From the IMG/VR virus record IMGVR_UViG_3300043397_000048, positions 1 through 27,096 of that record: DNA of 27,096 nt. One strand, given 5' to 3'. This DNA comes from a virus. Position 1 is the first letter of the stretch. Each line of letters begins with the position of its first letter. The notes under the pieces are model-generated. The model was not told where the DNA came from. It ran no database searches and saw nothing but the letters and a program-made list of their open reading frames with translations. The translations under genes and the position numbers were made by a program. Shown here piece after piece: positions 1 through 27,096 of the stretch.

Positions 1-138
1 GGTTTGTTGGTTCTGATGGGTTGCGCTGGTGGTCTTGATAATGCCACTGATGCTCAACTTCTGCCTATCATGGCTATTGCCTTGGTCGGTGGCTTGATCG
101 CCCTGTCTGGTGTTAATGCAATGAAAGGTGTTCGATAA
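1..138 (+). CDS. Partial small membrane protein (C-terminal end)
   Basis: The first 45 codons of the window are open and end at TAA 136-138, so this is the 3' end of a gene that starts upstream. The visible residues are mostly hydrophobic: LLVLMGCAGG, a short polar stretch (DNATDAQ), then a second segment around LPIMAIALVGGLIALSG, ending in a basic tail (MKGVR). This looks like a small inner-membrane protein. The cysteine resembles a lipobox, but the N-terminus is not visible. The stop overlaps the next start (TAATG), so the genes are translationally linked. Family not recognised. Confidence 0.6.
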   Translation, partial: GLLVLMGCAGGLDNATDAQLLPIMAIALVGGLIALSGVNAMKGVR

Positions 139-281
139 TGACTGAGTTATATGAAAACATTAACTATCTGTTGGATACCACTCACCTGCTTTGTCAGGAA
201 ATTGCAGATGAGATCGGTTGTGACATTGTGTATGTGGAACAAATCGTACATGGTCGTTTCTTGAAAGCTATTGGAGAATAA
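138..281 (+). CDS. Small protein with helix-turn-helix-like segment (47 aa)
   Basis: ATG 138 overlaps the stop of the preceding gene. The 47-residue product is acidic. Its middle (CQEIADEIGCDIVYVEQIV) has the spacing of a short helix-turn-helix like those of small phage DNA-binding proteins. This is a weak structural resemblance, not a family match. The stop at 279-281 lies just before the ATG at 283 of the next gene, and the end of this gene (GGAGA, 273-277) serves as that gene's ribosome binding site. Confidence 0.6.
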   Translation: MTELYENINYLLDTTHLLCQEIADEIGCDIVYVEQIVHGRFLKAIGE

Positions 282-282
282 T

Positions 283-483
283 ATGCGTGCAATTGTGAAT
301 GGTGTTTCTTTCTATACAACCCGTACTGCTATCAAACGTGGTGTTGGCGACTCATCAAACGTGAATCTTGCATTACAACTTGTTCTTGAACGAATGGGTA
401 AAGACGCTGGTCTTGCAACTACCATCGTGATGTATGATGGTAGAATGAATCGCATATCTTATGATGTGCAATTAAATAAGTGA
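283..483 (+). CDS. Hypothetical protein (66 aa)
   Basis: The start is placed at ATG 283 because GGAGA at 273-277 sits 5 bases upstream; an in-frame TTG at 271 lies on the SD itself. The 66-residue soluble product begins MRAIVNGVSFYTTRTAIKRG and has no recognised motif. It is the last gene of its cluster: its TGA stop (481-483) is followed directly by the -35 box of a strong promoter at 484. Confidence 0.65.
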   Translation: MRAIVNGVSFYTTRTAIKRGVGDSSNVNLALQLVLERMGKDAGLATTIVMYDGRMNRISYDVQLNK

Positions 484-512
484 TTGACAAATAATCATTT
501 TTGTAGTATAAT
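484..512 (+). promoter_or_regulatory. Promoter P1, perfect sigma70 consensus
   Basis: TTGACA at 484-489 and TATAAT at 507-512 are separated by exactly 17 bp. Transcription should start near 519, giving a short leader with AAGGA at 526-530 before ATG 538 of the AAA+ ATPase gene. It is the first of ten similar sites in the window, although its spacer end (TTTTTGTAG) is the most divergent. Confidence 0.9.
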
Positions 513-537
513 TTCTGTGTTGTTTAAGGAAAATTGA

Positions 538-1593
538 ATGTCTCATTTTATTCGTAATGGTAATATGTACTCTGTCATGTCAGAGGAAGCAATGGATCTA
601 CATCCAACCTTGCCTGTAGGTAACTACACTGTCAAGCGTAATGAGATGACTGGTCAATTCTTTTTGGAGATGGTGGACTCATTCCCACAAGTTCCAAAGT
701 TGTATGGAGATACAACTCGTCATGCGGATCGTATTTTGAATACTTTCTTCGATCGCCCCAACTCTACTGGCATCATGCTGAATGGAGAAAAGGGTTCTGG
801 TAAAACTTTGCTGGCAAAGACGCTGTCTATTAATGCTGGTTTGCAAGGTGTGCCAACCATCATCATTAATGCTGCATGGACTGGTGATGCGTTCAATAAA
901 TTTATGCAGGATATCGAACAACCATGTATCATCTTGTTCGATGAGTTTGAAAAAGTGTATGCAGCTGAAGACCAAGAAGCTGCACTGACATTGCTTGATG
1001 GTGTGTTCCCATCACGTAAGTTGTTCATCTTGACTTGTAACGATAAGTGGCGTGTCAATGAGCACATGCGCAATCGTCCAGGTCGTATCTTCTACATGAT
1101 CGACTTCAAAGGTTTGGATGCTGACTTCATTCGTGAGTACTGCGAAGAGCAACTGAAAGCAATTCACTATATCGATAAGATCGTTGAGATCGCTTCTTTG
1201 TTCGAGCAGTTTAACTTTGACATGCTGAAGGCACTGGTCGAGGAAATGAATCGTTATGGTGAAACTCCGCAAGACGCATTGAAGATGCTGAATGCCAAAC
1301 CAGAATTTAACAACAATGGCGAGTTTACTTGTAAACTGGTTATTGATGGTGTTGAAGTTGAGGACACTCGTAGTAAGTGGAATGGCAACCCACTGAATGG
1401 TGCCGTGCACTTTGAGTACGACACCGATAAAGAAGGTGACGATCCAGATACTTGGCACAATGTGGTGTTCACACCAAACAACATCGTGAAGGTTGATGCA
1501 TCGGAAGGTCGTTTTGTCTATCAGAACGAAAAGAATGAAGTTGCAATCTTGACACGTGCAAAGAGCACAGGTTACAACTACTTGGCTCTTTGA
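538..1593 (+). CDS. AAA+ family ATPase
   Basis: The 351-residue protein has a Walker A motif GEKGSGKT at residues 83-90 and a Walker B motif IILFDEFEK near 132-140. It also has a sensor-like FILTCND (residues ~161-167) and an arginine-rich RNRPGRIFY stretch of the kind that forms an arginine finger in AAA+ ATPases. Residues before 60 and after 250 are phage-specific; the C-terminal part looks beta-rich. AAA+ proteins use ATP hydrolysis to remodel proteins or nucleic acids; the substrate here is unknown. AAGGA at 526-530 supports the start. It heads the operon driven by P1. A second, different AAA+ gene lies at 10443. Confidence 0.88.
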   Translation: MSHFIRNGNMYSVMSEEAMDLHPTLPVGNYTVKRNEMTGQFFLEMVDSFPQVPKLYGDTTRHADRILNTFFDRPNSTGIMLNGEKGSGKTLLAKTLSINAGLQGVPTIIINAAWTGDAFNKFMQDIEQPCIILFDEFEKVYAAEDQEAALTLLDGVFPSRKLFILTCNDKWRVNEHMRNRPGRIFYMIDFKGLDADFIREYCEEQLKAIHYIDKIVEIASLFEQFNFDMLKALVEEMNRYGETPQDALKMLNAKPEFNNNGEFTCKLVIDGVEVEDTRSKWNGNPLNGAVHFEYDTDKEGDDPDTWHNVVFTPNNIVKVDASEGRFVYQNEKNEVAILTRAKSTGYNYLAL

Positions 1594-1617
1594 TTAACTT
1601 TAAATTGAAAGATTAAC

Positions 1618-2280
1618 ATGAAAAAATTTCTGGCTTTAATGGCAGTTAGTTTGATGTTGGTGGCGAACGTCGCCGATGCTAAAGGTGGTGGCTCTTCTGG
1701 TGGTCATGGCGGTGGAGGTGGTGGTCGCTCAGGTGGTGGAGGTTTCTCTTCATCGGCTGGTCGTCCCAACTCTGTAGCTGCTGCTCCATCTCGTCCATCG
1801 GCTCCTGCTGCTGCGCCTGCACCACAGACTCGAACTACAACTACTACATCTACCACTACAACTCGTACTGCTGGTGGTGGCTATGTTGGTGGTGGTATGA
1901 TGTATGGTGGTATGGGTATGGGTTACGGATATTCAAATGGTCTACTGACTGGTTTGATTATCGGTAATATGATGCATCCACACAATACTGTTGTTTACAG
2001 TGGCGGTGGTTACAGCGGTAATGCACTGTTGTATCCTGATGGTCGTGTTGTTAATCAACAAGGCTACCAAGTCGGCACTTACCAAAATGGTCAGTTCACT
2101 GCTGTGAATGGTGGTATGGTTGCTCAACCAGCTCCAGCTGATGCATTGAATAGTGCACCACAAGTGGCACAGCCAGTGATTATCCAGAAAACTGGACCAT
2201 CCGTTGGTGAAGTTATCGGCATGATATTTCTTGGTATCATGATTGTTATTCTGTTTATTATTTTGATTGGACTTATCTAA
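1618..2280 (+). CDS. Exported Gly-rich protein with C-terminal membrane anchor
   Basis: The 220-residue product starts with a clear signal peptide (KK, then LALMAVSLMLVANVADA, probable cleavage after ADA at residue ~21). A Gly/Ser-rich stretch, a Pro/Ala linker and a threonine run (TTTTTSTTTT, residues ~74-83) follow. Next come Gly/Met/Tyr-rich repeats and a strong C-terminal transmembrane helix (MIFLGIMIVILFIILIGLI). It should be anchored in the envelope with most of the chain outside the cytoplasm. The stop overlaps the start of the next gene, which also carries a threonine run. Function not recognised; modification of the host surface is only a guess. Confidence 0.75.
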   Translation: MKKFLALMAVSLMLVANVADAKGGGSSGGHGGGGGGRSGGGGFSSSAGRPNSVAAAPSRPSAPAAAPAPQTRTTTTTSTTTTRTAGGGYVGGGMMYGGMGMGYGYSNGLLTGLIIGNMMHPHNTVVYSGGGYSGNALLYPDGRVVNQQGYQVGTYQNGQFTAVNGGMVAQPAPADALNSAPQVAQPVIIQKTGPSVGEVIGMIFLGIMIVILFIILIGLI

Positions 2281-2615
2281 TGACTACTATGCTCGTTATC
2301 TTCTTCGTTCTCTTGTTCGTTGTTCTTATTGTTGCACTATTGAGGGATTCTGCCATGTACCATCCGTTTGACTATGAAGATGAAGTCACTACAACCACTA
2401 CAACTACCACTGTTGTAGATACACCTGCCACTGGTTCTGGTCCTGCGCATGCTGGTCTAAATATCAATGGTTTCCCCATCGTTGGTATGCTTCAGCGTCA
2501 GTTTGAAGGTTCTACACCTTTCGTTATCGATCCAGTTGACAACGACAAAGTGTTCTTGAATACTTCTGATGACATCTATGAAGATGGCGCTGGCAAGTGG
2601 TGGGGTCTACAATAA
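2280..2615 (+). CDS. Single-pass membrane protein with threonine run
   Basis: ATG 2280 overlaps the preceding stop (TAATG). The 111-residue product begins with a long hydrophobic helix (residues ~4-21). An acidic patch (DYEDE), eight consecutive threonines (residues ~38-45) and a soluble domain ending DGAGKWWGLQ follow. It is probably a membrane-anchored partner of the upstream Gly-rich protein, given the overlap and shared threonine runs (inference). No family recognised. Confidence 0.75.
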   Translation: MTTMLVIFFVLLFVVLIVALLRDSAMYHPFDYEDEVTTTTTTTTVVDTPATGSGPAHAGLNINGFPIVGMLQRQFEGSTPFVIDPVDNDKVFLNTSDDIYEDGAGKWWGLQ

Positions 2616-2629
2616 TCAAGGAGAAATAA

Positions 2630-2815
2630 ATGTCAATCGGAAATCCGCAGTTCAAAGAAGGCGATAAAGTAACTATCAAAGGTGTTGAAGCCACAGTAAA
2701 ATCACAGATTCTTGAGAATCATGATGATGGTGCTGTTTGGGGACAAGTATATGCCTTCGATGCAAACGGAGGACTCATCATTGCAGCCCCTACCGACGTT
2801 ACGCTATCGAAGTAA
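2630..2815 (+). CDS. Small SH3/KOW-like beta protein (61 aa)
   Basis: AAGGAG at 2619-2624 supports ATG 2630. The product has a pattern typical of small beta-barrel proteins (FKEGDKVTIKGVEATVKSQI), with a G-D-x-V turn as in KOW/SH3-like folds. Function unknown. Its 3' end overlaps the predicted TTG start of the next gene by 35 bases, and it contains that gene's ribosome binding site. Confidence 0.7.
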   Translation: MSIGNPQFKEGDKVTIKGVEATVKSQILENHDDGAVWGQVYAFDANGGLIIAAPTDVTLSK

Positions 2816-3146
2816 CACTGATAAAACACCTCCAAGTGTGGGTGATCTTCGAATGAATGAAGACACCCTTACTATGGAGATCTACAGTGGTGCTGCTTGG
2901 AAATCTATTCACCCGATTAAACCAACACCAAAAGTTTTCAAGAAGAAGTTTGTTGTCGCTGGTAACTATGGTCAATACAAATATTGGCTATCGCAGAAAG
3001 GTTACATGGCACATGAATACATATACGTTAGTGATGTGAATATGATGCGTGGGATTGAAAACCCAACAGGATTTTTCGTTGGCACTTATGAACAAAGACC
3101 TGACATTGATGAAATTAAAATGCAAATAAGAATTGCACAAAGGTAA
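2781..3146 (+). CDS. Phage conserved protein with probable TTG start (121 aa)
   Basis: The first ATG (2853) would remove TDKTPPSVGDLR, which with the following NEDTLTMEIYSGAAW forms a typical phage structural-repeat motif (G-D-L-R ... D-T ... Y-x-G-x-A-W). TTG 2781 is in frame, with GGAGGA at 2768-2773 seven bases before it, so it is chosen as the start. The C-terminal half (VVAGNYGQYKYWL ... YIYVSDVNMMRG ... FVGTYEQRPDIDEI) recalls a small domain of unknown role found in many T4-like phages. The gene ends just before the Acb1-like gene. Confidence 0.65.
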   Translation: MQPLPTLRYRSNTDKTPPSVGDLRMNEDTLTMEIYSGAAWKSIHPIKPTPKVFKKKFVVAGNYGQYKYWLSQKGYMAHEYIYVSDVNMMRGIENPTGFFVGTYEQRPDIDEIKMQIRIAQR

Positions 3147-3147
3147 T

Positions 3148-3642
3148 ATGGAACTCGCTACACTATCACAATACGCACGACACAAAGACGGTACATACGT
3201 TTCTCTCCTGATGGACAAAGCATCACGAGATTTGCTTGATGTTTTCACAACAAACAATCTTGGCTTGACTGAGAAAGTTCATCCAGATAGCTATCACTGT
3301 ACTGTTATCTACTCACGTACACCTGTACCAAACGCTGAGATAATCAAGTACCCAACAAAGGTAGTTGCTCACGTAATGGGTTATGATGTGTTCACTACCA
3401 AAGATGGTGGTAAGTGTTTGGTGATGCGACTACATTGCCCACAAGCATTCAGTTTGAATTTGGTTCTGAATAAACTCGGTGCCACATCTGATTATGATGA
3501 GTACAAACCACACGTGACTATCAGTTACAACTACACTGGCGAAATCGATCCTACTCAGTTGCCCATCCCACAGTTTCCACTGGTCTTTGACGACCATGAG
3601 GTTTCGCCCTTGGACCCCCAGTTTGTCCCTGGAAATGCTTGA
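3148..3642 (+). CDS. acb1: 2H phosphodiesterase, Acb1-like anti-CBASS protein
   Basis: The 164-residue product has the paired H-x-T motifs of 2H phosphoesterases: H50-C-T52 in SYHCTVIYS and H122-V-T124 in YKPHVTISYN. Length, motif spacing (72 residues) and flanking text (ATL near the start, YDVFTTKDG before the second motif) match the T4 gp57B/Acb1 family as I remember it. Acb1 degrades the cyclic di- and trinucleotides made by CBASS, blocking abortive infection. Start ATG 3148 has AAAGG (3139-3143) upstream; TTG 3133 is less likely. It is the last gene of the P1 operon, followed by a terminator. Family call is strong; in vivo role is inferred. Confidence 0.85.
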   Translation: MELATLSQYARHKDGTYVSLLMDKASRDLLDVFTTNNLGLTEKVHPDSYHCTVIYSRTPVPNAEIIKYPTKVVAHVMGYDVFTTKDGGKCLVMRLHCPQAFSLNLVLNKLGATSDYDEYKPHVTISYNYTGEIDPTQLPIPQFPLVFDDHEVSPLDPQFVPGNA

Positions 3643-3664
3643 AAACCAAAGGTTTCGTTTTAAT

Positions 3665-3688
3665 AACCCTGCCATGTGCAGGGTTTTT
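3665..3688 (+). terminator. Rho-independent terminator after acb1
   Basis: An 8-bp stem AACCCTGC (3665-3672)/GCAGGGTT (3678-3685) with a 5-base loop is followed by a T-run. The -35 box of the next promoter begins immediately after it. The unit is nearly identical to the one at 7130. Confidence 0.9.
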
Positions 3689-3689
3689 C

Positions 3690-3718
3690 TTTACAATAAA
3701 TCAGGTTTGGCGTATAAT
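3690..3718 (+). promoter_or_regulatory. Promoter P2
   Basis: TTTACA (3690-3695), 17-bp spacer ending TTTGGCG, TATAAT (3713-3718). It drives the operon beginning at 3746. Part of a terminator-promoter cassette repeated at 7130-7183. Confidence 0.9.
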
Positions 3719-3745
3719 TAGTCTAAGAAAGAAAAGGAACTGATT

Positions 3746-4135
3746 ATGTATACGTTTAACCCTCTGGCTACCATTCCCGTTGATCACACTGGCTTCGGTA
3801 TTATCTTTGGTCTGTGTATCTTTATCACACTGGTTGTGATAATAAATGAAGCTGAGTTGTTCTTCCATTGGTTCTTTGTGGCTACTATCGCTTGCGTCCT
3901 TGCTTACTTTGTTTCTTATAGCTGGACTGACCAGACTCCAAAGACATTCGTGAACCAGCAAGTGGTCGGTGAGTTTGTTGGTTATGAGTCTGAAGGTTAT
4001 AGAGAGCGTAGCGGTAAGACATACGTTGATAAACACTTCACTTATATCATCTATAAAGTTGATGGTGGTAACGTGATGTTGCCTTGCCAAACTGGTGTCG
4101 TGTACCCAGAACGTGTCACCCTCTACAAGAACTAA
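3746..4135 (+). CDS. Membrane protein with two N-terminal helices (129 aa)
   Basis: AAAAGGA upstream of ATG 3746 gives a good ribosome binding site, and this is the first gene after P2. Two hydrophobic segments (residues ~17-33 and ~39-56) precede a soluble C-terminal domain of about 70 residues (QQVVGEFVGYESEGY ... YKVDGGNVMLPC). The domain looks beta-rich and would lie on one face of the membrane. Function not recognised. Confidence 0.75.
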   Translation: MYTFNPLATIPVDHTGFGIIFGLCIFITLVVIINEAELFFHWFFVATIACVLAYFVSYSWTDQTPKTFVNQQVVGEFVGYESEGYRERSGKTYVDKHFTYIIYKVDGGNVMLPCQTGVVYPERVTLYKN

Positions 4136-4140
4136 GGCTA

Positions 4141-4245
4141 ATGATGTACGATAAAGATAATAAAATTACTACAGGCGAGGACATCGCTGATACCGTTGTG
4201 TTGTGGTGTATCGTTGCCATGCTGTTGATTTGTTTGTGGAGTTGA
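4141..4245 (+). CDS. Small membrane protein (34 aa)
   Basis: A 34-codon frame begins at ATG 4141 (or 4144), with AAGG six bases upstream. It has a charged N-terminus (YDKDNK) and one C-terminal transmembrane segment (VVLWCIVAMLLICLW). Its stop lies one base before the next ATG. It fits the compact operon layout, but its size makes it tentative. Confidence 0.5.
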   Translation: MMYDKDNKITTGEDIADTVVLWCIVAMLLICLWS

Positions 4246-4246
4246 T

Positions 4247-4639
4247 ATGAAGTTGTTATTAGTTCGTGGCTTACCTGGTTCTGGCAAGTCAACTCTTGCA
4301 AAGAATTTGATTGGTTGGTACTGGCATCTTGAGACTGACCAATTCTGGATGGTTGATGGTGAATATAAGTTTGATGGTAACCGAATAAAAGAAGCCCACG
4401 AGTGGTGCCAAGCTGAAACTCGAAAGCTGATGAAGAATGGATTCAGCCCTGTAGTGTCAAATACATTCACTACCAAGAAAGAGTTGCAGCCGTACTTTGA
4501 TATTGCCAAAGAGTTTGACGTAGTACCAACTGTTATCCTTTGCCAGAACCAGTTCAGCAATGTGCATAACGTACCAGCTGAAGTTCTTGAGCGAATGAAG
4601 GCTCGATTTGAATTTGATATTGGAGATATGTATGAGTGA
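4247..4639 (+). CDS. P-loop kinase-like ATPase (AAA_33/polynucleotide kinase type)
   Basis: The 130-residue protein opens with a Walker A motif GLPGSGKST at residues 8-16, followed by ETDQFW. That is the arrangement seen in small kinases related to the 5'-kinase domain of T4 polynucleotide kinase and to N4BP2-like ATPases. PVVSNTFTTKKELQPY and VVPTVILC fit the later strands of the fold. It probably phosphorylates a nucleic acid end or a small molecule; the substrate cannot be read from the sequence. It is short for the family and may be a minimal kinase domain. The end overlaps the next start. Confidence 0.75.
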   Translation: MKLLLVRGLPGSGKSTLAKNLIGWYWHLETDQFWMVDGEYKFDGNRIKEAHEWCQAETRKLMKNGFSPVVSNTFTTKKELQPYFDIAKEFDVVPTVILCQNQFSNVHNVPAEVLERMKARFEFDIGDMYE

Positions 4640-4946
4640 TGTAAAAATGTATGAGCTTGGGATTATGATCCATGGCTATCGTTTGAAACTGACTTGTGGA
4701 GCATGCCCCGAACAGTACGATGTGTTCGACGATCTTGGTCAGCAAGTAGCTTACTTCCGTCTGCGTCATGGTGGATTCCGAGTTGATGTACCTGACTGTG
4801 GTGGTGAAACTATCTACACTGCGAATCCAGAAGGTGATGGCATCTTCAGTCGTGAGGAACGTGTCAAGTATTTAACAGAAGCAGTTCTTGCAGTGCAGGA
4901 ATATTATATCAATCGTCGTTGGGATAAGGATGATCCATGGCTATAA
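4632..4946 (+). CDS. Conserved phage protein (104 aa)
   Basis: ATG 4632 overlaps the preceding gene by 8 bases and has GGAGA at 4622-4626 upstream. The product contains LTCGACPEQYDVFDD, an FRLRHGGFRVDVP strand-turn-strand and a final helix ending INRRWDKDDPWL. The two nearby cysteines are not a full zinc site. It resembles small proteins widespread in T4-like phages but has no function known to me. Confidence 0.7.
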   Translation: MSDVKMYELGIMIHGYRLKLTCGACPEQYDVFDDLGQQVAYFRLRHGGFRVDVPDCGGETIYTANPEGDGIFSREERVKYLTEAVLAVQEYYINRRWDKDDPWL

Positions 4947-5356
4947 CAAAAGAAGAACGTGAACAATTTCGCATCGAGTATGAGCGTAAACGTGCAGCTG
5001 AAAAGCTAATCGTTGATACGCTGCTGGCTGAAGGAGACTTCCTTGATGATGATGGGTATCCAACTGATGCTGCACATACAATCGTGGAGCTTTGGCCATG
5101 GGAAGATAAGCAAGGTTGGTTTACCTTTATCGAATCAATCTGGCATCTGAAGTCTTGGGGCTGGCATGAAGGCACAACACCACATGACTGGGACAAAGAG
5201 CGACAGGTTTATCAGTACAACATCTCCACTGCTGGTTGGTCAGGTAACGAAGGCTTGATCCATGCAATGGAAAAGAACACTTGGCTCTGGACAACTACTT
5301 GGGTTCAATCTCGTCGTGGCGGTCACTACATCTTTGAGGTAGAACTAGATGACTAA
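4937..5356 (+). CDS. Hypothetical Trp-rich protein (139 aa)
   Basis: The start overlaps the preceding gene by 10 bases. An N-terminal charged helix (EEREQFRIEYERKRAAEK) is followed by a tryptophan-rich body (LWPWEDKQGWFTF, LKSWGWHEG, WLWTTTWVQSRRGG). The protein is soluble and probably globular. No family recognised. Its end overlaps the DUF3307 gene by 8 bases. Confidence 0.7.
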   Translation: MAITKEEREQFRIEYERKRAAEKLIVDTLLAEGDFLDDDGYPTDAAHTIVELWPWEDKQGWFTFIESIWHLKSWGWHEGTTPHDWDKERQVYQYNISTAGWSGNEGLIHAMEKNTWLWTTTWVQSRRGGHYIFEVELDD

Positions 5357-5711
5357 TGTTATATTCGTTCTATTCCTGCTGTTCACGAAACACCTGATCG
5401 TTGACTTCCCATTGCAGACTCCATTCCAATGGATGAACAAAGGTAAGTATGGGCATCTTGGTGGACTGCTACACGCTGGTCTTCACGGACTTGGTACTTT
5501 GCTTGTGTTTCTGTTTGTCGGTGCCAGCATCGAAGGTGCTGTGATTCTTGCAACAATTGATGCCGTGATTCACTACCACATTGACTGGGCAAAGATGAAT
5601 ATCAATGCTCGCTATGGATGGAAAGCTGATTCGCATCCTGAGTTCTGGGTACTACTTGGAATTGACCAATACTTACATGCTTTAACTTACTTACTACTGG
5701 TGACACTATGA
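5349..5711 (+). CDS. DUF3307-type integral membrane protein
   Basis: The 120-residue product has the hallmarks of DUF3307 as I know it. These are a first helix ending in TKHLIVDFPLQ, a K-G-x-Y-G segment followed by HAGLHGLGTLL, IDAVIHYHIDW in the third helix, and LGIDQYLHALTYLLL at the end. The histidines and aspartates inside the predicted helices are characteristic of the family. Four membrane segments are likely. The biochemical role is unknown; the family occurs in bacteria and phages. Confidence 0.8.
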   Translation: MTNVIFVLFLLFTKHLIVDFPLQTPFQWMNKGKYGHLGGLLHAGLHGLGTLLVFLFVGASIEGAVILATIDAVIHYHIDWAKMNINARYGWKADSHPEFWVLLGIDQYLHALTYLLLVTL

Positions 5712-5893
5712 TTACACTTATTACTATTCTTGCTATTATCTACTGTGTTCTCAGCGTCTATGCTGGTATGATTATTGGTAATGCACTTCGTCGTCGTTAC
5801 CAATGGGATGAGGTTGGTATTGCAATGGTCGCCATGTGCTTCTTCTGGTTCATTCCAATCACTGTGGCAATGGACTTGGGTTGGATTCAATGA
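5708..5893 (+). CDS. Small two-helix membrane protein (61 aa)
   Basis: It overlaps the DUF3307 gene by 4 bases (ATGA). Two hydrophobic helices (residues ~2-20 and ~38-56) flank a basic cytoplasmic-type loop (LRRRYQW). The tight coupling suggests a partner of the upstream membrane protein. Family not recognised. Confidence 0.65.
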   Translation: MITLITILAIIYCVLSVYAGMIIGNALRRRYQWDEVGIAMVAMCFFWFIPITVAMDLGWIQ

Positions 5894-6231
5894 AAACGAT
5901 TATCGCAGGTGGTCGTGATATCAACGACTACGCCATCTTACTAGCTGCCATTGAGGAAGCCAACTTCACTATCACTGAGGTAGTATCTGGTGGTGCCAAG
6001 GGTGTGGATGCTCTCGGTGAACAATACGCTGAGTCCATGAATCTGACACTGAAGATCTATCCTGCTGACTGGGAAAAGAATGGACGTGCTGCTGGACCGA
6101 TCCGTAATCGACAGATGGCTGAATATGGTGATCAACTTATTGCAATCTGGGATGGTAAGTCACGTGGTACAAAGAACATGATCGAAACTGCAACCAAGAA
6201 AGGGTTGACCATCTATGTTAAACGAATTTGA
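5890..6231 (+). CDS. SLOG-superfamily protein, YspA/DUF2493-like
   Basis: Start ATG 5890 overlaps the preceding stop (ATGA). The 113-residue product begins MKTIIAGGRDIND and contains SGGAKGVDALGEQYA and GPIRNRQMAEY. These are the three glycine/charged motifs of the YspA (DUF2493) branch of the SLOG fold, related to DprA and LOG proteins. SLOG domains bind nucleotides or nucleotide-derived ligands, and some work in bacterial immunity as signal sensors. Here it is a stand-alone domain. A role in binding a host signal nucleotide is possible but unproven. Confidence 0.85.
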   Translation: MKTIIAGGRDINDYAILLAAIEEANFTITEVVSGGAKGVDALGEQYAESMNLTLKIYPADWEKNGRAAGPIRNRQMAEYGDQLIAIWDGKSRGTKNMIETATKKGLTIYVKRI

Positions 6232-6346
6232 AGACAACGATCTGGTGACTATCGATAGAGCACAACTGGAACTGGTGCTACTGAAAGCACAGATCGAACT
6301 GATACAGCGAGTGAATAAACTGATTGATTTATTGGAACAAGAATGA
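6215..6346 (+). CDS. Small coiled-coil protein (43 aa)
   Basis: ATG 6215 overlaps the preceding gene by 17 bases, and the TGA overlaps the next ATG. The product is almost entirely helical and leucine-rich (AQLELVLLKAQIELIQRVNK), so it probably oligomerises. Function unknown. Confidence 0.55.
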   Translation: MLNEFEDNDLVTIDRAQLELVLLKAQIELIQRVNKLIDLLEQE

Positions 6347-6543
6347 ACATTATCCACTTCCATCGAGATGACCTAGAAGCAATCTTGGAATTCTTCAACA
6401 AATATCGTGACGTTGAGTTTGTCACAGTTACTGCCGATAGTTCTTCTGGTATCGGCACGCTATTAAGCGCATCCGTAAAGACACCTATCAATGGTGACTT
6501 TGTTACTATTACAAAAGACATTGTGGATGAATCATCATGGTAG
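6343..6543 (+). CDS. Hypothetical protein (66 aa)
   Basis: It overlaps both neighbours. The product begins MNIIHFHRDDLEAILEFF and continues with a beta-rich part (EFVTVTADSSSGIGTLLSAS) ending in an acidic tail. The alternation suggests a small alpha/beta domain. It is not a recognised family. Confidence 0.65.
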   Translation: MNIIHFHRDDLEAILEFFNKYRDVEFVTVTADSSSGIGTLLSASVKTPINGDFVTITKDIVDESSW

Positions 6544-6953
6544 ATAAATGTTTAGTTTGTGGTGAGCCAGCTGAGTGGACTCGCCATACTCAATTTGCAG
6601 GCGATCATCCGTACTGTGAGGAACATGCCAAGTTGGAAGACGACTTTGGTGAGGATGACTCATATACTTTTTGGTCCAGCAAGAAAGAACGTCAAGAGAA
6701 ACTACAGAACATTATTGCTGGCGCTGAGCAACAAGGCGACGATGATAAGGGTTACGAAGAGATTCCCTTGCACACTATCAATGGTCCAAGTGGTCATCCG
6801 TATCTGTCCATTGCTGATCGTGAAACAACAATCAGCCTACGAATCCATCACTACGATGACATCTACCAACGTGGAATCTTCTTGCACATTGACAAGAGGG
6901 CTATTCCTGAGATGATTACTATTCTGGAGAAAATTAATGCAACCAAAGACTAA
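6537..6953 (+). CDS. Zinc-binding hypothetical protein (138 aa)
   Basis: The N-terminus carries a C-x2-C pair (KCLVCGEP, C5 and C8) and a C-x2-H pair (YCEEHAK, C27 and H30), consistent with one structural zinc site. An acidic linker and a beta-rich C-terminal domain (YLSIADRETTISLRIHHYDD) follow. The fold is probably a short treble-clef or rubredoxin-like knuckle fused to a phage domain. Function unknown. Confidence 0.7.
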   Translation: MVDKCLVCGEPAEWTRHTQFAGDHPYCEEHAKLEDDFGEDDSYTFWSSKKERQEKLQNIIAGAEQQGDDDKGYEEIPLHTINGPSGHPYLSIADRETTISLRIHHYDDIYQRGIFLHIDKRAIPEMITILEKINATKD

Positions 6954-7104
6954 GCCAATCCCAGTCCGTAAGAAGCCCATGACCAAAGAAGAGTTCATGA
7001 TTCAATGGGTAATGACACGTGCCAGCTTCCGTGAGGACTTCTCTGGAACCGCAGCTGCACGTGCTGCCAGTGACGTTTGGGACACAATCCAGAAGCTAAA
7101 GTAA
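6937..7104 (+). CDS. Small basic protein (55 aa)
   Basis: ATG 6937 lies inside the end of the preceding gene (17-base overlap). The N-terminus is basic and Pro-rich (QPKTKPIPVRKKP), followed by a helical part (TKEEFMIQWVMTRASF ... AAARAASDVWDTIQKLK). It is the last gene of the P2 operon, ending just before a terminator. Family not recognised. Confidence 0.6.
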   Translation: MQPKTKPIPVRKKPMTKEEFMIQWVMTRASFREDFSGTAAARAASDVWDTIQKLK

Positions 7105-7129
7105 TGTAAGTCTTTAGGTTTCGTTTAAT

Positions 7130-7152
7130 AACCCTGCCAAGTGCAGGGTTTT
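7130..7152 (+). terminator. Rho-independent terminator of the P2 operon
   Basis: The stem AACCCTGC (7130-7137)/GCAGGGTT (7143-7150) has the loop CAAGT and is followed by TTC. Stem sequence and order relative to the following promoter match the copy at 3665; the T-run is shorter. Confidence 0.85.
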
Positions 7153-7154
7153 CA

Positions 7155-7183
7155 TTTACAATAAACCTCTTTCGGTGTATAAT
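7155..7183 (+). promoter_or_regulatory. Promoter P3
   Basis: TTTACA (7155-7160), 17-bp spacer ending TTCGGTG, TATAAT (7178-7183). It is the second copy of the terminator-promoter cassette and drives the run of small genes from 7214. Confidence 0.9.
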
Positions 7184-7213
7184 TAACTCAGTTGATTAGG
7201 AAAAGGAATTGAA

Positions 7214-7315
7214 ATGAGCGTTGATCTGAAAGTTGTTCTTACTTGTGGTGCTGTAGTGATTCTTTGCTTTGCTCCAGGTATCGCTACCGCTGTTTGGTTT
7301 ATCGCTACACACTAA
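7214..7315 (+). CDS. Small membrane protein (33 aa)
   Basis: First gene after P3, with AAAAGGA at 7201-7207. The 33-residue product is one hydrophobic helix with a Pro-Gly kink (VVLTCGAVVILCFAPGIATA) ending FIATH. The promoter-proximal position and good ribosome binding site support it. Confidence 0.55.
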   Translation: MSVDLKVVLTCGAVVILCFAPGIATAVWFIATH

Positions 7316-7325
7316 GGTGATTAAA

Positions 7326-7406
7326 ATGTTGAACGCTAAAGAATTTCAGGAACAATTGGAATGGTTGTGGTTGTTTTGCCAAGAAGAAGCATGGAGTGAA
7401 GAATGA
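7326..7406 (+). CDS. Very small acidic protein (26 aa)
   Basis: A 26-codon frame from ATG 7326 ends in ATGA overlap with the next gene. The product is helical and Trp-rich (EQLEWLWLFCQEEAW). Support is limited to its placement between coupled genes and an AAGGTGA eight bases upstream. Confidence 0.4.
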   Translation: MLNAKEFQEQLEWLWLFCQEEAWSEE

Positions 7407-7633
7407 ACATTTTTACTATACGTGATAACCTGATCAATACAATCAAAGGCAAGGAAGCCCTGATGGTTGTCTATCAAAAGAAAGCCATCAAAGCCGAGGA
7501 CAATGCCAACATGGCAGCTGCATTTGCCACCACTGAGTTTCTGAGTATCAACATCCAAGAACTCAAAGCCATTCTGGCAGACGTGGAAGTGGTTGCCGAC
7601 AAGACTACCACTGAAATCTATAGAAACGGATAA
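7403..7633 (+). CDS. Helical hypothetical protein (76 aa)
   Basis: The start overlaps the preceding stop. Most of the chain is predicted helical and Ala-rich (AIKAEDNANMAAAFATTEFL), consistent with a small helical bundle. No motif recognised. Confidence 0.65.
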   Translation: MNIFTIRDNLINTIKGKEALMVVYQKKAIKAEDNANMAAAFATTEFLSINIQELKAILADVEVVADKTTTEIYRNG

Positions 7634-7636
7634 GTT

Positions 7637-7828
7637 ATGAAACTACGATACCACACTCTTCAAAACCCAATAAATGCTGCAGAAGTCCAGCTGTTTGCAC
7701 ACACGAATCAACTGAGCATGATGGAAGCCAAGAAACGACTGGAAGACAAGACAGCTACAGTCTTGCAATATTGGGATGGTCATGCCGAGGAATGGATCAA
7801 TGTACCTTACGTCACGGAGTATCGATAA
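7637..7828 (+). CDS. Hypothetical protein (63 aa)
   Basis: It begins MKLRYHTLQNPINAAEV, continues with a charged helix (MMEAKKRLEDKTATVLQY) and ends in a Trp-rich segment (WDGHAEEWINVPYV). Its stop overlaps ATG 7828. Similar short proteins are common in T4-like phages; function unknown. Confidence 0.65.
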   Translation: MKLRYHTLQNPINAAEVQLFAHTNQLSMMEAKKRLEDKTATVLQYWDGHAEEWINVPYVTEYR

Positions 7829-8043
7829 TGAACGAACGAATTAAACAACTACAATTTCAAGCAGCTGCACAAATTCCTCCGTTGTTGGAGGCTAGTGAGT
7901 GGCAGAAAGAGTTTACGAAAAAGTTCGCCGAGTTGATCATCAAGGAATGTGCTAATGTTATAACAGAAACACGCTGGCATCTTCCACCAACACAACAACA
8001 AATTGCTGTTGGTGTCAAAGAACATTTTGGAGTTGACGAATGA
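7828..8043 (+). CDS. Small phage protein, paralogue of the gene at 8404 (71 aa)
   Basis: Start ATG 7828 overlaps the preceding stop (TAATG). The product shares a framework with the 100-aa protein at 8404: MN-x-R-x-K-x-L-x2-QA at the start, FA-x-L-x2-KEC in the middle (FAELIIKECANV) and EHFG near the end (KEHFGVDE). This version lacks the middle and C-terminal extensions of its relative. Role unknown. Confidence 0.7.
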   Translation: MNERIKQLQFQAAAQIPPLLEASEWQKEFTKKFAELIIKECANVITETRWHLPPTQQQIAVGVKEHFGVDE

Positions 8044-8201
8044 AAGATATTACAATTGAACAATACTGCGATGGCTGGACTGTTGAAGTAGATGGCAAGC
8101 GTTTCCGTTGGGATCATAACGACGAAGATATGGGAACAGAAGGCATCAAGAAGCTGCTGGAACATCTTGGTCACACAGTCACAGTCGAGGAGTGTTACTA
8201 A
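8040..8201 (+). CDS. Hypothetical protein (53 aa)
   Basis: The ATG overlaps the preceding stop (ATGA) and the TAA overlaps the next ATG. A beta-hairpin-like start (ITIEQYCDGWTVEVDGKRFR) is followed by an acidic turn and a helix (GIKKLLEHLGHTV). Such small proteins recur in T4-like phages, but I know of no function. Confidence 0.65.
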   Translation: MKDITIEQYCDGWTVEVDGKRFRWDHNDEDMGTEGIKKLLEHLGHTVTVEECY

Positions 8202-8407
8202 TGATTTGCACTGAATGTAATAACGATAGCGACTGCCGACCATACGGACATAATGGAGCATACATCTGCTTTGAGTGTGCCATGAAGGATGAGGAACGCA
8301 CCAATAGAAACTTCCTATCACAACTGGAAGCTGCTGCAAAACTATCCAATGCTGTCATTATCGGTGAGGAAACTGGTCCACGACCAATGAATGGAGTAAC
8401 ACAATGA
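8201..8407 (+). CDS. Zinc-ribbon protein (68 aa)
   Basis: Start ATG 8201 overlaps the preceding stop. The N-terminal half has two C-x2-C knuckles, CTEC (C3, C6) and CFEC (C26, C29), enough for a four-cysteine zinc ribbon. The rest is helical (NFLSQLEAAAKLSNAVI). It might bind nucleic acid or a protein; nothing more specific can be read. Confidence 0.7.
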   Translation: MICTECNNDSDCRPYGHNGAYICFECAMKDEERTNRNFLSQLEAAAKLSNAVIIGEETGPRPMNGVTQ

Positions 8408-8706
8408 ATGCTCGACTTAAAGAACTTGCCGTCCAAGCTGGTGGAATCTGGCAGGGTGGATATGTAGAACAAGCCAACGGTGATAGTGTCTACACAGATA
8501 AGAAGTTTGTCAGCGGTGGCGACATGGATGTAGAGCAATTTGCCCGCTTGCTTGTGAAAGAATGTATGAAAGTTGCTCGTGGGGCAGATGGATTGGATGC
8601 TACACACGAAGCGTGGTATTTGATCCAAGAACATTTTGGACTTGGATTGTCAACTGAAGATAAAAAGACCCTGATCAAAGAATTACTAGGAGTGAAGAAT
8701 GATTGA
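8404..8706 (+). CDS. Small phage protein, paralogue of the gene at 7828 (100 aa)
   Basis: It shares the N-terminal MN-x-R-x-K-x-L-x2-QA, the central FARLLVKECMKV and the EHFG motif (IQEHFGLG) with the 71-aa protein at 7828. In addition it has an insert (GGYVEQANGDSVYTDKKF) and a C-terminal helix (EDKKTLIKELLG). The pair probably arose by duplication with two genes between. Function unknown. Confidence 0.7.
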   Translation: MNARLKELAVQAGGIWQGGYVEQANGDSVYTDKKFVSGGDMDVEQFARLLVKECMKVARGADGLDATHEAWYLIQEHFGLGLSTEDKKTLIKELLGVKND

Positions 8707-8845
8707 ATGGACTACACATTTTAAGTTTCTTGGATTTACAGTACAAACCTGTGATTATGGTGGACGCTATATTTGGTGGAAACTTGGTAATTTTAATATC
8801 GGATACAGCAGGGATCCTGACTTCAGTAAGATGGAAAAGTCATGA
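8699..8845 (+). CDS. Small aromatic-rich protein (48 aa)
   Basis: ATG 8699 overlaps the preceding gene by 8 bases, and the stop overlaps the next ATG. The product is beta-rich and aromatic (FKFLGFTVQTCDYGG, RYIWWKLGNFNIGY). It is supported mainly by tight coupling on both sides. Confidence 0.55.
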   Translation: MIEWTTHFKFLGFTVQTCDYGGRYIWWKLGNFNIGYSRDPDFSKMEKS

Positions 8846-9138
8846 TCGACTATCATCAAGCCATCGTAGAGATGCATAAGGGAGCAGTCGTCCGTTACAT
8901 CGGCACGGTCAATGGACCAGTCTGGAGGAAAGGATCATCCTTTTGTATGCAACGTGGGGTGATATTCGTCTATAATCCAGAACGCATATCCCATAAGACA
9001 TGTGGTCATATGGTGTTCGATCCAGATTTTCGTTATGAACTAACTGGAGAGACAGTAGATCCAAGAGGATGGCCAACCCATCCAGAGAGTAATAAACCTA
9101 GTGCTGGATATGCACGTATAGGAGCAAACAACGTATGA
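8842..9138 (+). CDS. Hypothetical protein (98 aa)
   Basis: It overlaps the preceding gene by 4 bases. The product starts with a helix (YHQAIVEMHKGAVVR), then beta strands including VWRKGSSFCMQRGVIFVYN, then FRYELTGETVDPRGWPTH. The order (short helix ending in a basic strand, central strands, final aromatic strand) superficially resembles DUF2829 proteins such as anti-Thoeris Tad2. I do not see enough identity to make that call. The last 17 bases form one copy of an exact repeat. Confidence 0.65.
   Translation: MIDYHQAIVEMHKGAVVRYIGTVNGPVWRKGSSFCMQRGVIFVYNPERISHKTCGHMVFDPDFRYELTGETVDPRGWPTHPESNKPSAGYARIGANNV
9122..9138 (+). repeat. 17-bp exact direct repeat, copy 1
   Basis: GAGCAAACAACGTATGA occurs here and at 9559-9575. 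In both places the ATG at offset 13 is the start codon of a gene (9135 and 9572). Confidence 0.9.
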
Positions 9139-9332
9139 CCGATGATGAACACCTAAGAGATAATCCAGCACTTGAATCTAGTCTCTGGTCAGAGTGGGTC
9201 AAAGTAGTATGTGGATGGGATAAGATACCGAATCCAACCCAAGAGGAATGGACTCGTCTACGTGCTAACTTCTATCATGGGAAAGCACCAATAGAATCAG
9301 TGGCTGAACTAAAGAAAATGAGAGAACGATGA
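9135..9332 (+). CDS. Hypothetical protein (65 aa)
   Basis: The start codon lies in the 17-bp repeat and overlaps the preceding stop. The product is acidic at the start (TDDEHLRDNPALE), then Trp-rich (SLWSEWVKVVCGWDKI), and ends with a charged helix (VAELKKMRER). No recognised family. Confidence 0.6.
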   Translation: MTDDEHLRDNPALESSLWSEWVKVVCGWDKIPNPTQEEWTRLRANFYHGKAPIESVAELKKMRER

Positions 9333-9523
9333 ATAACCTAGATGAATGGCGCTATGTAAATGCTTATAATCGTCTGTCCGAGACCGCTATAGACGATATC
9401 GATGCTGCTGTATTCTCTGGTGATATGTTTATGCTAGAGAAGAATCGAACCGAGTTTAGAACTATGATGGATCGCTGGGAGAGCAAACTAATCCAATTAG
9501 AGCAGATTCAGAGAGAAGACTAA
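9329..9523 (+). CDS. Helical hypothetical protein (64 aa)
   Basis: Coupled to the preceding gene by ATGA. The sequence is mainly helical and acidic (NRLSETAIDDIDAAVFSGD, WESKLIQLEQIQRED). Function unknown. Confidence 0.6.
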   Translation: MNNLDEWRYVNAYNRLSETAIDDIDAAVFSGDMFMLEKNRTEFRTMMDRWESKLIQLEQIQRED

Positions 9524-9558
9524 GGAAATTGTTGCAAAGGTTAAATAATAGATTAACC

Positions 9559-9575
9559 GAGCAAACAACGTATGA
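9559..9575 (+). repeat. 17-bp exact direct repeat, copy 2
   Basis: Identical to 9122-9138. It follows a small hairpin GGTTAA (9539-9544)/TTAACC (9553-9558) and carries the start codon at 9572. Confidence 0.9.
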
Positions 9576-9715
9576 GTACAATAGGAATGGTAGTAATAGG
9601 ACTGATCTATGCAGTGAGTGCATTCGACCAGTTTACTAAGGGTAACACAGGAATGGCCATGGCATTCGCTGGGTGGAGTCTAGGACAAATGGGAATGGCA
9701 TGGGCTGTGAGGTGA
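9572..9715 (+). CDS. Small membrane protein (47 aa)
   Basis: The start codon lies in the second copy of the repeat. A first hydrophobic segment (IGMVVIGLIYAVSAF) and a weaker second one (MAMAFAGWSLGQMGMAWAV) suggest a two-helix membrane hairpin around a QFTKGNTG turn. There is no strong SD, so expression level is uncertain. Confidence 0.5.
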   Translation: MSTIGMVVIGLIYAVSAFDQFTKGNTGMAMAFAGWSLGQMGMAWAVR

Positions 9716-9744
9716 GTCTATTTAGTCGTGCTGTAAAAGAGTGA

Positions 9745-10125
9745 ATGAATCCAACCATAAATAGTGGTATTCGTGCTACTACCGCAATTTTTATGTCATA
9801 TCGTCAGAAAACCTGTCCATACTGTGGTAAACTCCATAAGCAACGTGGTCCGTTCTGCTCTAAGACATGTAGTAATAAGAACCGCAGACATTCTGATGCC
9901 ACTAAGGCTAAAATGTCTCAATCTCAGTCGTTTGCTCAGAGTAAACCAGAAGCACTGGAGAAAACTTGGCATCAACGCACTAAGGCACAGCTGATTCAGC
10001 AAGCCAACAACCTAAAACTCAATCCTGATACAGTGGAAACCAATCCTGAGCACCTGTATCTACCTCCCATAGTACGTCACGAAGGCACTGTTGACTCAGG
10101 CGACCTTTGGTTCGACGTAGATTAG
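9745..10125 (+). CDS. Zinc-finger protein with NUMOD3-like motif (126 aa)
   Basis: A C-x2-C pair (CPYC, residues ~24-27) and a C-x3-C pair (CSKTC, ~38-42) form a likely zinc knuckle. HSDATKAKMSQSQ follows, resembling the NUMOD3 motif often found beside homing-endonuclease catalytic domains. No GIY-YIG or HNH catalytic core is visible, so it may be a DNA-binding remnant or a small regulatory protein. Translation may start at ATG 9745 or at internal ATG 9793. It is the last gene before a 317-bp gene-free stretch. Confidence 0.65.
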   Translation: MNPTINSGIRATTAIFMSYRQKTCPYCGKLHKQRGPFCSKTCSNKNRRHSDATKAKMSQSQSFAQSKPEALEKTWHQRTKAQLIQQANNLKLNPDTVETNPEHLYLPPIVRHEGTVDSGDLWFDVD

Positions 10126-10145
10126 CCCCTGCAACAAAAATAAAC

Positions 10146-10174
10146 TTTACAAATACTTGACATCGGAGTAAAAT
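10146..10174 (+). promoter_or_regulatory. Promoter P9 (upstream of a long leader)
   Basis: TTTACA (10146-10151), 17-bp spacer ending ATCGGAG, TAAAAT (10169-10174). Its -10 box is one mismatch from consensus. It lies about 270 bp before the next gene, so its transcript would begin with the untranslated region 10181-10442. A second promoter (10383) is nearer the gene. Confidence 0.7.
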
Positions 10175-10257
10175 ACGGTGTAGGGTTTGATTTGAGTCAT
10201 ATGTTCTGATAGATTTTACTGTAGTTTAGAGTAATTTCAATGGTTCGAGTAGGGGTT

Positions 10258-10372
10258 GACCTACAAATGAGTAATTTTGTTGTTTTTACGCTTGTAACTC
10301 GTTGATTTTAATGGAGTTTTTTGAGCGTTTTTCTGGTAGAAACCTAATCCCAACTGATTTGTAGGGTCTTTT
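10258..10372 (+). ncRNA. Possible structured RNA in the 317-bp gene-free stretch
   Basis: The region 10126-10442 holds no convincing gene. Within it GACCTACAAAT (10258-10268) is complementary to ATTTGTAGGGTC (10357-10368) with one extra G, and the second arm is followed by TTTTC as in a terminator. Inside are nested pairs ACGC (10288-10291)/GCGT (10325-10328) and AACTC (10296-10300)/GAGTT (10314-10318), plus a GGT-AGAA-ACC hairpin at 10335-10344. It could be a small RNA made from P9 or a leader element. The region is AT-rich, so chance pairing is possible. Confidence 0.4.
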
Positions 10373-10382
10373 CACATACTTC

Positions 10383-10411
10383 TTTACAATAAATTGCAAT
10401 TGGAGTATACT
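10383..10411 (+). promoter_or_regulatory. Promoter P4 (AAA+ gene)
   Basis: TTTACA (10383-10388), 17-bp spacer ending ATTGGAG, TATACT (10406-10411). It gives a leader of about 25 bases before ATG 10443. Confidence 0.88.
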
Positions 10412-10442
10412 TACTGTATTGAGATTGAAAAGAGAACTGAAA

Positions 10443-11375
10443 ATGAATGAATTGAAGATCGTTGTTTCCCCTGTTGTGAATGGTAAGACTGAAATCCGTA
10501 TCGGTGACAAGTTGGTTACTACTGGGAAGACTGGTCGTGGTCTGGAAGAAGTGATTGAATTCCACTATCGCAAGCTGACAGGTGTAAAGAAGGGTTTCGA
10601 CGAGATCATGGGTTCTACCACTATCGCTGAACCTAAGGTTGAAAAGTTCGGTATCAATGCTCGCTTCGGTTTCGTTGAGAAATTGGTCTCCATGGTCGCT
10701 GCAGGTGTTCAGCCTTCTGCCGTTATTACTGGTGAAGGTGGTCTGGGTAAGACTTATACAGTGGAAAAGACTCTGTCTGATGCTGGTTACTCCAATATCT
10801 CTTCCCTCGCTGACTTCGAAGTCGGTGCTGTAATCAATACTCGTAAGTGTTTCACTACAGTTAAGGGTTACTCCACTGCTAAGGGTTTGTATCGTACTCT
10901 GTTCGAGAACAACAAGTCCATTATTGTGTTCGATGACTGTGACGCTGTTCTGAAAGACCCAATCGCTCTGAACCTGTTGAAAGGTGCATTGGACTCATAC
11001 GGTAAACGTATCATCTCTTGGAATGCCGATATGCGTGATGACGATCTGCCACGTTCTTTCGAGTTCACTGGTCGTGTTATTTTCATCTCCAACATGGGTC
11101 AAAACAAGATTGACCAAGCTATCCGTAGCCGTTCCATGATGATTGACCTGTCCATGACCCTTGACCAGAAGATCGAGCGTATGGAGACTATTGCAATGGC
11201 AGATGAGTTTCTTCCAGAGTATGACAAGACCATTGTTCAGGATGCATTGGAGCTGATCCGTGAAATCAAGGACGAGTGCAAAGAGATCTCTCTCCGTACT
11301 CTGATCGCTGTATCCAAGGTTCGTGCTTCCAATAAAGACTGGAAAGACCTCGCTAGCTACATGTTGACTGTATAA
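10443..11375 (+). CDS. AAA+ family ATPase (phage ATP-binding protein)
   Basis: The start is ATG 10443, the first ATG after P4. The 310-residue protein has Walker A GEGGLGKT at residues 97-104, Walker B IIVFDDCD near 160-167, a sensor segment VIFISNMG, and arginines in IDQAIRSRSMMIDLS suitable as finger residues. The N-terminal 90 residues are phage-specific. The layout resembles a class of stand-alone phage AAA+ proteins of unknown substrate. It is under tandem promoters (10146 and 10383) and followed by a small acidic gene. Confidence 0.88.
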   Translation: MNELKIVVSPVVNGKTEIRIGDKLVTTGKTGRGLEEVIEFHYRKLTGVKKGFDEIMGSTTIAEPKVEKFGINARFGFVEKLVSMVAAGVQPSAVITGEGGLGKTYTVEKTLSDAGYSNISSLADFEVGAVINTRKCFTTVKGYSTAKGLYRTLFENNKSIIVFDDCDAVLKDPIALNLLKGALDSYGKRIISWNADMRDDDLPRSFEFTGRVIFISNMGQNKIDQAIRSRSMMIDLSMTLDQKIERMETIAMADEFLPEYDKTIVQDALELIREIKDECKEISLRTLIAVSKVRASNKDWKDLASYMLTV

Positions 11376-11384
11376 GGAGTGACT

Positions 11385-11609
11385 ATGAACGACTATGACC
11401 GAAACAATCTGATGTTCCTGATGCATGCCAGTAAAGAACAACTGGCTATCTGGAGTCTGACTGTTACAGAAGACGATCTGGACTATGCCATGGAACTATT
11501 GAAACAGTATAGTGCAGAAATGACTGTACGAGAGATGGAGTTGGACGAGATGTTCGATGAAGGTATGGCTGAGTCGACTGCTGTTCTGGAGAGAATTATG
11601 AAGATGTAA
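11385..11609 (+). CDS. Acidic helical protein (74 aa)
   Basis: GGAG at 11376-11379 directs initiation to ATG 11385 rather than GTG 11379. The product is strongly acidic and helical (EDDLDYAMELLKQYSAEM, MELDEMFDEGMAESTAVLE). It is probably co-expressed with, and possibly a partner of, the AAA+ ATPase (inference from position). Confidence 0.65.
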   Translation: MNDYDRNNLMFLMHASKEQLAIWSLTVTEDDLDYAMELLKQYSAEMTVREMELDEMFDEGMAESTAVLERIMKM

Positions 11610-11614
11610 GAGGG

Positions 11615-11744
11615 GTAGGGGTATTTGGGAGTGACTTTGTTTTCAGGGACTCCTAGTCTGTATGGAAGGCGTAGCGAAGGGCGACGGTACTTAATAGTCC
11701 CTAAGAGGGGTACCCCATTTAGACTCTACCTTTATCCACCCTAC
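11615..11744 (+). ncRNA. Possible structured RNA between genes
   Basis: The 199-bp gap 11610-11808 has no gene and is G-rich compared with its neighbours. Several pairings are visible. GTAGGG (11615-11620)/CCCTAC (11739-11744) would close a ~130-nt domain, and AGGGACT (11645-11651)/AGTCCCT (11696-11702) forms a 7-bp inner helix. GGAGT (11628-11632)/ACTCC (11649-11653) competes with that helix, and GGGGTACCCC is self-complementary at 11707-11716. The competing helices would suit a switch. No known RNA family is recognised, and no promoter is seen directly before it. Confidence 0.4.
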
Positions 11745-11808
11745 ACGATTCGTTTTCATATCCAGCCAAAAAATTCCGCCAAAAAATTTTAGTGTCAAAA
11801 GGTTTATC

Positions 11809-11976
11809 ATGAGAAATATTGTCATAGCCCGTATTAGCGAAATTCTAATGCAATTCCCCGATCTTCAGTTGTTCATGGATATTTCACCCGATGAGCTACA
11901 GAATCTCTCCAATCAAGAATTGGCAGATCTACTGGAAGAAGTTGTCTTAGAGTTACACGATCAACAAGGAGAATAA
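11809..11976 (+). CDS. Acidic helical protein (55 aa)
   Basis: AAAAGG at 11797-11802 precedes ATG 11809. The product is leucine-rich and acidic (ISPDELQNLSNQELADLLEE), suggesting a small helical protein-binding module. Function not recognised. Its end supplies the GGAG ribosome binding site for the next gene. Confidence 0.6.
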   Translation: MRNIVIARISEILMQFPDLQLFMDISPDELQNLSNQELADLLEEVVLELHDQQGE

Positions 11977-11978
11977 TC

Positions 11979-12080
11979 ATGGTTGCTATTTTTGCATTCT
12001 TTCTTGCAGTTGCATATGATGCACCTTGGTATGTCTTTGTAATTGGTTTTCTTTGTTTGATCATGGATTCACATGGATAA
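11979..12080 (+). CDS. Very small membrane protein (33 aa)
   Basis: AAGGAG at 11966-11971 precedes ATG 11979. The product is two short hydrophobic stretches (AIFAFFLAVAY, WYVFVIGFLCLIM). It overlaps the next gene by 8 bases. Supported by its ribosome binding site and coupling. Confidence 0.5.
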   Translation: MVAIFAFFLAVAYDAPWYVFVIGFLCLIMDSHG

Positions 12081-12168
12081 TCGAGTAGTTTACTGGGCAA
12101 TGCGTATCGTGGAAATGGTAACTTGCCTTCATATTATTGCAGGAGTTTGGAGACATTGGTATGATTGA
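12073..12168 (+). CDS. Very small amphipathic/membrane protein (31 aa)
   Basis: A 31-codon frame overlaps both neighbours (8 bases each). It contains one moderately hydrophobic segment (VEMVTCLHIIAGVW) with basic ends. There is no clear SD, so it depends on translational coupling and is tentative. Confidence 0.35.
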   Translation: MDNRVVYWAMRIVEMVTCLHIIAGVWRHWYD

Positions 12169-12469
12169 TATGGAAAAGCTAAAGGAACTGTATGCCGATC
12201 CCCGACATGAAATTTTGTCCGAGGCTCTAAGAGTATTGGATAGCAGTAAGATGTGGAGCGGACAAGGTTGGACTTATCATCCTATTCATCCCTTTAAGTA
12301 TCTACCTCTTATGGAAAAGGTTAGAAACGAATTAACAACACTTGCAATGGAGCATGGAATATATGAGCAATGTGAAACAGGGAAATCTCACCAAGAGTCC
12401 TCAATGGTGGAAGCACCTACGGGAATGGAAACGAGTATTTTGGAAGAGCGAGCGAAAAGCGCAGAATAA
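12161..12469 (+). CDS. Hypothetical protein (102 aa)
   Basis: The start is ATG 12161, with GGAG at 12148-12151; ATG 12170 is an alternative. The product has a conserved-looking core (SKMWSGQGWTYHPIHPF) and a final acidic tail rich in E and S. The core aromatic/histidine motif suggests a small globular protein. Family not recognised. Confidence 0.65.
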   Translation: MIDMEKLKELYADPRHEILSEALRVLDSSKMWSGQGWTYHPIHPFKYLPLMEKVRNELTTLAMEHGIYEQCETGKSHQESSMVEAPTGMETSILEERAKSAE

Positions 12470-12487
12470 GAGTATAAAGGAATCACT

Positions 12488-13033
12488 ATGAGCATCGTTA
12501 AAATCCCCGATGAGATCTTCGTTGTATCTCAAAGTCGAGTTGAGTATGAGTATCCTGTCCCAGGGAACTGGAACGTGAAGAATGAGATCGACCATAACTT
12601 TGGTTTCCTACATGCGCACGAGCCTACAAAGGCAGCAGATGCCAAGCGTAAACATACTCAGATGAGCTGGGCATATCATGGTCAAGCGTATGAGAAAGAG
12701 CCAGGAAATTGGTGGCGCAAGGGTGTTGATTATAAGTGGGATCCAGTAACTCGCAAATCCACTCCAGAAGCATTTGATTACATGATTGAAGAGCAGTATG
12801 CGCCACGAGTTTGGCAGAATGTTCCACTGCGAGGTTTCAAGTTAATTGATACTGTGAATCGTTATCGTGGCAATAAGTTATTCAAGGTACTTGACCCACG
12901 TGGTGTTGAGTTTGAAATTACCGTTTCTTCACTCTTTCAGATTCTGTGCGATGGTACTGTGCAGGAAGGTGAGATTATGAATACCTGTGTCTGGAAGGCA
13001 GGTAAAAATCTGATGGTTATTAAGGATCAATAA
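12488..13033 (+). CDS. Conserved phage protein (181 aa)
   Basis: AAAGGA upstream supports ATG 12488. The C-terminal third (LIDTVNRYRGNKLFKVLD, then RGVEFEITVSSLFQIL and GEIMNTCVWKAGKN) follows a pattern I recognise from uncharacterised proteins of many T4-like phages, in which a beta domain ends in a C-x-W. The N-terminal part is Trp/His-rich (YEKEPGNWWRKGVDYKWD). Function unknown. Its stop overlaps the next ATG. Confidence 0.72.
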   Translation: MSIVKIPDEIFVVSQSRVEYEYPVPGNWNVKNEIDHNFGFLHAHEPTKAADAKRKHTQMSWAYHGQAYEKEPGNWWRKGVDYKWDPVTRKSTPEAFDYMIEEQYAPRVWQNVPLRGFKLIDTVNRYRGNKLFKVLDPRGVEFEITVSSLFQILCDGTVQEGEIMNTCVWKAGKNLMVIKDQ

Positions 13034-13128
13034 TGGGGTTGATATATGGACTATTTGCAGGAATTGTTGTGGCAATTGCTAGCGTTTTTGCAATTACCTT
13101 TGCCATGATGTATATGGGGATTTTATGA
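13033..13128 (+). CDS. Very small membrane protein (31 aa)
   Basis: One uninterrupted transmembrane helix (LFAGIVVAIASVFAITFAMM). It overlaps the preceding stop (TAATG) and the next start (ATGA), a pattern that favours translation by coupling. Confidence 0.5.
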   Translation: MGLIYGLFAGIVVAIASVFAITFAMMYMGIL

Positions 13129-13295
13129 GCGATGACGAAGTATTGAAACTGTATGAGGAGATGGAAGCGTTCTTCGGAGAACTTCCAAACTTCGAACATC
13201 ACCCAAGACAATTTGCACATTGCGTGAGAGTATTTAAATATTACAAGGAGAGGCAAAATGCGAGTACTGCTATTGACGTTACTGATTACACTTAA
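13125..13295 (+). CDS. Small acidic protein (56 aa)
   Basis: It starts MSDDEVLKLYEEMEAFFGE and contains EHHPRQFAHCVRVFKYY, a helical segment with His and Cys. It is soluble. Its 3' end overlaps the lipoprotein gene at 13258 by 38 bases in another frame. Confidence 0.55.
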   Translation: MSDDEVLKLYEEMEAFFGELPNFEHHPRQFAHCVRVFKYYKERQNASTAIDVTDYT

Positions 13296-13410
13296 CGGCT
13301 GCACCACTTACAACATCGATGCAAGTATCCATGGTTCGTTTAATAACAATGAACCAAAGAGAACTGTTTACATTCGAGACCCCAATAACCCTTACAAGAA
13401 CATCAAATAA
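13258..13410 (+). CDS. Small lipoprotein (50 aa)
   Basis: A basic residue and a hydrophobic core (RVLLLTLLITL) lead to a lipobox L-N-G-C with the cysteine at residue 15. Signal peptidase II would leave a 36-residue lipid-anchored peptide, TTYNIDASIHGSF and so on. AAGGAG (13245-13250) supports ATG 13258. Small phage lipoproteins can be superinfection-exclusion factors or outer-membrane spanins; the upstream overlapping gene lacks the membrane anchor expected of an Rz partner. The role is therefore open. Confidence 0.7.
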   Translation: MRVLLLTLLITLNGCTTYNIDASIHGSFNNNEPKRTVYIRDPNNPYKNIK

Positions 13411-13411
13411 C

Positions 13412-13440
13412 TTTACAATAAAGGATATTTGAGGTATAAT
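13412..13440 (+). promoter_or_regulatory. Promoter P5
   Basis: TTTACA (13412-13417), 17-bp spacer ending TTTGAGG, TATAAT (13435-13440). It drives the phosphoesterase operon starting at 13462. Confidence 0.92.
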
Positions 13441-13461
13441 TAACTCTTATTGGAGAAGAGT

Positions 13462-14394
13462 ATGAAAATAGCAATTTGTTCAGATCTACATCTGGAGTTC
13501 GGCGACCTTGTGTTGAAGAACACGGATGGTGTAGATGTATTGATTTTGAGCGGAGATATCCTTGTTGAACGTGACTTGGATATGTTCGATCGTCGTCAAG
13601 TGGAACTTGGTTTCATGCGTGCACGTTCACAGCGTTTCCATGAGTTCTTCGAACGTATCTGTCAAGAGTTTCCCCATGTCCTTTACGTTATGGGTAATCA
13701 CGAACATTATCATGGTGACTTCAAGTACACTGCTGCTGAGCTAAAGCGTAAGCTGGCTCACTACACAAACTTGCACGTACTAGAGCGTGATACCTTTGAG
13801 TTGGATGATGTTGTTTTTGTTGGTTCTACCTTGTGGACTGATATGAACAAGGAAGACCCGATCACCCTTCACGCCATGAAGCGTATGATGAACGACTTCC
13901 GTTGTGTGCAAAACAGTAACAAGCAAGTTTCTTTTAGAGCAGATGTTCTGAAGGATAAGCCAACTGGAATGACTGATGAAGAATTCTTGATGTTGCCTAC
14001 AAGCGAACGATTCAAGTCTGTCTTCAAAACCCGAACTGCAACCTTCTCTCCAGAAGATGCCGTTGAGGAACATCGCAAGAACCTTGACTATATCAAGATG
14101 ATCTACGAACTAACACCTCCATGGAAGTCTGTTGTGGTTGTTGGTCATCACACTCCAAGTCACACTTCTTGCCACCCTCGTTATAAGGACGACCAAGTAA
14201 TGAATGGTGGATACCATAGCGACTTGTCTGAGTTTATTCTGGATCGTCCAGGTATCAAGCTATGGACTCATGGTCACACTCATGAGCATTTCGACTATAT
14301 GATTGGTGATACTCGTATTGTATGTAACCCACGTGGCTATATCGGTCATGAAGAAATCGCCGATGAGTTTACATTGAAGGTTGTAGAAGTATGA
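13462..14394 (+). CDS. Calcineurin-like metallophosphoesterase
   Basis: GGAG before ATG 13462 fixes the start. The 310-residue protein carries the full set of metal-binding motifs in order: D-L-H (D8, H10), SGDIL (residue ~34), MGNHEHYHG, VVVGHHTPSH and WTHGHTHEHFD. This is a complete two-metal active site of the calcineurin-like superfamily. The phage branch includes nucleic-acid and cyclic-nucleotide phosphodiesterases, so the substrate is not certain. It lies directly behind promoter P5 and overlaps the next gene by 4 bases. Confidence 0.9.
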   Translation: MKIAICSDLHLEFGDLVLKNTDGVDVLILSGDILVERDLDMFDRRQVELGFMRARSQRFHEFFERICQEFPHVLYVMGNHEHYHGDFKYTAAELKRKLAHYTNLHVLERDTFELDDVVFVGSTLWTDMNKEDPITLHAMKRMMNDFRCVQNSNKQVSFRADVLKDKPTGMTDEEFLMLPTSERFKSVFKTRTATFSPEDAVEEHRKNLDYIKMIYELTPPWKSVVVVGHHTPSHTSCHPRYKDDQVMNGGYHSDLSEFILDRPGIKLWTHGHTHEHFDYMIGDTRIVCNPRGYIGHEEIADEFTLKVVEV

Positions 14395-14732
14395 GTATGT
14401 ATTATCCTGATAAGTGGGTAGTTGTCAAGATTAGTTCTGACACTATCGAACCACTGTATAAAGTATTTGCCTGTTGGTATGGTGGTTTCGCTGGTTCAGA
14501 TTCTTGGAAATTAAATAGTGGTATCACTGTGGCTACTCTTGAGGGTAATGTATATTCCTTCGAGGGTAGTTCTGGTTCTGTCTATGAATGTCATAAAGAC
14601 GCTTATGGAACTAACTTCTATGGAATGGGAGTTCTCAGTCGAATGATTGACAATGCCAAAGAACGTGGTGTCGCAATACAAATTATGTCAGAAGACACTA
14701 ACTTTTTAGAGATTGATTATGCCACTAACTGA
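14391..14732 (+). CDS. Hypothetical protein (113 aa)
   Basis: Coupled to the phosphoesterase by an ATGA overlap. It begins MSMYYPDKWVVVKIS and includes VFACWYGGFAGSDSWKLNSG and YGMGVLSRMIDNA. The mixed alpha/beta pattern is like that of uncharacterised proteins in related phages. No catalytic motif seen. Confidence 0.72.
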   Translation: MSMYYPDKWVVVKISSDTIEPLYKVFACWYGGFAGSDSWKLNSGITVATLEGNVYSFEGSSGSVYECHKDAYGTNFYGMGVLSRMIDNAKERGVAIQIMSEDTNFLEIDYATN

Positions 14733-14889
14733 AGATCAGATTAAAGCAATTCAAAACAAATTATGTCCAACAGGTATGGACGAAGCTGTGTTATATTTCT
14801 TCAAAGAAGTAATTAACCTAAAACATGAAAATGCCATTCTCAGAGATGAATTAAAAGAATTGAGATGGCGACTAACGGAGCAAGACTAA
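14719..14889 (+). CDS. Small coiled-coil protein (56 aa)
   Basis: ATG 14719 lies within the end of the preceding gene. The C-terminal half is a heptad-like helix (NLKHENAILRDELKELRWRL), likely dimeric. Its TAA overlaps the next ATG. Function unknown. Confidence 0.55.
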   Translation: MPLTEDQIKAIQNKLCPTGMDEAVLYFFKEVINLKHENAILRDELKELRWRLTEQD

Positions 14890-15194
14890 TGAGCAAATTT
14901 ACTTTTATTTGTGAAGACGAACCAATGCCATTTGGCGAAGGTGTCACAACTAGACGAATCTTTAATTTTGACGCAGTACAACTTGAAGATATTATCGAAG
15001 AATTTGAAATGTTCCTCCGAGGCGCAGGGTTCAACATTAATGGATCACTGCAGATTGTCGAGGAAGTGGTTGCCACTGTACCAGAACATTCAAAACATTA
15101 TTACGACACTGAGAGAAATAAACCAGTCACCTCTCAGGAAAAAATGTCAAGTTGGTTGGCTGAATATGATAGAATGGGGAATTGTTCAAAATGA
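14889..15194 (+). CDS. Hypothetical protein (101 aa)
   Basis: ATG 14889 overlaps the preceding stop. The product contains MPFGEGVTTRRIFNFD, an acidic helix (LEDIIEEFEMFLRGAGF) and a C-terminal SSWLAEYDRMG. The helix-FLRGAGF pattern is common in small phage proteins. No function recognised. Confidence 0.65.
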   Translation: MSKFTFICEDEPMPFGEGVTTRRIFNFDAVQLEDIIEEFEMFLRGAGFNINGSLQIVEEVVATVPEHSKHYYDTERNKPVTSQEKMSSWLAEYDRMGNCSK

Positions 15195-15565
15195 GTAAAG
15201 TATTTACAGACGTATCGGTGTTTCTTGCAGCTTGTGGTCAAAAGACACCAAATATCCCTTCACCACCAAACGACTTATCAGAGTTGTATAAGAAACTCAT
15301 TGAGGAAGAACAAACTGAGTTCTGGGAAGCAGTTGAAGCTGGTGATGATGCCGAGCAACTTGATGCCTGTTTCGATATGATGTGGGTTATTGTAGGTTAC
15401 ATGAAGGCACGTGGTTGGGATTGTGAGGGTGCATGGGATGAAGGCGCAAAATCAAACTTAATCAAAATTGACCCTGTCACTGGCAAGGTTATTCGTCGTG
15501 AAGACGGCAAGATACTGAAGCCAGAGGGCTGGAAGCCACCAGATTTTAAGAAATTTACTGCTTGA
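15191..15565 (+). CDS. MazG-like nucleotide pyrophosphohydrolase
   Basis: Start ATG 15191 overlaps the previous stop (ATGA). The product has the all-alpha NTP-pyrophosphatase signature: an EEEQTEFWEA helix (E-E-x2-E) followed about 20 residues later by LDACFDMMWVIVGY, which supplies the E-x2-D-type metal ligands. The segment GAKSNLIKID is also typical. Such phage enzymes hydrolyse dNTPs or alarmone-type nucleotides. Its TGA stop lies inside the -35 box of promoter P6. Confidence 0.82.
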   Translation: MSKVFTDVSVFLAACGQKTPNIPSPPNDLSELYKKLIEEEQTEFWEAVEAGDDAEQLDACFDMMWVIVGYMKARGWDCEGAWDEGAKSNLIKIDPVTGKVIRREDGKILKPEGWKPPDFKKFTA

Positions 15566-15590
15566 CAATAATTCAGCTTTGGAGTATAAT
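15562..15590 (+). promoter_or_regulatory. Promoter P6, predicted leaderless start
   Basis: TTGACA (15562-15567), 17-bp spacer ending TTTGGAG, TATAAT (15585-15590). The TGA within TTGACA is the stop of the upstream gene. The ATG of the next gene begins 7 bases after the -10 box, at the expected transcription start. Confidence 0.92.
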
Positions 15591-15596
15591 TATACT

Positions 15597-16097
15597 ATGA
15601 ATGATATTACACTATACCTCGACATGGATGGAGTCCTTGCTGACTTCAATAAAGCATACTCTAAATTTGACCCACACAAAGAAGACCGAAAGAAGTTTCG
15701 TGCTTCCGTCATGGAATACAAGATTTTTGAAGATTTGGATTTTATGCCAGACACTCAAGAACTATTAAACCATGTTGCGAAACTTCATAATGTTGATGTT
15801 CAAATTTTAACCTCCAAGGGAACACACGATCCCTTCCAAGGTAACGAAGCTGAGCGACAAAAACTTTTGTGGTTGAAGAAGCACAATATTCCATATAAAG
15901 CAAACTTCGTTTGTTCCAAAGAAGAAAAGGCAAAATATGCAACTCCTACTAGCATTCTTATTGATGATTCTGTTGGTTGTATTGCTCCCTTTATTCGTGC
16001 TGGTGGTCAAGGTATTCTTCACACTAATTCTTCTGATACTAATACTTTGCTTGATTCTATAATTCTGCAACTGCGAGCGCTGAAGGCATTACGATAA
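15597..16097 (+). CDS. 5'(3')-deoxyribonucleotidase (HAD superfamily, NT5C-like)
   Basis: ATG 15597 is chosen over TTG 15579, which lies within the promoter. The product begins with HAD motif I LYLDMDGVLADF (D9, D11). Motif II is ILTSKG and motif IV is ILIDDSVG, with a lysine-rich segment (KEEKAKY) before motif IV. This matches the NT5C branch, which dephosphorylates deoxynucleoside monophosphates. With the MazG-like protein just upstream it would adjust nucleotide pools during infection. No SD is visible; the mRNA is predicted leaderless. Confidence 0.88.
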   Translation: MNDITLYLDMDGVLADFNKAYSKFDPHKEDRKKFRASVMEYKIFEDLDFMPDTQELLNHVAKLHNVDVQILTSKGTHDPFQGNEAERQKLLWLKKHNIPYKANFVCSKEEKAKYATPTSILIDDSVGCIAPFIRAGGQGILHTNSSDTNTLLDSIILQLRALKALR

Positions 16098-16387
16098 TGT
16101 TAGATATATTTTCAAACACACTACAGTGGATCAAAGATGATTACCGAACTCACCCTTTTCGATTTGTCATGGAGCTTCTTGCTTGGGCTATTAGCATTGG
16201 TTGCTCTATCACGATGGCAGTCACAGTCCCCAATCCTCCTCTTCTTGCACTTTACCCTATCTGGATTACTGGCTGTGCAATTTATGCTTGGGCTGCTTAT
16301 ACTCGGAAATCGTTTGGGATGTTGGCTAACTACCTCTTGCTTGTAACAATTGACTTTATCGGTTTAACACGGATGCTTATATCATGA
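16097..16387 (+). CDS. Integral membrane protein, three helices (96 aa)
   Basis: It overlaps the preceding TAA. Three hydrophobic segments (residues ~24-42, ~46-66 and ~74-94) separated by short loops suggest a three-pass inner-membrane protein. The loop sequence AAYTRKSFGM should face the cytoplasm. Similar three-pass proteins occur in T4-like phages with no assigned function. Confidence 0.7.
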   Translation: MLDIFSNTLQWIKDDYRTHPFRFVMELLAWAISIGCSITMAVTVPNPPLLALYPIWITGCAIYAWAAYTRKSFGMLANYLLLVTIDFIGLTRMLIS

Positions 16388-16629
16388 ACACGTTATCTAC
16401 ATTATCAATTACTCAACCTGCACCTGTGGTGATGACACCACCTGCGCCTGCACCAATTACTTTTCCTGCACCACTTAGCTATGAGTTTCAAGTAGCTGAG
16501 TTTCTTGACAAAGATGGTAAAATCATCAAAGTTGAGTTGCAGATGAAAGTTAATCAACATGACCAGTGGGGTAAAATCTCAATCAACGGCACTTGGAATC
16601 CAGTACCACGGGTTCAAGTTAAATCATGA
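16384..16629 (+). CDS. Hypothetical protein with Pro-rich N-terminus (81 aa)
   Basis: Coupled by ATGA to the preceding gene. The first 30 residues are Pro/Ala/Thr-rich (PAPVVMTPPAPAPITFPAP). A small beta-rich part follows (SYEFQVAEFLDKDGKIIKVE). The linker could present the C-terminal domain away from a partner. Family not recognised. Confidence 0.65.
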   Translation: MNTLSTLSITQPAPVVMTPPAPAPITFPAPLSYEFQVAEFLDKDGKIIKVELQMKVNQHDQWGKISINGTWNPVPRVQVKS

Positions 16630-17168
16630 ACATCTTCTATCTGGACTCTGATCCTAAAACTTGCGCACAGATGCATGTCGATAAGCACTGTGTTAAAATG
16701 ATTCTCGAATATGCTCAGCTTCTATCTACTGCTCATCGTGTGCTTGATGGCACTCTTACTGTGGGTAAGTCTACAACGGGACGTAAAAAAACTTCATACG
16801 TTCTTAATGACGATCGTGATTCTATCCTTTATTCTGCCACTCATATCAATCATCCTTCAGCTATTTGGGCTCGATCTGGTATAAAGCAGTACACTTGGTT
16901 GCACTCTCTCTTGACAGAATTGTGTAAAGAGTACACATATCGTTATGGTAAACATCACAAAGTTGAGCGAGAAGGTTTACTCTTTGAACTGGCTAAGGCT
17001 CCCAACAAAATCTATCATGACGTATTCTGGTCAGAGCCAACTCCAGCAATGCCTGATGATTATAAAGTAGCAGGTGACTCCGTCAAGTCATATCACAATT
17101 ATTACAATGGTGATAAAACACGAATGTTTTCTTGGAAAAAACGTGAAACTCCAGCATTCGTTCGCTAA
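16626..17168 (+). CDS. Conserved phage protein with HVDKH motif (180 aa)
   Basis: It begins MNIFYLDSDPKTCAQMHVDK, then HCVKMILEYAQLLSTAHRVL, a pattern I recognise from uncharacterised proteins in many large phages. Later come HPSAIWARSG and PAMPDDYK, and a C-terminal KSYHNYY ... WKKRETPAFV. The clustered histidines, aspartates and lysines could form an active site. Some such proteins have been compared to pyrimidine-dimer glycosylases, but I cannot support that here. Confidence 0.72.
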   Translation: MNIFYLDSDPKTCAQMHVDKHCVKMILEYAQLLSTAHRVLDGTLTVGKSTTGRKKTSYVLNDDRDSILYSATHINHPSAIWARSGIKQYTWLHSLLTELCKEYTYRYGKHHKVEREGLLFELAKAPNKIYHDVFWSEPTPAMPDDYKVAGDSVKSYHNYYNGDKTRMFSWKKRETPAFVR

Positions 17169-17187
17169 ATAGAACGAAGGAGTTATT

Positions 17188-17436
17188 ATGCCAACTTATG
17201 ATTTTAGAAATAAAGAGACTGGAGAAGTCTTCGAGAAGATAATGAAGATTGCTGAAAAAGAGCAATATCTAATTGACAATCCCCAAATAGAACAAGCGAT
17301 CACCTCAGCACCTGCCATGGGAGATTCAGTTCGTTTGGGAATCCGTAAATCTGATAATGGGTTCAAGGAGGTACTACAGAAAATCCATAGTAAAACAGCG
17401 GGAAGTGTATTGAATCAAACTACAAGACAATTATAA
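17188..17436 (+). CDS. FmdB-like phage protein without zinc ligands (82 aa)
   Basis: GAAGGAG before ATG 17188. The start MPTYDFRNKETGEVFEKIM matches the N-terminal strand-turn-strand of FmdB-type zinc-ribbon proteins, followed by QYLIDNPQIEQAI. The chain contains no cysteine, so the zinc-ribbon itself is absent, as in T4-like phage members. It directly precedes phoH. Function unknown; a small DNA- or protein-binding factor is possible. Confidence 0.7.
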   Translation: MPTYDFRNKETGEVFEKIMKIAEKEQYLIDNPQIEQAITSAPAMGDSVRLGIRKSDNGFKEVLQKIHSKTAGSVLNQTTRQL

Positions 17437-17445
17437 GGAAAACTG

Positions 17446-18219
17446 ATGGCTCGTGCAACAGCAAAAACAAGACCAATAGATAATGTACAAAGTGAGCCGA
17501 AACCAAAAGATAAGGTAGTGACTAATCATTTGAAATTAAGATTAGATGACTTAAAAACATTTGATCCATTGACGGATAATCAGAAATTATTCTTTGATGC
17601 ATATAAACGTGGTGATTATTTTGTGGCACTACATGGCGTCGCAGGTACTGGTAAAACATTCTGTGCTTTATACAAAGCCATTGAAGAAGTATTAGATAAG
17701 GGAAATCCATTCGATAAGATCATCGTAGTGCGCTCAGCAGTACAAGGTCGAGAGATTGGTCATCTTCCAGGTGATGTTAATGAGAAGATGGAAATTTATG
17801 AACAACCATATCGTCAAATCTGCGAAACCTTATTTGGTCGCAAAGACGCATGGGATAGATTAGCAGAGCAACATCATATTCAGTTTATCTCTACCTCGTT
17901 CATTCGTGGTATGTCATTCGATGATGCTATCATTATCGTTGACGAGATGCAAAACTTGACATATGAAGAGATTGATACCGTTATGACTCGTGTCGGTTAT
18001 CGATCTAAAATTTTATGGTGTGGTGATTATCGCCAGACAGACTTGAATAAACGTAAAAGTGATGTTACTGGAATTTTAAAATTCTTTGACATTGCACAAC
18101 ACATGAGTGCTTTTACTCGTATTGAGTTTACTGTTGACGACATCGTGAGATCTTCTCTCGTGAAAGAATATATTTTGGCCAAACTTAAATATGAGGATTT
18201 CTATGAGAAGAAACAATGA
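17446..18219 (+). CDS. phoH: PhoH-like P-loop ATPase
   Basis: The 257-residue protein has Walker A GVAGTGKT at residues 64-71 and Walker B IIIVDEMQNLT near 163-173. It also has the family-typical IIVVRSAVQGREIGHLPGD segment and LWCGDYRQTDL after the Walker B. PhoH is widespread in phages and bacteria; some members have RNA-helicase or ribonuclease activity, but its role in infection is unsettled. The first 40 residues are a basic, Pro-rich tail. The end overlaps the endolysin gene by 4 bases. Confidence 0.93.
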   Translation: MARATAKTRPIDNVQSEPKPKDKVVTNHLKLRLDDLKTFDPLTDNQKLFFDAYKRGDYFVALHGVAGTGKTFCALYKAIEEVLDKGNPFDKIIVVRSAVQGREIGHLPGDVNEKMEIYEQPYRQICETLFGRKDAWDRLAEQHHIQFISTSFIRGMSFDDAIIIVDEMQNLTYEEIDTVMTRVGYRSKILWCGDYRQTDLNKRKSDVTGILKFFDIAQHMSAFTRIEFTVDDIVRSSLVKEYILAKLKYEDFYEKKQ

Positions 18220-18839
18220 TAACTGCAGAACAATTCCACCACTTATTTCCTAGAAACCCAGATCCACAAGGTTGGACTGACTCGATGAATGAAGTGTTTC
18301 CAATGTACGAGATTAATACACCACAGCGAGTTGCTGCTTTCCTAGCGCAATGTGGTCATGAATCTGGTGGTTGGACAGTATTTGAAGAGAACCTTAACTA
18401 CTCTGCCAAGGGTTTGAATGGAATCTTCAAGAAGTATTTCCCAACTGAGGAATCGGCAAAGCCATATGAACGCAAGCCAGAAATGATTGCGAACAAGATC
18501 TATGCTAATCGCATGGGTAATGGTGATGAAACTTCTGGTGATGGGTATAAGTATCGTGGTCGTGGACCGATCCAGCTAACTGGAAAATCGAACTATACTC
18601 AATATGCCAAAGATATGTTCGATGACTGGGAAAACTTGGTTGAACATCCAGACTGGGTAACTGAAGATAAAGACTTTGCTCTTATGTCAGCTATCTGGTT
18701 CTGGAATAAAAATAAATTGAATCACGAAGCTGATATTGGTGATATCAAGACAATGACTCGCAAGATTAATGGCGGATACATTGGACTTGAAGACCGTATC
18801 AAGCATTATAATGAATGTATGGAACTATTAGTAGGTTAA
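18216..18839 (+). CDS. GH19 endolysin (chitinase-type muramidase)
   Basis: The 207-residue protein shows the glycoside hydrolase 19 pattern. RVAAFLAQCGHESGGWTVFE carries the catalytic glutamate (E49) and a second acidic pair (E57/E58). EENLNYSAKGLNGIFKKYF, YKYRGRGPIQLTGKSNY and ALMSAIWFWNKNKLN follow. Phage GH19 enzymes cleave the glycan strand of peptidoglycan for lysis. There is no signal peptide, so it needs a holin or other export route; none is recognised beside it. It is coupled to phoH. Confidence 0.92.
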   Translation: MITAEQFHHLFPRNPDPQGWTDSMNEVFPMYEINTPQRVAAFLAQCGHESGGWTVFEENLNYSAKGLNGIFKKYFPTEESAKPYERKPEMIANKIYANRMGNGDETSGDGYKYRGRGPIQLTGKSNYTQYAKDMFDDWENLVEHPDWVTEDKDFALMSAIWFWNKNKLNHEADIGDIKTMTRKINGGYIGLEDRIKHYNECMELLVG

Positions 18840-19493
18840 ATGAAAAACTTTATATATCATGACTTTGCGAAATTAGAACGTGAAACCTCTCCCGATGGAA
18901 TCCGAGTATACAAGACTCCATCGGGTAAGGCATATCCTTCAGTGACGACTGTTACAGGTCTTCTGAAAAAGAAGGGTATCATGGAATGGCGCAAGAGAGT
19001 AGGTGAAGCAGAAGCGAATCGAATCTCATCAAGAGCAGCAGCACGTGGAACTAGAATCCATACTTACTGTGAAGAGTTTCTATTGGGTAAAGAAATTGAA
19101 CCTGATATGTTTGATGCGCACATGGTCGACCAGATTAAATTCTGGTTGGAGCAGGTAGACAATATTCATGCACTTGAAACTCCATTGTACTCAGACTTCT
19201 TGCAAGTAGCAGGAACTGTTGATTGTATTGCTGAGTTTCAAGGTAAGCTATCTGTCATTGACTTCAAGACATCGAGTAAGCCAAAGGATCGTGATGACAT
19301 TCACGATTACTTCATGCAATGCGCTGCATATGCAGTTGCATTTGAAGAACGAACTAAAATTCCAATTGGGAATCTTGTAATTATCATGGCTGTTGATGAT
19401 GGCGACTCACGTGTATTCCAAGAGAAGCGTGATAACTGGATCGGTGGTTTCAGAAAGTTGCGAATGGATTATCGCAACTGGAAAAACATTTGA
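18840..19493 (+). CDS. PD-(D/E)XK exonuclease (RecB/Cas4/MGME1-like)
   Basis: It starts directly after the endolysin stop. The 217-residue protein has RGTRIHTYCEEFLLG (H74), GTVDCIAEF with D128, and the core VIDFKTSSKP with D141 and K143. A downstream MQCAAYAVAFEE helix follows, of the Q-x3-Y type. This is the motif order of RecB-family nucleases, closest in layout to single-strand exonucleases such as MGME1. It probably acts in phage DNA processing or host DNA breakdown. Its TGA lies in the -35 box of P10. Confidence 0.88.
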   Translation: MKNFIYHDFAKLERETSPDGIRVYKTPSGKAYPSVTTVTGLLKKKGIMEWRKRVGEAEANRISSRAAARGTRIHTYCEEFLLGKEIEPDMFDAHMVDQIKFWLEQVDNIHALETPLYSDFLQVAGTVDCIAEFQGKLSVIDFKTSSKPKDRDDIHDYFMQCAAYAVAFEERTKIPIGNLVIIMAVDDGDSRVFQEKRDNWIGGFRKLRMDYRNWKNI

Positions 19494-19518
19494 CAAATAT
19501 ATAAAATTGAGGTAAACT
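19490..19518 (+). promoter_or_regulatory. Promoter P10, possible tmRNA promoter
   Basis: TTGACA (19490-19495), 17-bp spacer ending ATTGAGG, TAAACT (19513-19518, 4 of 6 consensus). The TGA in the -35 box is the stop of the exonuclease gene. The predicted +1 (about 19525) falls inside the small gene at 19520, so this site fits the downstream tmRNA better than that gene. Weakest member of the promoter family. Confidence 0.55.
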
Positions 19519-19519
19519 T

Positions 19520-19693
19520 ATGATTAAGGTTGGTTCTATTTGGTCAGGTAGTGATCATAACCAATTCACTGTTCGTGGTGTTGAGGAACGAGCAGAAGGT
19601 ACTTGGGTATCATATGGTAAGCATGGTGAAGACCGTACTTATGAATGTTTAATTGGTGCTTTCTTAGAGAGATTTAAGGAAGTGCTAGTTTAA
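19520..19693 (+). CDS. Small phage protein (57 aa)
   Basis: GAGG at 19509-19512 is a good ribosome binding site for ATG 19520. The product (IKVGSIWSGSDHNQFTVRGV, then EGTWVSYGKHGEDRTYEC) is a small beta-rich domain of a type common in phages, with no known role. It lies between the exonuclease gene and the tmRNA acceptor piece and ends about 6 bases before that piece. Confidence 0.7.
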   Translation: MIKVGSIWSGSDHNQFTVRGVEERAEGTWVSYGKHGEDRTYECLIGAFLERFKEVLV

Positions 19694-19698
19694 AGAAT

Positions 19699-19761
19699 TG
19701 TTGTAATCCCTTCAAAGCGAAGGACTTCTGGACGTGGGTTCGACTCCCACCATCTCCACCA
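19699..19761 (+). ncRNA. tmRNA acceptor piece (3' part of mature molecule)
   Basis: T stem GTGGG (19734-19738)/CCCAC (19746-19750) closes the 7-base loop TTCGACT. The acceptor strand CATCTCC (19751-19757) and an encoded ACCA (19758-19761) follow. TGTTGT (19699-19704) can pair with GCAACA (19870-19875) of the coding piece, and TTCT (19726-19729) with AGAG (19863-19866), as an interrupted P2-type helix. The 5' boundary is approximate. Confidence 0.9.
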
Positions 19762-19829
19762 AAAGGGCATTACGTAGTAATCAGTAGGTCTTGCAAGGAA
19801 ACGCTGGTGAATGTAGTGCTTCTTCTGAT
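19762..19829 (+). other. Intervening segment of the permuted tmRNA, probably excised
   Basis: This 68-nt segment joins the CCA end to the 5' G of the coding piece. GCATTAC (19767-19773) pairs with GTAGTGC (19813-19819) over 7 bp, stacking beyond the acceptor stem. A competing local hairpin ATTAC/GTAAT spans 19769-19781. Such a loop is expected in permuted tmRNA precursors and is cut out during maturation. Confidence 0.75.
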
Positions 19830-19998
19830 GGGGATGTCATGGTTTCGACAGGGGTAGATAGTAGAGACGGCAACACGGTAGGCGATGACCGTAAATCAAG
19901 CAAATAAAGTAAATGCAAACGACTCTGTCTACGCATTAGCAGCCTAAACGCTGCTTAGGGTTTCGGTGGGTTTCCTCGTAACAGAATTACCCACCACT
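19830..19998 (+). ncRNA. tmRNA coding piece (5' part of mature molecule)
   Basis: It opens with GGGGATG, then the D-arm-like GGTTTCGACAGGG (19841-19853). A hairpin ACGGT (19875-19879)/ACCGT (19888-19892) follows in the place of pseudoknot 1, then the resume region before GCA 19915. The tag stop sits in the loop of AGCAGC (19938-19943)/GCTGCT (19950-19955), as in E. coli. A final stem GGTGGGT (19965-19971)/ACCCACC (19989-19995) probably marks the 3' end. Only one pseudoknot-like element is visible, fewer than in one-piece tmRNA. Confidence 0.92.
19915..19947 (+). other. tmRNA tag reading frame, ANDSVYALAA
   Basis: Resume codon GCA 19915-19917, then codons for NDSVYALAA and TAA at 19945-19947. 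The encoded part of the tag is ten residues long and differs from the E. coli tag ANDENYALAA only at positions 4 and 5. The C-terminal ALAA is the signal read by ClpX and ClpA. The upstream AGTAAAT before GCA matches the conserved frame-setting region. Confidence 0.93.
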
Positions 19999-20017
19999 TT
20001 ATTAACAGGAGAATCAT

Positions 20018-20188
20018 ATGAAGAATATTTTGATCGCATTGATGGTAGCTGCTTTAGCATCACCAGTATTAGCCGTAGAAGCTAAGAAGCCACCAACTAA
20101 AGCTGAAGTTAAAAAGCCAGAAGCAAAGAAGAAGGATCTTGGAGACAAGAAGCCAACTCCAAAGAAGAAAAAATCAGAAGCTAAATAA
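20018..20188 (+). CDS. Small exported Lys/Pro-rich peptide (56 aa)
   Basis: AGGAG at 20007-20011 precedes ATG 20018. A signal peptide (KNILIALMVAALASPVLA, cleavage near residue 19) is followed by a strongly basic, repetitive tail (PPTKAEVKKPEAKKKDLGDK, ending PTPKKKKSEAK). It is probably exported to the periplasm and disordered there. Such peptides could bind the acidic cell envelope or DNA. No family recognised; it follows the tmRNA directly. Confidence 0.65.
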   Translation: MKNILIALMVAALASPVLAVEAKKPPTKAEVKKPEAKKKDLGDKKPTPKKKKSEAK

Positions 20189-20249
20189 TACAGAGGGTTG
20201 GAAGAACCCTAAAACTTCCACTTTACACACAACACAAAAGGAGTACACT

Positions 20250-20528
20250 ATGGCAAACTTAACGCCATTTGAAATCCGTCTTGAACTTCTCAAGATGGCG
20301 AAAGAAATGTTGGAGCAAGACTATTACGGTCTGCGAGAAAAGGTGAGCAACGAGTACGCATCTAAATGCGACTTTGCTAAGGTTAATGGGCAAGCCATTC
20401 CTGAACACCCTGGATTCCCAGCATTCCCAAGCGAAACTGAAGTCATTAAAAAGGCTGCAGAACTAAACAGTTTCGTATCACAAATCCCACAAGCTACACT
20501 AGATAAGGCTAGCAAAAAGTCCACCTGA
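20250..20528 (+). CDS. Conserved phage protein (92 aa)
   Basis: AAAGGAG (20237-20243) before ATG 20250 selects this start. The helix LTPFEIRLELLKMAKEMLEQ opens the protein, then a Pro-rich stretch (PEHPGFPAFPSETEVIKKA) and a C-terminal helix ending DKASKKST. Comparable small proteins occur in T4-like phages of aquatic bacteria, as far as I recall, without a known role. Confidence 0.68.
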   Translation: MANLTPFEIRLELLKMAKEMLEQDYYGLREKVSNEYASKCDFAKVNGQAIPEHPGFPAFPSETEVIKKAAELNSFVSQIPQATLDKASKKST

Positions 20529-20538
20529 TATGGGATCG

Positions 20539-20567
20539 ATCAGAGGGTTCACACACCTTCTGATTTT
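20539..20567 (+). terminator. Probable terminator after the 92-aa gene
   Basis: ATCAGAGG (20539-20546) pairs with CCTTCTGAT (20556-20564) with one bulged T. The second arm runs into TTTT. Confidence 0.7.
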
Positions 20568-20587
20568 AACTAATTAAGGAGATCGTT

Positions 20588-21106
20588 ATGCGAGTATATA
20601 AAAATATATTCCTAATTATCACAGCAATGGTAATAGCTACTATTACTGCAGTTGCTTATACAAATGAATATAAGTTACTAGACGTAAGATATTCAGAATT
20701 AACAAAAGATGCCAAGAGACAAGTAGATTGTTTGGCAGAAAACATTTATCATGAAGCAGGTCACGAACCAAATAATGGTAAAGTCGCTGTTGCGTTGGTA
20801 ACATTGAACAGAGTGCAAGACCCTCGATATCCAAAAGATATTTGCTCTGTAGTGAAACAGAAGGTAAACTATACATGTCAGTTTAGTTGGTTTTGTATGC
20901 CAGTTAAGCTAGATAAAAGTGGTGATAGATATAGAGAAGCGTTGGAAACTGCGATTCATGTCTACGCTAACTATGAGAAGTTAGAAGATTTTACATATGG
21001 TGCATTATTTTATCATGCAGATTACGTAAACCCTAGATGGAAGTTGCAGAAGACGACTGTTATTGGAAGACATATTTTTTACAAAGAAGGCGGTAATCAA
21101 AAATGA
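20588..21106 (+). CDS. SleB/CwlJ-type cell wall hydrolase with signal anchor
   Basis: AAGGAG upstream supports ATG 20588. An N-terminal hydrophobic helix (IFLIITAMVIATITAVAY) looks like a signal anchor, so the enzyme may be exported by Sec. The catalytic domain matches Hydrolase_2: CLAENIYHEAG (with the key Glu), VALVTLNRV, YPKDICSVVKQK, CQFSWFC, and FYHADYVNPRW at the end. SleB-type enzymes cut peptidoglycan. With the GH19 endolysin it gives the phage two wall-degrading activities. It overlaps the ClpP-like gene by 4 bases. Confidence 0.87.
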   Translation: MRVYKNIFLIITAMVIATITAVAYTNEYKLLDVRYSELTKDAKRQVDCLAENIYHEAGHEPNNGKVAVALVTLNRVQDPRYPKDICSVVKQKVNYTCQFSWFCMPVKLDKSGDRYREALETAIHVYANYEKLEDFTYGALFYHADYVNPRWKLQKTTVIGRHIFYKEGGNQK

Positions 21107-21660
21107 TGCAAAAATTAAATTTACAACTGAAAGATGATCAGTCTCAACATTCCTTCTTTTTGATGATGGAAGAAATTTCATTGGCAACATGTAAGAGTGC
21201 CATTGAATGGATCCTAGAAGCAAACTTCTCTGAAGAACGACCTACCATGATGAACTTAGTTGTTTGTAGTCCAGGTGGTGACTTGAATGCAGCGTTTGCT
21301 TTGATTGATACAATGCGAGGATCTGCTATCCCAATTAGAACAATTGGTCTTGGTCAGATTGCATCTGCTGGCTTGTTAATCTTTATTAGTGGTGAGAAGG
21401 GTCAACGTATCTTGACACCAAACACTTCTATTCTTTCTCACCAGTACTCATGGGGTGCATTTGGTAAGGAACACGAATTGTTTGCCACTGTCAAAGAATT
21501 TGACTTGACAACTAAGAAAATGATTGCGCACTATAAGAAGTGTACTGGCTTGAAAGAAGAACAGATTCGTGAAGTTTTGTTACCACCACAAGACGTGTGG
21601 TTGAGTTCGCTTGAAGCTAAAAAATTGGGGCTATGTGACGATGTTAAAGATCTTAAGTAA
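21103..21660 (+). CDS. clpP: ClpP-like serine protease
   Basis: The 185-residue protein has SPGGDLNAAFALIDTM, GLGQIASAGLLIF with the nucleophile serine at 88, and ILSHQYSWGAFG with histidine 113. PPQDVWLSSLEAKKLGLCDD gives aspartate 164. The ClpP triad therefore looks complete and in the normal order. ClpP forms a barrel protease fed by ClpX or ClpA. In phages, ClpP-like proteins may be prohead proteases or may act with host Clp ATPases; the T4-like genome and its distance from head genes make the second more likely (inference). It lies 1.1 kb downstream of the tmRNA. Confidence 0.9.
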   Translation: MMQKLNLQLKDDQSQHSFFLMMEEISLATCKSAIEWILEANFSEERPTMMNLVVCSPGGDLNAAFALIDTMRGSAIPIRTIGLGQIASAGLLIFISGEKGQRILTPNTSILSHQYSWGAFGKEHELFATVKEFDLTTKKMIAHYKKCTGLKEEQIREVLLPPQDVWLSSLEAKKLGLCDDVKDLK

Positions 21661-21829
21661 TTATATTCGTTACTCTGGTGTGTGGGTTACCTTTGGGTTA
21701 AACCCATTACACTGGAGTTTTAAGTTTGAATTCATGCATCCAGATCAATTGAATCCAAAGATGCGTGGAATCTATTTCGTGCTGGCATTTATGTCTGTAC
21801 GTATTGTTATTGATGATGGAACTTGGTAA
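21641..21829 (+). CDS. Conserved small protein (62 aa)
   Basis: ATG 21641 overlaps the end of the ClpP-like gene by 20 bases. The product (SNYIRYSGVWVTFGLNPLHW, a Phe-rich strand, then GIYFVLAFMSVRIVIDDGTW) looks like a small beta protein with one amphipathic helix. The close overlap suggests coupled expression. Function unknown. Confidence 0.6.
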   Translation: MLKILSNYIRYSGVWVTFGLNPLHWSFKFEFMHPDQLNPKMRGIYFVLAFMSVRIVIDDGTW

Positions 21830-21839
21830 GGAGAACTAT

Positions 21840-22061
21840 ATGACTACAGTGAACAATAGAGAAGGTTTGGCATTTATTATTGGTGGCGCATTGGTTGCAG
21901 TTACAGCAATGATTTGCGTCACATTCTTTCAATATAATCAGACACTTGCGGTTAAGTCTAGCGTAGAGTCTGCGATCGTTAAAGGTATTGACCCAATGTC
22001 AGTTCGATGCGCCTATGGTGCCACTGACGTGGTTTGCGTCGCCTACGCATCAAGAAAATAA
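21840..22061 (+). CDS. Single-pass membrane protein (73 aa)
   Basis: AAGGAG (21828-21833) sits upstream of ATG 21840. A transmembrane helix (LAFIIGGALVAVTAMICVTFF) is followed by a soluble tail with two cysteines (VRCAYGATDVVCVAYA) that could form a disulfide if periplasmic. It is the last gene before a hairpin-rich gap. No family recognised. Confidence 0.68.
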   Translation: MTTVNNREGLAFIIGGALVAVTAMICVTFFQYNQTLAVKSSVESAIVKGIDPMSVRCAYGATDVVCVAYASRK

Positions 22062-22083
22062 CCCTTAGACTTGTAGGGTTATT
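22057..22083 (+). terminator. Hairpin at the end of the ClpP-like operon
   Basis: AATAACCCT (22057-22065)/AGGGTTATT (22075-22083) forms a perfect 9-bp stem but lacks a T-run. A second hairpin follows at 22086-22105 (CTCTA/TAGAG core, extended across a bulge). Together they probably terminate or stabilise the transcript. Confidence 0.6.
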
Positions 22084-22116
22084 CTAGCCCTCTACAGTAG
22101 AGGCTTGGTTGGGGTA

Positions 22117-22145
22117 TTTACAAATAATTGCATTTAGCGTATAAT
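22117..22145 (+). promoter_or_regulatory. Promoter P7
   Basis: TTTACA (22117-22122), 17-bp spacer ending TTTAGCG, TATAAT (22140-22145). Leader of about 40 bases with GAGG before ATG 22192. Confidence 0.9.
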
Positions 22146-22191
22146 TCTTATTGTAGGTTGAGTTATTTAACTAAACAATGAGGGTTTTATT

Positions 22192-22752
22192 ATGGCTTCG
22201 AATCATACCAAAAATGCAGCTGAAACTGACTTGGCAACTATCGGATATTTGTGGGATAAACTTTCCCCCAAAACTAGAAATGGTGTTGATGTTGAACAAG
22301 CTAAAGTTCTTGCTAAGCGTGGTTTAATTTCTATATCAAATCTTCTAGAAGAAGTTATTTTAGATAACAATAAAAACTTAGTTAAGTCTAATGCAGATGG
22401 CGAGGATTATACCGATAAGTCTGATGCAAAATATTTAACTGCTCGACCTAGAAGTAATAGCGCCACTAATAAAAATGGAGATCTAGTGATGGTCTCTCGT
22501 GCAGTGTTACCTTCTAAAACTGCTCTTAAAACTAAGAAGGGTGCGTTACGTATATTTGTTACCCAAATTGATCCAGTTAAAAATACAACTAATTATAGAA
22601 TGTTTTTGTTGCCATACCCAAAATGGAAATCTTTAATGACGACTGCTGGTATTGAGATTGCGTTCTCTTGCAAGACTGGAGAATTGACGGCATCTAGCCA
22701 AAAGCGTTGGGGTCAATTTGAAGTTAAGTCTATTAAAGAACTTGCAGCTTGA
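22192..22752 (+). CDS. Hypothetical protein (186 aa)
   Basis: The first gene after P7. The N-terminal part is helical (LATIGYLWDKLSPKTRNGVD, AKVLAKRGLISISNLLEE). After an acidic/Asn-rich linker the C-terminal half is basic and beta-rich (KTALKTKKGALRIFVTQIDP, YRMFLLPYPKWKSLMTT). It resembles a two-domain DNA-associated protein in charge pattern only. Not recognised as a T4 family. Its TGA stop is inside the -35 box of P8. Confidence 0.7.
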   Translation: MASNHTKNAAETDLATIGYLWDKLSPKTRNGVDVEQAKVLAKRGLISISNLLEEVILDNNKNLVKSNADGEDYTDKSDAKYLTARPRSNSATNKNGDLVMVSRAVLPSKTALKTKKGALRIFVTQIDPVKNTTNYRMFLLPYPKWKSLMTTAGIEIAFSCKTGELTASSQKRWGQFEVKSIKELAA

Positions 22753-22777
22753 CATTTAATCAACTTTCTGGTATAAT
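22749..22777 (+). promoter_or_regulatory. Promoter P8, predicted leaderless start
   Basis: TTGACA (22749-22754), 17-bp spacer ending TTTCTGG, TATAAT (22772-22777). The TGA in the -35 box ends the upstream gene and the next ATG begins 7 bases after the -10 box, the same geometry as P6. Confidence 0.92.
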
Positions 22778-22783
22778 TATATT

Positions 22784-23128
22784 ATGATCTATCATATCAC
22801 ACCGAAGAAGACCAAGGCACGTAAGCCCACGGCAAAGCAACGGGAGTTGTCTAAGTCTTGGTCAGATCTTCTCAAGAAGTATGAGCCTAAGAAGCCTTTA
22901 GCTGTTGTTAAGGATGCAGGTTTCACATACTCACTTGGCGCACCTGCTGGTCGGGAGACCCCTAAGTTGCCAAGTCGTCACACATCAGGTGGTTCTACTG
23001 CCCTGAAAGCAAGCCCAGTCTACACTGGCACCAAAGTCAAAGGTATTGGTACGATGCATAAGTCGAATGCAGTACCAGTGTTTTCTGACGAAGAAGCAAT
23101 TGCAATTTCACAAATGAGAAGAGGTTAA
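22784..23128 (+). CDS. Conserved basic phage protein (114 aa), leaderless
   Basis: ATG 22784 coincides with the predicted +1 of P8 and has no SD. The product is basic and flexible at the start (ITPKKTKARKPTAKQREL). It ends with a motif I know from many phages (KVKGIGTMHKSNAVPVFSDE) followed by ISQMRRG. Its function is unknown. It opens the gp33-gp59-gp32 block. Confidence 0.78.
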   Translation: MIYHITPKKTKARKPTAKQRELSKSWSDLLKKYEPKKPLAVVKDAGFTYSLGAPAGRETPKLPSRHTSGGSTALKASPVYTGTKVKGIGTMHKSNAVPVFSDEEAIAISQMRRG

Positions 23129-23134
23129 TTTATT

Positions 23135-23386
23135 ATGCACGCATCATATCAAAAAATTGTTGAAGCGTCTGGAGATCGAGCGCAACTTGAGAAACTCTAC
23201 ATGGAGTTAATTGTCGAGAAGATGAGGCTTGATAAATTCTTCACGATGTTCCTTGATAAATTTGAATCAAAGATGGACTGCGAAGAACCCAATACACCAA
23301 TTTGGAAACTCTACCGTTCTAAACACAAAGAATACGGTGAGATTGAACAAGCTGTAAAAGCAGCAAAATACTACATGAGCAAATAA
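23135..23386 (+). CDS. Helical protein upstream of gp33 (83 aa)
   Basis: The product is almost all helical (YMELIVEKMRLDKFFTMFLD) with PNTPIWKLYRSKHKEYGE and ends AKYYMSK. A small protein of this kind recurs just before gp33 in related phages, as far as I recall, with no known role. Its stop overlaps the gp33 start (TAATG). There is no strong SD before ATG 23135. Confidence 0.72.
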   Translation: MHASYQKIVEASGDRAQLEKLYMELIVEKMRLDKFFTMFLDKFESKMDCEEPNTPIWKLYRSKHKEYGEIEQAVKAAKYYMSK

Positions 23387-23604
23387 TGTTTAAAAGCGCA
23401 AACGAATTTTCACTACATATTGAACAGATCGTAAAAGATAAAAAATTATCTTATATGGATGCTGTCCTTGATTATTGTAAAGAGAACTATCTTGAACCCG
23501 ACGATGTTGCCAAGTTAATTAACAAAGCACTCAAAGGTAAGATTGAACTCGATATGCAAGAACTTAATTACTTACCTAAAACGGCAAAGCTGGAAGATTT
23601 TTGA
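23386..23604 (+). CDS. 33: Late transcription coactivator, gp33-like
   Basis: The 72-residue product (LSYMDAVLDYCKENYLEPDD, VAKLINKALKGKIELDMQEL, NYLPKTAKLEDF) matches the short gp33 proteins of T4-like phages in pattern and sits directly before gp59. In T4, gp33 links RNA polymerase and gp55 to the sliding clamp on late promoters; the clamp-binding tail is expected at the C-terminus. It is shorter than T4 gp33 (112 aa). The overlap with both neighbours supports co-translation. Confidence 0.8.
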   Translation: MFKSANEFSLHIEQIVKDKKLSYMDAVLDYCKENYLEPDDVAKLINKALKGKIELDMQELNYLPKTAKLEDF

Positions 23605-24218
23605 TGGATGGTTTTAAAGCATACAAATATTACATGGCTGTGAAGCTGCATTTTACAAAAGATAATTTTGATGTGTTTAAAAATCGTGGTAATATCAAAG
23701 GCACTCGTGAAGCATTTAATGCAAGAAACGATCGGTATGCCTTTGAGAAGTTGGCACGAAAGTTTCCAGTGGATAAAGACTTGATTCAGTTCTACGTTGC
23801 AAATTTTGCATATGGTAATGAATCAGCTGTATATGCCTCTGAAGAAGCTGATACATATTTACTTGAGTGGAATAAACGTAAGCAGTCAATTACCAAGATT
23901 TTCTCTGATGATTGTAACCGTATCCTTATGGATGCTTACAAGAATAAGATTAAAGAAGATGGTATATTTGACTTGACAAATAAGTCATATTCAAGTATAC
24001 TTAAATTATTCCTCGGTAAGCAGATAAGTCTTGAAACTGTTAGGATTCTTGACGACTTTCGCCCGATGGTTGCATCGTGGAAAGAAAATACGTCTATGTT
24101 ATTGTTATGGGAAAACGAGATTCGCAGGATTGAAAAATCCCAAGGTTTCGTTAAGTATGATACCGATAAGGTAGCGAAAGTTTTTAATTCATTTATGGAA
24201 GAAGTTAAAGAGTTGTAA
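23604..24218 (+). CDS. 59: DNA helicase loader, gp59-like
   Basis: The start is ATG 23604 (TGATG overlap with gp33). The 204-residue product begins DGFKAYKYYMAVKLHFTKDN and continues VFKNRGNIKGTREAFNARND and ARKFPVDKDLIQFYVANFAY. This matches the N-terminal domain of T4 gp59, which loads gp41 helicase onto gp32-coated DNA at forks. The C-terminal half is all helical, as expected. Its position next to gp32 and gp33 repeats T4 order. Confidence 0.92.
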   Translation: MDGFKAYKYYMAVKLHFTKDNFDVFKNRGNIKGTREAFNARNDRYAFEKLARKFPVDKDLIQFYVANFAYGNESAVYASEEADTYLLEWNKRKQSITKIFSDDCNRILMDAYKNKIKEDGIFDLTNKSYSSILKLFLGKQISLETVRILDDFRPMVASWKENTSMLLLWENEIRRIEKSQGFVKYDTDKVAKVFNSFMEEVKEL

Positions 24219-24219
24219 T

Positions 24220-24423
24220 ATGGGTAAGACATATACACAATCGAAGCGATTCGATGACGAAGTTTCTGGTCAGCGTTCTGGAAAACATAGTAAACATGCC
24301 AACGGTAAAAAAACTGGCGGTATGAAAACGCTAAATAGTTATGTTGAAGAAGATTATGAAGATCCTTTCGAGGATGATCTTGAAATTCATGATGAAGTTT
24401 TTATACAACATACAAAATCTTAA
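24220..24423 (+). CDS. Small bipolar-charge protein (67 aa)
   Basis: It starts one base after the gp59 stop. The first 35 residues are basic (QRSGKHSKHANGKKTGGMK) and the rest is acidic (EEDYEDPFEDDLEIHDE), a pattern of disordered proteins that touch nucleic acid or its binding proteins. It lies between gp59 and gp32. Not recognised. Confidence 0.65.
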   Translation: MGKTYTQSKRFDDEVSGQRSGKHSKHANGKKTGGMKTLNSYVEEDYEDPFEDDLEIHDEVFIQHTKS

Positions 24424-24449
24424 TACATTTAATACAAAGGAAATACGAT

Positions 24450-25367
24450 ATGGATATTCAATCACTACGCAAAATGCGCAACTCTGACTTTGGTGCTATT
24501 TCAAACGCATTCGAAAAAGTCGCAAATCCCCAATCTGAATCTAAGTCTTACAACGACGATCGCTTTTGGCGTCTCGAAGGTGACAAGGCAGGTAATGGCA
24601 CAGCCACAATTCGTTTTCTACCACGTGTAGAAGGTGATGAGTTGCCATGGGTTCGTTTGTTCTCGCATGGTTTCCAAGGTCCAACTGGTAAGTGGTATAT
24701 CGAGAATAGTTTGACTACTCTCGGTGAAAACGATCCTGTTGGTGAATTGAACACCAAACTTTGGAACTCTGGTTCTGAAGCGAACAAAGAGATTGCACGT
24801 AAGCAAAAGCGTAAGTTGGGTTTCACTGCCAACATTTATGTTGTGTCTGACCCTAAGCATCCAGAAAACGAAGGCAAGGTATTCTTGTTTAAGTTTGGTA
24901 AGAAAATCTTTGATAAAATCATGGATAAGGCTCGCCCAACTTTCGAAGACGAGAAGCCAGTCAACGTGTTTGACTTCTGGGAAGGTGCGAACTTTAAACT
25001 TCGCATGCGCAAGAAAGATGGTTTCACCAACTATGATGAATCTTCTTTCAGCGATCCAGCTCCAATCGCTCAGAATGACGAAGACATTCTAGCCATCGCA
25101 AATGCTCAACACAAGTTGTCTGAGTTTACCGATCGCAAGAACTTCAAGTCTTATGATGAGTTGAAGAAGAAACTTGAAGAAGTTTTGTCTGGTGATTCAT
25201 ACTCAGCTCCGTCTGCTGCTCAAATGGCAGAAGAAGATCGTCCTGTTGCTGCTGCTCCAGCATTTACTGCTAAAGCTGCTCCATCGGCAGGTGCTTCTAA
25301 GCCAGCGCCAGCTGATGATGACGATGATGTTATGTCTTACTTCGAGAAGATTGCTCGAGACGAATAA
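24450..25367 (+). CDS. 32: Single-stranded DNA-binding protein, gp32-like
   Basis: AAAGGAAA precedes ATG 24450. The 305-residue product has a basic N-terminal region for cooperativity (SLRKMRNSDFGAISNAFEK), an OB-fold core (DRFWRLEGDKAGNGTATIRF, ELPWVRLFSHGFQGPTGKWY, FTANIYVVSDPKHPENEGKV), a Pro/Ala linker and an acidic C-terminal tail (DDDDDVMSYFEKIARDE). Unlike T4 gp32 it contains no cysteine, so the zinc site of the T4 protein is absent. It coats single-stranded DNA at the fork and recruits gp59. A terminator follows. Confidence 0.94.
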   Translation: MDIQSLRKMRNSDFGAISNAFEKVANPQSESKSYNDDRFWRLEGDKAGNGTATIRFLPRVEGDELPWVRLFSHGFQGPTGKWYIENSLTTLGENDPVGELNTKLWNSGSEANKEIARKQKRKLGFTANIYVVSDPKHPENEGKVFLFKFGKKIFDKIMDKARPTFEDEKPVNVFDFWEGANFKLRMRKKDGFTNYDESSFSDPAPIAQNDEDILAIANAQHKLSEFTDRKNFKSYDELKKKLEEVLSGDSYSAPSAAQMAEEDRPVAAAPAFTAKAAPSAGASKPAPADDDDDVMSYFEKIARDE

Positions 25368-25387
25368 ACTCTCTTTAAGAAAGTTTT

Positions 25388-25411
25388 AAGCCACCCTTGC
25401 GGTGGCTTTTT
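25388..25411 (+). terminator. Rho-independent terminator after gp32
   Basis: AAGCCACC (25388-25395)/GGTGGCTT (25401-25408) with a 5-base loop, then TTTTT. It lies between convergent genes. The reverse-strand U-run is weak, so it mainly stops the gp32 transcript. Confidence 0.92.
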
Positions 25412-25413
25412 CA

Positions 25414-26916
25414 TTATGCGTATCGGCTATTGACGTAACGATTCATTGTTGAGTCTTGGTTTCTTACAGGACTCTTAATGATGTTAGTTTGTTTTGTTGT
25501 GTTGTTCACGTTTGTAGCTACAACAGCAGTACTGTTACCACCACTAGAACCACCAGCTGCACCAGCATTCTCTGCAGATTGTTGTTCAACCTGTGCAGCT
25601 GCTGTTGGAGGTGGAGCAGTTGGCGCACTGGCTTTACTATCAGATTTGAATGGATAGAATGGACCAATTGATACTTCTTTGTTGATGACTGGGATCTTGA
25701 ATTTAACTTCTGGGATACCAATGCTCTCTACCAATGCGAGTACATTGTCCTTAACACCTTTGAAGAAGTCTGATAAAGGTTGAACGATATAATCATTGAC
25801 AAACCCAGAAACAGACTCAATGATATTTGATAACGCTTCTTTGTCAATCAAACCAAATGTAAGGAACTCAAGAACACCACCAAGACCAGCGATAAGTGCT
25901 TTACCGATATCACCTGTTTCTTGGAATTCTTTGAATCCATCCATAATACCATTGACCAATGCACCAATAATCATTAGTGGAGCAAACACTTTACTGATTG
26001 CTTTAAATAACATCTTTGGGCTGAAGATAGATTTGATTGCTGACATGAAACCTTCACCAAGGAATCCCATGATAGTATCAAGTAAACCACCACCTTCTTT
26101 TGGCTTCTCTACTGCAGCAGCAGGTTTACCTTTACCGTCTGGTGAAGTGTTCTCTGCAATTTGTTTGAGTATGTTTGATTGTTCTTCAGTTGCACGTGCA
26201 GCTTCTTCTTGTACTTCAGCTGGACTTTGTCCATCAGAAGAAATCAATGAACCTTTTAGGTCGTGCTTAGAATATTCAGAAGCCAGCGCACTTCTGTTTT
26301 GAAGTAGAGATGCACCTGGAGTTGCTTGAATCTGTTCTTCAGATAAGCCCATCTTTTTATAGACGTTGATCTTTTCTTCGTTCTCTTTAATCTTCTTAGA
26401 TGTTGATTGTGCTTTTGAGAACTTCTGCTTTAGAACTTCATCAGAGTCTGTACTACCCAACATCTTTTGTTCTTTTATGAAACTCTTTTGAGCATCACGT
26501 TTACCGAGCATGTTAGAAACAATACCACCACTGTCCTTCTTAACAATACCAAAGGTATCAAGGATTCCAGATAGACTACCGAACTTATCTTTAACTGATT
26601 GTTTCTTGTCGCTGAGTTTCTCGCCGATAGTTTTAAACGTCTTCATACCAGCAGCCACTTCAGTAATAGCTTTGGCATCATCACTGAGTTTCTTTTTAAT
26701 CGACTCACCAAGATCTTTAATCTTTTCGTTGGTGTCCTCTGCAATTTTATTTGCTTGGATTTGAATTGCTTGTTCTTTTGCTTGCGCAGTATTTTCACGA
26801 ATAGCGGATAGTTGTTCAAGTTGATCGGCTGTGCCTGTCTTCAACTGACTCAACTGTTCAGACTGTAGATTCAACAATTTACCAAACTGAGTTGGTGATG
26901 CTGTTATAACTGTCAT
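25414..26916 (-). CDS. Tape-measure-like virion structural protein (500 aa)
   Basis: On the minus strand, ATG at 26916-26914 overlaps the upstream stop. The N-terminal ~250 residues are coiled-coil-like and rich in K, E and Q. A hydrophobic, Gly-rich segment follows (FAPLMIIGALVNGIMDGFKE and KALIAGLGGVLEFLTFGLID, residues ~315-360), of the kind seen in tape-measure or DNA-ejection proteins. A Pro/Ala-rich linker leads to a tail ending NQDSTMNRYVNSRYA. The neighbouring gene looks like a baseplate-hub-assembly gene, so a tail or hub role is likely. The exact T4 equivalent (gp29?) cannot be stated. Confidence 0.7.
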   Translation of the reverse strand: MTVITASPTQFGKLLNLQSEQLSQLKTGTADQLEQLSAIRENTAQAKEQAIQIQANKIAEDTNEKIKDLGESIKKKLSDDAKAITEVAAGMKTFKTIGEKLSDKKQSVKDKFGSLSGILDTFGIVKKDSGGIVSNMLGKRDAQKSFIKEQKMLGSTDSDEVLKQKFSKAQSTSKKIKENEEKINVYKKMGLSEEQIQATPGASLLQNRSALASEYSKHDLKGSLISSDGQSPAEVQEEAARATEEQSNILKQIAENTSPDGKGKPAAAVEKPKEGGGLLDTIMGFLGEGFMSAIKSIFSPKMLFKAISKVFAPLMIIGALVNGIMDGFKEFQETGDIGKALIAGLGGVLEFLTFGLIDKEALSNIIESVSGFVNDYIVQPLSDFFKGVKDNVLALVESIGIPEVKFKIPVINKEVSIGPFYPFKSDSKASAPTAPPPTAAAQVEQQSAENAGAAGGSSGGNSTAVVATNVNNTTKQTNIIKSPVRNQDSTMNRYVNSRYA

Positions 26917-27096
26917 TGGTTCTTTCTACTTTCTATTCTTTGTTTTTCTTCTTCAAGATACTTAACAAGCATAGCTACATATATTTCTTTTTCAAACGGG
27001 ATTAGGTTCTCAATTTCCGTTAGTGAGTATTTGTGGTACTGCATCAAAGCAAAATTCATTTTATAATAGTTACTCAGACTCTCATGACAAAGGTTT
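26913..27096 (-). CDS. Partial baseplate hub assembly-like protein (C-terminal end)
   Basis: The minus-strand frame is open from the window edge to TGA at 26915-26913; 60 residues are visible. They include MNFALMQYHKYSLTEIENLI, PFEKEIYVAMLVKYLEEEKQ and end ESRKNQ. The E-I-E-N-L-x-P-F-E ... Y-V-A-M-L pattern is typical of the C-terminus of T4-like gp26/gp51 baseplate hub assembly proteins. It overlaps the tape-measure-like gene by 4 bases. The N-terminus is beyond the window. Confidence 0.6.
   Translation of the reverse strand, partial: NLCHESLSNYYKMNFALMQYHKYSLTEIENLIPFEKEIYVAMLVKYLEEEKQRIESRKNQ

Follow-up and report, generated by a model that had tools for sequence, protein, structure and literature searches.

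The window, by which we mean the whole 27,096-base virus record analysed here, carries a complete permuted tmRNA gene at 19694-19996 on the + strand. Its proteins include homologues of gp32, gp59, PhoH, an endolysin and a PD-(D/E)XK exonuclease, which identifies the carrier as a T4-like phage, and gp32 places it nearest, among named phages, to HTVC008M, Melnitz and Mosig. The gene order runs from the exonuclease through a 57-aa ORF, the tmRNA, a small ORF, an ORF at 20250-20528, a cell-wall hydrolase and a ClpP-like protease to gp59 and gp32. An earlier note, made from the letters alone, had placed a two-piece tmRNA inside a replication/lysis region of a T4-like phage, and both the region and the type of phage are borne out by these matches. 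The features of the locus are the following:

18840..19493, + strand: PD-(D/E)XK exonuclease, the upstream synteny anchor, common to Melnitz (profile matches)
19694..19761, + strand: acceptor piece, the tRNA-like 3' half with T arm, acceptor 3' strand and encoded CCA (ARAGORN, Rfam and direct reading)
19734-19738/19746-19750, + strand: T stem (direct reading)
19739-19745, + strand: T loop (direct reading)
19751-19757, + strand: acceptor 3' strand CAUCUCC (direct reading)
19758-19761, + strand: ACCA, the encoded CCA ending at 19761
19762..19829, + strand: intervening segment (IVS) of exactly 68 nt, between CCA and G1
19830..19996, + strand: coding piece with acceptor 5' strand, tag reading frame and 3' hairpins (Rfam and direct reading)
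19830-19836, + strand: acceptor 5' strand GGGGAUG (direct reading)
19915..19947, + strand: tag reading frame ANDSVYALAA with stop UAA, resume codon GCA (ARAGORN and direct reading)
19939..19954, + strand: hairpin across the tag stop codon, GCAGC/GCTGC (read from the sequence)
19965..19995, + strand: 3' terminal hairpin of the coding piece, GGTGGGT/ACCCACC, 7 bp (read from the sequence)
21103..21660, + strand: ClpP-like serine protease, 1.1 kb downstream of the tmRNA (Pfam CLP_protease, E 9.8e-28)
23601..24218, + strand: T4 gp59-like helicase loader, a downstream synteny anchor (PF08993, 1.3e-11)
24450..25367, + strand: T4 gp32-like ssDNA-binding protein, a downstream synteny anchor (phrog_224, 1.8e-108)

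ARAGORN and Rfam agree on the identity of the RNA gene. ARAGORN reports a single tmRNA in the window, at 19669-20038 on the + strand, reads it as permuted (tmRNA*) and gives the tag as ANDSVYALAA*. The Rfam model beta_tmRNA (RF01850) matches 19660-20016 over its full length (model positions 1-331) with 158.9 bits and an E value of 1.8e-49, against a gathering score of 84; it is the best scorer of clan CL00001, with a poor fit in the model's terminal hairpin region. The model tmRNA_permuted (RF04321, gathering score 47) matches 19699-19947 over the whole model (1-213) with 152.2 bits and an E value of 1.3e-30. These two matches, both tmRNA, are the ones above gathering score in the window, so that the covariance search on which the earlier note had staked its claim returned significant hits. 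Its span of 19699-19998 was essentially right and is refined here to 19694-19996; we infer a 5' end of the acceptor piece just past the stop codon of the 57-aa ORF, and a 3' end of the coding piece at 19996.

The two pieces are joined by the acceptor stem, in which GGGGAUG and CAUCUCC form seven of seven pairs, the third being G-U. As had been claimed from the letters, this stem forms solely in the permuted order, and the segment between the pieces indeed measures 68 nt. The third-pair G-U (G3:U70) is the alanine identity element of tmRNA, for alanyl-tRNA synthetase. In the predicted fold of the whole precursor the acceptor stem is closed over a hairpin formed by the IVS. A counterpart of the 3' terminal hairpin is present in four relatives (L061, L103, L119 and L136).

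Related loci were gathered from IMG/VR by pattern scans and a protein-guided scan. All seven acceptor pairs are formed in 176 of 177 distinct phage tmRNA genes, and the third pair is G-U in the window gene and likewise in 176 of the 177. The search patterns required CTCCACCA on one strand, which imposes part of pairs 1-4 and leaves pairs 5 and 6 free. There the changes are compensatory: pair 5 occurs as GC, AT, CG, GU or UA and pair 6 as UA, AU, CG or GC. The covariation of the acceptor stem, together with the Rfam and ARAGORN scores, excludes chance as an explanation. The tag is degron-like. Across 173 distinct phage tag contexts its middle varies and its end is mostly kept: 140 contexts end in -LAA and 140 start with AND. 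By these patterns selection acts on the window tmRNA gene, which most likely works, with SmpB from the host. Several collected loci, L217 and L177 among them, show the permuted pattern with ARAGORN tags that are not degron-like and are possibly false or degenerate members.

The window RNA resembles the betaproteobacterial two-piece tmRNA, given that the match to RF01850 is full-length and includes the start of the IVS. In the tree, however, it nests among phage genes, apart from its nearest bacterial relatives: it belongs to a clade of 30 genes, all from phages (support 0.95), and the nearest bacterial gene lies about 1.07 substitutions per site away (22 bacterial genes, short alignment). A recent capture from a host was considered and is not supported, by this tree placement and by the best match in 399 genomes of the order of Variovorax sp. 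WS11, which reaches 84% identity over 105 nt. The acceptor-stem sequence of the window with a gap of 55-85 nt was found in none of the bacterial genomes scanned. A looser acceptor pattern with a gap of 25-55 nt picks up 18 bacterial genomes, mostly betaproteobacteria plus three Stenotrophomonas. These last (L143, L149 and L154) are gammaproteobacterial genomes with a permuted tmRNA that could be prophage-borne or horizontally acquired.

Such a gene might also be an inert passenger from a host genome, taken along for instance in an imprecise excision from an attachment site in the host's ssrA. Integration into tmRNA genes is common, and prophages do contain pieces of ssrA (PMC9004378). The window gene, however, sits in a T4-like replication region, and no integrase was found among the window proteins searched. 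Its position, stems and tag are moreover conserved across a deep phage-only lineage, and the covariation strongly disfavours an inert copy; we therefore consider a passenger origin highly improbable.

The genomic position can be followed in cultured phages. Melnitz, Mosig and HTVC008M are T4-like (Kyanoviridae) phages that, like the window, carry a permuted two-piece tmRNA. The RNA of Melnitz occupies the same position, in the order PDDEXK nuclease, small ORF, tmRNA, gp33, gp59, gp32; in Mosig and HTVC008M several kb separate the RNA from gp32, which follows downstream. This shared placement indicates that the position was already established, and the conserved gene order shows that the tmRNA belongs to these phages over the long term and is no accident. 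The RNAs themselves differ: that of the window is of the beta type, and the Melnitz RNA, which carries a glutamine riboswitch, groups with alphaproteobacterial tmRNAs (PMC9004378). With 1.71 substitutions per site between the window and Melnitz tmRNAs, and the Mosig RNA also far, the same slot holds different tmRNA types, through either deep divergence or replacement. The closest tmRNAs to the window gene (L183 and L187) are on contigs about 165-174 kb long, so the window probably represents part of a similarly sized genome.

The expectation in the earlier note that such a gene was unusual and might be undescribed did not hold. Two-piece tmRNA was reported in Melnitz in 2022, in a study that counted 53 two-piece forms among 133 unique structures of phage tmRNA, with 50 of them originating in marine or aquatic samples (PMC9004378); SsrA is also annotated in Melnitz and Yut2. 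The window gene is thus a further member of the phage two-piece tmRNAs already reported. Permuted phage tmRNAs are found too in the T4-like Stenotrophomonas phages Yut2, Ps15 and BUCT608, where the gene (SsrA in GenBank for Yut2) lies in a tRNA cluster adjoining ribonucleotide reductase genes, and Yut2 has no ClpP. The tmRNAs of mycobacteriophages and Bacillus phage G are one-piece and non-permuted. These RNAs and the RNA of mycobacteriophage DS6A are likewise phage-encoded; the DS6A RNA has no tag frame (PMC4131195), and the window gene has one.

Two other observations concern the carrier. The window encodes at 3133-3642 (+) a homologue of the anti-CBASS nuclease Acb1, a phage counter-defence protein (PF23474, E 1.5e-25), and at 538-1593 and 10443-11375 (+) two AAA ATPases (phrog_2376 and phrog_1250), for neither of which an unfoldase match was seen.

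What looks new at this locus is the linkage to ClpP, along with the protein-coding IVS that is found in relatives and not in the window. The window ClpP scores 97.7 bits against PF00574 (cut-off 20.2), matches bacterial and mitochondrial ClpP chains in PDB from E 3.3e-16 and retains an intact triad, Ser88-His113-Asp164; Ser, His and Asp are found at these places in 131 of 133 homologous loci. Linkage appears from both directions. Starting from ClpP, a tmRNA is present in 41 of 42 relatives with at least 3.5 kb of upstream DNA (40 by ARAGORN and L065 by Rfam). Starting from the tmRNA, PF00574 occurs in 29 of 48 contigs of at least 40 kb, in 18 of them on the tmRNA strand and no more than 3 kb downstream. 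As a rough background, the window ClpP is matched in 139 of 50,697 phage records, a figure obtained with tblastn, which is less sensitive than the contig search. Where fetched loci hold both genes, they share a strand in 102 of 102 cases and lie within 3.5 kb of each other in 101. In a separate lineage (L007, L014 and L056) a divergent ClpP with about 26-27% identity is located some 0.3 kb downstream of a permuted tmRNA, possibly an independent pairing. Our literature search found no paper on a link between phage tmRNA and ClpP.

On this evidence we propose the downstream ClpP as a functional partner of the tmRNA, forming no part of the RNA itself. The two might then act as one module, in which a phage tag and a phage ClpP core are driven by a host unfoldase, and tagged host proteins or failed phage proteins are degraded for amino acids or simply removed. 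The proximity and shared strand, the excess over background, the second lineage, the intact triad and the LAA end of most tags are all in keeping with this. Nonetheless, ClpP is absent from many tmRNA phages. None of the cultured marine T4-like relatives tested has it; among tmRNA-bearing phages it was not found in Melnitz, HTVC008M, Mosig, Yut2 and PA_L9, and the first three show that ClpP is not required. Melnitz in this respect differs from the window. In some genomes the two genes are remote (about 41 kb apart in BUCT-ZZ01 and about 108 kb in L057), and the loci counted are related and hence do not represent independent events. A ClpX/ClpA-type unfoldase domain was absent in 27 of 28 related records searched; the sole ClpX-type match, on contig L226, is accompanied by a bacterial-looking ClpP (E 1e-78) and may be host DNA. 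We regard the module as possible, as a reading that would extend, and does not contradict, that of a working phage tmRNA.

The neighbouring protein could instead be a head-maturation protease unconnected with the tmRNA. Among PHROGs it matches 'head maturation protease' best (E 1.3e-21), and the ClpP of the freshwater Comamonadaceae phage P26059A was read as a prohead protease (PMC5964084). The window gene, however, is located in the replication region between the tmRNA and gp59/gp32, without capsid neighbours, and it matches Pfam CLP_protease and ClpP structures of bacteria and mitochondria. T4-like phages also have their own head protease, gp21. We regard this assignment as unlikely.

No SmpB was found in 55 related phage records or in a first set of 18, with a control that was positive in 10 of 14 genomes and with the window record itself being a fragment. 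The RNA must therefore rely on host SmpB, even though some huge phages do encode SmpB (PMC7162821). For the earlier suggestion that the phage would have its own ribosome-rescue RNA, this means that the RNA is probably as described but the system is incomplete: with no SmpB in the phages tested, rescue would be half host-made. The same absence could suit a decoy, an RNA that sequesters SmpB of the host or stops its trans-translation, the role suggested for the DS6A RNA, and an RNA consisting of the tRNA-like domain alone does inhibit tmRNA (PMC4131195). Unlike the DS6A RNA, though, the phage genes described here keep a complete tag frame, a stop codon and the -LAA end throughout their lineage, features superfluous in a decoy, and we judge this role to be very unlikely.

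The reading we prefer, with good confidence, is that of a working phage permuted tmRNA of the betaproteobacterial structural type that has probably been kept for long in aquatic T4-like phages. In the folded precursor the IVS hairpin would close the acceptor stem, and host tRNA-processing enzymes (RNase P at G1 and 3' processing at the encoded CCA) would cut out the IVS. The two resulting RNAs would stay paired with each other in the acceptor stem and in the long helix P2, and the G3:U70 pair would allow the alanyl-tRNA synthetase of the host to load the CCA end. Together with SmpB and EF-Tu from the host, the RNA would then gain access during infection to ribosomes that have stalled on messages that are cut or lack a stop codon. 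Addition of ANDSVYALAA would allow the ribosome to be released and recycled, and would direct the unfinished protein to ClpP-type proteolysis, in which the ClpP subunit of the phage and an unfoldase of the host probably assist.

The IVS shows a conservation of its own. In the window it forms a long hairpin (predicted fold -19.4 kcal/mol) that brings CCA and G1 together, ends at its 3' side in a conserved box TGAT and contains no ORF in its 68 nt. Its closing stem is displaced by a bulge. Over 167 distinct phage IVS the closing stem covaries: at least 7 of its 8 pairs form in 153, a level that 20% reach once partners are exchanged between genes by shuffling, and at positions 5 and 7 all pair types are seen. 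The segment is 29-42 nt long in the betaproteobacterial and Stenotrophomonas genes examined, as compared with 68 nt in the window and mostly 50-120 nt, up to 200 nt, in phages (ARAGORN coordinates).

Longer segments in relatives frequently contain a reading frame from CCA to G1, defined here by a start at most 30 nt from CCA and a stop at most 12 nt from G1. Such frames occur in 11 of 18 distinct IVS sequences of 130-180 nt (0.12 expected from shuffles) and in 11 of 56 of 90-130 nt (3.3 expected). By their substitution pattern two families are shown to be coding and under purifying selection: a 41-aa predicted membrane protein in L059, L060, L061 and L110 (pS 0.71-0.88 against pN 0.11-0.28 in diverged pairs) and a 50-aa protein in L294, L296 and L300 (pS 0.46-0.88 against pN 0.18-0.21). 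For a family of 26-27 aa the coding evidence is weaker (pS 0.21-0.59, pN 0.05-0.41), and several other frames are known from single examples. Altogether the small proteins, some of them predicted to be membrane proteins, comprise several unrelated families, seen in L059, L060, L061-L064, L110, L087, L096, L294, L296, L300, L304 and others. In L179 (4126-4233, -) and L207 (7743-7847, -), proteins related to that of 41 aa are encoded immediately beside the tmRNA gene instead of within it, which argues for real genes moving in and out of the IVS slot.

In these relatives the start codon is placed about 10 nt past the encoded CCA, and an A/G-rich sequence resembling a ribosome-binding site, such as AAAGGA, makes up one arm of the closing stem. 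All ORF-bearing examples checked retain that stem with 7-8 of 8 pairs. Because the ribosome-binding sequence and the stem arm coincide, RNA processing and translation of the protein may be coupled. A literature search outside subscription journals and preprints returned no paper on IVS-encoded proteins.

Two further loci deserve mention. The IVS of the Melnitz tmRNA (L327) has a candidate ORF with a GGAG ribosome-binding-like site soon after CCA, which extends into the coding piece. Sinorhizobium phage Phosso (L329, 349596-350198) carries a permuted tmRNA missed by ARAGORN and unannotated in GenBank; on inspection, its IVS of about 0.4 kb contained no spanning ORF.

Considered jointly, a tmRNA-ClpP module working with host SmpB and a host unfoldase, and an IVS that serves in relatives as a slot for small genes, make a combined reading that we rate as possible rather than probable. 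If true, a segment that is normally discarded is reused in these relatives for small genes, an unusual nesting of proteins within an RNA gene. The family as a whole offers many natural cases for asking why lytic phages carry tmRNA, with two testable handles: the linked ClpP, and the missing SmpB that would force dependence on the host.

Follow-up and report, generated by a model that had tools for sequence, protein, structure and literature searches.

Do the tmRNA and the ClpP-like protease encoded close together in a T4-like phage serve a single route of protein degradation, or are they separate genes that happen to share a locus? The window, by which we mean the whole stretch of DNA analysed, is a 27,096-base virus record and represents a fragment (27 kb) of a T4-like phage, an assignment made because homologues of PhoH, a GH19 endolysin, an exonuclease, gp33, gp59 and gp32 form one block. 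Within that block the two genes share an inherited order, PhoH - exonuclease - tmRNA - SleB - ClpP - gp33 - gp59 - gp32. The initial annotation had proposed that the tmRNA and ClpP constitute a phage proteolysis module. We believe that the best account is a facultative, loosely coupled partnership, in which the phage supplies host SmpB and ClpX/ClpA with two spare parts, and we give this reading a probability of about 0.5. The features on which the argument turns are as follows.

17446 to 18219, + strand: PhoH (PF02562), the upstream end of the conserved block
18840 to 19493, + strand: PD-(D/E)XK exonuclease (PF12705, phrog_298), next to the tmRNA on its upstream side
19699 to about 20016, + strand: complete, circularly permuted (two-piece) tmRNA of betaproteobacterial type (Rfam, ARAGORN)
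19699 to 19761, + strand: acceptor (tRNA 3') piece of the tmRNA, from the RF04321/RF01850 alignment, with the discriminator A and an encoded CCA at its end
19762 to 19829, + strand: intervening segment of 68 nt, the gap between the two pieces, largely a hairpin in the MFE fold
19830 to 19990, + strand: 5' / mRNA-like piece, starting GGGGATG; its 3' end is approximate, the model match reaching 20016
19915 to 19947, + strand: tag frame ANDSVYALAA plus TAA (ARAGORN; synonymous variation at the ALAA codons in homologues)
20018 to 20188: small secreted-type ORF between the tmRNA and SleB
20588 to 21106, + strand: SleB-type cell wall hydrolase (PF07486), by synteny the most constant neighbour of ClpP
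21103 to 21660, + strand: ClpP-like serine protease, type 1, 185 aa (PF00574, 97.7 bits, cut-off 20.2)
21364 to 21366, + strand: codon of catalytic Ser88, kept in 174/174 homologues
21439 to 21441, + strand: codon of catalytic His113, kept in 173/174 homologues
21592 to 21594, + strand: codon of catalytic Asp164, kept in 174/174 homologues
23386 to 23604, + strand: gp33-like late-transcription coactivator (PF16805, 78.9 bits), in the downstream part of the block
23601 to 24218, + strand: gp59-like helicase loader (PF08993, phrog_269)
24450 to 25367, + strand: gp32-like single-strand DNA-binding protein (PF08804, 152.9 bits)

The tag stop lies 1.16 kb from the ClpP start, and the SleB stop and ClpP start overlap by 4 bp (ATGA). 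No T4 late promoter TATAAATA was found across the window, and a sigma-70 promoter scan of the window did not rise clearly over chance level. Two cell-wall-degrading enzymes are encoded less than 3 kb apart, the GH19 endolysin at 18216-18839 (+) and SleB at 20588-21106 (+). Elsewhere in the window, at 3133-3642 (+), an ORF homologous to anti-CBASS Acb1 is encoded (PF23474, 90.1 bits; phrog_755), so that the phage probably counters cyclic-nucleotide defence.

The tmRNA was called by ARAGORN as a permuted gene at 19669-20038 (+) with the tag ANDSVYALAA. The beta_tmRNA model RF01850 matched over its whole length (model positions 1-331) at 19660-20016 with 158.9 bits (cut-off 84), and the tmRNA_permuted model RF04321 matched at 19699-19947 with 152.2 bits (cut-off 47); a standard one-piece tmRNA was considered as an alternative and gave no match above cut-off. 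Since the Rfam scores here, like the Pfam scores at this locus, far exceed their curated cut-offs, a chance match is excluded. The initial annotation was right about a tmRNA with an ALAA-ending tag and left its two-piece form unmentioned. The acceptor strand CATCTCC (19751-19757) pairs with GGGGATG across the gap at 7/7 positions, including G3-U70. The segment between the two pieces, presumably cut out of the permuted precursor in maturation, measures 26-200 nt across homologues and mostly 53-79.

Is this RNA functional? For comparison we assembled 96 unique phage tmRNAs from loci found by ClpP similarity and from loci found by a DNA pattern blind to ClpP, and 91 of these could be parsed. All seven acceptor pairs, the alanine identity pair G3-U70 and the encoded CCA were present in 90/91, and the stem occurred in six compensated versions, a change in one strand being matched in the other. 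In homologues the AND start of the tag was kept and the ALAA end mostly kept while synonymous codons varied, the Leu codon of ALAA being TTA in 50, TTG in 30 and CTA in 21. Because the stem is compensated, G3-U70 and CCA are retained and the tag codons vary synonymously, these sequence comparisons indicate that the tmRNA is a working RNA with a selected tag peptide and not scrap. Prophage attachment sites often lie within ssrA, and a captured attachment site could leave behind a non-functional remnant; given a complete two-piece gene with the features just described, which widely varied T4-like phages carry at this locus, and given that the scanned ORFs of the window include no integrase, we consider such an origin very improbable. 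In single-sequence folding, the energy of the RNA did not stand out (z -1.1). ARAGORN misses some tmRNAs of this kind, four (L008, L460, L472, L484) being found only when the covariance model was run on the record. A number of homologues (L053, L092, L097, L105, L110, L113, L123, L124, L142 and others) carry the variant tag ends RLAA, LMAA, AMAA or RIAA in place of ALAA, which may alter recognition by ClpX.

The protease is likewise intact and under selection. Residues S88, H113 and D164 align with the ClpP triad, as the initial annotation had read them, and are near-invariant in 174 homologues; dN/dS is approximately 0.07, with dS near saturation. The AlphaFold (AF2) monomer model (pLDDT 89.7, pTM 0.86) has the ClpP fold with its handle helix and superimposes on solved ClpPs (Foldseek E 9e-18; VIA Z ~25, rmsd 1.6 over 168 residues). 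The model and the alignments together identify it as a genuine serine protease of the ClpP fold whose triad is intact. Its score against the NCBIfam ClpP equivalog TIGR00493 is nevertheless far below the cut-off (66.5 bits vs 308.6). Residue 15 of the window ClpP corresponds to S. aureus residue 26, so that its N-terminal axial region is shortened by about 11 residues. In a manual alignment the docking pocket for the ClpX IGF loop is partly conserved: E. coli Y60, F82, L114 and L189 become N51, G73, T105 and K182, while about 6/10 equivalent positions are still hydrophobic. From a pocket altered in this way, docking of a Clp ATPase can therefore only be inferred.

Many phage S14 proteins are prohead proteases. 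The best PHROG match of the window ClpP is phrog_94, annotated as a head maturation protease, so the protein could in principle mature the phage head, an outcome that the initial annotation had recognised as fatal to its proposal. However, a separate S77/gp21 protease is encoded in those relatives whose records are of sufficient length (G031, G034, G035, G036 and G053), the clpP gene adjoins SleB, gp33, gp59 and gp32 rather than a capsid block, and the score against the NCBIfam head-protease model NF045542 is 55.1 bits, under the cut-off of 120. On the strength of the separate S77 protease and the sub-cut-off score we reject a role as head protease, and regard it as the least probable of the explanations weighed here.

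With what would these two genes work? The initial annotation had suggested that both depend on host SmpB and ClpX/ClpA. No SmpB is encoded in the window. Across 46 records searched, SmpB was absent in 45, G022 being the sole carrier, and a ClpA/ClpX-type domain was absent in 44, the only carriers being G022 and jumbo phage Phosso; neither SmpB nor a ClpX/ClpA-type ATPase was found in any T4-like relative searched. Host partners would therefore be needed, as proposed. We consider it very likely that the tmRNA works via host SmpB, and on balance probable that ClpP is a non-structural peptidase working with host Clp ATPases. The larger phages bear on the second point. Phosso encodes a ClpP 50% identical to that of the window, along with its own ClpX, ClpA-like protein and permuted tmRNA; its ClpX scores 573 bits (cut-off 359) and has a zinc finger and an IGF-containing loop, and the Phosso ClpP shares at least some of the pocket changes of the window ClpP. 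G022 (IMGVR_UViG_3300035698_035310, 359 kb; L232, L254, L262, L263) combines ClpP, ClpX, a ClpA-like protein and SmpB, and gave no tmRNA over threshold with RF04321 or RF00023. These gene sets favour an ATPase-driven peptidase role for this ClpP clade. The window itself contains two AAA-type ATPases, at 538-1593 and 10419-11375 (both +; phrog_2376 and phrog_1250), neither of them ClpX- nor ClpA-like, one of which may be an unusual ClpP partner. Judging from the tmRNA type, the host is probably a freshwater betaproteobacterium; two scans of bacterial genomes with a tmRNA pattern gave no match, probably because the gap range of the pattern suited the long intervening segments of phage tmRNAs.

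The question then becomes how tightly the two genes are linked, which we approached through samples chosen in different ways. The sample of nearest ClpPs comprised 80 loci, 45 of them with more than 3 kb upstream, and in 43/45 a tmRNA lay on the same strand at a median of about 1.5 kb upstream. For ClpPs nearest the version in Synechococcus phage BUCT-ZZ01 the tmRNA is usually non-adjacent, and a permuted tmRNA is present elsewhere in 6/8 records of at least 100 kb with this more distant type-1 ClpP (BUCT-ZZ01 and Phosso included). Records chosen by their S77 prohead protease (n=18) had both genes in 8 cases, ClpP only in 1, tmRNA only in 0 and neither in 9, many of the last being fragments; a Fisher test calculated by hand gave about 2e-4 with all 18 records included and 0.02 when only those of at least 75 kb were counted, values that are too optimistic given shared descent. 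Phages chosen by permuted tmRNA alone contained any ClpP in 16/49 records, and among those of at least 140 kb ClpP was present in 2/9 and absent from 7/9. In some of these tmRNA-chosen records the gene directly after the tmRNA encodes a divergent ClpP (26-30% identical); in many tmRNA-anchored loci the order exonuclease-tmRNA-SleB occurs without a window-type ClpP. Finally, gp59-anchored loci, a sample blind to both genes and limited to those with at least 6 kb upstream (n=30), had ClpP beside SleB in 30/30 and a tmRNA in 22 (18 by ARAGORN and 4 more by covariance model on the record), leaving 8/30 without; as ClpP is fixed in this sample, a 2x2 association test is impossible there.

These counts must be read against descent. 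On a gp59 tree of 102 rows, made by a quick method and with long outgroup branches, the states type-1 ClpP, type-2 ClpP or none require 2 changes, and presence of the tmRNA requires 3. The tmRNA was thus lost about three times with ClpP retained. In a sister clade the ClpP at this locus is non-orthologous (24% identical), the ClpP type having switched once on the tree. No ClpP was found in the genomes of the nearest isolates, Melnitz and Mosig, although each has a tmRNA at the same locus; gene 78 of Melnitz, which follows its SleB, was considered as a candidate and is not ClpP. We conclude that the co-occurrence counts largely reflect a shared inherited block, the coupling being real but incomplete.

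Could the pair nonetheless be a dedicated module, co-selected so that phage ClpP chiefly clears phage-tagged chains? The 43/45 nearest-ClpP loci, the 6/8 long records, the S77 sample, the finding that two very distantly related ClpP types adjoin the tmRNA, and Phosso, which has every part but SmpB, all point that way. However, most of the counts are explained by shared ancestry with a single change of ClpP type, ClpP survives some three losses of the tmRNA, and Melnitz, Mosig and 7/9 of the large tmRNA phages have the tmRNA but no ClpP; we therefore think so strict a dependence unlikely. The initial proposal accordingly stands in part. Both genes are intact, under selection and co-occurring in relatives, but they are separable in both directions, and the co-occurrence that is so consistent around the nearest ClpPs weakens to 22/30 for the tmRNA at gp59 loci and to 2/9 for ClpP in large tmRNA phages.

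At the other extreme, the tmRNA and ClpP may be two independent accessory genes in a gene-rich block, the tmRNA rescuing ribosomes with host proteins and ClpP being tied to SleB or to other phage or host protein turnover. The constancy of the SleB-ClpP pair in gp59-anchored loci, tmRNA or not, and the overlap of these two genes in the window favour such independence, as do the Melnitz and Mosig loci and the many exonuclease-tmRNA-SleB loci without a window-type ClpP. Yet independence leaves unexplained why jumbo-phage ClpP is found with ClpX, ClpA and tmRNA or SmpB, and why a replacement ClpP occupies the same slot, and the ClpP of BUCT-ZZ01 has no adjoining SleB. We judge full independence somewhat unlikely.

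We therefore return to the facultative partnership. In our model, a lytic T4-like phage would hand two spare parts to the protein quality control of its host. The two-piece tmRNA, charged with alanine and bound by host SmpB, would release ribosomes stalled on broken messages, and unfinished chains would receive ANDSVYALAA. The phage ClpP, by itself or in mixed assemblies with its host counterpart, would build a peptidase barrel fed by host ClpX or ClpA, and would break down tagged chains plus other substrates. Since the end of the tag is a degron read by host ClpX, the two genes probably overlap in function, and tagging by the one could lead to degradation by the other in a shared pathway. Counting against the partnership are the altered IGF pocket, the short N-terminal axial region, the sub-cut-off equivalog score and the separate gain and loss of the two genes. 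A bolder version would have a widespread freshwater T4-like group running a tag-and-destroy route, with phage tmRNA and a phage ClpP barrel acting via host SmpB and ClpX, ClpP replaced at least once at the locus by a very distant ClpP, and Phosso-like jumbo phages carrying nearly the whole pathway; this we hold to be doubtful. The single-gene states that occur naturally (tmRNA only, ClpP only, both, or a swapped ClpP) make the functional link testable by comparison and by simple reconstitution.

Two-piece tmRNAs are known in T4-like phages: a tmRNA was reported in 402/18,146 phages, with 53 two-piece forms among 133 unique tmRNA structures (PMC9004378). Methylophilales phage Melnitz (MZ577097) and Pelagibacter phage Mosig (MT647606; both PMC9004378) resemble the window in having a permuted tmRNA at the same T4-like locus, with exonuclease, tmRNA, gp33, gp59 and gp32. 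Their tmRNAs are of the alpha type (RF01849) and their genomes lack ClpP, whereas the window tmRNA is of the beta type and is followed by SleB and ClpP; in Melnitz the tmRNA is followed by a glutamine riboswitch (L522:9646-9694, aptamer, as published). In Mosig a manA RNA motif (L523:9264-9471) lies just ahead of the rubrerythrin and gp32 genes. The ClpP of BUCT-ZZ01 is 55% identical to that of the window and stands in the same order of PhoH, lysis-type peptidase, exonuclease and ClpP, in a genome with a permuted tmRNA; unlike in the window, that tmRNA is about 41 kb from ClpP, and SleB is not beside ClpP. With the bacterial ClpPs of S. aureus and E. coli (PF00574) the window protein has in common the fold, triad and handle helix, and it differs in sequence (~23-28% identical by structural alignment), in its shorter N-terminal axial region and altered docking pocket, and in falling under the NCBIfam ClpP cut-off. 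Clp proteins and a tmRNA have already been reported in jumbo phages (PMC6102473, PMC11242549): AP-J-162 has one tmRNA and six Clp ORFs (PMC11242549), Atu_ph07 is listed without a tmRNA (PMC6102473), and both are reported to encode their own Clp ATPases, as we found for Phosso, in contrast to the window's T4-like relatives, which lack them. No report of a tmRNA-SleB-ClpP block was found in the open-access literature searched, most subscription journals lying outside that scope. Phage tmRNAs and phage ClpPs are thus each already known, and this locus presents them as a defined and widely conserved pair.
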